From contig NZ_CP117425.1 of NCBI RefSeq assembly GCF_030687295.1, forward strand, positions 3,166,001-3,230,000: a DNA stretch of 64,000 nucleotides, written 5' to 3'. The stretch's first letter is position 1; each line of letters opens with the position of its first letter. A model generated the notes under the pieces. That model did not search any database and was not told the DNA's origin. It saw only the letters and a list, made by a program, of their open reading frames with translations. This document shows, piece by piece, positions 1-64,000 of the stretch. The stretch comes from Pseudomonas beijingensis (GTDB taxonomy: Bacteria > Pseudomonadota > Gammaproteobacteria > Pseudomonadales > Pseudomonadaceae). The position numbers and the translations under genes were made by a program.

Positions 1-113
1 ATGTTGTACCGGTTGATCGGCACTGCATCGAAACCGCTGAATAGCGGGAGCTGCGGCCCTAGCTCCTCCATAAACACCGCCATCCCCTCGTATTGCACGA
101 ATCTCCCGCACAT
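1..113 (-). CDS. SRAP (SOS response-associated peptidase, YedK/HMCES-like), N-terminal fragment
   Basis: Reading the minus strand from an ATG at 113 gives MCGRFVQYEGMAVFMEELG and continues to the window edge. The MCGRF start is the hallmark of SRAP proteins, which crosslink their Cys2 to abasic sites in single-stranded DNA after the initiator Met is removed. Only about 37 residues are present, so nothing can be said about the rest of the protein. The gene diverges from umuDC, and the two starts flank a LexA box, which fits joint SOS control. Identity rests on the N-terminal motif and on the context. Confidence 0.8.
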   Translation of the reverse strand, partial: MCGRFVQYEGMAVFMEELGPQLPLFSGFDAVPINRYN

Positions 114-176
114 GGGTTGTCCCGCCTGTCAGATTTTTCCTATACAAAATTGACCGCCAACCTTGTACAAAGTTAA

Positions 177-192
177 CTGTATGTTCGTACAG
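177..192. promoter_or_regulatory. LexA (SOS) box between SRAP gene and umuD
   Basis: CTGT-N8-ACAG (CTGTATGTTCGTACAG) matches the gammaproteobacterial LexA operator. It lies 18 bp before the umuD ATG at 211 and 63 bp from the SRAP start at 113, so one operator could control both divergent units. Confidence 0.85.
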
Positions 193-210
193 TATTTTGG
201 AACGTGCGTC

Positions 211-636
211 ATGAGCTTTTCAATTCTAGGCCCTATTGCCGAGGGTGGCTTGAAGCTGCCCTTGTGTTCGTTTCGAGTGCCTGCCGGGTTCCCATCTCCG
301 GCGGCGGACCACATCGAAGCGCACATCTCATTGGATGAGGTTCTGAACATTCGCGCCCCGCATGTCTACCTGGTCTCAATCGCTGGGGAGAGCATGCAAG
401 GCGCTGGTATTTTTGAAGGCGATCTCGCGGTGGTGGACCGCGCTTTGGAGCCTGCGCACGGTCACATCGTCGTCGCGCTGCTGAACAACGAGCCCGTATG
501 CAAGCGGCTTTGCATTCGCGGCAGGGAGGTGATTCTCCTTTCGGAGAACCCAAAGTATCCACCGAGGTACGTGCTTGAGGGCGACGAGCTGGTGATCTGG
601 GGCGTCATCACATGCAGCGTGCGCAGCCATGTCTAA
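211..636 (+). CDS. umuD: DNA polymerase V subunit UmuD (RulA-like), self-cleaving
   Basis: A 141-residue S24 family protein, cleaved in the presence of RecA filaments to UmuD', which partners UmuC in translesion synthesis. The cleavage site is Ala25-Gly26 (VPAGFPSP). The catalytic dyad is Ser61 in GESM and Lys98 in VCKRL. An in-frame ATG at 163 is upstream of the LexA box, so a start there would put the operator inside the gene; ATG 211 gives the normal length and MSFSILG start. The 3' end overlaps umuC by 8 bp, which indicates translational coupling. In Pseudomonas such pairs (rulAB) are often carried on plasmids and islands and raise UV tolerance and mutability. Confidence 0.93.
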   Translation: MSFSILGPIAEGGLKLPLCSFRVPAGFPSPAADHIEAHISLDEVLNIRAPHVYLVSIAGESMQGAGIFEGDLAVVDRALEPAHGHIVVALLNNEPVCKRLCIRGREVILLSENPKYPPRYVLEGDELVIWGVITCSVRSHV

Positions 637-1906
637 ACCCCAACCAGTTTTCGCCCTGATCGACTGCAACAGCTTCTATGCCAGTTGCGAGCGCGTGTTT
701 CGACCCGACCTGGCCCGCGTGCCCATCGTGGTGCTGAGCAACAACGACGGCTGCGTGATCGCCCGCAGTTACGACGCCAAGCCCTATGTGAAGATGGGCG
801 AGCCGTATTTCCAGATCAAGCACAAGCTGCATAAGCACGGCATCGTTCCATTCTCGTCGAACTACGCGCTCTACGGCGACATGAGTGAGCGGGTTATGAC
901 ACTCATTGAATCAATGGTGCCCGCCGTCGAGGTCTACAGCATTGACGAAGCCTTTGCCGACATGACCGGCATTGACGGCCGGGATGCCCTCGGGCGAAAG
1001 ATCCGCAGCCAGGTGCTGCGCTGCACCGGCATTCCGGTCGGGGTAGGGATCGCCCACACCAAAACCCTGGCAAAGCTGGCAAACCACACCGCCAAACGGC
1101 TCCAAGTGGAGACCGGCGGCGTGGTCGATATCTGCGACCCGTTCAAGCGTGACTGGGTCTTGCGCAACACCGACGTGTCCGAGGTCTGGGGCGTCGGTCG
1201 CAAGATGAAACTTCACCTGGACGCCATGGGTATCAAGACCGCGATGGACCTGGCGAAGGCCGACCCGTGGACGCTACGCAAGAAGTTCAGCGTGGTGATC
1301 GAGAAGACCGCCCGGGAGCTGGCCGGCACACCGTGCCTGGAGCTGGATGAGCCGGACCCGCCGAAGCAGGAAATCTGCTGTAGTCGGATGTTCGGGAAGC
1401 GGCTCACGGACCTGGCACCCATCAAGGAAGCGGTGGCTACCTACATGATGCGTGCTTCGGAAAAGCTCAGGGCGCAGCAGTCGCTGTGCAAGAAGATCCG
1501 CGTCAGCATCCGCACCGGCATGTTCAACCCGGAGGAAGCGAAGTATGCCAATGGTGTGCTGATCGACATGCCGTACCCCACTGATGATGTGCGGCTGCTG
1601 ACCAAGGCAGCAGTGGACGCGCTCGACCGCGTGTTTCGGCCGGGCTTCAAGTACAGCAAGGCTGAGGTGCTGTTGATGAACCTCTGTCAGCAGGGGGAGT
1701 ACACCGACGACCTGTTTGCCACCTCCCAACCAGCCGACGCCACGAAGTTGATGGCGGTGCTGGACCAGATCAACGGGCGATGGGGTAGAGGGACACTCCG
1801 ATCAGCCAGCGTGCCCGTCAACCCAGACTGGGGCATGCGTCGAGAGATGATGAGCCAGAGCTACACGACCAGGCTGGACCAGCTGTGGCAGGTGTCCTGT
1901 CGATGA
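629..1906 (+). CDS. umuC: Y-family DNA polymerase UmuC (RulB-like)
   Basis: A 425-residue translesion polymerase of full family length. Asp12 in ALIDCNSFYA and Asp106/Glu107 in YSIDEAF form the two-metal catalytic site. A helix-hairpin-helix/thumb region follows around 175-240, then the little-finger domain, and the C-terminus (SVPVNPDWGMRREMMSQSYTTR) is the DUF4113-type tail of UmuC proteins. It works with UmuD' on damaged template at the cost of mutation. It starts inside umuD and is followed at once by a strong terminator, so umuDC is a two-gene SOS operon. The frame is intact. In Pseudomonas rulB is known as an integration site for mobile elements, but no insertion is seen here. Confidence 0.95.
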   Translation: MSKPQPVFALIDCNSFYASCERVFRPDLARVPIVVLSNNDGCVIARSYDAKPYVKMGEPYFQIKHKLHKHGIVPFSSNYALYGDMSERVMTLIESMVPAVEVYSIDEAFADMTGIDGRDALGRKIRSQVLRCTGIPVGVGIAHTKTLAKLANHTAKRLQVETGGVVDICDPFKRDWVLRNTDVSEVWGVGRKMKLHLDAMGIKTAMDLAKADPWTLRKKFSVVIEKTARELAGTPCLELDEPDPPKQEICCSRMFGKRLTDLAPIKEAVATYMMRASEKLRAQQSLCKKIRVSIRTGMFNPEEAKYANGVLIDMPYPTDDVRLLTKAAVDALDRVFRPGFKYSKAEVLLMNLCQQGEYTDDLFATSQPADATKLMAVLDQINGRWGRGTLRSASVPVNPDWGMRREMMSQSYTTRLDQLWQVSCR

Positions 1907-1922
1907 CCTGCTGACCCCATGA

Positions 1923-1948
1923 GCCGCCCGCCGAGGCGGCTTTTTTTT
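1923..1948 (+). terminator. Rho-independent terminator of umuDC
   Basis: GCCGCC (1923-1928) pairs with GGCGGC (1935-1940) and is followed by eight T residues. Confidence 0.85.
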
Positions 1949-2736
1949 CGCCCCGAAATGGTGCGCTTTCGGCGGGCTGTGGCGTGCTTCAAACCTGGCG
2001 CGCGCCGTCGTCCCCCCACCTCGCCTGCGGACTAAATAGGTCTTTTTTTCTGCACTCCTGCATCTTCCTATCAATCAAGCCAGCCGGGGCCGTCGGAGCG
2101 AATTCAGGCTATCGAATCCCTGCGAATCCCTGCGAAGGCGGGTGTCTTTTCGCAATACTCACACGCAAGCACAGGCGGTGGAATTCCGGAGGTGCCTCGG
2201 GAAAAGGGTTAGGTTTTTTTTGAGTGGAGTGTGATGAGCTGGAGCGCCCGTATTTACTGGGTTTGAGACCTAACTTTGATGGGTTAGGTTGGGTTAGGTC
2301 AAAGGTTAGGATTTAATAAGTTACTGTTTTTAAAAGACTTTATAAGTCGAGTATTTAACATCAATAAAGGTTAGGAAATTACCAAAACTAACCAGAAGCT
2401 AACCTTGGTATTTCTTCGCAAAGCCTTACCAGACAAGGCTTTCCGGGCTGCGGGGAAAAAACTAACCCTCCTAACCATTTCCCCATGGGTCAACATAAAA
2501 AAGCTGAAAGCATAGGAGGGAAACGCGCAGGCATGGCGCACCGTCAGTTGTCCGCATAGGCCGGAGCACTAACGCTTCTAGGATTAGTACGTTCCATCTC
2601 TCTATGACCAACTTGAAGGAATGACACTCCGGTATCGCTGGGAGCTTTGAAAAATATTGAGCAGGAGAAGGGCGTCCCTTAGCGGCTTGGAAGGCGCATG
2701 AGGGGGAGTCAAAAAAACGGATGGAATGTCTAAAAA
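1949..2736. other. Non-coding stretch with GGTTAG repeats, possible remnant of a mobile-element control region
   Basis: About 790 bp with no convincing gene. A short tandem duplication (TGCGAATCCC twice, near 2119-2139) and T-rich runs precede a block of GGTTAG/CTAACC motifs (2207-2476, listed separately). The stretch is AT-richer than umuC. A 79-codon open frame at 1984-2223 has no recognisable protein signature, so I do not call it. The remainder up to the protease gene shows no clear promoter or RNA. Confidence 0.5.
2207..2476. repeat. Iteron-like cluster of ten GGTTAG/CTAACC motifs
   Basis: GGTTAG occurs at 2207, 2282, 2292, 2304 and 2369. Its complement CTAACC occurs at 2388, 2399, 2462 and 2471, plus ACCTAAC at 2268. 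Copies on the left are mostly direct and those on the right mostly inverted. Several extend to GGGTTAGGT. A 6-mer and its complement are expected well under once by chance in 270 bp. Clustered short repeats of this kind are typical of replication-initiator or regulator binding sites; no initiator gene lies next to it here, so the function is inferred only. Confidence 0.7.
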
Positions 2737-2814
2737 ATGATCAGAAAACAGCTCTGGGAATTGTGCTGGCTTATTGCTATCTTCTGGCGACTATTTGGCA
2801 AGCAAGGAGCAGAT

Positions 2815-3925
2815 ATGGCCGCCGTAAGTAATTCAGTTGTTCATTTGACGATGCGATTTGGGAGAACGAATCTTGCCATCGGCACGGGTGTGGTTTACGA
2901 GCGCGAGGGGAAATTCTATGTGGTGACCGCTTGGCATAACCTAACAGGCCGTCATCCTGATAATTTAAGATTTCAGAGCGAACAGAACGCAGTACCAAAC
3001 AACGTTGTTGTTAACCTTGCTGTTAGCTATGGTGGTTTTGGTGCATCACGGATGTCAGTTATTCTTCCGTTGATGGATGAGGAGAAAGCCCTTTTCCTTA
3101 TTCATCCGTCAGGATGGCCAAGAGTGGATGTAGTAGCTATCCCCTTTGATCCAACGGGGAATCTAAAGATGGAGCTTCATCGTTTTGGTGAAGAGGTTGA
3201 AGAGGCATTTATTGCTCTTCTGGATAGTAGTATAAGCAATATTCCCGCTGATCTTTGTCCTATACAACGCTACCTAGTACCTGATCCAGCTATCAGGGAA
3301 TCATGGTTGAAAAATGTAGAGGTGACTGAGGAGCTTTTCATCCCTGGCTATCCACATAACCTTCAAGACTACTATTCCCAGCCTGTCTGGAAACGCGCGA
3401 CAAATCGCCTCGTCAGTACAAAGTGGATGGGATGGCCAAGCAAAATACCTTGTTGACTCTGCGTCGAAGAGTGGTATGTCTGGTTCCCCTGTCCTTTACT
3501 ACAGTCCAAAAGGTGCTGTTCAAGTAGGCGGTATCTCTTATCGATTCCAAACCGATGTTGCAATACTTGCGGGTATCTATGTCGGGAGGGAGGGAGTAAC
3601 TGAAAAAGCAGATCCACAAGTTGGTATCGTATGGCATCAGTCCGTAATAGATGAGATCATTGATGGTGGGATCTTTGAGAAACTTCCCTTTGAGATTGAA
3701 ATCAATCCAAGCGCTCTTGATGTGGCAGTTAATGAAGAGCTAAAAACCTGTTCGCGAATAGGTTTGAATAATATCTTGAATCCCAAAATGCCTTCTAGGT
3801 ATATAGTCCGAGAGAGCGTTCTCAAGAACATACAGGGAAGAGCGATGCCGGAACAGGCTTTAGAAGCTGTGATTCGGTTAGCGGCGATTTACGACGGACC
3901 GCTTGTCCCGGACGAGGAGGACTAG
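2815..3925 (+). pseudogene. Trypsin-like serine protease, interrupted by one frameshift
   Basis: Two reading frames together encode one chymotrypsin-fold peptidase. The first (2815-3456) carries the catalytic His in VVTAWHNL (residue 41) and Asp in WPRVDVVAI (residue 105). The second (through 3925) carries the Ser in KSGMSGSPV (about residue 222). The break lies at 3402-3405, in ACAAATCGCC: removing one A restores KRATIASSVQSG and gives a single 369-residue protein. ATG 2815 is chosen because AAGGAG lies 8 bp before it; an in-frame ATG at 2737 has no such site. Base composition is clearly AT-richer than the neighbours, suggesting transfer. There is no signal peptide, so a cytoplasmic role is likely. 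The substrate is unknown. The indel may be real decay or a sequencing error. Confidence 0.8.
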
Positions 3926-3955
3926 CGAAAGAAGAAAATCCAAATGAATAAACAT

Positions 3956-3980
3956 GGAGTGCATAAAGCACTCCCTTTGT
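3956..3980 (+). terminator. Hairpin after the protease gene
   Basis: GGAGTGC-ATAAA-GCACTCC (3956-3974) is followed by only a short T-containing stretch (CTTTGT), so it is a weak intrinsic terminator at best. Confidence 0.5.
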
Positions 3981-4016
3981 AGGGCCACTTTCGGAGGGCT
4001 CGCTTAGATACTAATT

Positions 4017-4235
4017 TCAGTCAGGTGGGTCTATCCCGTTCAATCGAGCTAAACCTTGTTTGATATGACCTGCATTCTCGCCGAGTGTGAAAAGCGCCCC
4101 TCTAACGTTTTCACCTAAGACCCCCGCGTCTTGCTGCTCAGCCCATAGAGTCAGCTCCATCAGCGCAGCTTCCAAGGCCAGCTGATTTTGATAAATCCGT
4201 TCGAGAACATCGGTCAGTGAATATTCGCTTGCCAT
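4017..4235 (-). CDS. Small helical hypothetical protein
   Basis: A 72-residue protein starting MASEYSLTDVLERIYQNQLA. It is predicted almost entirely helical (ALEAALMELTLW, ENVRGALFTLGENAGHIKQG) and acidic, with no membrane segment. An in-frame ATG ten codons upstream (4265) is possible, but the shorter form begins where the regular helical pattern starts. I recognise it only as a type of short Pseudomonas hypothetical protein and give no function. It converges on the protease gene and stands alone. Confidence 0.6.
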   Translation of the reverse strand: MASEYSLTDVLERIYQNQLALEAALMELTLWAEQQDAGVLGENVRGALFTLGENAGHIKQGLARLNGIDPPD

Positions 4236-4291
4236 GGCTTTCGACTCGCTTTTGAGAGAATGCAAGCATAGCAGTGACGATAAGGTAACCG

Positions 4292-4480
4292 ATGGCGAAA
4301 AGAGATTGGCGGGGTCAGTTCGCTGGAGTGGCGCTGGTACAAAAGTGGTACGGGTTCTCGCCGTTAGCGCTGGAGGCCGCTTGCTACAAGGTCTGTAAAA
4401 TTATTAGTTCCAATCCATCATCGGGGCGACGGAGAAGCGGCGGGAGAGCGGAGCAGTTTGTAGGGGCATTGGGAATCTGA
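4292..4480 (+). CDS. Doubtful small ORF running into direct repeat 1
   Basis: A 62-codon frame beginning MAKRDWRGQFAGVALVQ, with no recognised family. Its last 25 codons lie inside the 107-bp direct repeat that begins at 4407, so its C-terminus was supplied by the repeat. It may be a truncated remnant of an older gene or not a gene at all. Confidence 0.2.
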   Translation: MAKRDWRGQFAGVALVQKWYGFSPLALEAACYKVCKIISSNPSSGRRRSGGRAEQFVGALGI

Positions 4481-4513
4481 GTCATCGGGGCGAATGGACG
4501 CAGTTTATCAGGG
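4407..4513 (+). repeat. Direct repeat copy 1 left of brnTA
   Basis: 107 bp from GTTCCAATCCATCATCGG to CAGTTTATCAGGG, about 90% identical by eye to 5385-5490, with one single-base gap. A shared GGTGGG about 18 bp further on (4531) suggests older homology extends slightly beyond. The two copies enclose brnTA. Confidence 0.85.
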
Positions 4514-4616
4514 ATACTTGTCGGGTACTTGGTGGGCTCTCAAGCCTAGCCACTCAATCTTTGATGACAACCAGGCAGAGTGCATGCTCGGTCAGCGTTT
4601 CAACTCACAACTTGTG

Positions 4617-4643
4617 TTGACGATTTAATGTGGCTACGATAAT
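4617..4643 (+). promoter_or_regulatory. Possible brnTA promoter
   Basis: TTGACG (4617-4622) and GATAAT (4638-4643), spacing 15 bp, sit just before the brnT ATG at 4647, which would make the message nearly leaderless. A short palindrome CAACTTGTGTTG (4609-4620) overlaps the -35 and could be an operator for autorepression by BrnA. Both are inferences from position. Confidence 0.35.
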
Positions 4644-4646
4644 TGC

Positions 4647-4922
4647 ATGCAGATTACCTATGACCCAGCCAAAGACGCTCGCAACGTCGAAGAACGTGGA
4701 CTTCCGTTTGCCCTCGTGCGGGACTTTGAATGGTCTACAGCATTGATCCTGGAAGATGATCGATTCGACTACGGCGAGTGTCGTTATCGGGCGATGGGGT
4801 ACATAGGGGATCGGCTGCATGTCGTAGTGTTTACCCCACGGGGTGACGCGGTCCACGTCATCAGCTTTCGTAAAGCCAACAAACGGGAGGTCAAAAATTA
4901 TGACCAAGAAACCCAGTCCTGA
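4647..4922 (+). CDS. brnT: BrnT-family type II toxin (ribonuclease)
   Basis: A 91-residue protein of the BrnT family, RelE-like fold ribonucleases that stop translation until bound by BrnA. The N-terminus (MQITYDPAKDARNVEERGLPF) and the C-terminal VHVISFRKANKREVKNY block are the diagnostic parts of the family. It overlaps brnA by 23 bp, the usual toxin-first order. The frame is intact. The pair lies between two 107-bp direct repeats, which suggests that it arrived or can move as a cassette. Confidence 0.92.
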   Translation: MQITYDPAKDARNVEERGLPFALVRDFEWSTALILEDDRFDYGECRYRAMGYIGDRLHVVVFTPRGDAVHVISFRKANKREVKNYDQETQS

Positions 4923-5208
4923 GAGGGTCGATACGGCAAACCCCGAATGGTCGACCGAAGACTTTGCCAAGGCCAAACCAGCCAGCGAGGTGCTTGGTGG
5001 GTTGTTTGGCAAAGCTCAGGCAAAGGAAATGCTCAAGCCAAAGCGTGGTCGACCCAAGTCGGTAGCCACTAAAGAGCACGTCAATGTTCGTTTCGATGCT
5101 GACGTGCTGGAAAGATTCAGAGCTTCTGGCCCGGGCTGGCAAACACGAATGAACGCCGCCTTGGCCGATTGGCTCAAGACGCATACACCAGAAGAACTGA
5201 AGGCTTAG
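4900..5208 (+). CDS. brnA: BrnA-family antitoxin, ribbon-helix-helix
   Basis: A 102-residue antitoxin. The first half (WSTEDFAKAKPASEVL) matches the toxin-neutralising segment of BrnA, and residues about 60-96 (NVRFDADVLERFRASGPGWQTRMNAALADWL) form a ribbon-helix-helix DNA-binding fold that normally autorepresses the operon with the toxin. The start at 4900 is chosen over an in-frame upstream ATG (4843) because GGGAGG lies nearby and because it gives the typical MTKKPSP start. Followed by a terminator. Confidence 0.92.
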   Translation: MTKKPSPERVDTANPEWSTEDFAKAKPASEVLGGLFGKAQAKEMLKPKRGRPKSVATKEHVNVRFDADVLERFRASGPGWQTRMNAALADWLKTHTPEELKA

Positions 5209-5236
5209 TCGCTAAATATTATTCGTAAAAAAATTA

Positions 5237-5258
5237 GCCGCCGATGAGGCGGCTTTTT
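5237..5258 (+). terminator. Terminator after brnA
   Basis: GCCGCC-GATGA-GGCGGC (5237-5253) followed by TTTTT. Confidence 0.85.
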
Positions 5259-5384
5259 GTTGTCTGCGGATTGGATTTGTTTCGGTAACGGTATCGTAAA
5301 TCCGTGCCCTTTTTTCCCGTCCCCTTTTTTCCTTTTTCTTGATTGTCGCTGAAAGGCACGTTTACGCGGCTTTCAGAATTAGCT

Positions 5385-5490
5385 GTTCCAATCCATCATC
5401 GGCGCGACGGAGAAGCGGCGGGAGAGCGGGGCAGTTTGTAGGGGGATTGGGAATCTGAATCAGCGAGGCGGATGGCACAGTTTATCAGGG
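5385..5490 (+). repeat. Direct repeat copy 2 right of brnTA
   Basis: 106-bp partner of 4407-4513. It ends 44 bp from the stop of the decayed parE toxin, so it separates two toxin-antitoxin modules. No terminal inverted repeats or transposase remnant are visible in either copy. Confidence 0.85.
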
Positions 5491-5534
5491 CAGGGCAGGG
5501 CAGGACGTGGTGGGAGAGCAATATTACGCCGACT

Positions 5535-5818
5535 TCACCAGTGGGGGCGGGGGCGTTGTCGAGTGTGAAATACGCCGAGGATTTGGAGGCGATCACCGTG
5601 CACGCGATACGGAATCAGATAAGACCAGTTTGGGACTGCCCATTCCCGCGTCTGTTTGACTCGTCCTTCTCGACCCATTGCGGGAAACTGAGCCAATTTG
5701 TCTAGGCTGGCGAATCGCTTCGGAGAAGTCGTCAGCAGCCTTGGTTTTTTTCAAGTGCGAATATATTCGCTTCGTCCTCCAGGTTTTTGAGTGCTTTTTC
5801 CAGCCACTCAACCTGCAT
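5535..5818 (-). pseudogene. parE: ParE/RelE-family toxin with two frameshifts
   Basis: Reading down from ATG 5818 gives MQVEWLEKALKNLEDEANIF, the usual start of a ParE-type toxin, but the frame stops after 28 codons. The second frame gives KAADDFSEAI and the third KLAQFPAMGREGRVKQTREW followed by YLIPYRVHGDRLQILGVFH, the family's core and C-terminal strand. Dropping one A from the 7-A run (5744-5750) and one base near 5710-5716 yields an uninterrupted 93-residue toxin of normal length. The start overlaps parD by 11 bp. As written it cannot make an active toxin, while the antitoxin frame is intact. Confidence 0.85.
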
Positions 5819-6050
5819 TCTGACTCCAGCGCCGAGCGCGCATCGCTGCTACTTGCTCATCGGTAGCAAATTTACCCTGGTCAGCTTCCTTTACGGCAAG
5901 TTCGATCTGTGTGGTCAGCGCTTTTTCGTGTTCGATGTAGTCGCGAAGAACGTCCATCGCCAGGTAGCTCGCACTTTGGCCGTTGGTCTTGGCCAGGTCG
6001 GCGAGGGAGTTCGATAGGTCTTCGGGCAGATTCAGGGATACGCCGGACAT
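5808..6050 (-). CDS. parD: ParD/CopG-like ribbon-helix-helix antitoxin
   Basis: An 80-residue protein. SLNLPEDLSNSLADLAKTNGQSASYLAMDVLRDYI (residues 4-38) is a ribbon-helix-helix domain of the type that binds its own promoter. The C-terminal part (KEADQGKFATDEQVAAMRARRW) is the toxin-binding tail. It is the first gene of a parDE operon; its stop overlaps the toxin start. With the toxin decayed it may persist as an orphan antitoxin or repressor. Confidence 0.88.
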   Translation of the reverse strand: MSGVSLNLPEDLSNSLADLAKTNGQSASYLAMDVLRDYIEHEKALTTQIELAVKEADQGKFATDEQVAAMRARRWSQNAG

Positions 6051-6244
6051 GGCAGCCTCAATGGTGGACGTTTTCGGGCACCTTACACCGTTGACCGAGC
6101 GCTTGAATCAGCGGGCCGTCGCAAGGTGTGTCTCGACGTGAATTGTTCCCCTCGTGCGCTGATCTGAAAAGCCTCACAGACGCCGCCGTCCTGCGGGTAA
6201 ATGTGAGATCTGGAATGGGATGGACGTTGATCTCACACCGAGGA

Positions 6245-6994
6245 TCAAGGCAAATTAGACTGCCCCATATCGCAATGGTCCATGTTTATGCTGGTTATGA
6301 TTTCGGTTTGGATGTCTACCAGGCTCAATGCACCGTCGGAAAATGAGCAGCCTGTGTCGATATAAACGACGTTGCCCAGGCGTATAACACCGGGTACTGT
6401 TGAGTGCCCAACATAGAGCCGATCTATTCCTTTGATGCAAGTGTGGTCTTGTTGTTCGATCTTCTCTCTTGCATACAGCGCTGTTTTCAAGGCTTGCCGT
6501 TGATGCTGCTCCCCCCATTTTCCAGTAATAGCGTCTTTAGCTTCTTGCCAGTCATCGTTACTCCTGATGACAGGAGCTTCGGCATGGACTATTCCAATTG
6601 CTTGATCACTTGATAAATTGATTTCAATGATCAATGGAAGTGCTTGCAAGGCTTTTAAAAGTTCATGCTGGACGGCTGGTTGTAGCTCGTAGAGCCAGGC
6701 ACCACCGTTTCGGATATGTCGGGGTATGTCCCCATGGCCGGAGATACAGTCAATAAGCATCTGCTCATGATTGCCGCGCACGGCGTGGAACCAAGGTTTC
6801 TCAAGCCAGTTCAATACGTCTATGGAGTCGGGGCCTCGGTCGATGAGGTCTCCCACGGAAAAGATGCGATCCAGCTCAGTGTTGAAGTCTAGTTCATTTA
6901 AGGCTGCTGTTAGAAGTTTGAAGTGTCCGTGGATGTCGCCCACCACAAAGTCGCGACCTTTTTTATTGGGTGGGAATGATTTCGTCCTGTACAT
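6245..6994 (-). CDS. PPP-family metallophosphoesterase (PrpA/lambda phosphatase-like)
   Basis: A 249-residue protein of the size of lambda phosphatase. All three metal-binding motifs are present: GDIHGH at 19-24, GDLIDRG at 48-54 and GNHEQ at 74-78; a C-terminal His (YVGHSTVPG) supplies a further ligand. Such enzymes remove phosphate from Ser/Thr residues or small phospho-compounds with two metal ions in the cytoplasm. It stands alone between the parDE and fic modules. The upstream 83 bp to fic show nothing special. Substrate unknown. Confidence 0.88.
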   Translation of the reverse strand: MYRTKSFPPNKKGRDFVVGDIHGHFKLLTAALNELDFNTELDRIFSVGDLIDRGPDSIDVLNWLEKPWFHAVRGNHEQMLIDCISGHGDIPRHIRNGGAWLYELQPAVQHELLKALQALPLIIEINLSSDQAIGIVHAEAPVIRSNDDWQEAKDAITGKWGEQHQRQALKTALYAREKIEQQDHTCIKGIDRLYVGHSTVPGVIRLGNVVYIDTGCSFSDGALSLVDIQTEIITSINMDHCDMGQSNLP

Positions 6995-7083
6995 TTTTAG
7001 TGCTTTCGCAGATTTTAATTGGTGGCGACTGTATCACCTGGCGGAATTAACCGTAAGGCGGTGAGCTGGGTGCCGTCATAGGG

Positions 7084-7683
7084 TCAAGCTTGAATCGCCT
7101 GTCCGATACACTTCTCAAAAACCTGCTCCATAGGCTCCATAACGCAGTTGTAAGCCGCAATGTTGGCAAAAATCCACTCGTCCTTCTCAATCCCCCACCA
7201 ACTGATTTCAAACCCGGCATTCATGATGAGGTGTTCAAACAGAATGCGTTGCGCACGGCCATTGCCTTCGCGGAAGGGGTGTACGACGTTGATGTCGGAA
7301 TAGGCCTCTGCCACTGCAACTATCAGCTCTGTCCGATCCATCCCTTCGAACCAGTTTGCCGCGGCCATGGCCGTGAAGATCTTGCCGGCTTCTTTCTCCA
7401 TGTATTCGGGTTGGCAAAAGCGGGTGGCTTGTTTGGAGATGCCAACGGTGCGCAGCTCCCCGGCCCACTCGAACAGGTCAGAAAAGAGAATTCGATGAAT
7501 GTTTTGAAGGTAGGCCAGGCTGTAGGGCGGAGGGCTGAATTCGACGTTGTCCGCTGCGATGGCCGAGAGCTGTTGTTCGGCTTCGCTTAGGGTCGGTTCG
7601 TCACGGATATCGAGCTTGTTGCGAAGGACCGTGGAGCCGGGGTAGCAATAAGCGTCTTCACCGACTCCATATTTGTCAGGCAT
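7084..7683 (-). CDS. fic: Fic-domain AMP transferase (toxin of YhfG/Fic pair)
   Basis: A 199-residue Fic protein with the active-site motif HPFREGNGRAQR (His135 onward), matching HPFx(D/E)GNGRxxR. It therefore should transfer AMP (or another nucleotide) to a target protein. Size and N-terminus (MPDKYGVGEDAYCYPGSTVLRN) match bacterial class I Fic proteins, which lack their own inhibitory helix and are held inactive by a small antitoxin encoded just upstream. The start ATG overlaps the stop of that gene (TGATG), so the two are translationally coupled. Confidence 0.93.
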   Translation of the reverse strand: MPDKYGVGEDAYCYPGSTVLRNKLDIRDEPTLSEAEQQLSAIAADNVEFSPPPYSLAYLQNIHRILFSDLFEWAGELRTVGISKQATRFCQPEYMEKEAGKIFTAMAAANWFEGMDRTELIVAVAEAYSDINVVHPFREGNGRAQRILFEHLIMNAGFEISWWGIEKDEWIFANIAAYNCVMEPMEQVFEKCIGQAIQA

Positions 7684-7853
7684 CAGGTTCGGGTCTGGGT
7701 GAAGGCCTTCAAGACCTCTTCACGCGTTGGCATTTTGCGTTCGCCGTCCGCGAAGGTCGTTTTGAAGCCTTCCAGACGGAGGCTGGCCGCGTAGTTGGAT
7801 CTACGCGTCCTGGCGGCATAGGCCTTTTTGGTTTCAAGGCTGACATTGCCCAT
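7683..7853 (-). CDS. yhfG: YhfG/VbhA-type Fic antitoxin
   Basis: A 56-residue protein, MGNVSLETKKAYAARTRRS. It contains SLRLEG (24-29), which fits the (S/T)xxxE(G/N) inhibitory motif whose Glu blocks the Fic ATP site. The upstream in-frame ATG at 7907 would add an unrelated tail; ATG 7853 gives the usual YhfG-like start. The stop overlaps the fic start by one base. Confidence 0.88.
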   Translation of the reverse strand: MGNVSLETKKAYAARTRRSNYAASLRLEGFKTTFADGERKMPTREEVLKAFTQTRT

Positions 7854-7988
7854 GGGGCTGGACCTCAATCGCGTTGGTTGGCCGATTATAGCCCATCCCG
7901 TTGGCATGGGCCTATGTCGCGACTTGGGCCACTGGTATCAGGCGTTGAATTGACCAATGGCGCTTGCGTTACGGTTCATCTCAAAATA

Positions 7989-8004
7989 CTGTGTTTATAT
8001 CCAG
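7989..8004 (+). promoter_or_regulatory. LexA-like box before radical SAM gene
   Basis: CTGTGTTTATATCCAG differs from CTGT-N8-ACAG at one base of the right half-site. It lies 16 bp before the start at 8021. Given the DNA-repair annotation of both following genes, SOS control is plausible. Confidence 0.6.
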
Positions 8005-8020
8005 TATTCGAGATCACTTC

Positions 8021-9238
8021 ATGCAGCTTATCGCTAAGCTCGGCATTCTTGCCGACGCTGCCAAGTATGACGCCTCCTGCGCCAGCAGCGGTGCGCCCAA
8101 GCGTAGCTCCCGAGGCCGTGAGGGACTGGGGGCCACCGATGGCATGGGCATTTGCCATAGCTATACGCCGGATGGGCGCTGCGTCTCGTTGCTGAAGGTG
8201 TTGCTGACCAACTTTTGCCTGTACGACTGCCAGTATTGCGTCAACCGTCGTTCCAGCAACGTGCCGAGGGCGCGTTTTACGCCGGAGGAGGTGGTCCGGC
8301 TGACCTTGGATTTCTATCGACGCAATTGCATCAGTGGGCTGTTTTTGAGTTCCGGCATCATTCGTTCGGCCGATTACACCATGGAGCAGTTGATACGGGT
8401 AGCGCGGTTGTTGCGGGAGGAGCACCAGTTTCGTGGCTATATCCACCTCAAGACCATTCCCGATGCCGATCCGCTGTTGATCGAGGAAGCGGGGCGGTTG
8501 GCGGATCGCTTGAGCGTGAATATCGAGCTGTCCTCCGACATAAGCCTCAAGCGCCTGGCACCGGAAAAGCAGTTGACGACCATCCGCCAGGCCATGGGCA
8601 CCATCCACCAGGGGCAACAGGCGGTGGCGGATGAGCCGCGGGCACCGCGTTTCGCCCCGGCCGGGCAGAGCACGCAGGTGATTGTAGGGGCGGATGCCAC
8701 TGATGATCACGCCATCCTGAGCAACGCCGAGTCGCTCTACCAGGGGTACGGTTTGCGAAGGGTTTACTATTCAGCGTTCAGCCCGATTCCCGACAGCCCT
8801 GCCAGCGTGCCCCTGGCGGCGCCTCCGTTGCTGCGCGAGCACCGGCTTTATCAGGCCGACTTTCTCATGCGCGGTTACGGCTACAAGGCAGGCGAGCTTC
8901 TGAGCGAAACCCACAACCTGGATTTGGACATCGACCCCAAGCTGGCGTGGGCGCTGGCCAATCGAGAGGTGTTCCCGCTGGACGTCAACCGCGCCGAACC
9001 CGCATTGCTGGCGCGTATTCCGGGGATTGGCCTGCGTAGCGTGCAGCGTCTGGTTGCACTGCGCCGGGAACGGCGGGTGCGTTATGACGACCTGGTGCAG
9101 TTGCGGTGCGTGCTGGAGAAGGCGCGACCGTTCATTGTCACCAGCGATTACCGGCCTGCCGACGCCCAGGTGCGTAGCGGCCTGCTGCGGGCGCGGTTGC
9201 GTGACCCTCAGCGGCCGGTGCAGATGGGGCTTTGGTGA
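8021..9238 (+). CDS. Putative DNA modification/repair radical SAM protein
   Basis: A 405-residue protein. The radical SAM cluster motif is C66-LYD-C70-QY-C73. It begins MQLIAKLGILADAAKYDASCASSG, the typical start of this family (TIGR03916 type), and near the C-terminus ARIPGIGLRSVQRLV is a helix-hairpin-helix, a non-specific DNA-binding unit. The radical SAM core resembles spore photoproduct lyase-like enzymes; the actual lesion or modification is unknown. The in-frame start at 7964 would place the LexA-like box inside the gene, so ATG 8021 is preferred. The stop overlaps the next start (TGATG), and the two families are normally found side by side. Confidence 0.9.
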   Translation: MQLIAKLGILADAAKYDASCASSGAPKRSSRGREGLGATDGMGICHSYTPDGRCVSLLKVLLTNFCLYDCQYCVNRRSSNVPRARFTPEEVVRLTLDFYRRNCISGLFLSSGIIRSADYTMEQLIRVARLLREEHQFRGYIHLKTIPDADPLLIEEAGRLADRLSVNIELSSDISLKRLAPEKQLTTIRQAMGTIHQGQQAVADEPRAPRFAPAGQSTQVIVGADATDDHAILSNAESLYQGYGLRRVYYSAFSPIPDSPASVPLAAPPLLREHRLYQADFLMRGYGYKAGELLSETHNLDLDIDPKLAWALANREVFPLDVNRAEPALLARIPGIGLRSVQRLVALRRERRVRYDDLVQLRCVLEKARPFIVTSDYRPADAQVRSGLLRARLRDPQRPVQMGLW

Positions 9239-10086
9239 TGATTGCCCTGGATTGTGATGATGATTTCTCCACGTGGCGCGATCAGGCTCGAACGTTGCTC
9301 GGCCACGGCATCGACCCGAGCGATGTCACCTGGGCCCAAGGTCCGATGGCCGATCTTTTGGCCATGCCGGGCGCCGTTGCCTCAAGGGCCGGGCCCGTTC
9401 CGTACGCGGGTCCCCGCGGCCTTGCTGACCCAGCTCGAACAGGCTGGCCGTTACCAAGGCGAACAGCGTTGGAATTTGTTGTATGAAGTGCTTTGGCGCG
9501 TTGCCCATGGTGACCGCACAGCCATGCTCGCGGGCGACCGTCTGGGCAGTGAACTGCAGCGGCGGATCAAGCAGGTCCAGCGCGAGGCTCATCACCTGCA
9601 TGCTTTCGTGCGCTTTATCCCCCTGCCGCAGGCATTGGCCGAGCAACTGCAATTGGACCTGGTCGCCTTTCACCAGCCGGCCCATGACATCCTCGAAAGC
9701 GCCAGCGGCCATTTTGCCGAGCGGCTAGGACAGCAACGCTGGCTGATCGCAACGCCGCGCGATGGCATCCGCTTCGATGGACAGTTGCTGGAGATTACCA
9801 GCGACGTTGCCCCGAGCAATGGCAGCACTGGGCGCGTCACGCCGACGATCCCGGCGCTGAGCTTTGGCGGACCTATTACAGGCACATCTTCAACCCGGCG
9901 CGGCTCAATCCCCAGGCGCTACGTCAGCACATGCCGGGGCGATTCTGGCAGCACTTGCCGGAGGGGGAGTTGATTCCTCGACTGGTGGGGTTGGCGCGGC
10001 GGGGGAAGCAGCGGGATGGGCAGGCGTTGGAGGTGGGGGCGCAAATGGGTAAGCGGATAGTGGTTGGTGCTGTTGTTGAGGATTAA
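9238..10086 (+). pseudogene. TIGR03915-type putative DNA repair protein, two compensating frameshifts
   Basis: The N-terminus (MIALDCDDDFSTWRDQARTLL) is in frame with the start at 9238, the middle (ALLTQLEQAGRYQGEQRWNL to GIRFDGQLLEI) lies one frame over, and the C-terminus (ELWRTYYRHIFNPARLNPQA to the stop at 10086) returns to the first frame. The shifts fall near 9355-9375 (one base gained) and at about 9811-9815 (one base lost, restoring APEQWQHWARHADDPGAE). Total length is a multiple of three, equal to 282 residues, normal for the family that accompanies the radical SAM protein. Its biochemical role is not established. Because the ends are back in frame, two sequencing errors are at least as likely as decay. 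Confidence 0.8.
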
Positions 10087-10213
10087 ACAAGTTCTGAATC
10101 CATCGCCGGACATTCCCATCGGAAGTTTCCCTCAAGCTGTGTCGTTCCCCGCTGACTATCCACCCCATCACCCCGTGCGCTAAGTTTTCTACGTCGCTGC
10201 AAATTCAGCGAGA

Positions 10214-10374
10214 GGGTGTGGAAGCCCTAACGAAAACCTAGCGCGTTGCACCGCTAAATTAAAAAGCAGACGCTTTTCCTAGGTCTGCTGTTAAATTACG
10301 GCGGCTGTACGCGGGGCGCCTTCGGGTGCGCCGGGTCCTAGGTTCTCGGTCTTCCACACCCGCGTACAGCTGCC
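10214..10374 (+). ncRNA. Structured leader with mutually exclusive stems, upstream of two small ORFs
   Basis: Four pairings are visible: AGCAGAC/GTCTGCT (10265-10271 with 10283-10289); a 16-nt arm 10300-10315 with 10359-10374, 15 of 16 matched; inside it a GGCGCC-TTCG-GGTGCGCC tetraloop hairpin (10315-10332); and GGGTGTGGAAG (10214-10224), a perfect 11-nt match to CTTCCACACCC (10351-10361). The last two long pairings share 10359-10361 and so compete. CCTAGG occurs three times (10278, 10337, 10416). The ORF at 10431 begins 57 nt after the last stem. This looks like a cis-acting RNA or a repeated mobile RNA element; no ligand or regulator is known to me. Confidence 0.55.
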
Positions 10375-10430
10375 ACCCACCAGGTGGAAGTGGTGAAGGC
10401 AGTTCCTTTACATAACCTAGGTACAAGCCA

Positions 10431-10601
10431 ATGAAAAAGCTCACCCCCAACTCTCAGAAAACCACAGCTAATCCAAGGTGGCTTTCGTCTAGCGTCACCC
10501 AAGAATATCTCCTGCCAAATATCCGAATCTCGATCCCGGATTCGGTCCCTTTGCCAGCGGCATCCCAATCCGCCACTGACCTCCCATCCCCGCAGGAGTA
10601 A
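10431..10601 (+). CDS. Small hypothetical protein after structured leader
   Basis: A 56-codon frame, MKKLTPNSQKTTANPRWLSS, with a Pro/Ser-rich C-terminus. The MKKLTPN start resembles that of short Pseudomonas proteins often found behind such leaders (DUF3077/DUF6124-like), but the rest does not match well. Its last codons contain the CAGGAG ribosome-binding site of the next ORF, 7 bp before that start, which suggests coupled translation. Function unknown. Confidence 0.5.
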   Translation: MKKLTPNSQKTTANPRWLSSSVTQEYLLPNIRISIPDSVPLPAASQSATDLPSPQE

Positions 10602-10607
10602 CCCCTC

Positions 10608-10883
10608 ATGTCCCGCTACATGCCCATCACCGGTATCGAAAACAATTTCCACGCGCTCCTGATCGACACGGAAGCGCCGCTGGACGTGCTGCACGACACC
10701 GCCGCTTACCGCATCGCCGCTGTTACGCAGTTGCTGGAAAACCTCGCCATGCGTTCCGACATCAGTACGGACGCGGTGGTACTCCATGATTTCGCCCAAG
10801 TGCTGGCGATCCCCCTGCGCGATGGGTGTGATCTGCTGGATGTGATCGGGCGGCGATTGCAGGCGCAGGTGTTGGCGTTGTAA
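10608..10883 (+). CDS. Small hypothetical protein, DUF3077-like
   Basis: A 91-residue protein (MSRYMPITGIENNFHALLID) with mostly helical, leucine-rich sequence (DVLHDTAAYRIAAVTQLLEN, DAVVLHDFAQVLAIPLRDG). It is soluble and acidic. A good ribosome-binding site (CAGGAG) precedes it. It lies in the same small unit as the 10431 ORF and ends just before a hairpin. No catalytic motif is visible and I assign no function. Confidence 0.6.
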   Translation: MSRYMPITGIENNFHALLIDTEAPLDVLHDTAAYRIAAVTQLLENLAMRSDISTDAVVLHDFAQVLAIPLRDGCDLLDVIGRRLQAQVLAL

Positions 10884-10891
10884 TGGAAGTG

Positions 10892-10911
10892 GGCGACCTC
10901 ATAAGGTCGCC
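10892..10911 (+). terminator. Hairpin after small ORF pair
   Basis: GGCGACCT-CATA-AGGTCGCC (10892-10911), with no T run after it; more likely a 3' stabilising hairpin than a strong terminator. Confidence 0.45.
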
Positions 10912-10931
10912 TGCACTGTCAGCTTGTAACC

Positions 10932-11291
10932 CTGTGGGAGTGAGCTTGCTCGCAATAGCGGTGGGTCAGTTGATGGCGATGTTGGATGTGCTGTTGTCAT
11001 CGCGAGCAAGCTCGCTCCCACAGTTTTTTTCGGGGAGTTCACAGGTAGTGCGTTCGTTGCAAACCCTCTGTGGGAGCGGGCTTGCTCGCGAAAGCGGTGT
11101 GTCAGTTTGCAGGTTGCTGGTCGTGCCGACGCCTTCGCGAGCAAGCCCGCTCCCACAGGGTTTGGTGGGTACGCAAATTTTGCGTACACCCTCAGTCCAC
11201 TGTGGGAGCGAGCTTGCTCGCGATAGCGGTGGGTCAGTTGATGGCGATGATGGATGTGCTGCCGTCATCGCGAGCAAGCTCGCTCCCACAG
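10932..11291. repeat. Three consecutive REPINs
   Basis: Three pairs of inverted REP sequences (GTGGGAGCGAGCTTGCTCGC with its complement): 10932-11023, 11068-11158 and 11200-11291. Each has a central spacer of 30-40 bp. The middle one is of the GCGGGCTTGCTCGCGAAAG subtype. Between the second and third sits a short palindrome around TACGCAAATTTTGCGTA. REPINs are non-autonomous and mobilised by RAYT transposases; no RAYT gene is in this window. Confidence 0.95.
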
Positions 11292-11340
11292 TCAATTGGT
11301 GTGCACCCACCATTGGCGAACAGCGCTTGAGTGGCGTTGA

Positions 11341-12288
11341 TCAGTCCGCATCTGTAGGTGTAGAGGATGCGCTGCCCAGCCGATGCAACGAAGCCCCCTC
11401 CAACGTCTTCCACAACTTGCGCATCGTCGGATTGCGATTGGCAATCGCACAGTACGAGCGAATCTCCAATTGCGTGCTCCATTGCTCTCCACCGGCCCGT
11501 ACCAACAGCCCACGCTCCAGTTCGTCGGCCACCGCGCTCTGCGGCAACCAGGCCACGCCGTAGCCCTCGATGGCCATGCGCATCAGCAGCATGGCCATGT
11601 CCGCTTCATAACAGCGTTCCAGCGCGATCGGTTCTGGGCCGTTGTTGATGACGATGTCGGCGACGCGCCCCAGAAACGTGGTTGCCGTATAGGCCAGGTA
11701 GGGCACCGGCTTGCCGGCGCGGCCGGGCAGGCGGAACAGCGGTTCGCCCTTGCGGTTGGGTGCACACAGGGGGATGAACGCGTCGTGGCCGAGTACCAGG
11801 CTGCCAAAACGCTCGGCGTCCAGCAGGATGGGGGCAAGCGGGTGATGGTAGACCATCATCAAGTCGCAACTGCCTTCCTCCAAGGCAATGACGGCGTCAT
11901 GGATGTTGGCGGCCACCACCCGGGCGTTGAATTGCTCGTTGTGTGGCTGGAACTGCGAGAGCCACTTGGGCAGGAAGGTCATCGACAGGCTGTGGCCGGC
12001 GGTGATCTGGATCGAGCGCCCGGGCATTCGTTCCACGTCGCGCAGCGTCGAGCGCAACCTCAGCAATCCGGCGAGGGCCTCTCGGCTTTCATCGCAGAAA
12101 GTGACCCCCGCCGGGGTGAGCTGGACGGGGTAGGTGCCCCGGTCCACCAACTTGACCCCCACCCATTCCTCAAGTGAGCGGATACGCCGGGACAAGGCCG
12201 ATTGCGTCACGCAACGCACCTCGGCCGCGCGGGAGAAATTTTTCCATTCGCCAATCGCCAGAAGATCATCCAGCCATTTGAGTTGCAT
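11341..12288 (-). CDS. LysR-family transcriptional regulator
   Basis: A 315-residue LTTR. Residues 1-60 (MQLKWLDDLLAIGEWKNFSR, then CVTQSALSRRIRSLEEWVG) are the winged helix-turn-helix, followed by the periplasmic-binding-like effector domain. It is divergent from the dicarboxylate symporter and racemase genes, with 183 bp between the starts, so it probably controls them in response to a dicarboxylate or amino acid. No specific operator could be picked out with certainty. Confidence 0.9.
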   Translation of the reverse strand: MQLKWLDDLLAIGEWKNFSRAAEVRCVTQSALSRRIRSLEEWVGVKLVDRGTYPVQLTPAGVTFCDESREALAGLLRLRSTLRDVERMPGRSIQITAGHSLSMTFLPKWLSQFQPHNEQFNARVVAANIHDAVIALEEGSCDLMMVYHHPLAPILLDAERFGSLVLGHDAFIPLCAPNRKGEPLFRLPGRAGKPVPYLAYTATTFLGRVADIVINNGPEPIALERCYEADMAMLLMRMAIEGYGVAWLPQSAVADELERGLLVRAGGEQWSTQLEIRSYCAIANRNPTMRKLWKTLEGASLHRLGSASSTPTDAD

Positions 12289-12471
12289 ATCGAGAACTCC
12301 CGCTGTGAGAGCAGGATCTTACTGCGCAACTCCCCGGCATAGCGCGGCCTTTCGATAACTATTCCAAAACCGCATAGGGCTAGCTGGATTACTCATCATC
12401 CCTCCGAATCCGCTCTTTAGAATCGATCCTGCCAAGTAAAAAAACTCCAAGAACTACTTGAGGACAGCACC

Positions 12472-13767
12472 GTGAAGAAGAATAAGCTCCCCCGTCGAAT
12501 TGCAATGGGCATTGCCTTGGGCGTGCTGGTCGGTTGGGCATGTCACCATTTCGCAGGGAGCGAGCAAAGTGCCAAAGAGATTGCCAGTTACTTCTCGATG
12601 GTCACTGATATTTTCCTGCGCATGATCAAGATGATCATCGCGCCCCTGGTCTTCGCGACGTTGGTGGGCGGTATCGCCAGCATGGGCAATTCCCGTTCCG
12701 TCGGCAGGATCGGAGCCCGGGCGATGGCCTGGTTTGTCACCGCTTCGGTCGTCTCGCTGCTGATCGGAATGGGGTTGGTCAACCTGTTTCAACCCGGTGC
12801 CGGGCTGAACATGGATGTGGCCCAGCACGCAACGGCGGCTGTGCCGGTCAATACCGGTGACTTCAGTCTCAAGGCGTTTATCGGCCACGTGTTTCCCCGC
12901 AGCATCGCCGAAGCGATGGCCAATAACGAGATCCTGCAGATCGTAGTGTTTTCGCTGTTCTTCGGCTTTGCACTGGCGGGGGTGAAGCGGGCGGGCTACA
13001 CCCGGATCACCGACTCCATCGAAGAGCTGGCGAAGGTGATGTTCAAGATCACCGACTACGTGATGGCCTTCGCGCCGATTGGGGTGTTTGCCGCCATCGC
13101 CTCGGCGATTACTACCCAGGGGCTTGGCTTGCTGGTGGATTACGGCAAGCTGATCGCCGAGTTCTACCTGGGGATCCTGATCCTCTGGGCGCTGCTGTTC
13201 GGAGCCGGCTACCTGTTCCTCGGTCGCTCGGTTTTCTACCTCGGCAAGCTCATTCGCGAACCGATTCTCCTGGCCTTTTCCACCGCCAGCAGCGAATCCG
13301 CCTACCCGAAAACTATCGAGGCGCTGGAGAAGTTTGGCGCGCCAAAACGTGTGTCCAGCTTCGTGTTGCCCCTGGGCTATTCGTTCAATCTCGACGGTTC
13401 GATGATGTACCAGGCGTTCGCCATCCTGTTCATCGCCCAGGCCTACAACATTGATTTGAGTTTCACTCAGCAGATGCTGATTCTTCTGACGCTGATGATT
13501 ACCAGCAAGGGCATGGCCGGTGTCGCCCGGGCTTCGGTGGTCGTGGTCGCAGCGACGTTGCCGATGTTCAATCTGCCCGAGGCGGGGCTGCTGTTGATCA
13601 TCGGTATCGACCAGTTCCTCGACATGGCCCGCACCGCCACCAACGTGGTGGGCAACAGCATTGCCACGGCGGTGGTCGCCAAGTCCGAACCCCATGAAGA
13701 GGCCGACGAGGCCGAAGGCGTACATGCGCCTGCTCGGTCGCGATCCGAACCGGTGCCGGTGGCTTGA
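12472..13767 (+). CDS. Dicarboxylate/amino acid:cation symporter (DAACS, GltP/DctA family)
   Basis: A 431-residue inner-membrane carrier with the family's hydrophobic pattern. The signature stretches are MIKMIIAPLVFATLVGGIAS near 45-70, a serine-rich re-entrant loop STASSESAYPKT, and the substrate region DQFLDMARTATNVVGNSIATA. It uses Na+ or H+ gradients to import C4-dicarboxylates, glutamate or aspartate. GAGGACAGCACC precedes the GTG start. The racemase gene starts 10 bp after its stop, suggesting that the substrate is an acidic amino acid, possibly the D-form. Confidence 0.9.
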   Translation: MKKNKLPRRIAMGIALGVLVGWACHHFAGSEQSAKEIASYFSMVTDIFLRMIKMIIAPLVFATLVGGIASMGNSRSVGRIGARAMAWFVTASVVSLLIGMGLVNLFQPGAGLNMDVAQHATAAVPVNTGDFSLKAFIGHVFPRSIAEAMANNEILQIVVFSLFFGFALAGVKRAGYTRITDSIEELAKVMFKITDYVMAFAPIGVFAAIASAITTQGLGLLVDYGKLIAEFYLGILILWALLFGAGYLFLGRSVFYLGKLIREPILLAFSTASSESAYPKTIEALEKFGAPKRVSSFVLPLGYSFNLDGSMMYQAFAILFIAQAYNIDLSFTQQMLILLTLMITSKGMAGVARASVVVVAATLPMFNLPEAGLLLIIGIDQFLDMARTATNVVGNSIATAVVAKSEPHEEADEAEGVHAPARSRSEPVPVA

Positions 13768-13777
13768 GGAGACGGTC

Positions 13778-15293
13778 ATGAAGGCTAAAGCGAAGTCGAG
13801 CCGCAAGGCTTCCGTGGTTCGCAAGTTGGGCATTGTCGGTGGGCTTGGATCACTGGCCGGCGGCGATCTGTTCTACAAGTTGGTCAAGTCCCGGGCGGTG
13901 CTAGAGGATCAGGGGCGCTACCATTTCCTCTTCGAGCAGCACCCCTTCAAGGACGTGCTACTGCCGCTGGACCAGGGCGCGAGCATGACGTCACGCAAGT
14001 TTTATGTGTATCAGGTGTGCAAGTCGTTCGAGGACGGTGGTTTCGATGCGGTGATGCTCCCATGCTTCGCCAGCCATACCTTTCGCGCTGAAATCGAGGA
14101 GGAACTGGGCATTCCCGTACTGGACATGATGGCTGCCTTGACCCGGCACGTCAGCCACACGGTGCCGCCCCAGGCGATGTTGGGGGTGATCGCCTCCGAC
14201 TTCGTGCGCCATTGCGGCTTGTTCGAGCGACATTTTGGCAAAGACTTCCAGATTGTTTACCCCGACGCAGACGCTCAAGCGGGGTTGATGGAGGCGATGT
14301 ACGGCCTCAACGGCATCAAGGACGGTCACCTGGAGGGCGTGCCGCTTGAAGCGGTCTATCGGGCGTGTCTCTCATTGCAGGCCCGGGGGGCGACGGTGAT
14401 CCTGCCGGGCATGACCGAGCTTTCCCTGGTCTGCGCCGATTTGCAGCGTCGTGGAATCACCGTGCTGGACATCAATGAGATTTACGCCGACTTCGCGACA
14501 CTGGACCAGCAGCCCAGGCGACCGCCGTTCAAGTTGGGCATCGTGGGCGGCGTTGGGCCTGCCGCCACGGTGGATTTCATGGCCAAGGTGGTGGCCAATA
14601 CACCAGCGGGGAAGGACCAGGACCACATCAAGATGGTGGTCGAGCAAAACCCGCAGATACCGGATCGAACGGCCAACCTGCTGCGCGATGAAACCGATCC
14701 GACGATGGCGATGTACGCCACGTGCAAACGTCTCGAAAGTGCCGGCGCCAACGCCATCGCCATTCCCTGCAACACCGCCCATGCGTTCGTCGAACGGATC
14801 CAGGCTCACCTGAGGGTGCCCATCGTGAACATGCTGGGCGAGACGGTGGCGTGGATCGCGCGCACCTATGGTTCGGGCAAGGTGATTGGCCTGCTGGCGA
14901 CGTCCGGTACGGTGCAGAGCCAGGTTTATCACCAGGCGGCGTGTCATGCCGGGCTCCAGGTGCTTACGCCAGGTGTCGATTACCAGGCGATGGTCATGGA
15001 CGCCATCTACGGACCGCGGGGGATCAAGGCTGGCTTCACGCAAGGGCTCTGCAAGGAGCAATTGTTGCTGGCGGCGGAGCACCTGTGCGAGTTGGGGGGC
15101 GGGGGTGTTGATCTTGGGGTGTACCGAGTTGCCGCTGGTGCTGGCGCATTGCGAGGCGTTCGATATCAATGGGCACACGGTGGCGCTGGTTGATCCGACG
15201 ATGATCCTGGCGTTGAAGTGTGTGGCGTTGGCGCAAAGGCACGGTCCTGTGGGAGCAAGGCTTGCCCGCGATGAAGCTAACGCGGTCTCCTGA
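13778..15293 (+). pseudogene. Tandem two-domain aspartate/glutamate racemase, one frameshift near the C-terminus
   Basis: The gene encodes two fused Asp/Glu racemase domains, each starting KLGIVGG. Domain 2 has both cysteines of the family (C331 in AIPCNTAH and C448 in LGCTEL). Domain 1 keeps C96 in LPCFASH but has Met212 where the second Cys belongs (PGMTEL), so it probably cannot racemise. A sixth G in the run at 15094-15099 shifts the frame; with five G the protein reads LGAGVLILGCTEL and ends at 15293 (504 residues). As written it stops at 15193 without the second Cys of domain 2. The last residues fall inside a REPIN (15247-15335). Likely role: interconversion or detection of acidic amino acids brought in by the upstream symporter. 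Confidence 0.85.
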
Positions 15294-15335
15294 AGGTCAA
15301 GGTGCCTGCATCGCGAGCAAGCTTTGCTCCCACAG
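15247..15335. repeat. REPIN overlapping the racemase 3' end
   Basis: CTGTGGGAGCAAGGCTTGCC at 15247 and its inverse ending in GCTCCCACAG at 15335. It supplies the last 15 or so codons of the repaired racemase frame, so the original stop was probably lost on insertion. Confidence 0.9.
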
Positions 15336-15340
15336 ATGAA

Positions 15341-16249
15341 TCAACCAGCCTTGGCTGGCCCGCGCAACGCCGCAATGTCCCGCTTGGGCGGCACGCCAAA
15401 CAAGCGGGCATATTCGCGGCTGAACTGGGACGGGCTTTCATAGCCCACCTTGAAGGCCGCACTCGCCACGTCCACGTGCTCGTTGAGCATCAAGCGTTTG
15501 GCTTCGTTCAACCGCAGCCACTTCTGGTATTGCAGCGGGCTCATCGCCGTGAGCTGGCGGAAGTGGTGGTGAAACGTCGGCGCGCTCATTTGCACTCGCG
15601 CTGCGAGGTCGTCCACGCGCACGGGCTCGGTGTAGTTCAATTTCAACCAGTCGATGGCCTTGGCGATCCGGTAGCCCTGGCTATCGACCGAGGCGATCTG
15701 CCGCAGCCGGGCGGCTTGGTCGCTGAGCAGCAGCCGATAGTGGATCTCGCGCTGGATCAATGGTGCCAGTATGGGAATCGCTTCCGGCTCATCGAGCAAC
15801 GCCAGCAGGCGTGCGAACGGCGCCAGCAGGTCTGGTGTCGCGGTGCCAATTCCTGCGCCAATCCCGACCGCTCGATCACGCGACGGCACCAGGCTGCCTT
15901 GGGCGATCAGGTCGGCCACCATGCGCAAGTCGAGCCTCAGGATCAGGCCCAGGCAGGGTTGTTCCGGGCTCGCCTGCAACACCTCGGAATTGGCCGGGAT
16001 GTCCAGAGAGGTCATGAGGAACCGACTGGTGTCGTAACCATAGGCTTCGCCGCCGATCCATACCTGCTTCTCGCCTTGGGCCACCAGCACGATGCTTGGT
16101 TCGATCATGCAAATCACCGGCGGCGCCGGGGTTTCACGCCGGAAGAAGACGAGGCCGGGAATGGGCGTTTCGAAGTCGCCCGGGTGTGGGGCCCAGGCGC
16201 CAATGATGGCGCTCAATGTCTCTTGTACGGATCTGCGTTGGACGGCCAT
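15341..16249 (-). CDS. AraC-family regulator with AraC_N domain
   Basis: A 302-residue protein from ATG 16249, chosen over a TTG nine codons upstream because CCGGAG lies 6 bp before it. The N-terminal half (to about 165) is the AraC_N cupin-like domain (PIPGLVFFRRETPAPPVICM, PSIVLVAQGEKQVWIGGEAY). The C-terminal half has two helix-turn-helix motifs (VDDLAARVQMSAPTFHHHFR and DVASAAFKVGYESPSQFSRE). It is divergent from the alcohol dehydrogenase gene; this regulator type usually activates a neighbouring oxidoreductase gene. Confidence 0.9.
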   Translation of the reverse strand: MAVQRRSVQETLSAIIGAWAPHPGDFETPIPGLVFFRRETPAPPVICMIEPSIVLVAQGEKQVWIGGEAYGYDTSRFLMTSLDIPANSEVLQASPEQPCLGLILRLDLRMVADLIAQGSLVPSRDRAVGIGAGIGTATPDLLAPFARLLALLDEPEAIPILAPLIQREIHYRLLLSDQAARLRQIASVDSQGYRIAKAIDWLKLNYTEPVRVDDLAARVQMSAPTFHHHFRQLTAMSPLQYQKWLRLNEAKRLMLNEHVDVASAAFKVGYESPSQFSREYARLFGVPPKRDIAALRGPAKAG

Positions 16250-16434
16250 GTCGGCTCCGGTGTCATCTGGGCTCAAGCGCTATAGGCAGAACATTAACGC
16301 GCTAAATGAAGCGCTGCCTATACGCGATGGAAGAACTCATAGGATCAGGCAAGCATCTCAGCGTAATGCGTTACCGGTCGGCCGGGTTGAGCCCTGAAAA
16401 TACCCCCTCACTCTATCCAGCAAGGAGTCTTCTG

Positions 16435-17483
16435 ATGCGTGTACAAGCCTATGGCGCCCGCGCGGGCGACAAGCCCCTTGAACCCCTGCAGATCACTCGT
16501 CGGACGCCGGGCGCCCACGACGTCCAGATCGACATCGCTTTTTGTGGTATCTGCCATTCGGACCTGCACCAGGTGCGCGCCGAGTGGGCGGGTACCCAGT
16601 TCCCCTGCGTGCCGGGCCACGAAATCGTCGGTCGGGTAGCGGCGGTCGGTGCCCATGTGTCCGTCTTCAAGACGGGCGACCTGGTCGGCGTCGGCTGCAT
16701 CGTCGACAGCTGCAAGCACTGCGACGACTGCGACAGTGGCCTGGAAAACTATTGCGACGGGATGATCGGGACCTACAACTTCCCAACCCCGGATGAACCC
16801 GGTTGGACGCTGGGCGGTTATTCGCAAAACATCGTGGTGCATGAGCGCTATGTGTTGCGCATTCGTCACGCCGAGGACCAACTGGCCGCCGTCGCGCCAC
16901 TGCTCTGCGCCGGCATCACCACCTATTCGCCGTTGCGCCACTGGAACGTCGGGCCGGGCAAGAAGTCGGTGTGGTCGGCATCGGTGGCTTGGGTCACATG
17001 GGTATCAAGCTCGCCCATGCAATGGGGGCTCATGTCGTGGCGTTCACCACGTCCGAGTCCAAGCGCGAAGATGCCAGGCAATTGGGGGCTGACGAGGTCG
17101 TCGTGTCGCGCAATGCCGAAGAAATGGCCGGGCATACCAAGAGCTTTGATTTCATCCTCAACACCGTAGCGGCGCCCCATGACCTCGACGCGTTGCTGGT
17201 GCTGCTCAAGCGCGACGGCACGATGGCCCTGGTGGGCGCCCCGGCAACCGCGCATCCTTCGCCGAATGTCTTCAACCTGATCATGAAGCGGCGCACCCTC
17301 GCCGGGTCGATGATCGGTGGCATTCCTGAGACCCAGGAGATGCTCGACTTCTGCGCGCAGCACGGCATCGTCGCTGACATCGAACTGGTTCGGGCCGAGC
17401 AGATCAACGCGTCCTATGAACGCATGCTCAAGGGCGACGTCAAGTATCGCTTCGTGATCGATAACGCGTCCTTGGCCGGCTGA
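16435..17483 (+). pseudogene. Zinc-dependent NAD(P) alcohol dehydrogenase (YahK/AdhC-like), one frameshift
   Basis: A cinnamyl-alcohol-dehydrogenase-like MDR enzyme. Catalytic zinc ligands are in CGICHSDLH and GHEIVGRV; the structural zinc cysteines are in DSCKHCDDCDSGLENYC. The NADP-binding GIGGLGHMG lies after the break. At about 16964-16965 one G is missing: AAGAAG-TCGGTG would read GKKVGVVGIGG with it restored, giving 349 residues, the normal length. AAGGAG lies before ATG 16435. Substrates are probably aldehydes or alcohols. As written, the first frame ends at 17169 without a proper Rossmann fold. Divergent AraC-type regulator next door. Confidence 0.85.
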
Positions 17484-17496
17484 TAGGCGTGCCAAT

Positions 17497-17712
17497 GGGT
17501 TGCTCGCGAAAGGGGGCTGCCTGGGGCCGTGATGTTGGCTGTGCCGACGCCTTCGCGAGCAAGCTCGCTCCCACAGGGGAGGTGTGGCAGGCACGAAATA
17601 GGTGAACACCCCCATTCAAAACTGTGGGAGCGAGCTTGCTCGCGATAGCGGTCTGCCTGAAGCGGTGATGTTGGATGTGCCACCGTCATCGCGAGCAGGC
17701 TTGCGCTCACAG
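17497..17712. repeat. Two REPINs, both partly degenerate
   Basis: 17497-17576 has a truncated left REP (TTGCTCGCGAAAG) and an intact right one. 17622-17712 has an intact left REP and a mutated right one (GAGCAGGCTTGCGCTCACAG). They fill the gap before the MFS gene. Confidence 0.85.
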
Positions 17713-17742
17713 ATCCGTCAAGCAACACAGGATTGTCATCCA

Positions 17743-18960
17743 ATGACCGATAACTCATTGCCACAAGACCGGCCCGCCTGGGGCGCGGTACTTGCCATGG
17801 CGCTTGCCGCGTTCGTGCTGGTTGCCTCGGAGTTCATGCCCGTCAGCTTGCTGACGCCGGTAGCGGCCGATCTTCATGTCAGCGAAGGGCAGGCCGGTCA
17901 AGGCATTGCCGTTTCTGGCGCCTTTGCCTTGATCACCAGTCTGTTCATCGCTTCGATTGCCGCCCGGGTCGACCGCAAATGGCTCCTGCTGGGGCTGACC
18001 TTGCTGATGATCGTCTCAGGCACCGTGGTGGCGTTCGCGCCGAACTACCCGGTATTCATGGTCGGTCGCGCGTTGATCGGCGTGGCGATTGGCGGCTTCT
18101 GGTCGCTGTCGGCGGCCACGGCCATGCGGCTCGTGCCGGACGCTCAGGTTCCGCAGGCACTGGCCATCGTCAACGGCGGCAATGCCTTGGCGACAGTGAT
18201 TGCTGCGCCGCTGGGCAGTTTCCTGGGGGCGATCATCGGTTGGCGTGGCGCGTTTTTCTGCATCGTGCCCGTCGCCGCCATCGCCCTGGTCTGGCTGCTG
18301 CTACGCCTGCCTTCCATGCCTGCGCAGGCGAAGCAGGGCAGTACCAGCGTCTTCAAGTTGATGACCCGGGCACCGGTCGCGCTGGGCATGCTGGCGGTCA
18401 GCACGTTTTTCATGGGCCAGTTCATGTTGTTCACCTATCTGCGACCATTCCTTGAAACGGTGACGCAGGTGAGCGTTTCAATGCTGTCCTTCATGTTGCT
18501 GGTGATCGGTGTGGCGGGGCTGCTGGGTACCTTCCTGATCGGGGCCTGCTTGAAAAACCACCTCTATCGGACGCTCATCGTCATCCCCCTGTTGATGGCC
18601 GCGATTGCCATTGTCCTGGTGGGGTTCGGCGAGTCGGTGGTGTTCACGACCCTCTTGCTCGGCCTTTGGGGCCTGGTGGCCACCGCTGCGCCCGTAGGTT
18701 GGTGGACCTGGCTTTCGCGAACGCTGCCGGAAGATGCCGAAGCCGGTGGCGGCCTGATGGTGGCGATCGTCCAGCTCGCCATCGCCGGAGGCGCGACAGT
18801 GGGTGGGTTGCTGTTTGATCTGAGTGGCTATCGCGCGACCTTCGAAACCAGTGCAGCCGTGTTGGCTATGGCGGCTGTGCTGACGGTGCTGGCTGCTCGC
18901 TCAGCGCTCCGGCAATCTTTATCGACCACGCAAGCAACGCACTATGGCGCGGCGGTTTGA
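17743..18960 (+). CDS. MFS transporter (DHA1-type drug/sugar efflux)
   Basis: A 405-residue, 12-TM major facilitator. The start MTDNSLPQDRPAWGAVLAMA is preferred because the earlier in-frame ATG (17602) lies upstream of a REPIN that it would translate. Residues DRKWLLLGLTLLMIVSGTVV correspond to the loop 2-3 region, and GRALIGVAIGGFWSLSAATA to TM4. Similar proteins export purine ribonucleosides, sugars or drugs by proton antiport. No regulator gene is adjacent. Confidence 0.85.
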   Translation: MTDNSLPQDRPAWGAVLAMALAAFVLVASEFMPVSLLTPVAADLHVSEGQAGQGIAVSGAFALITSLFIASIAARVDRKWLLLGLTLLMIVSGTVVAFAPNYPVFMVGRALIGVAIGGFWSLSAATAMRLVPDAQVPQALAIVNGGNALATVIAAPLGSFLGAIIGWRGAFFCIVPVAAIALVWLLLRLPSMPAQAKQGSTSVFKLMTRAPVALGMLAVSTFFMGQFMLFTYLRPFLETVTQVSVSMLSFMLLVIGVAGLLGTFLIGACLKNHLYRTLIVIPLLMAAIAIVLVGFGESVVFTTLLLGLWGLVATAAPVGWWTWLSRTLPEDAEAGGGLMVAIVQLAIAGGATVGGLLFDLSGYRATFETSAAVLAMAAVLTVLAARSALRQSLSTTQATHYGAAV

Positions 18961-19066
18961 GGCGAGTGATGTAAGCCAAGAGAGGGCGACCGTTGGGCGC
19001 CTGAGGTTAATGGCACATTGATGGCTTGTTATACTCTGGGTCTGTTACCCATCATGTTGGTTGATT

Positions 19067-19357
19067 GTGACTACCGAGCGAATTTCCCAATTAGAGCAAG
19101 CCCTGATGGCTGTGATCGCCGCTGCCGGGAAGATGGGCATCAGCCGCGATGAATTGTGCGCGCAGGCCGTGGGTGGGCTGATATCCGATCCGTACTGGAG
19201 CTGGGCGGATGCCCGATACGCGCAAGGCGCGGCTGACGAAATCGACAATGCCTTGAATGCCCTTGTGGGAAGGCCGGCGATGGAACTGGCGCTACCGGTG
19301 CCCGGGACCGACCCAACACTCGAATCAGCGCCACAGATCGAGTGTGTTCTCCAATAA
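19067..19357 (+). CDS. Hypothetical protein
   Basis: A 96-residue protein from GTG 19067 (a TTG two codons upstream is possible). It has an N-terminal helix (SQLEQALMAVIAAAGKMG) and a motif-poor remainder (DELCAQAVGGLISDPYWSWA). No family recognised. It is followed by a bidirectional hairpin shared with the convergent gene. Confidence 0.6.
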   Translation: MTTERISQLEQALMAVIAAAGKMGISRDELCAQAVGGLISDPYWSWADARYAQGAADEIDNALNALVGRPAMELALPVPGTDPTLESAPQIECVLQ

Positions 19358-19358
19358 A

Positions 19359-19384
19359 AATGGGCGACCTCGGGTCGCCCATTT
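19359..19384. terminator. Bidirectional terminator between convergent genes
   Basis: AATGGGCGACC-TCG-GGTCGCCCATT, with A residues on the left and T on the right, lies between 19357 and 19388. Confidence 0.8.
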
Positions 19385-19387
19385 GCG

Positions 19388-19876
19388 TTAAAGGCCAAGG
19401 CCTTCTTCTATCAGCGAGAGCAAGGTGTCCTCATCCAGGATGGCAGGTTCAGGGCGCGGTTGTCCGGCCGATTGCAGGGCCTGGACATGCCAAAGCGATT
19501 CGCCATGCTCACCGAGTGTGCGCACGATGCAGTGTTCGCTCCCCTTCATATGGACTTCAATGCAGCCCTCGCCCTTGAGCGAGAAACGTGCAATCGGGTC
19601 GAATGAAATGCGGCGATGATTACCTTCGATCAACAGTTGATCGATGGCGTAGTTGTACGTCGACCCGCTGGAATGACTTTCAAAGACGTGGGTGGGGTTG
19701 CGCCGAATGTCCAGGCCCGCCTCGCACACGGGCGCCAGCCAGATTTCGATCTGGCGATACAGCTCGTAGACCTGGGCGGGCCAGTGCTCGATCGCCAGGT
19801 CGGCGCAGTTGTCGGTGTCCGCGCGGGTCTGCTGGGTTTTCCTCAATTTGGCCGCTAGCTCGTCTGCCTTGCTCAT
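19388..19876 (-). CDS. Hypothetical protein
   Basis: A 162-residue soluble protein, MSKADELAAKLRKTQQTRAD. The mid region (VYELYRQIEIWLAPVCEAGL, DQLLIEGNHRRISFDPIAR) suggests an alpha/beta fold. I know it only as a conserved-looking Pseudomonas protein type with no assigned role. The C-terminus (LDEDTLLSLIEEGLGL) is acidic. No operon partner. Confidence 0.65.
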   Translation of the reverse strand: MSKADELAAKLRKTQQTRADTDNCADLAIEHWPAQVYELYRQIEIWLAPVCEAGLDIRRNPTHVFESHSSGSTYNYAIDQLLIEGNHRRISFDPIARFSLKGEGCIEVHMKGSEHCIVRTLGEHGESLWHVQALQSAGQPRPEPAILDEDTLLSLIEEGLGL

Positions 19877-19954
19877 GTCGATTCCCTGTCGTGATGATAG
19901 GTTGAGCTTAGCTGATGGGCTGGGGTGTTCGTTTGCGCTGGGTCATGGGGGGGG

Positions 19955-20129
19955 TTAGGAGCAAGCGCCTTCGCCCCAGGGAAGCAGTGCCTGAGAGGTT
20001 CTGGTCATTTCCATAACATCACCAGCGGAAGGATTGCAGACCAGTATTTTCTGTAGGACAGGCGAAATCATCGTCACCCATCAGTTCTTTGACCCGACGG
20101 GTAAAAATTGGAGTTTCAATAAAGATCAT
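19955..20129 (-). pseudogene. HigB/RelE-like toxin remnant
   Basis: Translation from ATG 20129 begins MIFIETPIFTRRVKELMGDD, the start of HigB/RelE-type toxins. After about 24 codons one frame change leads to LQKILVCNPSAGDVMEMT, which continues the family pattern, then the sequence diverges and stops at 19955. Fewer than 60 codons remain of about 110, no GGLRK-type active region survives and no antitoxin follows. It is a truncated, dead toxin gene. Confidence 0.6.
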
Positions 20130-20259
20130 TGCTAATGTGCGCCAGTGGCTTACTTTCGAGCAAGCCTATTGAACTCCGCCCCCCGATGCGCCCGGTGAGT
20201 TGCAACTAAACTCGGGAACGCTCGATGATCAGGACAAGACACAGGACCGAGCACCCACC

Positions 20260-20689
20260 ATGCGCATGAGAGCACTGAGCAATAACGACCTGGGACCACT
20301 GCGCGCTGCGCTCACCCTGGCCGGGCTACCCGTGGACGACCTGACGTATCCCGGTCGACAGTTTTTCAGCTTCAGCCATCAAGGTGTTGATGTGGCGTGG
20401 CGGTATCGAGGGGGAGGGCGCCGAGCGGTTGCTGCGCTCGCTGGTTGTCCTTGAGGGGCAGCGGGGCAAGGGTGCTGGCGCGGCGGTGCTGGCCGCTATC
20501 GAGGCGTTTGCGAAACGCGAGGGCACACAGCGGCTTCACCTGTTGACCGACAGCGCCGCCGCGTTTTTTATCGGCCAGGGCTATCAGCCGGAGGACCGTT
20601 CGCTGGCACCCGCTTCGATCAGCGCGACGGCCCAGTTCAAGACCTTGTGCCCGGCCTCGGCGACGTACCTGAGCAAACGCCTCGTCTAG
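20260..20689 (+). pseudogene. arsN2: GNAT acetyltransferase, ArsN2-like, one frameshift
   Basis: The N-terminus (MRMRALSNNDLGPLRAALTL) and the C-terminal part (GAERLLRSLVVLEGQRGKGAG to SATAQFKTLCPASATYLSKR) are in different frames. One extra base near 20390-20405 separates them; repaired, the protein has 142 residues, the usual size of arsenic-resistance N-acetyltransferase ArsN2. GQRGKGAGAAVL is the acetyl-CoA-binding motif A, and the FKTLCPASA ending is typical of ArsN2. No other ars gene is present here. Its stop overlaps the stop region of chrA by 4 bp. Confidence 0.75.
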
Positions 20690-22044
20690 CGCAGCAAATG
20701 CACCGTCAACCCGGCCAGCCCGCACGCCAGCAACACCTGGATTACTCCGCGCTTGTAGCGAAACAGCGCAACGGCCGCCAAGAGGGCGATGATCGCCGAC
20801 GGCCAGTCCAGGGCACCTGCAAAACCGTTGGGCCAGAGCACGTGGTAACCGAAGAAGCAGGCCAGGTTGAGGATCACCCCGACCACCGCCGCGGTAATCG
20901 CGGTCAGCGGTGCGGTGAATTTCAACGCGTTGTGGGTCGATTCCACCAGCGGGCCGCCGGCCAGGATGAACAGGAACGAGGGCAGGAACGTGAACCAGGT
21001 CACCAGCGTGGCCGCGACGGCTCCGGCGAGAAAGGCTTGCTCGGGCCCGAACACCTGCATCACGTAGCCTCCGACGAAACCGACGAAGGCCACGACCATG
21101 ATCAGCGGCCCGGGCGTGGTTTCGCCCAGGGCCAGGCCGTCGATCATTTGTGTCGGCGTCAGCCAGCCGAAGTGTCCGACGGCGCCTTGGTACACGTAGG
21201 GCAAAACCGCATAGGCGCCGCCGAAGGTCAGCAGTGCGGCCTTGGTAAAGAACCAGGCCATTTGCGTCAACGTGCCGCTCCAGCCGAACACGAGGGTCAG
21301 CAGGCCCATTGGCACGATCCACAACAGGGCACCGACGACTGCCAATCGGGCCAACCTGGCGGCGCTGAACCGGGCGTGGTCCGGGGTTGGCGTGTCGTCG
21401 TCGATCAAGGCGGGGCCGAAGGACTGGTGCTGGGTCGCGTGACCGCCCAGGCTGAATTTTTCCGGTGCCCAGCGGCCACCGAAATAACCGATGGCAGCGG
21501 CCCCCAGTACGATCAGCGGGAAGGGGAGGTCAAAGGCAAAGATCGCGGTGAACGATGCCGCCGCGATGGCCCACAGCCAGTTGTTCTTGAGTGCGCGAGA
21601 GCCGATCCGGTGGGCGGCATGCACCACGATGGCGGTCACGGCCGGCTTGATCCCATAGAATATACCCGCCACCACCGGCACTTCGCCAAAGGCGATGTAC
21701 AGCCACGACAACGCGATGAGAATGAACAGTGAAGGCAATACGAACAACGCCCCGGCGATCACGCCACCCCAGCTTCGGTGCATCAACCAGCCCAGGTACG
21801 TTGCCAGTTGCTGGGCCTCGGGCCCCGGCAGCAACATGCAGTAATTAAGGGCGTGCAGGAAACGCCGCTCGGAAATCCAGCGCCGACGTTCCACCAACTC
21901 CTGGTGCATGATCGAGATCTGCCCCGCTGGGCCGCCGAAACTGATGAAGCCCAGTTTGAGCCAGAACCAGAACGCCTCGCGCAGGCTGATGGCGCCGGGT
22001 TGGGTCAGGGCCTGTTCATCATCGATTCGGATCGGTTTGCTCAT
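20686..22044 (-). CDS. chrA: Chromate transporter ChrA (CHR family)
   Basis: A 452-residue, two-domain CHR-family membrane protein. Each half carries the repeated motif (FISFGGPAGQISIMHQELVE in the first, FGGAYAVLPYVYQGAVGHFG in the second). Long-chain members expel chromate by proton antiport and give chromate resistance; sulfate relatedness is also known in the family. Convergent with the ArsN2-like gene, forming a small oxyanion-resistance pair. No ChrB regulator is visible. Confidence 0.92.
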   Translation of the reverse strand: MSKPIRIDDEQALTQPGAISLREAFWFWLKLGFISFGGPAGQISIMHQELVERRRWISERRFLHALNYCMLLPGPEAQQLATYLGWLMHRSWGGVIAGALFVLPSLFILIALSWLYIAFGEVPVVAGIFYGIKPAVTAIVVHAAHRIGSRALKNNWLWAIAAASFTAIFAFDLPFPLIVLGAAAIGYFGGRWAPEKFSLGGHATQHQSFGPALIDDDTPTPDHARFSAARLARLAVVGALLWIVPMGLLTLVFGWSGTLTQMAWFFTKAALLTFGGAYAVLPYVYQGAVGHFGWLTPTQMIDGLALGETTPGPLIMVVAFVGFVGGYVMQVFGPEQAFLAGAVAATLVTWFTFLPSFLFILAGGPLVESTHNALKFTAPLTAITAAVVGVILNLACFFGYHVLWPNGFAGALDWPSAIIALLAAVALFRYKRGVIQVLLACGLAGLTVHLLR

Positions 22045-22326
22045 GGTCGACGGGGCACTTGGAAGTCAAAGGCGACCATACGTTATGGGGCGTTACGCCA
22101 TTTAGATAGCCCCCAGAAAGGTTTGCTTGTAAAAAAATAGCCCTTCAACGATTACGACCAGCGGGAGCAAGCGCCCTCGCCACGGGGAATTTCGTCGTTT
22201 TGAAGCGGGTATTTTTGCTGGCTCGGGGGTGCCTTTTTGGATCCACTGCGGCCACCCATCGGCTCCGCTGCACAGGCAAATTGCCGCCTCACAAGCGGTA
22301 GGCTAAGCTCACGAATATTGGGGGTT

Positions 22327-23943
22327 ATGAGCGAATTCGCTCATGCTTTGCCCTCTTCAGGAATTCGCTTGCCAATCCCCACCTACGATCCTTTTCATCT
22401 CCCCGCCGGTGCCTTGAAACGCCTGCCGTTGCTCAAAGCTGCGGTTACGTTTATCGCAGCGGTGTGCCTGTGCCTGTGTGGTTTGCTTTACCTGCAGGTG
22501 GAGCAGTCCCGCCGACACGATTTGGAGTCGGCCCGCATTGCCTCGGCTACCCTTACCCGGGCCATGGCCCAACAGGCCCAGGACACCTTCCTGCAGGCCG
22601 ATCTGGTCTTGGCCAGCCTGGCGGATTGGATCCAGATCGATGGATTCGGCCCTGCGGTGCAGCAACGTTTACAGCAAACCTTTGCTCGCCGCGTGCAGTC
22701 GCTCGAGCAGTTGCATGGCCTGTTTCTGTTCGACAAGCAAGGTCATTGGGTCATTACCTCCTTTGACGACCTGCACCGGGGGGCAGGGGTAGCGGATCGA
22801 GATTATTTCCTTTTCCACCAGCAGAACGCCTCCCTGATCGCCCATATCGGCCCGGCGATCCGCAGTCGGCAAAACGGCGAGTGGATCATCCCGGTTTCCC
22901 GGCGCTTGAATGATCGCGACGGCAACTTCCAGGGCGTGTTGATGGCCGGCATCAAAATGTCCTACTTCGACCGGTTCTTCAAAAGCTTCAGCCTCGATGA
23001 GCAAGGTGAGATGGCCCTGGCTTTGTCTGACGGGACGCTGTTGGCCCGACGCCCCTTCGATGAGGCGCGGATCGGTCGCCCGTTGGCCGAGGAACATATC
23101 TACAACCATGCCCTGGACGGCGGGATGTCTGGCGATGGGATCATCCGTTCGGCCATCGATGGTGTCGTAGGCAGGCTGTATGGGCATCAACATTTACAGG
23201 CTTATCCGCTGGTGGTCACCGCCGCTATGTCCGAAGAGTCGATCCTGGTGGGCTGGCATGACCGGGCTTTCCAATCCAGCCTCATCGTCGGCCTGGTGGT
23301 CCTGGGCATTTGCATGTTCGGCTGGGTATTCGTGCGCCAGGTACGCAACAGCGAAAAGATCGAAGCGGACTTGCGCAAGGCGCAGGAAGCGTTGGAACTG
23401 ATTGCCACCCATGACAGCCTCACCGGGCTGGCGAATCGGCGTCTGTTCGAACGGGCCCTGGACATCGAGTTCGGGCGGGGCGCTCGTCAGCGCAGCCCTT
23501 TGAGCCTGATCATGCTCGACATCGATTTTTTCAAACGCTACAACGACGCCTATGGGCACGTGGCCGGGGATCACTGCCTGGCGGAAGTGGCCAAAGTGCT
23601 CAAGAGTTGCTGTCACCGCAAGGCCGATCTGGCGGTACGGTATGGCGGCGAAGAATTTGCGGTACTGCTGCCCGACACCAACCTTTCGGGGGCCATGGCG
23701 CTGGCCGAGCAGATCCGCCGCAGCGTCATCGACAAGCACATCACTCATTCCGGCTCCCCGACCGGCTACCTCACGGTGAGCCTGGGCTGCTATGCCTTTG
23801 TGCCCAGCAGCCTGGACAGCATCGAAGTCTTTATCCAGCGCGCCGATGCGGCGCTTTATCAGGCCAAGCACAGCGGCCGCAACCGGGTGGCGGTGTTATC
23901 CACGGAGGGCGGGCTCGATACGTTGGCGCGCTCGGATCGTTGA
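22327..23943 (+). CDS. Membrane diguanylate cyclase with dCACHE-type sensor
   Basis: A 538-residue protein with TM1 at about 36-56, a periplasmic dCACHE/Cache_1-like domain (GLFLFDKQGHWVITSFDDLH, VADRDYFLFHQ), TM2 at about 317-336 and a GGDEF domain. The active site is GGEEF at 440-444, and RKAD at 431-434 is the inhibitory I-site with the correct 5-residue spacing, so the enzyme should make c-di-GMP and be feedback-inhibited. ATG 22327 is preferred to 22237 because the longer form adds an uncharacteristic tail. Probably senses a small extracellular molecule. Confidence 0.9.
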   Translation: MSEFAHALPSSGIRLPIPTYDPFHLPAGALKRLPLLKAAVTFIAAVCLCLCGLLYLQVEQSRRHDLESARIASATLTRAMAQQAQDTFLQADLVLASLADWIQIDGFGPAVQQRLQQTFARRVQSLEQLHGLFLFDKQGHWVITSFDDLHRGAGVADRDYFLFHQQNASLIAHIGPAIRSRQNGEWIIPVSRRLNDRDGNFQGVLMAGIKMSYFDRFFKSFSLDEQGEMALALSDGTLLARRPFDEARIGRPLAEEHIYNHALDGGMSGDGIIRSAIDGVVGRLYGHQHLQAYPLVVTAAMSEESILVGWHDRAFQSSLIVGLVVLGICMFGWVFVRQVRNSEKIEADLRKAQEALELIATHDSLTGLANRRLFERALDIEFGRGARQRSPLSLIMLDIDFFKRYNDAYGHVAGDHCLAEVAKVLKSCCHRKADLAVRYGGEEFAVLLPDTNLSGAMALAEQIRRSVIDKHITHSGSPTGYLTVSLGCYAFVPSSLDSIEVFIQRADAALYQAKHSGRNRVAVLSTEGGLDTLARSDR

Positions 23944-24147
23944 GATCGGTTGGAATCACCGGCAGCTTGCCCGGCCCATTACTCAAGCATTGTGCTGGCG
24001 AACTTCAAGCGGTGTGTAGGCTCTTTCGCAAAAAACCGTGGGCTCGCCAGCTGATCAGGCAGTGGGTGCTAAGGTTGGGGAGACGACTGGCTCGGTCCTC
24101 GCCGTTCTCGATATCGAAGCCAGCGTTGAAAGGACAGGAGTAGGTCA

Positions 24148-26724
24148 ATGGATTCCACTGCCGATAGCCCTTCACGCACCGCGCGCCACACCCCGATTAC
24201 CCGTCGCCTGGTCGTGGCGGTCGGGGGGCTGTTCGTCCTGGGCGTCCTGGTGGCGATTGCCGCGCTGTTCAACATTGCGCAAAAGCTCGACGCGGATGAT
24301 TTGCGCAAGACGCATTTCTATACCGAGCGCGCCCTCGAGAATCGCGTCACCGCCTCGAAAAACTACATCGCCAGCTATGCGTATTGGACCACGGCCTATG
24401 ACCACCTCAACGGTGAAGTCGATGTGCAATGGGCCTACACCGAGCAGAACATGGGCAAGACCCTGTTCACCAATGATGAATACGAGGGTGTGTTTGTCAT
24501 CGATCGGCAACGCACCAAATATGCCGTGGTGCGTGGGCGTAACGTCCAAGCGGATACCGCAGTTTATATGGACGCGCCGCTGGCGGAGCTGATGGACCAA
24601 CTCCAGGCGCAGCCTGACCTGACGATACCCATGGTCCGCTACACATTGTTCGAGGGCTGGCCGGCCATCGTCACCGCGTCGGTGATTACGCCCAACGACG
24701 AACGGCCCCTGGTCGAGGCCCAAAGCACCTCGGTCCTGCTGTTCGTCGACCAGCTGACGCCCGTCAAGTTGCGCAAACTGGGCAAGAGTTATGGCCTCAC
24801 CGATTTGAAGCTCAAGAAAGACACCGAGCTCAAGCCCGGCCAGCCGGCCGTGTCGCTGGACAGCACCGGCTACAGCCTGGTGTCCCGACTGGTGCGCCCG
24901 GGCCAGCAATTGCTCTGGTCCCTGGTGCCGCCGCTGGGTGGCGCGCTGCTGATCCTGGCCCTGCTGACCGCTTACTTTTTTCGCTATGCATTGCGCACGG
25001 CACGGCACGTGGACGCCAGCTACGACAGCCTGGAAAGATCAGCCCATGCCCTGGAGGCCAGCGAGGAGCGCTTTCGGGCCGTGGCCGAAGCGGCTTCAGA
25101 CTGGATCTGGGAAATCGACGGGCAGCAACACATCACTTATCTGTCGGGGCGTTTCAATACGGTCACCGGGTTTTCCGACCAGCAATGGCTGGGGCAACTG
25201 CTTGAGCAACTGCTGTATTGCGACACTACGCCGATTGCCCTCTGGTTGGCCAAGTTGACAGAGGAACAGAACGCCAGCAACTTGCGCTGCTCCTACCGCG
25301 ATCATTCCGGGCAACTGCGCTTCTGTCGAGTGTCGGCCCGCCCGATCTACAACAAGGCCGAGGTGATGGGTTATCGCGGCACCGCCAGCGACATCACCGA
25401 CGAGGTGGCCGCCCATGCCCAGGTCCAGCACCTGTCGATGCACGATGCGCTGACCGGCCTGCCGAACCGCAACAAGCTGGCGCGACACCTGGATGATGCG
25501 CTGCTGGCCAAGGAGCATTCCACCCCCCTGACATTGCTGATGGTGGACCTGGATAACTTCAAGCCGATCAACGACTCCCTCGGCCATCCGGCCGGCGATG
25601 CGGTGTTGCTGGAAGTGGCCCGGCGGCTGCGCGACAGCACCCGCGAGCAAGACCTGGTGGCGCGCCTGGGGGGCGACGAATTCGTGGTGGTGCTCAGTGG
25701 AATGGATAACACCGCTGAGATCGATCGATTCTGTGAACGGCTGATCGACAGCCTGCAGCAACCGATTCTCTACGAAACCCATTCGTTGCACATCGGCGCC
25801 AGCATTGGTACCGCCCTGAGCCACCGTCAGGGTTACGTGCCCGGTGAACTGATCCGTTGCGCCGACATTGCGATGTACCAGGCCAAGTCCGAGGGCAAGA
25901 AAACCTGGTGTTATTTTGCCTCGCAAATGAACGATCAGATCCAGCATCGTCGCCAGTTGGAAAGCGATCTGCGCCAGGCCGTGAAGAACAACGAATTTGT
26001 CCTGCATTTCCAGCCGCGCTACACCGTCGATGGTCGGGAGATCGTGGCGGTCGAGGCGTTGGTTCGCTGGCAGCATCCAACCCAAGGCCTATTGGGCCCC
26101 GATACCTTTATCCCGTTGGCCGAGCAAACCGACCTGATTGTCCCGCTTTCCCGTTGGGTGTTGCGCGAGGCCTGCGAAACCGCGCTGACCTGGCCGGTGG
26201 CACTGATGGTTTCGGTCAACCTGTCGCCGGTGCAGTTCGAGCGCAGCGACGTGGTGGAAGATGTGCGGCAGGTGTTGATCGAAACCCGTTTCCCGGCGAG
26301 TCGCCTGGAACTCGAACTCACCGAAAACGTGATGCTCAATGATGTCGATGGCGCCCTGCAGGTCATGAATGCCCTGAAGGAGCTAGGCGTACGCTTGAAC
26401 ATGGACGATTTTGGTACCGGTTATTCGTCCCTCGGTTACCTGCGCACCTATCCATTCGACGGCATCAAGATCGACAAGCGCTTCATCGCCTCCATGAGCA
26501 ACAGCAGCAACGACCGCGCCGTGGTGCAGGCGATCATCAACCTGGGCAAGGCCATGGGGCTGACGGTCACCGCCGAAGGTGTGGAAACCCTGGCTCAGCT
26601 CGGCTCATTGGGCTCGGACCAATGCCACGAAGTGCAGGGTTATTTCCTCAGCCGGCCGATCGACAAACAGGCCTTTGCGCAGTTGCTGGAGAACGGCCGG
26701 CCCTTGTCGAAAATGGGCTGCTGA
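24148..26724 (+). CDS. CHASE4-PAS-GGDEF-EAL c-di-GMP protein
   Basis: An 858-residue protein: TM near 20-42, periplasmic CHASE4 domain (ENRVTASKNYIASYAYWTTA), TM near 265-285, PAS at about 305-425, GGDEF at 430-590 and EAL at 610-850. GGDEF at 508-512 is intact with an RxxD I-site (REQD, 499-502). EAL is at 636-638, and DDFGTG (753-758) is present, so both cyclase and phosphodiesterase activity are possible; in such hybrids the EAL activity often dominates. Same orientation as the previous diguanylate cyclase, 200 bp downstream. Confidence 0.92.
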   Translation: MDSTADSPSRTARHTPITRRLVVAVGGLFVLGVLVAIAALFNIAQKLDADDLRKTHFYTERALENRVTASKNYIASYAYWTTAYDHLNGEVDVQWAYTEQNMGKTLFTNDEYEGVFVIDRQRTKYAVVRGRNVQADTAVYMDAPLAELMDQLQAQPDLTIPMVRYTLFEGWPAIVTASVITPNDERPLVEAQSTSVLLFVDQLTPVKLRKLGKSYGLTDLKLKKDTELKPGQPAVSLDSTGYSLVSRLVRPGQQLLWSLVPPLGGALLILALLTAYFFRYALRTARHVDASYDSLERSAHALEASEERFRAVAEAASDWIWEIDGQQHITYLSGRFNTVTGFSDQQWLGQLLEQLLYCDTTPIALWLAKLTEEQNASNLRCSYRDHSGQLRFCRVSARPIYNKAEVMGYRGTASDITDEVAAHAQVQHLSMHDALTGLPNRNKLARHLDDALLAKEHSTPLTLLMVDLDNFKPINDSLGHPAGDAVLLEVARRLRDSTREQDLVARLGGDEFVVVLSGMDNTAEIDRFCERLIDSLQQPILYETHSLHIGASIGTALSHRQGYVPGELIRCADIAMYQAKSEGKKTWCYFASQMNDQIQHRRQLESDLRQAVKNNEFVLHFQPRYTVDGREIVAVEALVRWQHPTQGLLGPDTFIPLAEQTDLIVPLSRWVLREACETALTWPVALMVSVNLSPVQFERSDVVEDVRQVLIETRFPASRLELELTENVMLNDVDGALQVMNALKELGVRLNMDDFGTGYSSLGYLRTYPFDGIKIDKRFIASMSNSSNDRAVVQAIINLGKAMGLTVTAEGVETLAQLGSLGSDQCHEVQGYFLSRPIDKQAFAQLLENGRPLSKMGC

Positions 26725-26793
26725 AGACGGATGCAACCACCGCGCCCGGTTGTCGGTCACAGCCAGTAACGTGACATTTCGAGTGCTGGCTCT

Positions 26794-27588
26794 ATGAAAA
26801 ACCTGCGAATTGCGACCTTCAACATCAATGGCATCCGGGCGCGGCTGCCCAACCTGCTGGAATGGCTGGAGCGGGAGAAACCCGACATTGCCTGTTTGCA
26901 GGAGCTCAAGGCGGTGGACAAGGATTTCCCGGCGGCGGAGCTGGAGTCGGTGGGGTATGGGGCGATCTGGCACGGGCAGGCGTCCTGGAACGGTGTCGCG
27001 ATCCTGGCCCGTGACGCGCAGCCATTGGAGAGCCGACGAGGCCTGCCCGGCGGGGACGATGACAGCCACAGTCGCTATCTGGAGGCGGCGGTGCACGGCG
27101 TGCTGGTGGGGTGCCTTTACCTGCCCAACGGCAATCCGCAACCGGGTCCCAAGTTTGACTACAAGCTGGCCTGGTTCGAACGGCTGATCCAATACGCTCA
27201 AGGGTTGCAGGCCAGTGATCATCCCGTGGTGCTGGCCGGTGACTACAATGTGGTGCCCACCGACATGGATATCTACAACCCGCGCTCCTGGCTCAAGGAT
27301 GCGCTGCTACAACCCGAAAGCCGCGCGTGCTACCAGCGCTTATTGGATCAGGGCTGGACCGATTCGCTGCGCCACTTGTATCCGGACGAGCGGATCTACA
27401 CCTTCTGGGACTATTTCCGTCAGCATTGGCAAAAGAACTCTGGACTGCGCATCGATCACCTGTTGCTCAACCCGGTCGCCAGCGCCTACCTGAGCGAGGC
27501 CGGCGTGGACGCCTGGGTCAGGAACCAGCCCCACCCCAGCGACCATGCCCCCACCTGGATCCGGCTGGCTTCGCGCAAACGGCGCTGA
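26794..27588 (+). CDS. xthA: Exodeoxyribonuclease III (XthA family)
   Basis: A 264-residue EEP-fold AP endonuclease/3'-exonuclease. The signature stretches are NINGIRARL at 8-16, LQELK (catalytic Glu), GDYNVVPTDMDIYNP and the C-terminal RIDHLLLNP ... SDHAPTWI, with the catalytic Asp-His pair. It removes abasic sites and blocked 3' ends in base excision repair. It lies 69 bp after the GGDEF-EAL gene; the two are not functionally linked. Confidence 0.93.
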   Translation: MKNLRIATFNINGIRARLPNLLEWLEREKPDIACLQELKAVDKDFPAAELESVGYGAIWHGQASWNGVAILARDAQPLESRRGLPGGDDDSHSRYLEAAVHGVLVGCLYLPNGNPQPGPKFDYKLAWFERLIQYAQGLQASDHPVVLAGDYNVVPTDMDIYNPRSWLKDALLQPESRACYQRLLDQGWTDSLRHLYPDERIYTFWDYFRQHWQKNSGLRIDHLLLNPVASAYLSEAGVDAWVRNQPHPSDHAPTWIRLASRKRR

Positions 27589-27700
27589 CGGGGCAGGGGG
27601 GCGGTCGGTTGTTGTCTCTGTAAGGGGAATGCCTTATACCTGGCGCCATTAGCCATGCGCTTGTTGTGAGCGCTGGCCGACCCCGGAAAAGGACACCCTC

Positions 27701-28525
27701 ATGAGTCATCCCCAACTGAGCGATACGGCCCGTTATCTGCGGCGTCTGGGTTTCGACGCACCACCGGCGCCGACCCTCGACACCTTGCGCCAGATGCAAT
27801 GGCGCCATACCGCCGAATTCCCTTTTGAAACCCTGTCAACGCTGCTGCGTCAACCCGTGCCCATCGACCTTGAGTCGGTCGAGCGCAAGGTTTTCGAAGA
27901 GGGGCGCGGCGGCTATTGCTATGAACTCAACCAGTTGTTCCTGGCGCTGTTGCAAGCAGTGGGTTTCGACGCCCGGGGCATCACTGGACGCGTGGTGATG
28001 AATGCGCCTGACGGCGCGTGGCCTGCCCGGACCCATCGGCTGAGCCTGGTGACGATCGACGGTGTGCGCTATATCACCGACGTCGGTTTTGGCGGCATGG
28101 TGCCCACCGCGCCGCTGCTGCTGGACAGTCGTGAGGCCCAAGTCACGCCCCATGAGCCGTATCGCATCGACACCCATGCGGACGGTTACCTGTTGCGCGC
28201 CAACGTTGCCGGCGAATGGCGGCCGATGTACCTGTTCGATCTGCAACGCCAGGAAGACATCGACTACACCGTCGGCAATTGGTACGTCTGCAACCATCCG
28301 GAGTCGCCGTTCATGGGCCGTTTGATGGTGGCTCGTACCGGTGACGGGCTGCGCAAGACCCTGAACGGCAACAGCTATGCCGTGCACCGCATAGGGCAGG
28401 AGAGTGAGCGGCGCGTAATCATCGATGCCGATGAGTTGATCGATTTATTGGAGCAGGAATTCAGCCTGCGCGTGCCGCCACGCGAGCTGTTGCGGCCCGC
28501 GCTGGTGGGGTTGCTCCAGGCCTAA
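27701..28525 (+). CDS. nat: Arylamine N-acetyltransferase
   Basis: A 274-residue NAT. The Cys-His-Asp triad is seen as RGGYCYELN (Cys), ARTHRLSLV (His) and YITDVGFGGMVPTAPL (Asp). It moves acetyl from acetyl-CoA to aromatic amines or hydrazines in the cytoplasm. Length is normal and the gene stands alone, with AAAAGGAC before the start. Confidence 0.93.
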   Translation: MSHPQLSDTARYLRRLGFDAPPAPTLDTLRQMQWRHTAEFPFETLSTLLRQPVPIDLESVERKVFEEGRGGYCYELNQLFLALLQAVGFDARGITGRVVMNAPDGAWPARTHRLSLVTIDGVRYITDVGFGGMVPTAPLLLDSREAQVTPHEPYRIDTHADGYLLRANVAGEWRPMYLFDLQRQEDIDYTVGNWYVCNHPESPFMGRLMVARTGDGLRKTLNGNSYAVHRIGQESERRVIIDADELIDLLEQEFSLRVPPRELLRPALVGLLQA

Positions 28526-28566
28526 AAGGGTTTGGCCAGGGATCTGTTCCAAATGTGCACACAATA

Positions 28567-28580
28567 AGTTGTATACAACT
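28567..28580. promoter_or_regulatory. Perfect palindrome before nucleobase permease gene
   Basis: AGTTGTATACAACT is a perfect 14-bp palindrome 68 bp upstream of the permease start. Its TTGTATACAA core is like operators of GntR-family repressors, so purine- or nitrogen-responsive repression is a reasonable guess; no regulator gene is adjacent. Confidence 0.55.
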
Positions 28581-28647
28581 CTATGGACATTTGTCCTGAG
28601 TTTTGAATACAGTGTGCCCATAACAAAAAACAGGGAATCCCCGAACC

Positions 28648-30168
28648 ATGAAAACGCCCCATGTTTCACTCCCACGGCCCGAGGACGAAAACCTCGGCGT
28701 CGGCGCGAATATGGCTTACGGCCTGCAACATGTGTTGACCATGTACGGTGGCATTGTCGCCGTGCCGTTGATCATCGGCCAGGCGGCCGGGCTTTCGCCG
28801 GCGGACATCGGCCTGTTGATCGCCGCGTCATTGTTCGCGGGTGGCCTGGCAACGTTGCTGCAAACCCTCGGCCTGCCGTTTTTCGGCTGCCAACTGCCTT
28901 TGGTGCAGGGCGTATCGTTTTCGGGTGTCGCGACCATGGTGGCGATTGTCGGCAGCGGGGGGGAAGGGGGCTTTCAAGCCATCCTAGGAGCGGTGATCGC
29001 CGCGTCCCTGATAGGTTTGCTGATCACCCCGGTGTTTTCTCGCATCACCCGGTTCTTTCCGCCACTGGTCACTGGCATTGTGATCACCACCATTGGTCTC
29101 ACTTTGATGCCGGTAGCGGCGCGTTGGGCGATGGGTGGCAACAGCCACGCCGCCGATTTCGGCAGCATGGCGAACATTGGCCTGGCCGCGGTGACCCTGG
29201 TGCTGGTGCTGTTGCTGAGCAAAATGGGCAGCGCAACCATCTCGCGGTTATCGATTCTGTTGGCGATGGTCATCGGTACGGTCATCGCGGTATTCCTCGG
29301 CATGGCGGACTTTTCAGCGGTCAGCCAAGGCCCGATGTTCGGCTTCCCGACACCGTTCCATTTCGGCATGCCGACGTTCCATATCGCCGCGATCCTGTCG
29401 ATGTGCATTGTGATCATGGTGACCCTGGTGGAAACCTCTGCCGACATCCTGGCGGTGGGCGAGATCATCGACACCAAAGTCGACTCCCGGCGCCTGGGCA
29501 ACGGCTTGCGGGCTGACATGCTGTCGAGCATGATCGCGCCGATCTTCGGTTCCTTCACCCAGAGTGCCTTTGCCCAGAACGTCGGGCTGGTGGCGGTGAC
29601 CGGGATCAAGAGCCGTTTCGTGGTGGCGACCGGCGGGGTGTTCCTGGTGGTGCTCGGCCTGCTGCCGTTCATGGGGCGGGTGATTGCCGCCGTGCCGACC
29701 TCGGTGCTGGGCGGTGCCGGTGTCGTGCTGTTCGGCACGGTGGCCGCCAGTGGCATCCGCACGCTGTCGAAAGTCGATTACCGCAACAACGTCAACCTGA
29801 TCATCGTCGCCACCTCCATCGGTTTCGGCATGATCCCCATCGCCGCACCGAACTTCTATGACCATTTCCCCAGTTGGTTCGCGACCATCTTCCATTCGGG
29901 CATCAGTTCTTCGGCAATCATGGCGATCATGCTGAACCTGGCGTTCAACCACTTCACCACGGGCAATTCCGACCAGCAGTCAGTCTTCGCCGCCGGCACC
30001 GAGCGGGTGTTGCGTTACCAGGACCTGGCGGCGCTGCGCGAAGGCGACTATTTCAGCGACGGCAAGCTGCACGACTGCGATGGCAACGAGATCCCCGTGG
30101 TGGCGGAGCCTGTTCTCGCGCCAGCGGAGCATGGGCCGATCCGACTGAAAAGCAGCGAGCATGTCTGA
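28648..30168 (+). CDS. Nucleobase:cation symporter-2 (xanthine/uric acid/uracil permease)
   Basis: A 506-residue NCS2/NAT protein. The motifs GLQHVLTMYGG (TM1) and QNVGLVAVTGIKSRFVVATG (family signature QNxGxxxxT near TM10) are present. The family is split between xanthine/urate and uracil transporters; the sequence GAIVLF-like end and overall look favour a purine (XanQ/UacT-like) permease, but this is uncertain. The C-terminal 60 residues are polar and cytoplasmic. Ends at a bidirectional terminator. Confidence 0.88.
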   Translation: MKTPHVSLPRPEDENLGVGANMAYGLQHVLTMYGGIVAVPLIIGQAAGLSPADIGLLIAASLFAGGLATLLQTLGLPFFGCQLPLVQGVSFSGVATMVAIVGSGGEGGFQAILGAVIAASLIGLLITPVFSRITRFFPPLVTGIVITTIGLTLMPVAARWAMGGNSHAADFGSMANIGLAAVTLVLVLLLSKMGSATISRLSILLAMVIGTVIAVFLGMADFSAVSQGPMFGFPTPFHFGMPTFHIAAILSMCIVIMVTLVETSADILAVGEIIDTKVDSRRLGNGLRADMLSSMIAPIFGSFTQSAFAQNVGLVAVTGIKSRFVVATGGVFLVVLGLLPFMGRVIAAVPTSVLGGAGVVLFGTVAASGIRTLSKVDYRNNVNLIIVATSIGFGMIPIAAPNFYDHFPSWFATIFHSGISSSAIMAIMLNLAFNHFTTGNSDQQSVFAAGTERVLRYQDLAALREGDYFSDGKLHDCDGNEIPVVAEPVLAPAEHGPIRLKSSEHV

Positions 30169-30194
30169 TAGATACCCGTGACCTAGCGGACATG

Positions 30195-30228
30195 AAAAAG
30201 CCTGTGATCAATGATCACAGGCTTTTTT
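30195..30228. terminator. Bidirectional terminator after permease gene
   Basis: AAAAAGCCTGTGATCA-ATGATCACAGGCTTTTTT: a 13-bp stem with A and T runs on the two sides, serving the permease gene and the convergent secreted-protein gene. Confidence 0.9.
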
Positions 30229-30247
30229 GTACCGACCGGAAGACCGA

Positions 30248-30598
30248 TTACCAGCGGCCGTAATGACCCCGGGGTGGGCCGTAGTAATAGCCCCGTGGTG
30301 GCCCGTAATACACCGGTGCCGGGCGATAGTAGATCGGCCGCTCTACATACACTGGCTGCGGCTGGTAGTAGACCGGTGGTGGTGCCTGGTAGTAGACCGG
30401 CTGTGGCTGGACGTAGACCGGTTGTTGCACATACACCGGACGATCACGGTTGATGATGGCTGAGCCAACGATGGCCGAACCGACGATGGCACCAAACACG
30501 GCGGGCCCCTCCCAACCACCACGACCGTGGGCGGATGCCTGGCCGGTGACCGCGAGTGCCCCCATGAGCAGGGCGATGATGGGAAGTCTACGATTCAT
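30248..30598 (-). CDS. Secreted glycine-zipper protein with Pro/Tyr repeats
   Basis: A 116-residue protein with a clear signal peptide (MNRRLPIIALLMGALAVTGQASA), a short glycine zipper (FGAIVGSAIVGSAIINRD) and then a low-complexity half built from PVYVQ and PVYYQ units ending in GPPRGYYYGPPRGHYGRW. Such proteins are outer-membrane- or envelope-associated; no activity is known. The repeats would make the DNA prone to length change. Confidence 0.8.
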   Translation of the reverse strand: MNRRLPIIALLMGALAVTGQASAHGRGGWEGPAVFGAIVGSAIVGSAIINRDRPVYVQQPVYVQPQPVYYQAPPPVYYQPQPVYVERPIYYRPAPVYYGPPRGYYYGPPRGHYGRW

Positions 30599-30857
30599 GG
30601 CTGTTCCTCGTTTCGGCCCCGACGCTTGTGGTCTGCAACAGACCCGATGAGGGTTGCGGGGATACTTGCTATGACAGCGATTTTCTCAGGATTTGCGCCG
30701 CCGTTGGGTAAATATTGTGTAAGGTCTGTAGCGCTTTTCTTTACCGCGCCGCGTCATCCAGCGGCCTGAGATCGGGCCGGGCCAGGCAGTATCATCATCG
30801 AATAAACCTTTCGCGACGGTGTTCCGTCTGTCCGAAAGTGAATGCAAGGAGACACGC

Positions 30858-31679
30858 ATGCAGATCAACCCCAACAAAGACACCCAACTGTGCATGTCGC
30901 TTTCGGGGCGTCCCGGAAACTTCGGCCTGCGTTTTCATAATCATTTGTATGAGCAATTGGGCCTGAACTTCTATTACAAGGCGTTCAGCAGCCGGGACCT
31001 GCCTGGCGCGGTGGGGGGTATCCGCGCCCTGGGCATTCGCGGCTGCGGCGTGTCGATGCCGTTCAAGGAAGCCTGCATCGCCCTGGTGGACGAACTGGAT
31101 CCTTCCGCTGCCGCGATCCAGTCGATCAACACCATCGTCAATACCAACGGCCATCTGAAGGCCTACAACACCGACTACATCGCCATCGCCCAATTGCTGC
31201 AAAGCCACGCCGTGCCCAAGGATTCGACTTTTGCCCTGCGCGGCAGCGGCGGCATGGCCAAGGCTGTGGCCAGTGCCTTGCGCGATGGCGGCTACAAGCA
31301 CGGGCTGATCGTGGCCCGCAATGAAGCCACCGGGCGCGCCCTGGCCGAGTCCTTGGGCTATGAATGGCAAGCGGAATTGGGCGCCCGGCGGCCGCAGATG
31401 CTGATCAACGTCACGCCGATCGGCATGACCGGCGGCCCGGAAGCCGATCAGTTGGCGTTCGAACCCGAGACCATCGCCGCGGCCCAGACCGTGTTCGATG
31501 TGGTGGCGATCCCGTCGGAAACGCCGCTGATCGTACGCGCCCGGGCCGACGGCAAACGGGTCATCACCGGGTTGGAAGTCATTGCGATCCAGGCCCTGGA
31601 GCAGTTTGTGCTGTACACCGGTGTGCGGCCCAACCTGGAGCAATTTGAAAAGGCCGTCGCCTTCGCCCGGTCGGCGTAG
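30858..31679 (+). CDS. Shikimate 5-dehydrogenase-like protein (AroE family paralogue)
   Basis: A 273-residue protein from ATG 30858, chosen because AAGGAG lies 9 bp upstream; a frame extension to 30819 has none. It has the substrate domain with the catalytic-type Lys in SMPFKEA and Asp in NTDYIA, then the dinucleotide domain RGSGGMAKAVASALRDGG (GxGGxx). The N-terminus NPNKDTQLCMSLSGRPGNFG differs from canonical AroE, so it is probably a paralogue with another substrate rather than the main shikimate enzyme. It is not linked to other aro genes. Confidence 0.85.
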   Translation: MQINPNKDTQLCMSLSGRPGNFGLRFHNHLYEQLGLNFYYKAFSSRDLPGAVGGIRALGIRGCGVSMPFKEACIALVDELDPSAAAIQSINTIVNTNGHLKAYNTDYIAIAQLLQSHAVPKDSTFALRGSGGMAKAVASALRDGGYKHGLIVARNEATGRALAESLGYEWQAELGARRPQMLINVTPIGMTGGPEADQLAFEPETIAAAQTVFDVVAIPSETPLIVRARADGKRVITGLEVIAIQALEQFVLYTGVRPNLEQFEKAVAFARSA

Positions 31680-31685
31680 GCGCTG

Positions 31686-32333
31686 CTATTCCAGGCGCGC
31701 CAGGCGTTCTTCCAGTGCCGCGATCCGTGCTTCGAGTTCTTCGATGCGCTCCAGCGAAACACCGCCGCTGGCGCCACGCTCCACCGGATGCTGGCGGGCG
31801 GCGAGAATCGCTTCGATGTCCGCCGGGTCGCCCATGGCGTGGACATAGCGGTCTTCGCGCTGGCCGGCCTGGCGTGGCACCAACAGCGCCAGACCGCGGG
31901 CGATCAGGCGTTCGAGCTGGTGTACCACTTGTTCGGCGTCTTCGAAGTCGTGCATACGTCCGCTGCGGGTCAACAGCTCATTGACCGTTTGCGGGCCACG
32001 CAGGAACAGCAGGCCCATCAGGATCACCTGGGCCGGCACCAGCTCCAGGGCTTTGTCGACCCGATGCTCCCAGCGGTCGGCGCGGCTGCCCATCACCAGC
32101 TTGGTAAAGCCGCGACCTTCCAGCGCCCGCAGGCTCTGGCCGACCTGGCCCGGGTTGAGGTTCATCACCGGTTCGCGGCTGGTTTTCTGGTTGCAAGCCA
32201 ATACCAGGGCGTTGAGGGTCAGCGGGTAGGTCTCAGGGTTGGTGGCCTGTTTCTCGACCAGCGCGCCGAGGATGCGGATTTCCGTGCTATTGAGCCGTGG
32301 TTCTTCAGCCTGCTGTTGTTCTTCGATGCTCAT
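31686..32333 (-). CDS. YceH family protein (DUF480)
   Basis: A 215-residue protein with two winged-helix units ([40 protein letters not shown]) and a C-terminal coiled coil ([20 protein letters not shown]). The family is widespread in gammaproteobacteria; a DNA-binding role is suspected but not proven. It is convergent with the AroE-like gene and only 6 bp away from it. Confidence 0.88.
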
Positions 32334-32463
32334 CGCGCGTTCCCTATGCTGTGGAAGCCGCCTAGCCTAATCCTTGCGCAATAAAAGACAAGCCGTGCAA
32401 CAAGCCGTGGCTATAATCGCAGCCGTTTGATTCATTCTTTCCTGCCACCTGCATGAGATTGCC

Positions 32464-32973
32464 ATGACTATTTCCCTGTACGCCGCTTCCGTCCCGGTTT
32501 TCAAGCAGATGCTCAACGCGTTGAGCGACGTTCTGAACAAGGCCGAAGCCCACGCCACCGCGAAGAACATCGATCCGAACGCTTTCCTGCAAGCCCGCCT
32601 GTACCCGGACATGTTCCCGCTGGTGCGCCAAGTGCAGATCGCGGTGGACTTCGCCAAGGGTGTGTCCGCCCGCCTGGCCGAGGTCGAAGTGCCGAAGTAT
32701 GACGACAGCGAGACCACGTTCGCCGAGCTGCAAGCCCTGATCGCCAAGGTATTGGCCTTTATCGATGGCATCGCTCCTTCGCAGATCGACGGCAAGGAAG
32801 GTATCGAAATCGTTACCCGTCCAGGGACGCCGAAGGAGAAGCGCTTCAGCGGCCAGAACTACCTGCTGACCTACGGCTTGCCGCAGTTCTTCTTCCACGT
32901 CACCACCACCTATGCATTGCTGCGCCACAATGGCGTGGAAGTGGGCAAGCGCGACTACATGGGCGCGTTCTAA
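32464..32973 (+). CDS. DUF1993 family protein
   Basis: A 169-residue helical protein of the DUF1993/DinB-like four-helix type. It begins MTISLYAASVPVFKQMLNAL and has conserved histidines near FFHVTTTYALLRHNGVEVGK that could hold a metal. The function is not known. It is followed by a strong terminator. The frame is intact and of normal length. Confidence 0.85.
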   Translation: MTISLYAASVPVFKQMLNALSDVLNKAEAHATAKNIDPNAFLQARLYPDMFPLVRQVQIAVDFAKGVSARLAEVEVPKYDDSETTFAELQALIAKVLAFIDGIAPSQIDGKEGIEIVTRPGTPKEKRFSGQNYLLTYGLPQFFFHVTTTYALLRHNGVEVGKRDYMGAF

Positions 32974-32990
32974 CCCCACAGGCATGAAAA

Positions 32991-33026
32991 AGCCCGGGAC
33001 GGTGTGGGCCGTTCCCGGGCTTTTTT
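32991..33026 (+). terminator. Terminator after DUF1993 gene
   Basis: AGCCCGGGAC ... GTTCCCGGGCT with six T residues (33021-33026). Confidence 0.9.
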
Positions 33027-33060
33027 GTGGCTGCCTGTTACATCCTCGGCGGATGTACCA

Positions 33061-33162
33061 CCGCTATCGCGAGCAAGCTCGCTCCCACAGGGGCAACGGT
33101 GCTCGCACAATAGCCGCTACACAACAAATCTCCTGTGGGAGCGAGCTTGCTCGCGATAGCGA
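33061..33162. repeat. REP pair in outward orientation
   Basis: CGCGAGCAAGCTCGCTCCCACAG (33067-33090) then CTGTGGGAGCGAGCTTGCTCGCG (33133-33155). The order of the arms is reversed relative to the other REPINs of the window, so this is either two separate REPs or an inverted junction. Confidence 0.85.
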
Positions 33163-33182
33163 CCGAACAGCCACCGCAGTTG

Positions 33183-34415
33183 TTACGCCGTACGCGCGAG
33201 CTTCTCTTCCTCACCCAGGCATGCCGCCGCCGTGAACAGCACATCCGTCGACGAGTTCAACGCCGTTTCCGCCGAGTCCTGCAGGACACCGATGATGAAG
33301 CCCACCGCGACCACCTGCATGGCGATCTCACTGGGAATGCCAAACAGGCTGCACGCCAGGGGAATCAGCAACAGCGAACCGCCGGCCACCCCGGATGCAC
33401 CGCAGGCGCAAATGGCGGCGACAACGCTCAGCAGCACGGCCGTTGGCACGTCCACCGCAATACCCAGGGTGTGCACGGCCGCCAGGGCCAATACCGTGAT
33501 GGTAATGGCGGCGCCGGCCATGTTGATGGTCGCGCCCAGCGGGATCGACACCGAATAGGTGTCTTCGTGCAGGCCCAGGCGTTTGCTCAGTTCCAGGTTC
33601 ACCGGAATATTCGCCGCCGAGCTGCGGGTGAAAAACGCCGTGATGCCACTCTCGCGCAGGCACGTAAACACCAGCGGGTATGGGTTGCGACGCATTTTCC
33701 AGAACACGATGAGTGGGTTGACCACCAACGCCACGAACAGCATGCAACCGATCAATACGGTCAGCAGGTGCAGGTAGCCGAGCAGGGCGCCGAAGCCGGA
33801 CGTGGCCAGGGTCGAGGCCACCAGCCCGAAGATCCCAAGCGGGGCGAAGCGGATCACCAGGCGCACGATCACGGTCACGCCGTTGGACAGGTCTTCGAGC
33901 ACGGTGCGCGTGGTCTGGCCAGCATGCCGAATGGCGATGCCCATGCCGATGGCCCAGGCCAGGATGCCGATGAAGTTACCGTCCATCAGCGCCCGAACCG
34001 GGTTATCCACCACGCTCAGCAGCAGGCTTTGCAGCACCTCGCTGATGCCACCGGGCGCCGAGACCGCGACATCGTGGGTCGACAGCACCAGGCTGGAGGG
34101 GAACAGCGTACTGGCAACCACCGCGACCACCGCTGCGGCGAACGTGCCCAGCAGGTAGAGGAACAGGATGGGGCGGATATGGGTTTCCTGGCCGTGCTTG
34201 TGGTTGGCGATCGACGCCATGACCAGCACGAACACCAGGATCGGTGCCACGGCCTTGAGCGCGGACACGAAGACCTTGCCGATGAATGCGGTGGACTTCG
34301 CCACGTCGGGCGCCAGCCATGCCAGGACAATACCGGCGATCAGGCCAATGATGATTTGTGTCACCAGGCTGGTGCGTTTGAGGCGTTGCAAAGGGGTAAC
34401 GGACGAAGCTGTCAT
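33183..34415 (-). CDS. sstT: Serine/threonine:Na+ symporter SstT
   Basis: A 410-residue DAACS-fold carrier from ATG 34415 ([20 protein letters not shown]); the frame extends upstream but without support. Family features seen are [20 protein letters not shown] (substrate loop) and [19 protein letters not shown]. It takes up serine and threonine with Na+ across the inner membrane. It is divergent from the MFS gene at 34698. Length matches SstT. Confidence 0.92.
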
Positions 34416-34697
34416 AGCGGCATCTCTGATTTTATTGTGTACGACGGTCGACGAATCAGGGCAACAAGCGGGCAGGCCACATGAGCGGACCGAGAGAAAG
34501 TATGGCGTTTGCAGGCCGCGGACTTTATCACAGCCGGTAAAAAATCTGACGGGCCTGTGACAGTCCGTCACCCTCATCCGGGCCATGCCGAGCGTTTGTA
34601 TGACGCGCGCATTCTGTTAGGCTTTGTCGTTCTCACTTTCTTTCCGCCAGCGGGCCCTTCGGCTAACGCTGGTGTCGTCGTTTTGCTGGAGTTCTGC

Positions 34698-35858
34698 ATG
34701 TTGTTACCCATTTTCCTGTTGTCGGCCGCCGGTTTTACCGTGCTGACCACGGAATTCGTCATCGTCGGCTTGTTACCGTCCATTGCCCGCGACCTGCACG
34801 TCACCATTCCCCAGGCTGGGCTGTTGGTGACGTTGTTCGCGTTTACGGTGGCGGCGTTCGGGCCATTCCTGACGGCCTGGTTCGCCCGCTTCGAGCGGCG
34901 CAAGCTGTTTATCAGCGTGCTGGTGATGTTTGGCCTGGCCAATCTGCTGGCCACTTTCGCTCCCAACATCTGGGTGATGGCGATTGCCCGGCTGATCCCG
35001 GCCCTGGGCCTGCCGGTGTTCTGGGCGTTGGCCAGTGAAACGGCAGTGGACATTGTCGGACCGCAGTTGGCCGGGCGGGCCATTGCCCGGATCGGCTTCG
35101 GCATTGTCTGTGCCACGGTGTTCGGCATTCCAGTGGGCACGTTGATTGCCGATGCGTTTGGCTGGCGCAGCGCGTTTGCGATCCTGGCGGTCATTGCCTT
35201 CGCCAAGGCCTTGTTGCTGTTTATCTACTTGCCGAAAACCAACTTGCACCAGCATCAGGTGAGCTTCCGTTCGCAGTTGAAGATCCTGCGCAGTCCGTTG
35301 ATGCAAGGGCACGTGCTGTTGTCGATCCTGGTGTTCAGCGGCATGTTCACCGCCTACACCTATCTGGCGGATATCCTCGAGCGTCTCGCCGGGTTCGATG
35401 GCACCCTGGTGGGCTGGTGCCTGATGGGCTTCGGTGCCGTCGGGTTGCTGGGCAATTCCCTGGGCGGCCGTGCGGTGGATCGGCATCCGTTGATCGCGTC
35501 GATGGTCTTCTGCCTGTTCCTGATCGGCGGCATGGTGGCGTTGGTGCCGAGCATTCATTCGCCCCTCGCGCTGGCGGCGGCGATGGGCATCTGGGGTGTG
35601 ACCCAGGCGGCGTTGTTCCTGGTCAGCCACGTGCGGCTGATGAAGGCGGCCCCCGAAGCACCGGCGTTTGCCGCCTCGTTGAACATTGCCGGGGCCAACC
35701 TGGGGATTGGCCTGGGGGCGATGGTCGGTGGCCGGGTCATCGATCACCTGGGCCTGGGCAGTGTCGGGTTCGCGGCGGCCGGGTTCATCTTTGTATCGAT
35801 TCTGCTGGCGTTGCTCCTGATGACCTTCAAGCCCCGCGCGACGTGCATGGATAGCTAA
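34698..35858 (+). CDS. MFS transporter (DHA1/AraJ-like)
   Basis: A 386-residue 12-TM protein starting MLLPIFLLSAAGFTVLTTEF, with TGGAG 9 bp upstream. The cytoplasmic loop between TM2 and TM3 carries FARFERRKLFISVLVM, and the TM6-TM7 loop LPKTNLHQHQVSFRSQLKIL. Similar to sugar or drug efflux proteins; substrate unknown. Its stop overlaps the stop of nhaR by 4 bp, so the two genes converge. Confidence 0.85.
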   Translation: MLLPIFLLSAAGFTVLTTEFVIVGLLPSIARDLHVTIPQAGLLVTLFAFTVAAFGPFLTAWFARFERRKLFISVLVMFGLANLLATFAPNIWVMAIARLIPALGLPVFWALASETAVDIVGPQLAGRAIARIGFGIVCATVFGIPVGTLIADAFGWRSAFAILAVIAFAKALLLFIYLPKTNLHQHQVSFRSQLKILRSPLMQGHVLLSILVFSGMFTAYTYLADILERLAGFDGTLVGWCLMGFGAVGLLGNSLGGRAVDRHPLIASMVFCLFLIGGMVALVPSIHSPLALAAAMGIWGVTQAALFLVSHVRLMKAAPEAPAFAASLNIAGANLGIGLGAMVGGRVIDHLGLGSVGFAAAGFIFVSILLALLLMTFKPRATCMDS

Positions 35859-36751
35859 GCGCTGAACAACTCGCGACGCGCACCTTCGGCAATCGCGACG
35901 ATGCCGGGGTGGCTGACCTTGCGTTCCACGGAAATGGCGTAGAAGGATTCGCTCACCGCATCGGTCTGGCCGATCACTTCTACGCCATATTGGCGCTTGA
36001 CCTCTTCGGCGATCACGCTCGGGCCGATGAAAATCCCGCTGCCGGATTGACCGAAGGCCTGCATCAATGCGCTGTCGTCGAATTCGCCGACGATGCGCGG
36101 CTGGATCTGTTGTTCGGCGAACCAGCGTTGCAAACGGCTGCGCACCACGGTTTCCGGCCCGGGAATCAGCAGCGGAGCGTCATGCAGGCCATGGGGGAAA
36201 TCCTGCCCATAGCGTTCGGCCAGCGCGGCGGTGGCGAAAAAGCTGATCCCGCATTCTCCCAGTTTCTGGCTGTAGCCCTTGATGTCCAAGTGAGTCGGCA
36301 TCGGGCTGTCGGAAATCACCAGGTCCAGACGCTGGATTGCCAGGTCCGCCAGCAGCCGTTCGAGCTTGTCTTCGCGACAGGTGATGCGCAGCGGCTCACT
36401 CAACTCCATGGTCGGCGCCAGCAGCCGATAGACGATGGATTTGGGCACCACATCCGCCACCCCGACCCGGAACAGGGTTTGCTGTTCGTTGGGTTGTGCC
36501 CGCAGCATCAGTTCCAGCTCTCCGCCCAACTGGAACATGTGTTCGGCGTAGGGCAGCGTCTGGCGGCCGGCTTCGGTCAGTTCCAACTGTCGCCCGACTC
36601 GACGAAACAGCTTGATGTTATACGTCTGCTCAAACAGGGAAATCTGCCCGCTGATGGTCTGTGGGGTCAGGTTCAACTGCTCGCACGCGCGCACGATGCT
36701 GCCGGTTTTCGCCACCACCCAGAAGTAATGCAGTTGTCGATAATTGAGCAT
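35855..36751 (-). CDS. nhaR: LysR-family regulator NhaR
   Basis: A 298-residue LTTR. MLNYRQLHYFWVVAKTGSIV then QLNLTPQTISGQISLFEQTY is the DNA-binding domain typical of NhaR, which in enterobacteria activates the Na+/H+ antiporter gene and responds to sodium. No nhaA gene lies here, so it acts elsewhere or has a different target. The divergent small lipoprotein gene at 36890 is a possible target. Confidence 0.85.
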   Translation of the reverse strand: MLNYRQLHYFWVVAKTGSIVRACEQLNLTPQTISGQISLFEQTYNIKLFRRVGRQLELTEAGRQTLPYAEHMFQLGGELELMLRAQPNEQQTLFRVGVADVVPKSIVYRLLAPTMELSEPLRITCREDKLERLLADLAIQRLDLVISDSPMPTHLDIKGYSQKLGECGISFFATAALAERYGQDFPHGLHDAPLLIPGPETVVRSRLQRWFAEQQIQPRIVGEFDDSALMQAFGQSGSGIFIGPSVIAEEVKRQYGVEVIGQTDAVSESFYAISVERKVSHPGIVAIAEGARRELFSA

Positions 36752-36889
36752 GGCATCACATGGCTTCGTAAAAACCGAAGTATAACCGCTGAAAATACGA
36801 ATTTTCCTGAAGTATTCGCCTCTCTAGAATGCCTCGCCATTGGTGGGCCACTTTCGTGCTCCTTCTATTTCTCAAGAGGCATTTATTTC

Positions 36890-37141
36890 ATGACATACAA
36901 ATCCTTCGGGCTTGCGTCCCTGTTGGTCATGTCTGCACTGACACTGGCGGGCTGTGAGCAGGCTGAAAAAAGTGCCCAGCAACTGATGGGGCAGGCTGCG
37001 GAAACCGCCAAGCAGGCCATCGACGATACCCACAAGGCCGCCGAACAGGCGATCAGCGAAGCCACTGGCGGCTTGATCAGCCCGAAGAAAGAACCGTCGG
37101 ACAAAGCTGACGAAACCCAAACCCCTACCAAAACCATCTAA
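36890..37141 (+). CDS. Small lipoprotein
   Basis: An 83-residue protein with signal peptide and lipobox LTLAGC (Cys22), then an alanine/lysine/glutamate-rich helix (SAQQLMGQAAETAKQAIDDT) and a charged tail. CAAGAGG precedes the start. It resembles small envelope lipoproteins with no known function. It is divergent from nhaR and 26 bp before the terC-like gene, possibly co-transcribed. Confidence 0.8.
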   Translation: MTYKSFGLASLLVMSALTLAGCEQAEKSAQQLMGQAAETAKQAIDDTHKAAEQAISEATGGLISPKKEPSDKADETQTPTKTI

Positions 37142-37167
37142 CGCGTCACATCAGTCAGGACTGACCC

Positions 37168-37917
37168 ATGGATTATCTTTTACAGCTCGCCGCCAGCCCC
37201 ACCGCGTGGATCGCCCTGGCGACTCTGGTCGTGATGGAAATCGTGCTTGGCATCGATAACCTGATCTTCATTTCGATTTTGACCAACAAGCTGCCCGTAC
37301 AACATCGTGCCAAGGCGCGGCGGATCGGTATCGGCATGGCGTTGATCCTGCGCCTGGGCTTGTTGAGCACCATTGCCTTCATTGTGCAGTTGACCGAGCC
37401 GGTCATCGAAATCCTCGGCCAGGCGTTCTCCTGGAAGGACATGATCCTGATCGCCGGTGGCCTGTTCTTGCTGTGGAAAGCGACCACTGAAATCCACCAC
37501 AGCATGGACCCGGCGCCGAATGATCCCAAGTCGGCCACGTCCGGCGTGACCCTGGGCTTCGCCGCGGCCATCGGTCAGATCCTGATGTTGGACCTGGTAT
37601 TTTCCATCGACAGCATCATCACGGCCGTGGGCATGACCGAGCATCTGCCGATCATGATCATCGCAGTCGTCGTTTCGGTGCTGGTGATGCTGTTGGCGGC
37701 CGAACCGCTGGCCAAGTTCATCAATGACAACCCGACGGTGGTCATGCTGGCCCTGGGCTTCCTGATCATGATCGGCATGACGCTGATCGCCGAAGGCTTC
37801 GGCGCCCATGTGCCCAAGGGCTATATCTACGCGGCCATGGCGTTCTCGGCGGCGATCGAGGTGTTGAACATGTTGTCCCGTCGAGCCAGGGAAAAGACGC
37901 TGCCCGACAACGCCTGA
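37168..37917 (+). CDS. TerC/YgdQ-family membrane protein
   Basis: A 249-residue protein with seven or more TM segments. [20 protein letters not shown] and [18 protein letters not shown] hold the two conserved acidic motifs (GxDN and SxDS) of TerC-type metal exporters. Relatives handle manganese at the membrane or have unknown roles; this one belongs to the short YgdQ-like group. It ends with a strong terminator. Confidence 0.88.
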
Positions 37918-37932
37918 TTCCAGGCAGACAGA

Positions 37933-37967
37933 AGCCACCCGGGTCCAGGCCCGGGTGGCTTTTTTTT
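37933..37967 (+). terminator. Terminator after terC-like gene
   Basis: AGCCACCCGGG-TCCAGG-CCCGGGTGGCT followed by seven T. Confidence 0.93.
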
Positions 37968-38000
37968 GGATTTGAGAAATATAGGTGTGAAAGTGAGCAG

Positions 38001-38165
38001 TCAGTGTGCGGCGGCGTGGCGCCGGGCAGGTTTGGTGGCTTTTTCCGATGGCGCTGGTGGCGCGTGATGATGGCGCCGGGCGATTCGGAGCACTCCCCAC
38101 AGCATGGCCGTGGCTACGCTCAGCCAGCCGAATACCAGCATCAGGATTGTCGTCGTCAGGCTCAT
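38001..38165 (-). CDS. Small single-span membrane protein
   Basis: A 54-codon gene: MSLTTTILMLVFGWLSVATA, then a charged tail rich in His, Arg and Ala (ARRHHHAPPAPSEKATKPAR). An excellent ribosome-binding site, AAGGAGGCACA, precedes the ATG at 38165. One TM helix at about 4-26 with the basic tail in the cytoplasm is predicted. No family name is known to me, but the strong site and sensible protein make it a likely real gene. Confidence 0.72.
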   Translation of the reverse strand: MSLTTTILMLVFGWLSVATAMLWGVLRIARRHHHAPPAPSEKATKPARRHAAAH

Positions 38166-38387
38166 TGTGCCTCCTTCTATCCCGGTCCGGGATATCGCAC
38201 TCAGTACAATGGACAGTCTAGTCGCTCAAGTGTTGCAGCTAATCGATCTGTGGCGCTTGGGTTCGGATCGGTTCGTTCTATTGCCGTCGTAAAACGAGGG
38301 TTATGGCTATACCCAGGGCTGGGCGCACCTTATGATCGTCGACCCGAGCCTGGCCTGGATGCCGGGTGCCTGAACAAGAGAGTCGTT

Positions 38388-39065
38388 ATGTCGCCGGTCA
38401 TTTTATCGTTTCGATCACTGGTACTGGCGGCGTCCTGCCTCGTCGCCCTGGCGGGTTGCGCGGGCAGCGTATCGCCGCAGATCCAGCGCCTGCCCGAGCG
38501 GGTGGAGCTCAACAGCGTCCCGTTCTACCGTGGTGAAATGCACCAGGGAGCCCCGCAGTCCCTGGCCGCTCTGTTGACGTTGCAAGGCACCGTGATCACT
38601 CCGGGGTTGCTGGAAAAACCGTTGCACCTACCGGGTGGCGAAGCCGGTTTGCAGCAGAATATGTCCACCCTGGCGCGCGAGTATGGAATGCTGGTGTATC
38701 CCCTCGACGCCAAGCTGCCTGCGCTGTTGGAGCAGGTCGCGGCGGGCTATCCGGTGCTGGTGCGCTATATCGACGGTTCGGCGTTCTGGGCCGAGCCTCG
38801 GTATGGGATTCTCGCCGGCTACAACCGTCAGAAGCAGACGGTATTGCTGCGTGCCGGCATGAACCCGCGGCAGTTGATGAGCTTCAGTGCCTTCGAATCG
38901 GCCTTTCAGAGTGCGGGCGGCTGGGCGGTGCTTGTGCAGCGACCCACCCAGCTTCCCGCCAATGTCGATTCACAGCGTTGGTTGAAAGCAGCGGCTGATC
39001 TGGGCGGGGCAGGGCAGGAGCAAGCTGCGGCGCGGGCCACCAAGGCCCTGGGCGCTGCGCATTGA
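38388..39065 (+). CDS. Lipoprotein with degenerate C39-like peptidase domain
   Basis: A 225-residue protein with lipobox LAGC (Cys24). The following domain has the layout of peptidase C39-like proteins (VPFYRGEMHQGAPQSLAALL, then GYPVLVRYIDGS and RYGILAGYNRQKQTVLLRAG). In active members the first motif reads QCGPAA; here it is QGAPQS, so the catalytic Cys is replaced by Gly54, and the histidine expected before the GYN motif is also missing. It is therefore probably a non-catalytic envelope lipoprotein. It stands alone. Confidence 0.7.
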   Translation: MSPVILSFRSLVLAASCLVALAGCAGSVSPQIQRLPERVELNSVPFYRGEMHQGAPQSLAALLTLQGTVITPGLLEKPLHLPGGEAGLQQNMSTLAREYGMLVYPLDAKLPALLEQVAAGYPVLVRYIDGSAFWAEPRYGILAGYNRQKQTVLLRAGMNPRQLMSFSAFESAFQSAGGWAVLVQRPTQLPANVDSQRWLKAAADLGGAGQEQAAARATKALGAAH

Positions 39066-39166
39066 TTGATCGGCCCGTTCGTCACTTGGCGGGCACGACC
39101 CGGCAGTCCTGGGGCTCTTATTGTCAGGGTTGGGGCATTTTCCGACCGTGATTGGAGGAGGCACGC

Positions 39167-39364
39167 ATGGCACAGTCGAAAACACCTACGGGGCCACATT
39201 CATCGGAGCATTCCAGCGGTGATGACCTGGGGTTCGATCCGGATTCGCCGGACCTTGAGGATCCCCAGGTCGATCCGGTAGGGCCGGCCAAGGCGCCTCT
39301 GGACGAGAAGAAGGATGAGGGCAAGCCCAGGTCTTATGATCCGCTGGGTGACCTGAAGCCGTAG
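39167..39364 (+). CDS. Small acidic disordered protein
   Basis: A 65-residue protein (MAQSKTPTGPHSSEHSSGDD) rich in Asp, Pro and Lys, with no hydrophobic segment, so probably unstructured. GGAGGAGG lies 7 bp before the start. Ends in YDPLGDLKP. Function unknown. Confidence 0.65.
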   Translation: MAQSKTPTGPHSSEHSSGDDLGFDPDSPDLEDPQVDPVGPAKAPLDEKKDEGKPRSYDPLGDLKP

Positions 39365-39382
39365 ATAGACGCGTGGTTTGGT

Positions 39383-39531
39383 GTGTATATCCGTTTTTTG
39401 CGTAACGGCGGCTTATGGTTCCGCTCTTACAGCGGGTCACTTTTGAAAGAGCCGGCTTCCGGGCTTTTCGAAATTGACCCGCCGTCAGGGCGGAACCCTA
39501 AGTAGCCGTTACCGAAGAAACGGATATACAC
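39383..39531. repeat. Short copy of a palindromic repeat family (GTGTATATCCGTT ends)
   Basis: GTGTATATCCGTT at 39383-39395 and AACGGATATACAC at 39519-39531 are exact inverses. Inside are the same ~50-bp end blocks (TAACGGCGGCTTATGGTTCCG) found at 51418 and 52279, but the long middle is missing. Confidence 0.8.
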
Positions 39532-39551
39532 CCAAAACTCAAAATCCAAGC

Positions 39552-39590
39552 AAAAAAAAACGGCGCTCCCAAAAAGAAGCGCCGCTTTTT
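39552..39590. terminator. Bidirectional terminator before pbpG stop
   Basis: CGGCGCT (39561-39567) and AGCGCCG (39578-39584), with nine A on the left and five T on the right. Confidence 0.85.
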
Positions 39591-39618
39591 CTAAGTGAAC
39601 AGCATTACAACGCGCGGC

Positions 39619-40557
39619 TTACTTGGAGGCCTCCACCACACCACTCTGGCGGCTCTTGAGATTCTTGGCAGCCTTGTATTGCAGGGCCACCGCCGGCACG
39701 GCGGCGCTTTTTCCGGTTTCCACCCAGCTACGAATCCGGCTGGCATCGGCGAAGTGCGTGTACTTGCCAAAGGCGTCGAGGATCACCAGCGCCATCGGGC
39801 GATTACCCATCTTCGTCACCAACACCAGGCAGTGTCCGGCCTGGTTGGTGAAACCGGTCTTGGTCAGTTGGATGTCCCAGTTGGCCTTGTGGACCAGGTG
39901 ATCGGTATTACGGAACCCCAGGCTATATACGGGCTTGCGGAAGGTAACGGTCTTTTCCTTGGTCGTACTCAGTTCGCTCAGCAGTGGGTACTTGCGGGCG
40001 GCGATCAGCAGTTTGGTCAGGTCCCGGGCGGTGGAGACGTTGTGGATCGACAGGCCCGTGGGTTCGACGTAATGCGTGCTGGTCATGCCCAGCGCCTTGG
40101 CCTTCGCGTTCATCGCGGCAATGAACGCTGCGTAGCCGCCCGGATAGTGGTGGGCAAGGCTAGCGGCGGCGCGGTTTTCCGAAGACATCAGGGCGATCAA
40201 CAGCACGTCCCGGCGCGACAGTTCGCTGTTGAGCTTGACCCGGGAAAACACCCCCTTCATCTCCGGGGTGTTGGCGATGGTGATGGAAATGTATTCATCC
40301 AGGTTCTGTTTGGCATCCAGCACGATCAGGCCGGTCATCAGCTTGGTCACCGAAGCGATGGGCACCACCACGTCCGGGTTGCTCGAATAAACGACTTTAT
40401 CCGTCTGCAGGTCCAACAGCATCGCGCTGCCCGAGGCAACTTGCAGCTTGGCCGTATCCCGAGGCGCTGCGATGGTTTCCTGGGCAACGGCATTTTGCGT
40501 GATAAAAGGGCCTGTGAAAGCGAAGAACAGGCTAATGATCGAAAGGCGGATTTTCAC
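39619..40557 (-). CDS. pbpG: D-alanyl-D-alanine endopeptidase PbpG (PBP7/8)
   Basis: A 312-residue penicillin-binding serine peptidase with signal peptide ([20 protein letters not shown]). Active-site motifs are SVTK (Ser-Lys), SEN and KTG ([12 protein letters not shown]). It cuts D,D-crosslinks in periplasmic peptidoglycan. The GTG at 40557 is preferred as start since the hydrophobic signal begins directly after it; a TTG 13 codons upstream (40596) is an alternative, and neither has a strong ribosome-binding site. Confidence 0.88.
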
Positions 40558-40790
40558 GCGAGTAGACTCGATGGAGTTGAAGGTGCCGTTGAGCAACGAC
40601 TTTTAAAAAAAACGTCGCATTCTAGGAGTATGGGCGACAGCAGCGCTATATGCCTGTATCGCCAAGGCTTGTGAATAAATAAAGTTTAATGAAGGAGGAT
40701 TCTGGCGAATCGAATCTGAAAAATTCGTAATTCGCGTGCTCCGCGTACGCGCTCGATCCCTGGCGGCTAAAGTCCGGGCCCCAGAAACAC

Positions 40791-40881
40791 CTGTGGGAGC
40801 GAGCTTGCTCGCGATAGCGGTGTGTCAGTCAACTGGATGTTGGCCGGTCCACCGCTATCGCGAGCACGCTCGCTCCCACAG
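40791..40881. repeat. REPIN between pbpG and folD
   Basis: CTGTGGGAGCGAGCTTGCTC at 40791 and its inverse ending GCTCCCACAG at 40881 (one mutation, GAGCACGCTCGC). It occupies the gap together with the 130 bp of featureless DNA before it. Confidence 0.9.
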
Positions 40882-40901
40882 GGTCTTTGTTAGCGCGTCT
40901 A

Positions 40902-41756
40902 TCAGCTATGCAGCGTCTCGGCCGCGTACAACGTGTTTTCCAGCAGGCAGGCGCGGGTCATCGGGCCGACGCCGCCGGGGACCGGGGTGATCCAGCCGGC
41001 GCGGGGCAGGGCGGTCTCGTAGACCACGTCACCCACCAGCTTGCCGTCGTCCTGGCGATTGATGCCCACGTCGATGACGATGGCGCCTTCCTTGATCCAC
41101 TCGCCCCTGACCAAGCCGGGTTTGCCGGCGGCCACCACCACCAGGTCGGCACGGCCGACATGGCCGGCCAGGTCCTTGGTGAAACGATGGGTCACGGTCA
41201 CGGTGCAGCCGGCCAGCAGCAGTTCCATGGCCATCGGACGGCCAACAATGTTGGACGCCCCTACCACCACGGCATCGAGGCCATACAGGTCCACGCCAGT
41301 GCTTTCCAGCAAGGTCATGATGCCTTTGGGGGTGCAGGGGCGAAGCAGTGGGATACGCTGGGCCAGGCGGCCGACGTTATAAGGATGGAAACCGTCGACG
41401 TCTTTGTCCGGGCGGATGCGCTCCAGCAGCTTGGAGGCGTCGAGGTGTTCAGGCAGCGGCAACTGGAGCAGAACACCGTCGATGTTCGGATCGTCGTTCA
41501 GGCGATCGATCAGATCGGCCAACGCTTGCTGGGTGGTTTCGGAAGGCAGGTCGTAGGCCTGGGAAAGGAAGCCGACCTCTTCACAGTCTTTACGCTTGTG
41601 CGAGACATAAACCTGAGAGGCAGGATCGCTGCCGACCAGGATCACCGCAAGGCCGGGCGTACGCAGGCCTTGCTGGCGGCGCTCGGTGACTCGTTGGGCG
41701 ATCTGCTGGCGCAGGCTGGCGGCGATCGATTTGCCGTCGATAAGTTGTGCAGTCAT
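40902..41756 (-). CDS. folD: Methylenetetrahydrofolate dehydrogenase/cyclohydrolase FolD
   Basis: A 284-residue bifunctional enzyme of one-carbon metabolism, oxidising 5,10-methylene-THF with NADP and hydrolysing the product to 10-formyl-THF. Visible are [14 protein letters not shown] with the catalytic Lys, QLPLPEHLD, and [22 protein letters not shown] (dinucleotide binding); the end [16 protein letters not shown] is the C-terminal signature. Frame intact. Confidence 0.96.
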
Positions 41757-41887
41757 TGCGCGTGGTTAACCATCGAGAGGGGAAAAAAAGAGAACGCATT
41801 CTCGCATGCCGGGGCGTGAGGGCAAAGGCGCTTGGTCTGCAAATTCCCCTAACCCCTTTAATTAAATGAATTTTTTTTAAAAAAGAG

Positions 41888-41914
41888 TTGACGACCTATC
41901 AGGCCGTCTATAAC
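41888..41914 (+). promoter_or_regulatory. Probable promoter of the tRNA operon
   Basis: TTGACG (41888-41893) and TATAAC (41909-41914), 15 bp apart, preceded by an AT-rich tract (41857-41885, possible UP element). A GC-rich start region follows, as expected for stringently controlled tRNA genes. The 280 bp before the first tRNA hold nothing else. Confidence 0.6.
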
Positions 41915-42037
41915 ATTCGTCGCACTTGTCGGGCACAGCCTAGCACTGGTTAAGAAGGTGGAGCGGAGTTGGTTGTTTCAACTCGGCAAAACTGAAAGCA
42001 CTTAGTTTGTAATCGTCCAAGAATACAGATTAAAAAG

Positions 42038-42114
42038 GCGCCCGTAGCTCAGCTGGATAGAGCATCCGCCTTCTAAGCGGATGGTCGCAGGTTCGAGTCC
42101 TGCCGGGTGCGCCA
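42038..42114 (+). tRNA. tRNA-Arg (TCT)
   Basis: Acceptor GCGCCCG pairs with CGGGTGC, discriminator G and encoded CCA. Anticodon TCT at 42072-42074 in the loop CTTCTAA. T-loop TTCGAGT. First gene of a three-tRNA transcript. Confidence 0.96.
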
Positions 42115-42154
42115 ATTAGGCAGCTTTGGCACAAGTAAGGCAACAAGGCAATAT

Positions 42155-42231
42155 GGTGGGCGTAGCTCAGTTGGTAGAGCACGGGATTGTGACTCCCGTT
42201 GTCGTGGGTTCGATCCCCATCGTCCACCCCA
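42155..42231 (+). tRNA. tRNA-His (GTG)
   Basis: Encodes the extra 5' G (G-1) opposite the discriminator C typical of tRNA-His. Anticodon GTG at 42189-42191; encoded CCA. 40 bp after tRNA-Arg. Confidence 0.96.
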
Positions 42232-42240
42232 TATTCTAGA

Positions 42241-42272
42241 GAGGCGCCAGATCTAACAATCTGGCGCCTTTG
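42241..42272 (+). other. Hairpin between tRNA-His and tRNA-Leu
   Basis: GGCGCCAGAT-CTAACA-ATCTGGCGCC (42243-42268), followed by TTTGCTTT. Could be a processing signal or partial terminator inside the tRNA transcript. Confidence 0.7.
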
Positions 42273-42289
42273 CTTTAAAAGCTTGATAC

Positions 42290-42374
42290 GCGGATGTGGT
42301 GGAATTGGTAGACACACTGGATTTAGGTTCCAGCGCCGCAAGGTGTGAGAGTTCGAGTCTCTCCGTCCGCACCA
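42290..42374 (+). tRNA. tRNA-Leu (TAG)
   Basis: 85 nt with the long variable arm of class II tRNAs. Acceptor GCGGATG pairs with CGTCCGC; anticodon TAG at 42324-42326; encoded CCA. Confidence 0.96.
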
Positions 42375-42400
42375 TACAAGTCGCTATTTAAATAGCAGAA

Positions 42401-42440
42401 AACGGCGCAGTACCTGAAAAGGGCTGCGCCGTTTTTGTTT
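42401..42440 (+). terminator. Terminator of the tRNA operon
   Basis: AACGGCGCAG ... CTGCGCCGTT followed by TTTTG. Confidence 0.88.
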
Positions 42441-42579
42441 TCAATGGTTCTGTGTTTGGCGTCGGCACTGTTTTTGTGGTTGTGCGCTGCGGTCGGTTCG
42501 TCGCGAATGTGTTTCGTGATGATGCGCGGCATGCCCGTCGGTCTCCTTGTGGGACGGGGCGCTGCGCGACCGGACAAGT

Positions 42580-42599
42580 CGCTTCTATATATAGAAGCG
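42580..42599. promoter_or_regulatory. Perfect 20-bp palindrome upstream of tig
   Basis: CGCTTCTATATATAGAAGCG, 198 bp before the tig start, in a 356-bp gap that holds no gene. Could be an operator for a dimeric regulator or part of the tig leader. Confidence 0.6.
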
Positions 42600-42796
42600 T
42601 TGGCGCAGAGCCTTGGATTGAATCGACTGTATTTGCAATCCGGGTGGGGCATGACCGTTTGCCCCGTCCTAAATCCGGCGCCTGTTTCCAGCGCGTTTTC
42701 AGTAGGGTGACTTCTTGAGTTTGACCTACTAGAATGCATGCCCTTGATTCTGGGGTCGGAAACGCCCGGCCAACGTCTGTGCAACGAGGAATATCC

Positions 42797-44107
42797 ATGC
42801 AAGTTTCTGTTGAAAATACTTCTGCTCTTGAGCGCCGCATGAGCATCACCGTGCCGGCTGAGCGTATCGAGACTCAGGTCAACAAGCGTCTGCAGCAGAC
42901 TGCCCAAAAGGCCAAAATCCCAGGTTTCCGCCCAGGCAAAGTGCCAATGAGCGTGATCCGTCAGCGTTACGAAGCTGATGCGCGTCAGGAAGCCGTGGGC
43001 GATGTGATCCAGTCTTCGTTCTACGAAGCGGTCGTCGAGCAGAAGCTGAACCCGGCCGGCGCCCCGTCCGTCGAGCCTAAAGTGCTGGAAAAAGGCAAGG
43101 ACCTGGAGTTCGTCGCCACGTTCGAAGTGTTCCCTGAGTTCACGGTTGCCGGTTTCGAATCCATCGCCGTCGAGCGCCTGAGCGCTGACGTGTCGGATGC
43201 CGACCTGGACAAGATGCTGGACATCCTGCGCAAGCAGAACACCCGTTTCGAAGTGACCGAGCGTGCTGCCCAGAACGAAGATCAGCTGAACATCGATTTC
43301 GTCGGCAAGGTCGACGGCGAAGTGTTCGCTGGCGGTTCTGCCAAGGCCACCCAGCTGGTGTTGGGCTCCGGTCGCATGATTCCTGGTTTCGAAGATGGCC
43401 TGGTTGGCGCCAAGGCCGGTGAAGAGCGCGTTCTGAACGTGACCTTCCCTGAGGACTACCAGAACCTGGACCTGGCTGGCAAAGCCGCCGAGTTCACCGT
43501 AACCGTCAACAGCGTTTCCGAGCCGAAACTGCCTGAGCTGAACGAAGAGTTCTTCGCCCAGTTCGGCATCAAGGAAACCGGTCTGGAAGGTTTCCGCGCC
43601 GAAGTTCGCAAGAACATGGAGCGTGAGCTGCGCCAGGCCATCAAGTCCAAGGTCAAGAACCAGGTCATGGACGGTCTGCTGGCCTCCAACCCGATCGAAG
43701 TGCCAAAGGCTTTGCTGGACAACGAAGTGAACCGTCTGCGTGTGCAGGCTGTTCAACAGTTTGGCGGCAACATCAAGCCGGACCAGCTGCCTGCCGAGCT
43801 GTTCGAAGAGCAAGCCAAGCGCCGCGTCGTGCTGGGCCTGATCGTTGCCGAAGTGGTCAAGCAGTTCGAGCTCAAGCCTGACGAAGCCCGCGTTCGCGAG
43901 CTGATCCAGGAAATGGCCTCGGCCTATCAAGAGCCTGAGCAAGTCGTGTCCTGGTACTACAAGAACGACCAGCAACTGAACGAAGTCCGTTCGGTTGTGC
44001 TGGAAGAACAAGTTGTGGATACTGTTCTGCAGAAAGCTAGCGTGACCGATAAAGCGGTCTCTTACGAAGAAGCGGTCAAGCCGGTGGAAGCTCCACAAGC
44101 CGATTGA
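42797..44107 (+). CDS. tig: Trigger factor (ribosome-associated chaperone)
   Basis: A 436-residue chaperone and prolyl isomerase at the ribosome exit tunnel. It has an N-terminal ribosome-binding domain with the GFRPGKVP signature (about 44-51), an FKBP-like PPIase domain at 150-245 ([20 protein letters not shown]) and a C-terminal helical cradle. ATG 42797 is preceded by a GAGGA site and gives [20 protein letters not shown], the usual start; the upstream in-frame start at 42734 lacks support. First gene of the tig-clpP-clpX-lon-hupB-ppiD block. Confidence 0.97.
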
Positions 44108-44133
44108 TGGTTCTGCGGTAAGAAATAAACACC

Positions 44134-44161
44134 CATAAGCCAGCCTTCGTGCTGGCTTATG
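44134..44161 (+). terminator. Hairpin between tig and clpP
   Basis: CATAAGCCAGC-CTTCGT-GCTGGCTTATG with no T run, so probably an attenuator or mRNA-stabilising element that lets some transcription continue into clpP. Confidence 0.65.
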
Positions 44162-44200
44162 CGTATTCAAGACATAACTATTTGGGAGTGACTGCGAGAC

Positions 44201-44842
44201 ATGTCCCGCAATTCTTTTTATCAGCAGAGCTCTGACATCCAGGCCGCAGGCGGCCTGGTCCCGATGGTTATCGAGCAGTCCGCCCGCGGCGAACGTGCCT
44301 ATGACATCTACTCGCGTCTGCTCAAGGAACGCGTCATCTTCCTGATCGGCCCCGTTGAAGACTACATGGCCAACCTGGTCGCGGCGCAACTGTTGTTCCT
44401 TGAAGCGGAAAACCCGGACAAGGATATCCATCTGTACATCAACTCACCTGGCGGTTCGGTGACTGCGGGCATGTCGATCTACGACACCATGCAGTTCATC
44501 AAGCCTGACGTTTCCACCATCTGCATCGGCCAGGCCTGCAGCATGGGTGCCTTCCTGCTCGCCGGCGGCGCAGCGGGCAAGCGCCACTGCCTGCCTAACT
44601 CGCGGATGATGATTCACCAGCCATTGGGCGGCTTCCAGGGCCAGGCGTCGGACATCGACATCCATGCCAAGGAAATCCTCCACATTCGTTCGCGCCTGAA
44701 TTCGTTGTTGGCCCATCACACCGGCCAAAGCCTCGAAACCATTGAGCGCGACACCGAGCGTGACAACTTCATGAGCGCCGAGCGTGCAGCCGAATATGGC
44801 CTGATCGACTCGGTGATCAACAAGCGTCAAATGCCTGCCTAA
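44201..44842 (+). CDS. clpP: ATP-dependent Clp protease proteolytic subunit ClpP
   Basis: A 213-residue serine peptidase that forms the tetradecameric chamber. Ser114 (QACSMGAF) and His139 (MMIHQPLGG) belong to the triad. It works with ClpX (next gene) and ClpA adaptors. GGGAG lies upstream of the ATG. Length normal including a short propeptide. Confidence 0.97.
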
Positions 44843-44881
44843 GCCGCTCAAAATGCAGGTGGTTGGGATGACCGGCCGCCT

Positions 44882-44901
44882 GCGGGCTTGAAAAAGCCCG
44901 C
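44882..44901 (+). other. Hairpin between clpP and clpX
   Basis: GCGGGCTT-GAAA-AAGCCCGC, followed by AATTG rather than T; likely an mRNA-processing or stabilising hairpin. Confidence 0.55.
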
Positions 44902-44949
44902 AATTGCCTTCATCTTGTGTTGCAAGCCTATCGGATTTGGATCGATCGA

Positions 44950-46233
44950 ATGACTGACACCCGCAACGGCGAGGACAACGGCAAACTGCTTTATTGCTCC
45001 TTCTGTGGCAAAAGCCAGCATGAAGTGCGCAAATTGATTGCCGGCCCCTCGGTCTTCATTTGCGACGAGTGCGTCGACCTGTGCAATGACATCATCCGCG
45101 AGGAGGTGCAGGAAGCCCAGGCCGAGAGCAGCGCGCATAAATTGCCTTCGCCTAAAGAAATCAGCGGCATCCTTGATCAGTATGTGATTGGTCAGGAACG
45201 TGCAAAAAAGGTACTGGCCGTAGCGGTATACAACCACTACAAGCGCCTGAACCAGCGTGACAAAAAGAATGACGAGGTCGAACTCGGCAAGAGCAACATT
45301 CTGCTGATCGGCCCGACAGGCTCGGGTAAGACCCTGCTTGCCGAAACCCTGGCCCGTTTGCTGAACGTTCCGTTCACCATCGCCGACGCAACCACCCTCA
45401 CCGAGGCGGGTTATGTAGGTGAAGACGTCGAGAACATCATTCAGAAGTTGTTGCAGAAGTGCGACTACGATGTGGAAAAAGCCCAGATGGGCATTGTCTA
45501 CATCGACGAAATCGACAAGATTTCCCGCAAGTCCGACAACCCGTCCATCACCCGGGATGTTTCCGGTGAGGGCGTGCAGCAGGCCTTGCTCAAGTTGATC
45601 GAAGGCACGGTCGCTTCCGTTCCACCCCAAGGTGGTCGCAAGCATCCGCAGCAGGAGTTCCTGCAGGTCGACACCCGTAACATCCTGTTCATCTGCGGTG
45701 GTGCGTTTTCCGGCCTGGAAAAGGTTATTCAAAACCGTTCCACCCGTGGTGGCATTGGTTTCAACGCCGAAGTGCGCAGCAAGGAAGAGGGCAAGAAGGT
45801 CGGTGAGTCCCTGCGTGAAGTCGAACCTGACGATTTGGTCAAGTTCGGTCTGATCCCGGAATTCGTCGGTCGTCTGCCGGTCCTGGCGACGCTGGACGAG
45901 TTGGATGAAGCGGCGTTGATGCAGATTCTGACCGAGCCGAAAAACGCCCTGACCAAGCAGTATGCCAAGCTGTTCGAAATGGAAGGTGTAGACCTGGAAT
46001 TCCGTTCCGACGCGCTGAAATCTGTCGCTAAACGTGCCCTGGAGCGTAAGACCGGTGCCCGTGGTTTGCGCTCGATTCTCGAAGGCGTATTGCTCGACAC
46101 GATGTATGAAATCCCCTCGCAGTCCGAGGTGAGTAAAGTCGTGATCGATGAAAGCGTTATAGAAGGCAAGTCCAAGCCACTGTATATCTATGAAAACAGT
46201 GAGCCGGCTGCCAAGGCCGCTCCGGACGCATAA
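44950..46233 (+). CDS. clpX: Clp protease ATP-binding unfoldase ClpX
   Basis: A 427-residue AAA+ protein. N-terminal zinc-binding domain with four cysteines ([10 protein letters not shown] ... [10 protein letters not shown]), Walker A GPTGSGKT, Walker [11 protein letters not shown], and C-terminal [10 protein letters not shown] sensor-2 region. It unfolds substrates and feeds them to ClpP. ATG 44950 is chosen; the frame is open to a TTG at 44917 without a supporting site. Confidence 0.97.
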
Positions 46234-46253
46234 GCGTCCTGCTGCCGGAACAA

Positions 46254-46281
46254 AGAAGGGGCCTTCGGGCCCCTTTGCTTT
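46254..46281 (+). terminator. Terminator after clpX
   Basis: AAGGGGCC-TTC-GGGCCCCTTT followed by GCTTTT. Confidence 0.85.
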
Positions 46282-46307
46282 TAGCGTGTTTTAGACGTGT
46301 CTTAGCG

Positions 46308-46336
46308 CTTGTTTTTTTTCAAGGCTGCCCCCATCT
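46308..46336 (+). promoter_or_regulatory. Sigma32-like heat-shock promoter of lon
   Basis: CTTGTTT (46308-46314) and CCCCATCT (46329-46336) with a 14-bp spacer fit the sigma32 consensus (CTTGAAA, CCCCATNT). The lon start lies 58 bp downstream. Confidence 0.7.
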
Positions 46337-46394
46337 TGGTTTCAAGCTTACTTCCATCTGTTTCCGGCCCTAGGGCCGCCGTAGAGGCGAAATC

Positions 46395-48791
46395 ATGAAG
46401 ACAACCATCGAATTGCCTCTCCTGCCATTGCGCGATGTCGTGGTGTATCCGCACATGGTTATCCCGCTGTTCGTGGGGCGCGAGAAGTCCATCGAAGCCC
46501 TCGAGGCTGCGATGACGGGTGACAAGCAGATTCTTCTGCTGGCTCAGAGAAATCCAGCCGACGATGATCCCGGCGAAGACGCACTGTATCGCGTAGGTAC
46601 GATTGCAACGGTTCTGCAATTGCTCAAGTTGCCCGACGGTACCGTCAAGGTCCTGGTCGAAGGCGAGCAGCGCGGTACTGTTGAACGTTTCAGCGAAGTG
46701 GACGGCCATTGCCGGGCCGAAGTGTCGCTGATCGAAGAAGTCGATGCGCCCGAGCGTGAATCAGAGGTGTTTGTCCGCAGCCTGCTGTCACAGTTCGAAC
46801 AATACGTGCAGTTGGGCAAGAAGGTGCCTGCAGAGGTCCTGTCGTCGCTTAACAGCATCGACGAGCCTGGGCGGCTGGTCGATACGATGGCGGCCCACAT
46901 GGCCCTCAAGATCGAGCAGAAGCAGGAAATTCTCGAGATCATCGATCTGTCGGCCCGTGTCGAGCACGTGCTGGCGTTGCTCGACGGCGAAATCGACCTG
47001 TTGCAGGTCGAAAAACGCATTCGCGGTCGCGTCAAGAAGCAGATGGAGCGCAGCCAGCGCGAGTACTACCTGAATGAGCAGATGAAGGCCATTCAGAAAG
47101 AGTTGGGCGATGGCGACGAGGGCCACAACGAAATCGAGGAGCTGAAAAAGCGCATCGATGCCGCCGGCTTGCCCAAGGACGCCTTGGCCAAGGCCCAGGC
47201 TGAGTTGAACAAGCTCAAGCAAATGTCGCCGATGTCTGCCGAAGCCACCGTGGTGCGCTCCTACATCGACTGGCTGGTCCAGGTGCCGTGGAAGGCCCAG
47301 AGCAAGGTGCGTCTGGACCTGGCACGCGCCGAAGACATCCTCGACGCCGACCATTACGGTCTGGAAGAGGTCAAGGAACGCATCCTTGAGTACCTCGCCG
47401 TGCAGAAGCGTGTGAAAAAGATTCGCGGTCCGGTCCTTTGCCTGGTCGGTCCTCCCGGGGTTGGTAAAACCTCCCTTGCGGAGTCGATTGCCCACGCGAC
47501 CAACCGCAAATTCGTACGCATGGCCTTGGGTGGTGTGCGCGACGAAGCGGAAATTCGTGGTCATCGCCGGACCTATATCGGTTCGATGCCGGGAAGATTG
47601 ATTCAAAAGATGACAAAAGTCGGCGTGCGCAATCCGCTGTTCCTTTTGGACGAAATCGACAAGATGGGCAGCGACATGCGCGGCGATCCCGCCTCTGCGT
47701 TGCTCGAAGTGCTCGATCCTGAGCAGAATCACAACTTCAACGATCACTACCTGGAGGTTGACTACGACCTGTCGGACGTGATGTTCCTCTGCACCTCCAA
47801 CTCCATGAACATTCCGCCGGCATTGCTGGATCGGATGGAGGTGATTCGTCTGCCGGGCTACACCGAAGACGAGAAGATCAACATCGCCGTGAAGTACCTT
47901 TCGCCCAAGCAGATCCAGGCCAACGGCCTGAAAAAAGGCGAACTGGAATTCGACGAGGAAGCGATTCGCGACATCATCCGCTACTACACCCGCGAAGCTG
48001 GTGTGCGGGGCCTGGAGCGGCAGATTGCCAAGGTCTGCCGCAAGGCGGTCAAGGAACATGCGCTGGAAAAACGCTTCGCGGTCAAGGTCACTGCGGACCT
48101 GCTGGAGCACTTCCTGGGCGTGCGCAAGTTCCGCTACGGCCTGGCCGAGCAGCAGGACCAGATCGGCCAGGTGACTGGCCTGGCGTGGACTCAGGTCGGT
48201 GGTGAGCTGCTCACCATCGAAGCGGCCGTGGTACCGGGTAAGGGTCAACTGATCAAGACTGGTTCCCTGGGCGACGTGATGGTCGAATCGATCACCGCGG
48301 CGCTGACGGTGGTGCGCAGCCGCGCCCGGAGCCTGGGCATTCCCCTGGACTTCCATGAGAAGCGCGACACGCATATACACATGCCCGAAGGGGCTACGCC
48401 CAAGGACGGTCCAAGCGCCGGTGTAGGCATGTGCACGGCCCTGGTCTCGGCGTTGACCAGTATCCCAGTGCGCGCCGACGTCGCCATGACGGGTGAAATC
48501 ACGCTGCGCGGCCAGGTCCTGGCGATCGGCGGCTTGAAGGAAAAACTGCTGGCGGCACACCGTGGCGGGATCAAGATCGTGATCATTCCCGAAGAGAATG
48601 TCCGCGATCTGAAGGAAATTCCTGACAACATCAAGCAAGATCTTCAGATCAAACCGGTTAAATGGATTGACGAGGTCCTGCAAATTGCGCTGCAATACGC
48701 GCCGGAGCCCTTGCCGGATGTGGCTCCGGAGATTGTCGCGAAGGAAGAAAAGCGAGAGTCTGACTCTAAGGAAAGAATTAGCACGCATTAA
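46395..48791 (+). CDS. lon: ATP-dependent protease Lon
   Basis: A 798-residue AAA+ protease. LON substrate-binding domain at about 8-205, central coiled coil, Walker A GPPGVGKTSLAE near 353, Walker B FLLDEIDKMG, and the peptidase domain with catalytic Ser674 (KDGPSAGVGM) and Lys717 (43 residues later, in GGLKEKLLAAHRG). It degrades misfolded proteins and regulators in the cytoplasm. GTAGAGGCG precedes the start. The tail from about 770 is a charged extension. Confidence 0.97.
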   Translation: MKTTIELPLLPLRDVVVYPHMVIPLFVGREKSIEALEAAMTGDKQILLLAQRNPADDDPGEDALYRVGTIATVLQLLKLPDGTVKVLVEGEQRGTVERFSEVDGHCRAEVSLIEEVDAPERESEVFVRSLLSQFEQYVQLGKKVPAEVLSSLNSIDEPGRLVDTMAAHMALKIEQKQEILEIIDLSARVEHVLALLDGEIDLLQVEKRIRGRVKKQMERSQREYYLNEQMKAIQKELGDGDEGHNEIEELKKRIDAAGLPKDALAKAQAELNKLKQMSPMSAEATVVRSYIDWLVQVPWKAQSKVRLDLARAEDILDADHYGLEEVKERILEYLAVQKRVKKIRGPVLCLVGPPGVGKTSLAESIAHATNRKFVRMALGGVRDEAEIRGHRRTYIGSMPGRLIQKMTKVGVRNPLFLLDEIDKMGSDMRGDPASALLEVLDPEQNHNFNDHYLEVDYDLSDVMFLCTSNSMNIPPALLDRMEVIRLPGYTEDEKINIAVKYLSPKQIQANGLKKGELEFDEEAIRDIIRYYTREAGVRGLERQIAKVCRKAVKEHALEKRFAVKVTADLLEHFLGVRKFRYGLAEQQDQIGQVTGLAWTQVGGELLTIEAAVVPGKGQLIKTGSLGDVMVESITAALTVVRSRARSLGIPLDFHEKRDTHIHMPEGATPKDGPSAGVGMCTALVSALTSIPVRADVAMTGEITLRGQVLAIGGLKEKLLAAHRGGIKIVIIPEENVRDLKEIPDNIKQDLQIKPVKWIDEVLQIALQYAPEPLPDVAPEIVAKEEKRESDSKERISTH

Positions 48792-48816
48792 TACGCATTT
48801 GCCTGGGGGGCCTTCC

Positions 48817-48846
48817 TTGACAGTTTTTTAGAGCCCTTGTTATAAA
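48817..48846 (+). promoter_or_regulatory. Sigma70-type promoter of hupB
   Basis: TTGACA (48817-48822) and TATAAA (48841-48846), spaced 18 bp; a -10 of TTATAA would give 17. Lies 95 bp before hupB. Confidence 0.75.
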
Positions 48847-48940
48847 GCGGCTCTTAAGTGTCTGCAGGCCATTCAGCACTCGTTTTTGCTTTCACCAAAA
48901 AAACTTAGAATCATCTCAAATAGATATAAGGGGACTTAGA

Positions 48941-49213
48941 GTGAACAAGTCGGAACTGATTGATGCTATCGCTGCATCCGCTGATATCCCGAAAGCTGCT
49001 GCTGGCCGTGCGCTGGACGCTGTAATCGAATCCGTCACTGGCGCTCTCAAGGCTGGCGACTCCGTTGTTCTGGTTGGTTTCGGCACCTTCTCCGTGACCG
49101 ATCGTCCTGCTCGTATCGGTCGCAACCCGCAGACCGGTAAGACGCTGGAAATCGCTGCTGCCAAAAAGCCAGGCTTCAAAGCTGGTAAAGCACTGAAAGA
49201 AGCCGTTAACTAA
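48941..49213 (+). CDS. hupB: DNA-binding protein HU-beta
   Basis: A 90-residue nucleoid protein that bends and wraps DNA. GTG start with AAGGGGA upstream. The signature [21 protein letters not shown] (46-66) contains the arm that inserts Pro into the minor groove. Highly expressed codon use. It sits between lon and ppiD, as in many gammaproteobacteria. Confidence 0.97.
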
Positions 49214-49260
49214 GGTTTCGTTGAGTTTATCCGTGTCGGGGTCATGCCTGGCTTGGCAGC

Positions 49261-49335
49261 GGAGCGGTAATACGGCCGGTTGCAACCGGTCTGGCACGCC
49301 AGGGCTTGCAGGTTCGAGCCCGGTCCGCTCCGCCA
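49261..49335 (+). ncRNA. tRNA-like element between hupB and ppiD
   Basis: 75 nt. GGAGCGG (49261-49267) pairs perfectly with CCGCTCC (49325-49331), followed by G and CCA, and TTCGAGC sits at the T-loop position. The putative anticodon would be GGC (49293-49295). However, the D-stem is largely unpaired and the anticodon and T stems have one mismatch each. An alternative cloverleaf forms with CCGGT/ACCGG, CTGG/CCAG and GGGCT/AGCCC hairpins. A terminator follows directly. It could be a degenerate tRNA or a dedicated small RNA ending in CCA. Confidence 0.55.
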
Positions 49336-49343
49336 GTTACGAG

Positions 49344-49371
49344 AAGGCGCATCCTCGGATGCGCCTTTCTT
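49344..49371 (+). terminator. Terminator after the tRNA-like element
   Basis: AAGGCGCATCC-TC-GGATGCGCCTT followed by TCTTCT. Confidence 0.8.
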
Positions 49372-49437
49372 CTATCCGGGTTCTACCCACGCTCCACGGT
49401 TGCCTAAATTTGAAGTTCAACCGTTTCTGGGGGACGC

Positions 49438-51309
49438 ATGCTGCAGAATATCAGGGACAATTCACAAGGCTGGATTGCCAAGACCATCATCGGGGTCATC
49501 GTCGCATTGATGGCGTTGACCGGTTTCGATGCCATTTTTCAAGCCACCACCAATAGCAATGACGCGGCCAAGGTCAACGGCGAAAAAATCAGCCAGAACG
49601 AGCTGAGCCAGGCGGTCGACATGCAACGCCGTCAGCTCATGCAACAGTTGGGCAAGGATTTCGACGCCTCCCTGCTGGACGAAAAAATGCTGCGCGATTC
49701 GGCGCTCAAGGGCCTGATCGACCGCAAGTTGTTGCTGCAAGGTGCGCACGATGCGAAATTCGCTTTCTCCGAAGCTGCGCTCGATCAAGTAATCCTGCAA
49801 ACGCCTGAGTTCCAGGTCGATGGCAAATTCAGCGCTGAGCGTTTCGATCAAGTGATCCGCCAGCTGGGTTACAGCCGTATGCAATTCCGCCAGATGCTGG
49901 CTCAGGAAATGCTGATCGGTCAGTTGCGCGCAGGCCTGGCGGGCAGCGGTTTTGTCACCGATGCCCAAGTGTTGGCATTCGCCCGCCTGGAAAAGCAGAC
50001 CCGTGATTTCGCCACCTTGAACATCAAGGCCGATCCTGCGTCGGTGAAGCTGACCGATGACGAGGTCAAGGCTTACTACGACCAACACGCCAAGGAATTC
50101 ATGACGCCTGACCAGGTGGTCATCGATTACCTCGAGCTGAAGAAAGCCTCTTTCTTTGATCAGGTCAGCGTCAAGGACGAAGACCTGCAAGCGGCCTATC
50201 AGAAAGAAATCGCCAACCTGTCCGAACAGCGTCGCGCTGCGCACATCTTGATCGAAGTGAACGACAAGGTGACCGAAGCCCAGGCCAAGGCGAAGATTGA
50301 AGAGATCCAGGCTCGCCTGGCCAAAGGCGAGTCGTTTGAGGCCCTGGCGAAGGAGTTTTCCCAGGATCCGGGTTCGGCGAACAACGGTGGTGATCTCGGT
50401 TATGCCGGCCCGGGCGTCTACGATCCGGAATTCGAAAAGGCCTTGTACGCCTTGAGCAAGGATCAGGTCTCGGCACCGGTCCGCACCGACTTCGGTCTGC
50501 ACCTGATCAAGCTGCTGGGTGTTGAAGCGCCTGAAGTGCCGACCTTTGCCAGTCTCAAGGACAAGCTGACTCGCGAGCTGAAGACTCAGCAGGTGGAGCA
50601 GCGTTTCGTGGAGGCGAGCAAGCAACTGGAGGATGCCTCGTTCGAAGCGTCCGACCTGGCGCAACCGGCTCAGGACCTGAAGCTGACCGTCCACACATCG
50701 GCCCCGTTCGGTCGTGAAGGCGGCGAAGGAATTGCGGCCAATCGTGCCGTGGTCACAGCGGCGTTCAGTCCGGAAGTGCTGGATGAAGGTGCCAACAGCA
50801 CCGCCATCGAGCTGGACCCGGAAACCGTCGTGGTGCTGCGTGCCAAGGAGCACCGCAAGCCTGAGCAACTGCCGCTGGACAAGGTGTCCGGGCCCATTCG
50901 CGCTCAATTGGCCAAGGAACACGCCAGCGCAGCGGCCAAGACCCGCGCCGACGAGCTGATCGCCAGCCTGCGCGATGGCAAGGCGGCACTGGACAAACCG
51001 GTCGACGGCCAGGGCTGGAAAGCCACCGAGGCGGCCACCCGCAACCAGGAAGGCATCGACCCGGCGGTGCTGCAAGCGCTGTTCCGCATGCCCAAGCCTG
51101 AGTCCAAGGACAAGCCGACGTTCAGTAGTGTGACTTTGCCTGACGGCAGCCTGGTGGTCATGCGTCTGAATGGCGTGAACGAAGCAGCGGCACCGACTGA
51201 CGAAGAGAAAGCAGAATATCGTCGCTACCTTGCGTCCCGTGTGGGTCAGCAGGACTTTGCGGCCTATCGCAAGCAGTTGGAGAGTCAGGCGGATATCAAG
51301 CGTTTCTAA
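49438..51309 (+). CDS. ppiD: Periplasmic folding factor PpiD (SurA_N/parvulin)
   Basis: A 623-residue protein: short cytoplasmic start (MLQNIRDNSQGWIAK), TM helix at about 16-36, SurA_N-like chaperone region to about 220, one parvulin-type PPIase domain at about 260-365 (AHILIEVNDKVTEAQAKAKI, GGDLGYAGPG), and a C-terminal SurA-like part. It helps proteins folding after leaving the Sec channel. GGGGGACGC lies upstream. Frame intact. Confidence 0.96.
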   Translation: MLQNIRDNSQGWIAKTIIGVIVALMALTGFDAIFQATTNSNDAAKVNGEKISQNELSQAVDMQRRQLMQQLGKDFDASLLDEKMLRDSALKGLIDRKLLLQGAHDAKFAFSEAALDQVILQTPEFQVDGKFSAERFDQVIRQLGYSRMQFRQMLAQEMLIGQLRAGLAGSGFVTDAQVLAFARLEKQTRDFATLNIKADPASVKLTDDEVKAYYDQHAKEFMTPDQVVIDYLELKKASFFDQVSVKDEDLQAAYQKEIANLSEQRRAAHILIEVNDKVTEAQAKAKIEEIQARLAKGESFEALAKEFSQDPGSANNGGDLGYAGPGVYDPEFEKALYALSKDQVSAPVRTDFGLHLIKLLGVEAPEVPTFASLKDKLTRELKTQQVEQRFVEASKQLEDASFEASDLAQPAQDLKLTVHTSAPFGREGGEGIAANRAVVTAAFSPEVLDEGANSTAIELDPETVVVLRAKEHRKPEQLPLDKVSGPIRAQLAKEHASAAAKTRADELIASLRDGKAALDKPVDGQGWKATEAATRNQEGIDPAVLQALFRMPKPESKDKPTFSSVTLPDGSLVVMRLNGVNEAAAPTDEEKAEYRRYLASRVGQQDFAAYRKQLESQADIKRF

Positions 51310-51356
51310 TTGCTTGATGCTTTTTCAAACCTGGCTGTGATGCTGTTCACTTAAAA

Positions 51357-51394
51357 AACGGCGCTTCTTCAGAAATGGGAAGCGCCGTTTTTTT
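51357..51394 (+). terminator. Terminator after ppiD
   Basis: AACGGCGCTTC ... GAAGCGCCGTT (51357-51389) followed by a T run to 51394. Confidence 0.9.
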
Positions 51395-51417
51395 GGGGAT
51401 TGGGTTTTGGGTTTGGG

Positions 51418-51704
51418 GTGTATATCCGTTGTTGCGGTAACGGCTGCTTATGGTTCCGCCCTTACGGCGGGTCACTTTTGGAAGAGCCGGGAGCCGGACC
51501 AGCCAAAAGTAACCAAAAGCGCTTTGCCCCACCACTCGGCACCTCGCTAAGGCTCGGTGTGCCCGAACGAAGGCATTGCTCCGTGGGCCCGCCGCGAAGG
51601 GCCATCCATGGCCCAGCGCGGCTATCGCGGCATCCATGCCGGGATGCCCACTCCACACTGCCTGCGTTCGGCCAGCGTGGTTTAACGGGGCGTCCAGATC
51701 AAGA
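51418..51704 (+). repeat. Long repeat copy A (about 287 bp), left arm of an inverted pair
   Basis: Starts GTGTATATCCGTT and ends GGTTTAACGGGGCGTCCAGA. It is inverted relative to 51994-52279. Several internal palindromes (for example CATGCCGGGATG-like) are present. No ORF of a transposase is visible. Confidence 0.85.
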
Positions 51705-51740
51705 TCAAGATCAAGATCCAAAGCAAGAGCAACAGCAAGA
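51699..51740 (+). repeat. Tandem hexamer GATCAA and GCAAGA-like run
   Basis: GATCAAGATCAAGATCAAG is three units of six bases at the edge of repeat copy A, followed by imperfect AGCAAGAGCAACAGCAAGAG. A slippage-prone microsatellite. Confidence 0.75.
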
Positions 51741-51775
51741 GCGGGGCACATGCCGACATTGATGTGGCTGAGCCA

Positions 51776-51936
51776 CCGCTATCGCGAGCAAGCTCGCTCC
51801 CACATGGATTTTCGGCAGCCACAAGATGCATATACGCCGCAGAACTTTGTGGGAGCGAGCTGCTCGCGATGACGCCGGCCCATCCACATCACCGCAAACT
51901 GACACACCGCCTTCGCGAGCAAGCCCGCTCCCACAG
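51776..51936. repeat. Three REP sequences inside the large inverted repeat
   Basis: CGCGAGCAAGCTCGCTCCCACA at 51783-51804, GTGGGAGCGAGCTGCTCGCG at 51849-51868 and CGCGAGCAAGCCCGCTCCCACA at 51914-51935. The last two form a REPIN. Confidence 0.88.
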
Positions 51937-51993
51937 GAGAAATACGGTCTCACCAAGAGCCAGGTCGGCTATCAGGCCGCCTCGCGGTGGACG

Positions 51994-52279
51994 TTGATCT
52001 TGGGCGCCCCGTTAAACCACGCTGGCTGAACGAAGGTGTTGCGCAGTGGGCAACCCGGCATGGATGCCGGGTTAGCCGCGCTGGGCCATGGATGGCCCTT
52101 CGCGGCGGCCCACGGAGCAATGCCTTCGTTCAGGCATGCCGAGCCTAAGCGAGGCACCGAGTGGTGGGGCAAAAGCGTTTTGGTTACTTTTGACTGGGCC
52201 GGCTTCCGGGCTCTTCAAAAGTGAGCCGCTGTAAGAGCGGAACCATAAGCCGCCGTTACGCAAAAAAACGGATATACAC
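51994..52279 (-). repeat. Long repeat copy B (about 286 bp), right arm
   Basis: Inverse of copy A, beginning TTGATCTTGGGCGCCCCGTT and ending AACGGATATACAC. Identity is high but not complete. Copies A and B enclose about 290 bp with REPs. Confidence 0.85.
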
Positions 52280-52549
52280 ACCAAGCCAGGTAAAAACCAC
52301 GCCTCTCGAAGCGGAATGTCAAAATCTTCATTAACCGGCTCAAGTAAACGGCATTAGGCCAAAATGCTAGGGTTTTCGTATCTGCTTGTTGCCCAAAAGC
52401 GGGGGTATTCGTCGCTCTACCGGACCAGCGTCTTTTTCCTGCAAACAACCGCCAGTAAACTTGTAACCCCCTTGAAACAAGATTAGCCACGCTGCCAGGT
52501 CGCGTTCTGTTGCACAATACGCCCCGGACCGTTTCTCTCAGGATGTTCA

Positions 52550-53437
52550 ATGTTCAAATCATTTCACATGCGCACCGTCGGGCTTGCATTGGTGCTGGCC
52601 GCCGCAGCCGGTTGCTCGTCGAAGAAAACCGCCATTTACGAGCACGAGAACTTCGATGATTCGGGCACGTTCTCGCGCACGTACCCGGTGAGTGACGCGG
52701 CGACCTGCGAGGCCGGGCGGCGGGCGTTGCTCAGCCAGGGCTACATCATCACCAGCAGCGATCCGAAGCTGGTCAGTGGCCACAAGAGCTTCCAGCAGAC
52801 CGGCGAGACCCACATGGAGATCAGTTTCAATCTGGTCTGTGCCGAGGACGGCGGTGCCGGACACCGTGCGACCATGTTCGCCAACGCCTTGCAGGACCGT
52901 TATGCCCTGAAGAAAACCAACAACTCCGCCAGCCTGGGTGTGGGCGTGCTGGGTTCGGTGTCGATGCCGATCGGCTCCTCGGATGATTCGATGGTCAAGG
53001 TCGCCAGCGAAACCGTATCGGCGGCCAAGTTCTATGAGCGCTTCTTTGCCCTGGTGGAGCTGTTCCTGCCCTCCGAGGCGAAGAAAGCTGCCGAGAAGGC
53101 TGAGAACGCCGATAAGCCGAAGGCTGAACTGGGTATCCCGGAAACCAAGGCTGAACCGGCCGCCTTGATGCCGGCCCCGGCTCCCGTTGCAGCACCTGCG
53201 TCGGAACCTGTTGCACCTGCACCCGCAGCAGCCACGCCGGTAGAGGAGGCCGCGCCGGCCCCTGCCGAAACCGCTCCTGCGGTGTCGGAGCCCGTCGCAC
53301 CACCGAGCGAGCCCGCGCCGATTGCGCCTGAGTCGTTCGAGTCTGCGCCGACGACGGAAACCGTGACGCCGCCACCACCACCGTCCAGCTCGTTGCCGGC
53401 CCCGAGCGAGCCGATCCAGCCGCTTCCGGCCTCCTGA
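52550..53437 (+). CDS. DUF2242 family lipoprotein with Pro/Ala-rich tail
   Basis: A 295-residue protein with lipobox AAAAGC (Cys22). The domain up to about 190 (HENFDDSGTFSRTYPVSDAA, ALLSQGYIITSSDPKLVSGH) is DUF2242, of unknown function. The C-terminal 100 residues are a low-complexity Pro/Ala/Glu linker (APAPVAAPASEPVAPAPA) that probably spans the periplasm or wall. The start ATG 52550 could also be 52568 (MRTVGLAL). Confidence 0.85.
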   Translation: MFKSFHMRTVGLALVLAAAAGCSSKKTAIYEHENFDDSGTFSRTYPVSDAATCEAGRRALLSQGYIITSSDPKLVSGHKSFQQTGETHMEISFNLVCAEDGGAGHRATMFANALQDRYALKKTNNSASLGVGVLGSVSMPIGSSDDSMVKVASETVSAAKFYERFFALVELFLPSEAKKAAEKAENADKPKAELGIPETKAEPAALMPAPAPVAAPASEPVAPAPAAATPVEEAAPAPAETAPAVSEPVAPPSEPAPIAPESFESAPTTETVTPPPPPSSSLPAPSEPIQPLPAS

Positions 53438-53605
53438 GGTCCCGTGGCGGGGCGTTACGCCCTGTCACACTTCACGCGGTAATTTTCCGACCCTGTGCTA
53501 CGTTTAATTCATGAAGCCTTTGCTTCATGTTTTGTTCATAAAGCAGCTTTATGCTGATGCCAGCGCCATCAGGCATTGGATTCAATGACAGGGGAAGGAC
53601 ACGTA

Positions 53606-53692
53606 ATGGATGATTATCAGGAAGAGCTGCTGGAATACCAGGCCTATGAACTGGACCCGTTGGAACCCGCCGAAGATGCAACGGAGTTGTAA
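53606..53692 (+). CDS. Very small acidic protein
   Basis: A 28-codon ORF (MDDYQEELLEYQAYELDPLE ending AEDATEL) with a strong GGGGAAGG site before the start. It is acidic and amphipathic. The good start site and protein-like composition suggest a genuine microprotein; no family name known. Confidence 0.55.
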   Translation: MDDYQEELLEYQAYELDPLEPAEDATEL

Positions 53693-53705
53693 GAGAGCGT
53701 GAAGC

Positions 53706-54743
53706 TCAGCGCCCTCTGTGACTACGACGAAACTCCCCAGGCGTCTGGTCGTTCCAGCGCTTGAAGGCTCGTTGAAAGGCCTCGGCTGAGGCAAAACCCA
53801 ACAAGTAGGCGATTTCGCCGAACGCCAGTTCGGTATCGCGTATGTAGGTCATGGCGAGGTCTCGGCGGGTGTCGTTGAGGATGGCGCGAAATTGCGTGCC
53901 TTCCTCGGCCAGCTTGCGACGCAGGGTCCAGGTCGGCAGCTTCAGGCGAGTCGCCACTTCTTCCAGGTCGGGTTCCCGGCCGCCGCTGAGCAACGGTCCC
54001 AGCAGTTGGATGATGCGCTCACGCAGGCTGCGGGTGCGGGTCAATTGTTCCAGTTCCCGTTCACACAACTGAACCAGATAGTGCCAGGTGCTGGGGCAAT
54101 GCTGTGGGTTGCGCTGGGCGAGGCTGTCCAGGTCCAGGCGCAGTTGATTCTGTTCGGCGCCAAACTGGATCGGGCAGTCACCGAGGGTGCGGTAGGCTTC
54201 CAGGTACGCCGGCTCCTCGAATTCGATTTCGATGCGTTCGGGTCGCAGCGCGACGCCGCTGACGCTGGACAATTGCGCCAGCCAGCCGGCAATGATCGAG
54301 TCCACGACGAAGCGGTTGTAGGCGTTATAGGGGCTGATGGAATAGAACCGTAGCCAGGCGCCGCGGGCATCCTCATGGAAACTCGACTGGCCGCGATAGT
54401 TGGAACCATACAGCGGCTCGAAGCGGGTCATGCAGCGGGCCGCCTCGCGCACGGTCGGCGCCTGGGCGGCGGTAACGCCCGCCAGCCCGGCCTGGCTCAA
54501 GCGCCCGAGCTGGCCCATGCGCAGGCCCAGGGCCGGGTCTTGGGTCTGTTGAATCGCGGCGTGGCCCAGGCGCATGTAGCGTGGGATCGACAGGCGTGCT
54601 CCGGGCTCGGCCAGGCGCGCGGCATCGAGGCCGTACTGTTCCAGCAAAGGCTTGGGGTCTTGCCCATGGCTGGCGACCGCGTCAGCCAGGCTATGGACGA
54701 AGCCCACTGACAGGTCCCCCAGGCGCATCGGCTGCGGTTTCAT
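53706..54743 (-). CDS. AraC-family regulator with arabinose-binding-like domain
   Basis: A 345-residue regulator from ATG 54743. N-terminal Arabinose_bd-type domain (VHSLADAVASHGQDPKPLLE, GLRMGQLGRLSQAGLAGVTA), C-terminal AraC DNA-binding domain (DLEEVATRLKLPTWTLRRKL; ELAFGEIAYLLGFASAEAFQ). It begins two bases after the stop of the nitrilase-like gene, so they are co-translated; a GTG four codons further up (54755) would overlap that gene. Ligand unknown. Confidence 0.88.
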   Translation of the reverse strand: MKPQPMRLGDLSVGFVHSLADAVASHGQDPKPLLEQYGLDAARLAEPGARLSIPRYMRLGHAAIQQTQDPALGLRMGQLGRLSQAGLAGVTAAQAPTVREAARCMTRFEPLYGSNYRGQSSFHEDARGAWLRFYSISPYNAYNRFVVDSIIAGWLAQLSSVSGVALRPERIEIEFEEPAYLEAYRTLGDCPIQFGAEQNQLRLDLDSLAQRNPQHCPSTWHYLVQLCERELEQLTRTRSLRERIIQLLGPLLSGGREPDLEEVATRLKLPTWTLRRKLAEEGTQFRAILNDTRRDLAMTYIRDTELAFGEIAYLLGFASAEAFQRAFKRWNDQTPGEFRRSHRGR

Positions 54744-54745
54744 GT

Positions 54746-55876
54746 TCACAACCACAGGTTCAGCAGGCGCGCGCCACGGACTTCGCCATCGGGAAAGTGT
54801 TGCCCGTTGTGGCTGATGAAACTCTGGCCGGCGCTGCCGCTGTCCCAGAACTGGCCACGCAGGAACACGCTGATGCCGCCCCGGGCGTGGCTGATGGGCA
54901 ATTGGCCGGTCAGTGTCAGGCGATGCCAGGCTTGCCCCTCGCTCACTTCACCGGGCTTGAGGCTCACTTCGCTCGGTGTGGACAGGCCTTTATAACCGCT
55001 CCAGGGTTTGTCCCAGGCGCCGCGACCGATGACGAAGGCAGGCACTGCGATTAGTTGCGCACCCTGTTCGTTGAGCTGCCGGTAGTGGAGCGGGTACCAA
55101 CTGTCGCTGCCGATCAGCACACCCAGGCGTCCGGCTGGGGTGTCGATGACGAGGGGAGCGGCTGGCTGTTCGGCGCCCAGTACATCCCGCTGTTCAAATA
55201 CCGGATGTCGCTGGCGTTGTGGCTGGCCAATCGGCCGGCCATCGCTGCCAAACACCAGGCTGCTGTTGTACAACGCGCCACGGCCGATCTTCAGCTCGCC
55301 TTCGCTGACGCTGGGCTCGGGCAGCACGATGGAGCCTGCCACCAGGGTTACGCCGAACTCCTTGGCCAGCCCACCGAACAGCGCTTGATAGTCATGGGCC
55401 ATGCGTTCGGCTTTCATGCGCAGGTAGGCATCGTCCAGTCGGTTATCGCCTTGAGCGCTGACCAGCGCCTGGATGAACGCCAGCGGATTGCTGACCGCCA
55501 GCCAGTGCATGGCTTCCTTCAGAGTCGTGGCCTGGTACAACTCGTCTTTTTCGCCGCCGACCATCAGCCAGGTACCGATGTGCTCGGGCAGCACCACCAC
55601 GGTTTTGGCATTGAGAAAGCCCATGTCGCGAGCCGCTTGCAGATAGGCCGCCAGCTTGCGGTGCAGGCGCTCGGGGCTCTGGTAGTCGGTGGGGAACAGT
55701 TCGGGCTGGATACCCAGCAGGTTGCCGCGGTCGGCGGGCGTGCCCTGGTCGACCGCCAGGTTGATGCGCAGGTCTGACAGGTAGTGACCCGCCGGACGCT
55801 CGGTCGTCCACAGTGCGTAGGTGACCAGGGCGGCAATCAAGGCCAGTGAAAACAGCAGGTACAGAAATTTGCGCAT
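54746..55876 (-). CDS. Membrane-anchored nitrilase-like pseudoenzyme
   Basis: A 376-residue carbon-nitrogen hydrolase-fold protein with an N-terminal TM anchor (FLYLLFSLALIAALVTYALW). The glutamate of the catalytic triad is kept (VVLPEHIG, Glu98), but the Cys site reads LIGSDSWYP with Gly256 instead of Cys, and no Lys is found in the expected loop at 210-230. It is therefore likely non-catalytic, perhaps a binding or signalling protein. It is followed at once by the AraC-type regulator, which suggests that it acts in the same pathway. Confidence 0.75.
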   Translation of the reverse strand: MRKFLYLLFSLALIAALVTYALWTTERPAGHYLSDLRINLAVDQGTPADRGNLLGIQPELFPTDYQSPERLHRKLAAYLQAARDMGFLNAKTVVVLPEHIGTWLMVGGEKDELYQATTLKEAMHWLAVSNPLAFIQALVSAQGDNRLDDAYLRMKAERMAHDYQALFGGLAKEFGVTLVAGSIVLPEPSVSEGELKIGRGALYNSSLVFGSDGRPIGQPQRQRHPVFEQRDVLGAEQPAAPLVIDTPAGRLGVLIGSDSWYPLHYRQLNEQGAQLIAVPAFVIGRGAWDKPWSGYKGLSTPSEVSLKPGEVSEGQAWHRLTLTGQLPISHARGGISVFLRGQFWDSGSAGQSFISHNGQHFPDGEVRGARLLNLWL

Positions 55877-56048
55877 GGGGGAACAGTCAGCGGCCGTGTG
55901 CAGGTTCGTGATTTTTCATCAGGAGCTACGGGGCAGGGTACGGTAAAACAAGGGATTAGCGAAGCTCGGGAGCTGATTTGTGCGCACGGCAAGTAAACGC
56001 CAAGTCGTCCAAAGACCCCTTGGACGCTCTCTGCGCTGGCAAGGCGCG

Positions 56049-57266
56049 CTAGTGGTTTTTGGCCTTCCTGATTCGGATCAGAATCAGCAGCATGATCAAC
56101 AGCACCGGCGGCGTCATGCCCAGCAGCGCTTCGCGGGCCGAGAGGTTTGCGCCCAAGGTGTGCAACCCGCTGTAGACCAACTTGAACAGGTTGATCAGGT
56201 AGTAGGTGATGGCAATGATCGACAAGCCTTCCACCGCGCGCTGGATCTTGATCTGGGCATCGGCGCGGGCATTGAGGCTGCGCAGGATCTCGGCGTTCTG
56301 GTCTTCCATCTCGACTTGCACGCGGGCTTGCAGCAGGTCACCCAGGTTGGCGACGCTCATGGCCAGTTGTTCGAGGCGCTGTTCGGTGGCTGCGCAATAA
56401 CGCACCGTGGGCTTGAAACGCCGTTCGATGAACACGCCCAGTCGCTGGCAGTCCCCCAGGTGACTTTCACGCAACTCCCCCAGGCGCTCGAACACCAGTT
56501 GTGCGTAGGCGCGGGTCGCGCTGAATCGGTGGCGATTCCTGACCGTGCTGCTGACCACCTGGCGAGACAGCAGGGCAATGTCCTCCAGCAGCGCCTTGGC
56601 GTGCACACCGCTGGCATTGGCGTTGCGTTCGGACAGGCTCACCAGGGTGCGATCGAATTCATTCAGTTGCGGGTCCAGTGCCTTGGCGATATTCAGCGAC
56701 AAGGACGCCATCATCCGGTAGGTCTCGATTTCCAGCAGGCGCCGGATCATGCGGCCCTGGCGATAAGCGTTGAGCCGTCGGTTGATGAACAGCAGGCGAT
56801 TGGTGCCATCCTCGGTCAGGCGAAAATCGCTCCAGACCACCGCATCGCCACCACCCACACATGAGCCGCAAAGGTCCTTGAAACCGTAGCTGGGCAGGTC
56901 GAGACTGGCTTCTGCGCGAACCACCACCTGAACGGCATTGATGAGGTGCTGGGCGTGACCCTCGATACCTCGGGCAAGGCTTTCGGGCAGCGTTGTCCAT
57001 TGCAACTCATCGCTGCTGGCCGGCACGACCAGGGTCAGGGTGAAGAACTCGGCATGGCGCTCCCACTTGAGTGGATGGCCTTCGAGGCGGGTGATGCCTT
57101 GCGCGGCTTCCGCTGTGACGGTATCAGGGCTCAGTCGCTCAAGCAGCGCGTTGCACTGGCCGTTGTCGCCCAGAAACGCCAGGTGGAAGACGTGGGCCGG
57201 TTCGTCGAAATACAACGACGGGCGGGCGTGCAACTCGTTGTGCAGCATTTTTCGTTGGGGATGCAT
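56049..57266 (-). CDS. DUF3422 family membrane protein
   Basis: A 405-residue protein. The N-terminal part (RKMLHNELHARPSLYFDEPA) is the DUF3422 signature. A long helical, coiled-coil-like middle (residues 180-330) and two C-terminal TM helices (IIAITYYLINLFKLVYSG; TPPVLLIMLLILIRIR) follow, resembling the layout of CorA-like membrane proteins. Function unknown. The 170 bp after it hold nothing notable. Confidence 0.88.
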   Translation of the reverse strand: MHPQRKMLHNELHARPSLYFDEPAHVFHLAFLGDNGQCNALLERLSPDTVTAEAAQGITRLEGHPLKWERHAEFFTLTLVVPASSDELQWTTLPESLARGIEGHAQHLINAVQVVVRAEASLDLPSYGFKDLCGSCVGGGDAVVWSDFRLTEDGTNRLLFINRRLNAYRQGRMIRRLLEIETYRMMASLSLNIAKALDPQLNEFDRTLVSLSERNANASGVHAKALLEDIALLSRQVVSSTVRNRHRFSATRAYAQLVFERLGELRESHLGDCQRLGVFIERRFKPTVRYCAATEQRLEQLAMSVANLGDLLQARVQVEMEDQNAEILRSLNARADAQIKIQRAVEGLSIIAITYYLINLFKLVYSGLHTLGANLSAREALLGMTPPVLLIMLLILIRIRKAKNH

Positions 57267-57453
57267 GCAATGACAACCGTGTGATTAGCGTTATTGTTGG
57301 GTTGAGCACCTGAGCCAGCGTTGATAGGACTGGCTCACCCCGCAGAGAGTCACCCACGACTGATCGGCGTCTTGCACATTTGGATCATTAAGTTGTCAGT
57401 TACGGTCATTGAGCGCCCGCACCCTGACTCTTACGCTGTGAGCCATGACAGAC

Positions 57454-57483
57454 GCAAGCCGCAGAGCTTGCGCTTTTTTCCGT
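57454..57483 (+). terminator. Hairpin upstream of fadH
   Basis: GCAAGC-CGCAGA-GCTTGC then GCTTTTTT. Oriented with fadH, 24 bp before its start, so it may act as an attenuator or end an upstream transcript. Confidence 0.6.
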
Positions 57484-57485
57484 GA

Positions 57486-59546
<2,061 letters not shown>

Positions 59547-59569
59547 GGCACAATCCCAGCAAAAAACCT

Positions 59570-59659
59570 TGTGGGAGCGAGCTTGCTCGCGATAGCGGCA
59601 GGTCAGTCAACATTCATGCTGCTGACTAACCGCTATCGCGAGCAAGCTCGCTCCCACAG
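59570..59659. repeat. REPIN after fadH
   Basis: GTGGGAGCGAGCTTGCTCGC at 59571 and its perfect inverse ending at 59658, spacer about 40 bp. Confidence 0.93.
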
Positions 59660-59734
59660 TAGGGTGGTGGTGCACCTGAAGTCACCGGCCGGCAAGCTGC
59701 TAAGATGCCGGCATCTTTTCCCAGGCCTGCCGCC

Positions 59735-60643
59735 ATGCTGCTTCCCGCCCTCGACTGGCACCCCCAACCCCGACTCGAACCTCTTCACATGGACTGGCTC
59801 GCCCGTGCCGGTGTCGAAGTAGCGGTGTTGCGCCTGGACCGGATCGATCCGCTGATCAGCGGCAACAAGTGGTTCAAGCTGGTCCATCATCTGCGCGCCG
59901 CCCATGAGGCCGGTGCCGAAGGGGTCATGAGCCTGGGCGGGGCCTATTCCAACCATTTGCATGCGCTGGCGGCGGCCGGCAAGCGCTTCGGCTTTCCCAC
60001 GGCCGGGCTGTTGCGCGGTCATCCCCAGGACACGCCGACGGTGCGCGACCTGAAAGCGTTCGGCATGGACCTGCACTGGTTGGGTTATGGCGGATACCGA
60101 GAGCGGCACGCAGCGGATTTCTGGGGGCCGTGGCTGATCCGCTATCCACATTTGCACCCGGTGCCCGAGGGTGGTTCAGGATTACCTGGGGCACAAGGTT
60201 GCATGACGTGGGCGGCCAGTGTTCGTGAGCAATTAGTGACATTGGGGTGGGCGGATTATCACGGCTGGTGGCTGGCCTGCGGAACTGGAACGTCGCTGGC
60301 CGGACTGGTGCTGGCCGAAGCGGGCGAGCGCCCGGTCTACGGCGTGCTGGCGGTGCCCCCGGACCATGGTGTGGCCCAGCAGGTCGAGCGCATCGTGGCG
60401 GAGGCGGAGCTTTCCAGCCCGTGTTATGAATTGTTCGACGGCAGCCGTGGCGGTTTCGCCCGGGTCGATGCCGAACTCACCGACTTCATCGAAACCACGG
60501 CGGCCATCGAACTGGAGCCGTTGTACACCGGCAAGGCCTTGATGCTGCTCAAGGCGCGGGTCGAGGCGGGAGGCTTTGCCCCCGGCACCCGCCTGGTCTT
60601 TGTCCACACCGGCGGTTTGCAAGGCCGCCGAGGGTTCGATTAA
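59735..60643 (+). CDS. D-cysteine desulfhydrase/ACC deaminase-like PLP enzyme
   Basis: A 302-residue fold-type II PLP enzyme from ATG 59735 (59705 is an alternative). The PLP lysine is in SGNKWFKL, with GGAYSNHLHALAAA binding the cofactor phosphate region and ACGTGTSLAGLVLAE the glycine loop. The family includes D-cysteine desulfhydrase and 1-aminocyclopropane-1-carboxylate deaminase; residues that decide between them cannot be judged safely here, and desulfhydrase is the commoner function. It stands alone. Confidence 0.85.
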   Translation: MLLPALDWHPQPRLEPLHMDWLARAGVEVAVLRLDRIDPLISGNKWFKLVHHLRAAHEAGAEGVMSLGGAYSNHLHALAAAGKRFGFPTAGLLRGHPQDTPTVRDLKAFGMDLHWLGYGGYRERHAADFWGPWLIRYPHLHPVPEGGSGLPGAQGCMTWAASVREQLVTLGWADYHGWWLACGTGTSLAGLVLAEAGERPVYGVLAVPPDHGVAQQVERIVAEAELSSPCYELFDGSRGGFARVDAELTDFIETTAAIELEPLYTGKALMLLKARVEAGGFAPGTRLVFVHTGGLQGRRGFD

Positions 60644-60650
60644 CGGACGA

Positions 60651-61199
60651 TCAGCCGCGTTTGGGCATCATCCGCAACAGCGTGTTGTCGCGCACCACGT
60701 AGTGGTGATACAGCCCCGCCAAGGCATGCAGGCCGATCAGCCAATAGCCGATGGTGCCGCCGAGCACGTGCCAGCCTTCCAGTTGCTTGGCAAAATCCTT
60801 GTCTTGATCAACGAGCAACGGCAAATCGAAACCGTAGAACATCACCTGGTGTCCTTCGGCGCTGGTGATCAGCCAGCCCAGCAGCGGCATGGCGATCATG
60901 AACAGGTACAGCGCCCAGTGCATCAGGCGGGCAAGGACGGTTTGCCAGGCAGGTGATGCCGGGAAAATCCCCGGTGCCTTGCCCATGCTGCGGGCGAACA
61001 GGCGCAGCCAAACCAACAGGAACACCGTCAGGCCGAGCATGAAATGCGCTTCCTTGATCAATGTCCGGCCGCCGCTGCCCTTGGGAAAAATTCCCCGCAA
61101 CTCAATGCAGGCATAAACCACGGCCAGCAGGACCAGCATCAGCCAGTGCAGGGTTACCGTGACGGTACTGTAGCGGTTTTCCGAGTTTTTCCAGGGCAT
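60651..61199 (-). CDS. Cytochrome b561
   Basis: A 182-residue, four-TM di-heme protein from ATG 61199 (TTGGAG upstream). Heme histidines are in TVTLHWLMLV, KEAHFMLG, RLMHWALYL and GLHALAGLYHHYV. It carries electrons from the quinone pool in the inner membrane. Convergent with the PLP enzyme gene, 7 bp apart. Confidence 0.9.
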   Translation of the reverse strand: MPWKNSENRYSTVTVTLHWLMLVLLAVVYACIELRGIFPKGSGGRTLIKEAHFMLGLTVFLLVWLRLFARSMGKAPGIFPASPAWQTVLARLMHWALYLFMIAMPLLGWLITSAEGHQVMFYGFDLPLLVDQDKDFAKQLEGWHVLGGTIGYWLIGLHALAGLYHHYVVRDNTLLRMMPKRG

Positions 61200-61326
61200 T
61201 GCGGGTATCTCCAACAATCAGGGTAGAGCGCCGTCTAGCGCGGCGTTGTGTCTTTACTGTAAGCCCGTTTCGCTGGGTTTGCATGAGCCAGATCAGGTTT
61301 GCTGGCAAGAAGCCAAAAGGGCAGGA

Positions 61327-62733
61327 TCAGGGTGTGAAGTCGGGCGGGTTCAACAGCCAGTCCAACAGCAGCCCGGCATCGTGATTGCCACGGGACGGTT
61401 TCGGTGGGGCAGCGGCGTGTCCTGCGCCGGTATCGACCGCCCCTGGGCACAGCACCGGTCGGTCGGGGTCGCCATCGAGAAAACTCACCAGCACTTCGCT
61501 GCCCGCTATCAGGGAAGGGCTGTCGCCCAGCGTCAGTCGCGATACGGGCAGCGTGATGCCTTCCTGGTCCGGCGCCCAGAGGCTGACACTCACTTGGCCG
61601 CATTCATCGGGTTGGGCCGGCTGGCCGGCATGGCCGAGTACATGGGCCAGGTGATACCCGGGAATGCGCGGCTTGGGATGCTTGAGGGCCGGCCTGAACA
61701 CGGTGGACCAGGGAATGGCGGTGAACCGGTTACGGTAGTCACGGGCCGAGGGCGTGGCGGGCAGGTCCGGTTCCAGGATCGAAAACTGCCGCCCGCGGTG
61801 CTGGACCTCGGTGATCAGCCATTGATCGTTGAAGGTGGAAACCGGGTGTTCGCTGATCTGCACGATGTCGCCGCCGTGCAGGGCCGGTTGATCACTGTGG
61901 CCATGGATTTCCCGTTGCCGACAGCGCAACCGTTCCAGATGGCGGCGTCCGGCCTGGTAACGGTGAATCAAGGCGGGGTTGCCACGCTGGGCTTCATGAT
62001 CGATCTGCTCAAGGGGTTGATTCTCCGCCGAGACTTCGGTTTCGGTCGTGGCCCGGTCACTGAACCCGACAGGCAAGCCAGGCATCATCGCGTGGTGGCG
62101 CAAATACACGCGCTTGATGGTCGGTATCAGTTTGTCGTTCGGGTGCAGGGGCAGCTCGATGGGGCGCGCGGGGAAACTCTTCGGGTCTTCGGCGAACACC
62201 AGGACGTGGCCCTGGAGGGCGTGCTCGAAGTGGTAATGAATGCCTTCCTCCTCGCACAGCCGTTGCAGGAGGGTCAGGTCGCTTTCGTCGTACTGGATGC
62301 AGAATGGGCGACATGGGTACTGCCCATGGGGCAGCTCGAAACGGTAACTGTCGGCGGGCAGGGCATGGTCTTCCAGCAGGCGTTGCAGCACCTGCACCAC
62401 ACTGAGCCGATGGAAAACCCGACGCCGCGGGCCTTGTTCCAGTTGCTGCAGGTAGGGAACCAACGTCAGGCGATAGCCGATGCGTCGCGGGGCCGAAGCA
62501 CTCAGGCTGACGCTGTGGACAATCCCATGGATGCCCGATTCACCGTCCAGGCGCAGGAAGGCCGGATGCCCCAGTAGCAGGTCGGGATTTATCGGCGGGG
62601 CCAGGCCGATCAGTTCGAGGTCGAAGCGGTACGGCTGGTTGAGGGCTTCTCGGCCATTAAAACGCAAGACTTGCAACTGCAGGTCGTTTTGCGTGAGCGT
62701 CAGGCTGAAGGGACTTTCCGTGTCGTTGCGCAT
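61327..62733 (-). CDS. Short orphan VgrG (type VI secretion spike)
   Basis: A 468-residue VgrG/TssI-like protein. gp27-like part (FNGREALNQPYRFDLELIGL, RRVFHRLSVVQVLQRLLEDH, QYDESDLTLLQRLCEEEGIH), then a gp5-type OB fold (QVSVSLWAPDQEGITLPVSR, SEVLVSFLDGDPDRPVLCPG). The long beta-helix needle of full VgrGs is absent; after the OB fold only a short tail (HDAGLLLDWLLNPP) remains. No tss genes, Hcp or obvious effector is next to it. It could still trimerise as a minimal spike, or be a decayed remnant. Confidence 0.85.
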   Translation of the reverse strand: MRNDTESPFSLTLTQNDLQLQVLRFNGREALNQPYRFDLELIGLAPPINPDLLLGHPAFLRLDGESGIHGIVHSVSLSASAPRRIGYRLTLVPYLQQLEQGPRRRVFHRLSVVQVLQRLLEDHALPADSYRFELPHGQYPCRPFCIQYDESDLTLLQRLCEEEGIHYHFEHALQGHVLVFAEDPKSFPARPIELPLHPNDKLIPTIKRVYLRHHAMMPGLPVGFSDRATTETEVSAENQPLEQIDHEAQRGNPALIHRYQAGRRHLERLRCRQREIHGHSDQPALHGGDIVQISEHPVSTFNDQWLITEVQHRGRQFSILEPDLPATPSARDYRNRFTAIPWSTVFRPALKHPKPRIPGYHLAHVLGHAGQPAQPDECGQVSVSLWAPDQEGITLPVSRLTLGDSPSLIAGSEVLVSFLDGDPDRPVLCPGAVDTGAGHAAAPPKPSRGNHDAGLLLDWLLNPPDFTP

Positions 62734-62952
62734 TGCGCCTCCTACTGGCAGGGACAGAGGCGCAGAGGGTACGAAACCACGGGAAGGAACGGTGCTTGCG
62801 AGCCGCTATTTCAGAAAAGCCCTACAACACACTGTGAAAATGTCGATTCGGTAGGGTGAATTTTTTGGTCGATCAGCCGGTTTAGGCCGTATAAACTTGC
62901 GCCACAGCGCCGGCCGGCAGATGTCTCGGCGCGTCAGACAAGAGAGTGAGTA

Positions 62953-63657
62953 ATGGGCGCACAGTGGAAGGTTAAACACAAAGAAGCGGCTGCCAACGCC
63001 AAGGGCAAGATCTTCGGCAAACTGGTGAAAGAAATCACCATTGCCGCGCGCAACGGCGCTGATACCGCGACCAACGCGCACTTGCGACTGGTAGTCGAGC
63101 AGGCGAAGAAGGCCTCGATGCCCCGCGAGACCCTGGAACGTGCGATCAAGAAAGGTTCAGGCCAGCTCGGCGAAACCGTGCAATACCACCGCGTCACCTA
63201 CGAAGGGTTCGCGCCGCACCAGGTGCCGCTGATCGTTGAATGCGTGACTGATAACATCAACCGTACCGTCGCCGAAATTCGCGTCGCGTTCCGCAAGGGC
63301 CAACTGGGCGCCTCGGGTTCGGTAGCGTGGGACTTCAACCATGTCGGCATGATCGAAGCCGCGCCGGACAGCCCGGACGCCGATCCGGAAATGGCCGCCA
63401 TCGAGGCCGGTGCCCAGGATTTCGAGCCGGGCGAAGACGGCGCCACGTTATTCCTCACCGATCCTGCCGACCTCGATGCGGTACAGAAGGCGTTGCCGGA
63501 GCAGGGCTTTACTGTGCTGTCGGCCAAGTTGGGCTACCAGCCGAAGAACCCGGTCAGCGGGCTGACCGACGAGCAGATGGCTGAAGTCGAAGCCTTCCTT
63601 GAAGGCCTCGATAACCACGATGACGTGCAGGACATGTTTGTCGGGTTGGCCGGTTAA
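62953..63657 (+). CDS. YebC/PmpR family regulatory protein
   Basis: A 234-residue DUF28 protein, [20 protein letters not shown]. The three-domain pattern ([60 protein letters not shown]) is complete. Members act as transcription regulators or in translation of proline stretches; the MGAQWK start places this in the YeeN-like branch rather than the ruvC-linked YebC. Good GAGTGAGTA upstream. Confidence 0.9.
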
Positions 63658-63670
63658 GCACTACACCCCC

Positions 63671-63813
63671 TGTGGCGAGGGGATTTATCCCAGGGTGCGG
63701 TTCACTCTGTGGGAGCAAGGCTTGCCCGCGATGAAGACGACGCGGTCTCTGAGAAAACGAGGTGTCCACATCGCGGGCAAGCCTTGCTCCCACAGATAAA
63801 TCCCCTCGCCACA
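63671..63813. repeat. Two nested REP families
   Basis: Outer: TGTGGCGAGGGGATTTAT (63671-63688) and its exact inverse (63796-63813). Inner: a perfect 27-bp inverted pair beginning CTGTGGGAGCAAGGCTTG (63707-63733 and 63769-63795). The inner right arm directly abuts the outer one. Confidence 0.92.
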
Positions 63814-63846
63814 ATAGGCGGCGTGCTTGTTAGTTTGGGGGCTGGT

Positions 63847-64000
63847 TTAGTCGATGTGTTTGGACTCGCTCAGCAACCTTTCAATCTCATCAAACCCTGG
63901 CCGTGCCAGTACATCCGGCTGACAGCAACGCGCTTGCAGATCCTGCAACGCTGCCAGTTCCTCAGCACTGAGCCCCGGTTCGATTCGCGCCAGCAATTCC
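63847..64000 (-). CDS. C-terminal end of a probable protein kinase
   Basis: Fifty codons ending at TAA 63847 are visible on the minus strand (ELLARIEPGLSAEELAALQD to SKHID). The segment LQARCCQPDVLARPGFDEIE resembles kinase subdomain XI, with an invariant Arg before Pro and a Glu-Ile-Leu pattern at the domain end. The gene runs off the window, so the call rests on this short match. Confidence 0.45.
   Translation of the reverse strand, partial: ELLARIEPGLSAEELAALQDLQARCCQPDVLARPGFDEIERLLSESKHID

Follow-up and report, generated by a model that had tools for sequence, protein, structure and literature searches.

A leader on the forward strand of the 64,000-nt stretch of Pseudomonas beijingensis DNA analyzed here (the window) belongs to the known C4 family of antisense RNAs and has target sites on its own message. 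C4 regulators were originally discovered in the phages P1 and P7, and C4 is the antisense RNA of P1 immunity. We interpret the locus as a chromosomal C4 operon of the P1 type, in which the RNA acts on targets in its own message and keeps two small genes, ORF1 and ORF2, switched off; we assign this interpretation a probability of roughly 0.88. The identity of the RNA, its layout, the complementarity between arms and targets, and their compensatory evolution were shown by computation. The window unit is one of 29 C4 units in this genome with largely private arm-target matches.

A search with the Rfam covariance models placed C4 (RF01695) at positions 10294-10380 with a score of 72.1 bits, compared with a gathering cut-off of 45. 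The c4-a1b1 target element (RF03163), which consists of a 5' hairpin plus the a1 site, matched at 10180-10232 (E = 4.7e-9), below its cut-off (41.2 versus 46.7 bits). C4, c4-a1b1, and isrK were the only Rfam families with E <= 1 at the locus; a riboswitch or another cis-regulatory family was rejected because C4 alone reached its cut-off, and isrK (RF01394) was rejected at 23.4 bits against a cut-off of 50. The record of phage P1 (AF234172) annotates a1, b1, C4, a2, b2, icd, and ant1 in the order seen in the window and with similar spacing. Both models also matched P1 with similar geometry, the starts of the a1b1 and C4 matches being 120 nt apart in P1 and 114 nt apart in the window. The two matches and the P1 annotation identify the segment at 10351-10374, which the original prediction had described as pairing with either of two partners, as the antisense arm a' and, overlapping it, the 3' strand of the C4 stem; given the identity of C4, its partners are the a1 site and the 5' strand of that stem. 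The layout had been taken for that of a cis-regulatory RNA, and what stood of this proposal is that the RNA is regulatory and that two of its pairings compete; the RNA itself belongs to a described antisense family and is no unknown cis-acting switch.

Exact sequence comparison confirmed that 10351-10361 (arm a') is a perfect 11-nt complement of 10214-10224. The meaning of this pairing is that of arm a' with target a1, and the sites a2 and b2 at the ribosome-binding site of ORF1 had gone unnamed; neither b1 nor arm b' had been named either, and these elements complete the P1 pattern. An 11-nt perfect complement of 10351-10374 arose in 5 of 20,000 dinucleotide shuffles of 10150-10290. The alternative pairing joins the 5' strand of the long C4 stem (10300-10315, beginning with GGC) to its 3' strand (10359-10374) through 15 Watson-Crick pairs and one G-U pair out of 16, and the two pairings share three bases, 10359-10361, as had been claimed. 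The predicted UUCG-capped hairpin is present within the stem as C4 hairpin 1 (10316-10329), and arm b' (10335-10345), located from the fold and from arm scoring, forms the loop of hairpin 2. The predicted folding energy of the 87-nt C4 stretch is -50.4 kcal/mol (z = -5.55), a value that none of 200 shuffles matched.

Upstream of C4, a candidate -10 box (TAAGTT, 10181-10186) was recognized by sequence inside the RF03163 match, and no good -35 box was seen for it by eye. The a1 site is followed by b1 (10235-10244), a complement of arm b' with an AACCTAG core, and by a separate hairpin (10265-10289), identified from the sequence and the folds, after which there is no U-run. Downstream, a2 (10384-10390) lies directly after C4, and b2 (10414-10421) overlaps the presumed Shine-Dalgarno region of ORF1. 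The motif CCTAGG does recur three times in the leader, starting at 10278 in the separate hairpin, at 10337 within the b' loop, and at 10416 within b2; the whole window contains five copies. ORF1 (10431-10601, 56 codons, MKKLTPN...) occupies the place of P1 icd, and its end carries, as predicted, the Shine-Dalgarno sequence (AGGAG, 10594-10598) of ORF2 (10608-10883), which encodes a 91-aa protein that we call type B, a name coined here.

Several other features were noted in the window. Soon after ORF2, REP-like inverted repeats (CTGTGGGAGC...GCTCCCACAG) were seen by eye in several copies at 10933-11292. Upstream of the leader, a coding stretch on the forward strand that is apparently split over several frames (9232-10086) follows a radical-SAM gene of the rSAM_link_UDG family (7964-9238); the segment from about 7930 to 10090 has no match in the related loci L174, L176, and L177, where the flanking matches lie close together. 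Farther away, two TwoAYGGAY RNAs (RF01731; 56.0 and 51.6 bits, cut-off 43) lie about 340 nt apart on opposite strands, at 52020-52139 (forward) and 51557-51677 (reverse).

The original prediction had proposed looking for compensatory changes in the stems, and these were found: when the structure of the window copy was applied to the 29 copies of its own genome, 18 of 28 base pairs had changed on both sides, including all five pairs of hairpin 1. This value was reached by none of 500 shuffles, and slid versions of the structure gave at most 8. The proportion of paired cells was 97% in helix 1, 100% in helix 2, and 59% in helix 3, the low value for helix 3 probably being due to its poor alignment by MAFFT.

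The arms also match the targets of their own units. Arms a' and b' were taken from the fold of each of the 29 copies, and ungapped complementarity was scored for the region directly after C4 (a2), the region before the start codon (b2), and the upstream region, with ties counted as best. With both arms summed, the own target scored best for 28 of the 29 C4s and the own C4 for all 29 targets; the exception was L023, whose own target came second. With single arms, the own target ranked first in 26 of 29 copies for a' with a2, in 20 for b' with b2, in 19 for a' with the upstream region, and in 12 for b' with the upstream region, and in each of these four tests the observed mean was reached by none of 20,000 permutations. 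Among the nine copies in which the own b2 was not first for b', the worst was L014 (rank 17). All 29 b' loops differ from one another, and the first 8 nt of a' define 15 types. Control regions inside genes scored 11.5-13.0 for b', compared with 20.0 at b2, and 8.2 and 8.9 for a', compared with 17.3 at a2. The ungapped score and its windows were chosen after the weaker result of a duplex-energy score with wide windows was known, by which the own target was first in 10 of 29 copies for b' with b2, 1 for a' with a2, 4 for b' with the upstream region, and 19 for a' with the upstream region.

As a replicate, 50 loci were taken from other genomes of the genus and one (L045) was dropped; among the remaining 49, the own target was best or tied for 43 and the own C4 for 45, ties being expected because some loci share arms. 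In the window's own genome, eight non-cognate pairs passed a loose threshold for possible cross-talk (a >= 15, b >= 17), and two of these involve the type B genes L115 and L116, which lack a C4. No C4-anchored reading was obtained for L045, L128, L135, and L150, in which C4 is missing from the expected place in the locus.

In the model for P1, RNase P cuts out a C4 RNA of about 77 nt, which pairs with a2 and b2, and the downstream genes are translationally coupled (PMC5320573, PMC8198154, PMC8201110). By analogy, a single transcript would probably start just upstream of a1 and run through a1-b1, C4, a2-b2, ORF1, and ORF2. C4 would be cut from it by RNase P, giving a folded product some 77-87 nt long whose arms a' and b' would base-pair with the a2 and b2 sites of the same message or of other copies. 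Such pairing would cover the ribosome-binding site of ORF1 and thereby shut off ORF1 together with ORF2, which would be coupled to it in translation. The a1-b1 segment could pair with the same arms and probably serves to buffer or delay C4.

The strongest competitor of this mechanism, which we nevertheless regard as unlikely, is a switch that acts in cis, in which one transcript chooses between the pairings a1:a' and b1:b' and the C4 fold so as to control translation or readthrough, and C4 has little if any role in trans. The lowest-energy fold of the 251-nt stretch 10190-10440 indeed pairs a1 with a' over 11 nt and b1 with b' over 7 nt, leaving a2 free and b2 almost free, and the lowest-energy folds of 14 of the 29 own copies pair a' with upstream sequence. 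A T-run of at least five between b1 and C4 in 5 of 29 copies points the same way, as does the IsrK leader of Gifsy-1, which uses a short terminated form and a readthrough form (PMC4825925). However, the preferred fold depends on the stretch that is folded: in a 207-nt stretch ending at the 3' end of C4, the lowest-energy fold keeps C4 intact and a1-b1 is not on the arms. The hairpin upstream of C4 in the window is not followed by a T-run, and a switch in cis leaves unexplained why b' matches b2 at the ribosome-binding site.

The same locus was compared in related genomes. Six orthologous copies contain C4, namely the window, L176 (P. brassicacearum), L174 (P. thivervalensis), L177 (P. sp. Q11), L179 (P. 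fluorescens ISL-33), and L180 (P. corrugata), and flanking matches support the same chromosomal place for them. In an alignment read by eye, the b' loop is altered in L174, L177, and L179 and b1 and b2 are altered to match, with a' constant; the compensatory change that the original prediction had suggested looking for thus extends to arm b' and its targets b1 and b2. In L174, L177, L179, L176, and the window, b' scores higher with its own b2 than with that of any copy whose b' loop differs. L180 has the b' of the window, which scores 20 with the window b2 and 17 with its own, and 17.5 with the window b1 and 16 with its own. RF03163 scored above the gathering cut-off in P1, L174, L175, L178, L179, L180, and L181; none is among the matches listed for L176 and L177.

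Part of this comparison bears on whether the window copy is a decaying relic that has lost its function, which we consider improbable, and more so than a switch in cis. Consistent with decay, ORF1 has 56 codons, whereas at L181 and L186, two loci with flanks unlike those of the window, the DUF6124 genes that immediately precede type B encode 128 and 95 aa; the RF03163 match of the window is below cut-off; and at the orthologous place in L175 (P. zanjanensis) and L178 (P. brassicacearum) the a1b1 element is present and C4 is absent at the Rfam cut-offs. Loss of C4 by recombination between the a1 and a2 repeats seemed unlikely, as the breakpoints, judged by eye, did not appear to fit. On the other hand, the window C4 is above its cut-off, the arms match their targets in all six orthologous copies with C4, ORF1 is open over 54-56 codons in five of them (the window, L174, L176, L177, and L179) and over 47 in L180, and ORF2 is 97-99% identical in seven genomes.

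The impression that similar leaders occur before other short Pseudomonas ORFs proved correct, both in this genome and in others of the genus. All 29 copies of C4 in the genome were above the RF01695 cut-off, and 28 of them are followed on the same strand, within 900 nt, by a gene of one of three small families: DUF6124 in 21 cases (in two pieces in L023), DUF3077 in one, and type B in six. A generic repeat such as REP, with hairpins of no regulatory role, would likewise be multi-copy, hairpin-rich, and dispersed, but this placement and the covariation of the arms with the ribosome-binding-site region make such an origin very improbable. The genome contains 24 matches to DUF6124 (PF19619), one to DUF3077 (PF11275), and nine to type B; two of the DUF6124 matches (one of them a fragment) and three of the type B genes lack a C4. 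The C4 at L001 (G000:C1:4784194-4784280), the best-scoring in the genome at 83.8 bits, has none of the three gene types after it. The type B genes without C4 (L115, L116, and L117) keep the 5' hairpin and an a1-like site as judged by eye, and it is possible that they are trans targets of C4s encoded at other loci. The T-runs between b1 and C4 were found in L002, L006, L022, L023, and L026; by eye, those of the first three follow a hairpin and resemble intrinsic terminators as in IsrK, and those of L023 and L026 sit in a hairpin loop.

Many of the units share a further element. A 23-nt sequence, CTACAACTACGCCAGAATCCGCC, has 14 matches with up to three mismatches in this genome (G000:C1), compared with none for the reversed pattern. 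Thirteen of these matches end 106-132 nt before a C4, corresponding to 13 of the 29 units, and the fourteenth, as read by eye, lies ahead of a similar promoter region that is broken. The window unit is without a match at this threshold. The element is a candidate operator that may bind a shared regulator.

C4 is widespread in the genus. It was found at E <= 0.001 in 54 of 59 sampled genomes (above the cut-off in 53), with up to at least 54 copies per genome. The numbers of C4 and DUF6124 matches were correlated across these 59 genomes (rho = 0.88), a value that ignores kinship and uses C4 counts that are lower bounds. Among 299 sampled genomes of Pseudomonadota, for which the copy counts are also lower bounds, C4 was found in 42 at E <= 0.001 and exceeded the cut-off in 40. 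We took the best C4 of each of 30 genomes of the genus (L030-L059) and read the downstream genes by eye: 13 were followed by DUF6124-, DUF3077-, or type B-like genes, 11 by another ORF of 52-57 aa, and four by Bro-N-like antirepressors (L036 was scanned), with L054 being ambiguous and L045 unreadable. The ORFs of 52-57 aa (L030, L031, L032, L037, L040, L043, L044, L047, L050, L056, and L057) often contain a ...RAAAHRAMALAALHANSSL-like stretch, and the two that were scanned (L032 and L043) had no Pfam match.

Some genomes that have many C4s but few matches to DUF6124 (G009 is one) contain divergent members of the family, as illustrated by L152, which matches both DUF6124 and DUF3077. Of eight C4-linked proteins that were scanned, three matched Bro-N (one below cut-off), one AntA, one Phage_pRha, and two DUF6124, and one had no match; the Bro-N, AntA, and Phage_pRha matches indicate that C4 is also associated with genes for phage antirepressors, both within Pseudomonas and in other genera. 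DUF6124 had no match in 14 control genomes outside the genus, and its link to C4 looks like a development within Pseudomonas.

ORF1 had four database relatives at E <= 1. It lacks a Pfam match, including one to DUF6124; its agreement with that family consists of an N-terminal MKKLTPNPP-type motif and its position before type B. This shared start, together with the DUF6124-before-type-B order in L181 and L186, suggests that ORF1 arose from a DUF6124 gene by shortening and may have kept its C4-controlled start and its coupling to ORF2. As to the products expected from P1, no icd homologue was found in ORF1, which had no Pfam or PHROGs match, whereas P1 Icd matches phrog_1426, and no antirepressor (ant) was found downstream of the window C4, the best E values of ORF2 (NCBIfam, 0.14; Pfam, 0.083; PHROGs, 0.046) all being non-significant.

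Other origins of these proteins were rejected. P1 Icd showed no BLASTP similarity to the one DUF6124 protein compared, which argues against homology; a role in anti-phage defence was dismissed since no PADLOC match at E <= 1 was obtained for ORF1, ORF2, or one DUF6124 protein; and a phage origin of the genes was dismissed since PHROGs gave nothing at E <= 1 for ORF1 or one DUF6124 protein, and for ORF2 only the match at 0.046. The structure predicted for type B is a helical hairpin (mean pLDDT 80.9), and that for DUF6124 comprises three helices (mean pLDDT 75.5, pTM 0.48). A fold search of the PDB with the type B model returned no match at E <= 0.001, and no function was therefore assigned to it.

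The closest known system is the immI operon of phages P1 and P7, which shares with the window unit the C4 fold, the arms a' and b', the targets a1/b1 and a2/b2 with their order and spacing, the small leader ORF after b2, and a second gene closely behind. Unlike the phage operon, the window unit is chromosomal, its genome holds 29 copies of C4, and ORF1 and ORF2 are not recognizable as Icd and Ant. A 2010 report listed both C4 and c4-a1b1 from Proteobacteria and phages (PMC2864571), and a difference of 4 nt is cited as keeping the C4s of P1 and P7 apart (PMC5320573). Many copies per chromosome also occur in Acinetobacter baumannii AB5075, whose group 1, reported in 2016, comprises 21 C4-like sRNAs in one genome, six of them truncated; RNA-seq indicates that they are apparently processed from longer transcripts at the start of the stem (PMC5320573). 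In the consulted sections of that report, a' is given as the variable arm and no linked target gene is named (PMC5320573), whereas the C4s of the present genome are linked to their target genes and no two of the 29 b' loops are alike.

Two further systems place a processed RNA in a comparable position. The IsrK/orf45/anrP locus of Gifsy-1 combines a leader RNA, a tiny ORF, and a downstream gene with a processed RNA between them; its short IsrK activates translation (PMC4825925), unlike the repression proposed for C4. The CI RNA of P4 is likewise a processed RNA between two complementary targets, seqA and seqC; however, it works through transcription termination (PMC4825925). C4 itself and its presence in many copies per chromosome, as in the 21 of A. 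baumannii, were thus already known. In the open literature, searched through titles and the beginnings of abstracts and with subscription journals mostly outside its coverage, we found no report of a link between C4 and DUF6124, DUF3077, or type B genes, and none of cognate arm-target specificity in such C4 units.

In this genome, then, C4 is a chromosomal device tied to small proteins of the DUF6124, DUF3077, and type B kind. We tentatively propose, at somewhat less than even odds, that a phage C4 module was captured in front of genes for small helical proteins and was then amplified. The private b' arms and targets would act as insulated locks, dozens of them per Pseudomonas chromosome, with each gene silenced by its own C4 alone and many genes co-activated through the shared promoter element; the units would in effect be chromosomal immunity systems. 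If this is true, these genes would form a common regulon with individual post-transcriptional locks. Asking what relieves C4 would offer a handle on the DUF6124 and DUF3077 genes, and the 29 antisense-target pairs in one cell form a natural system for studying how cross-talk between antisense RNAs is avoided.
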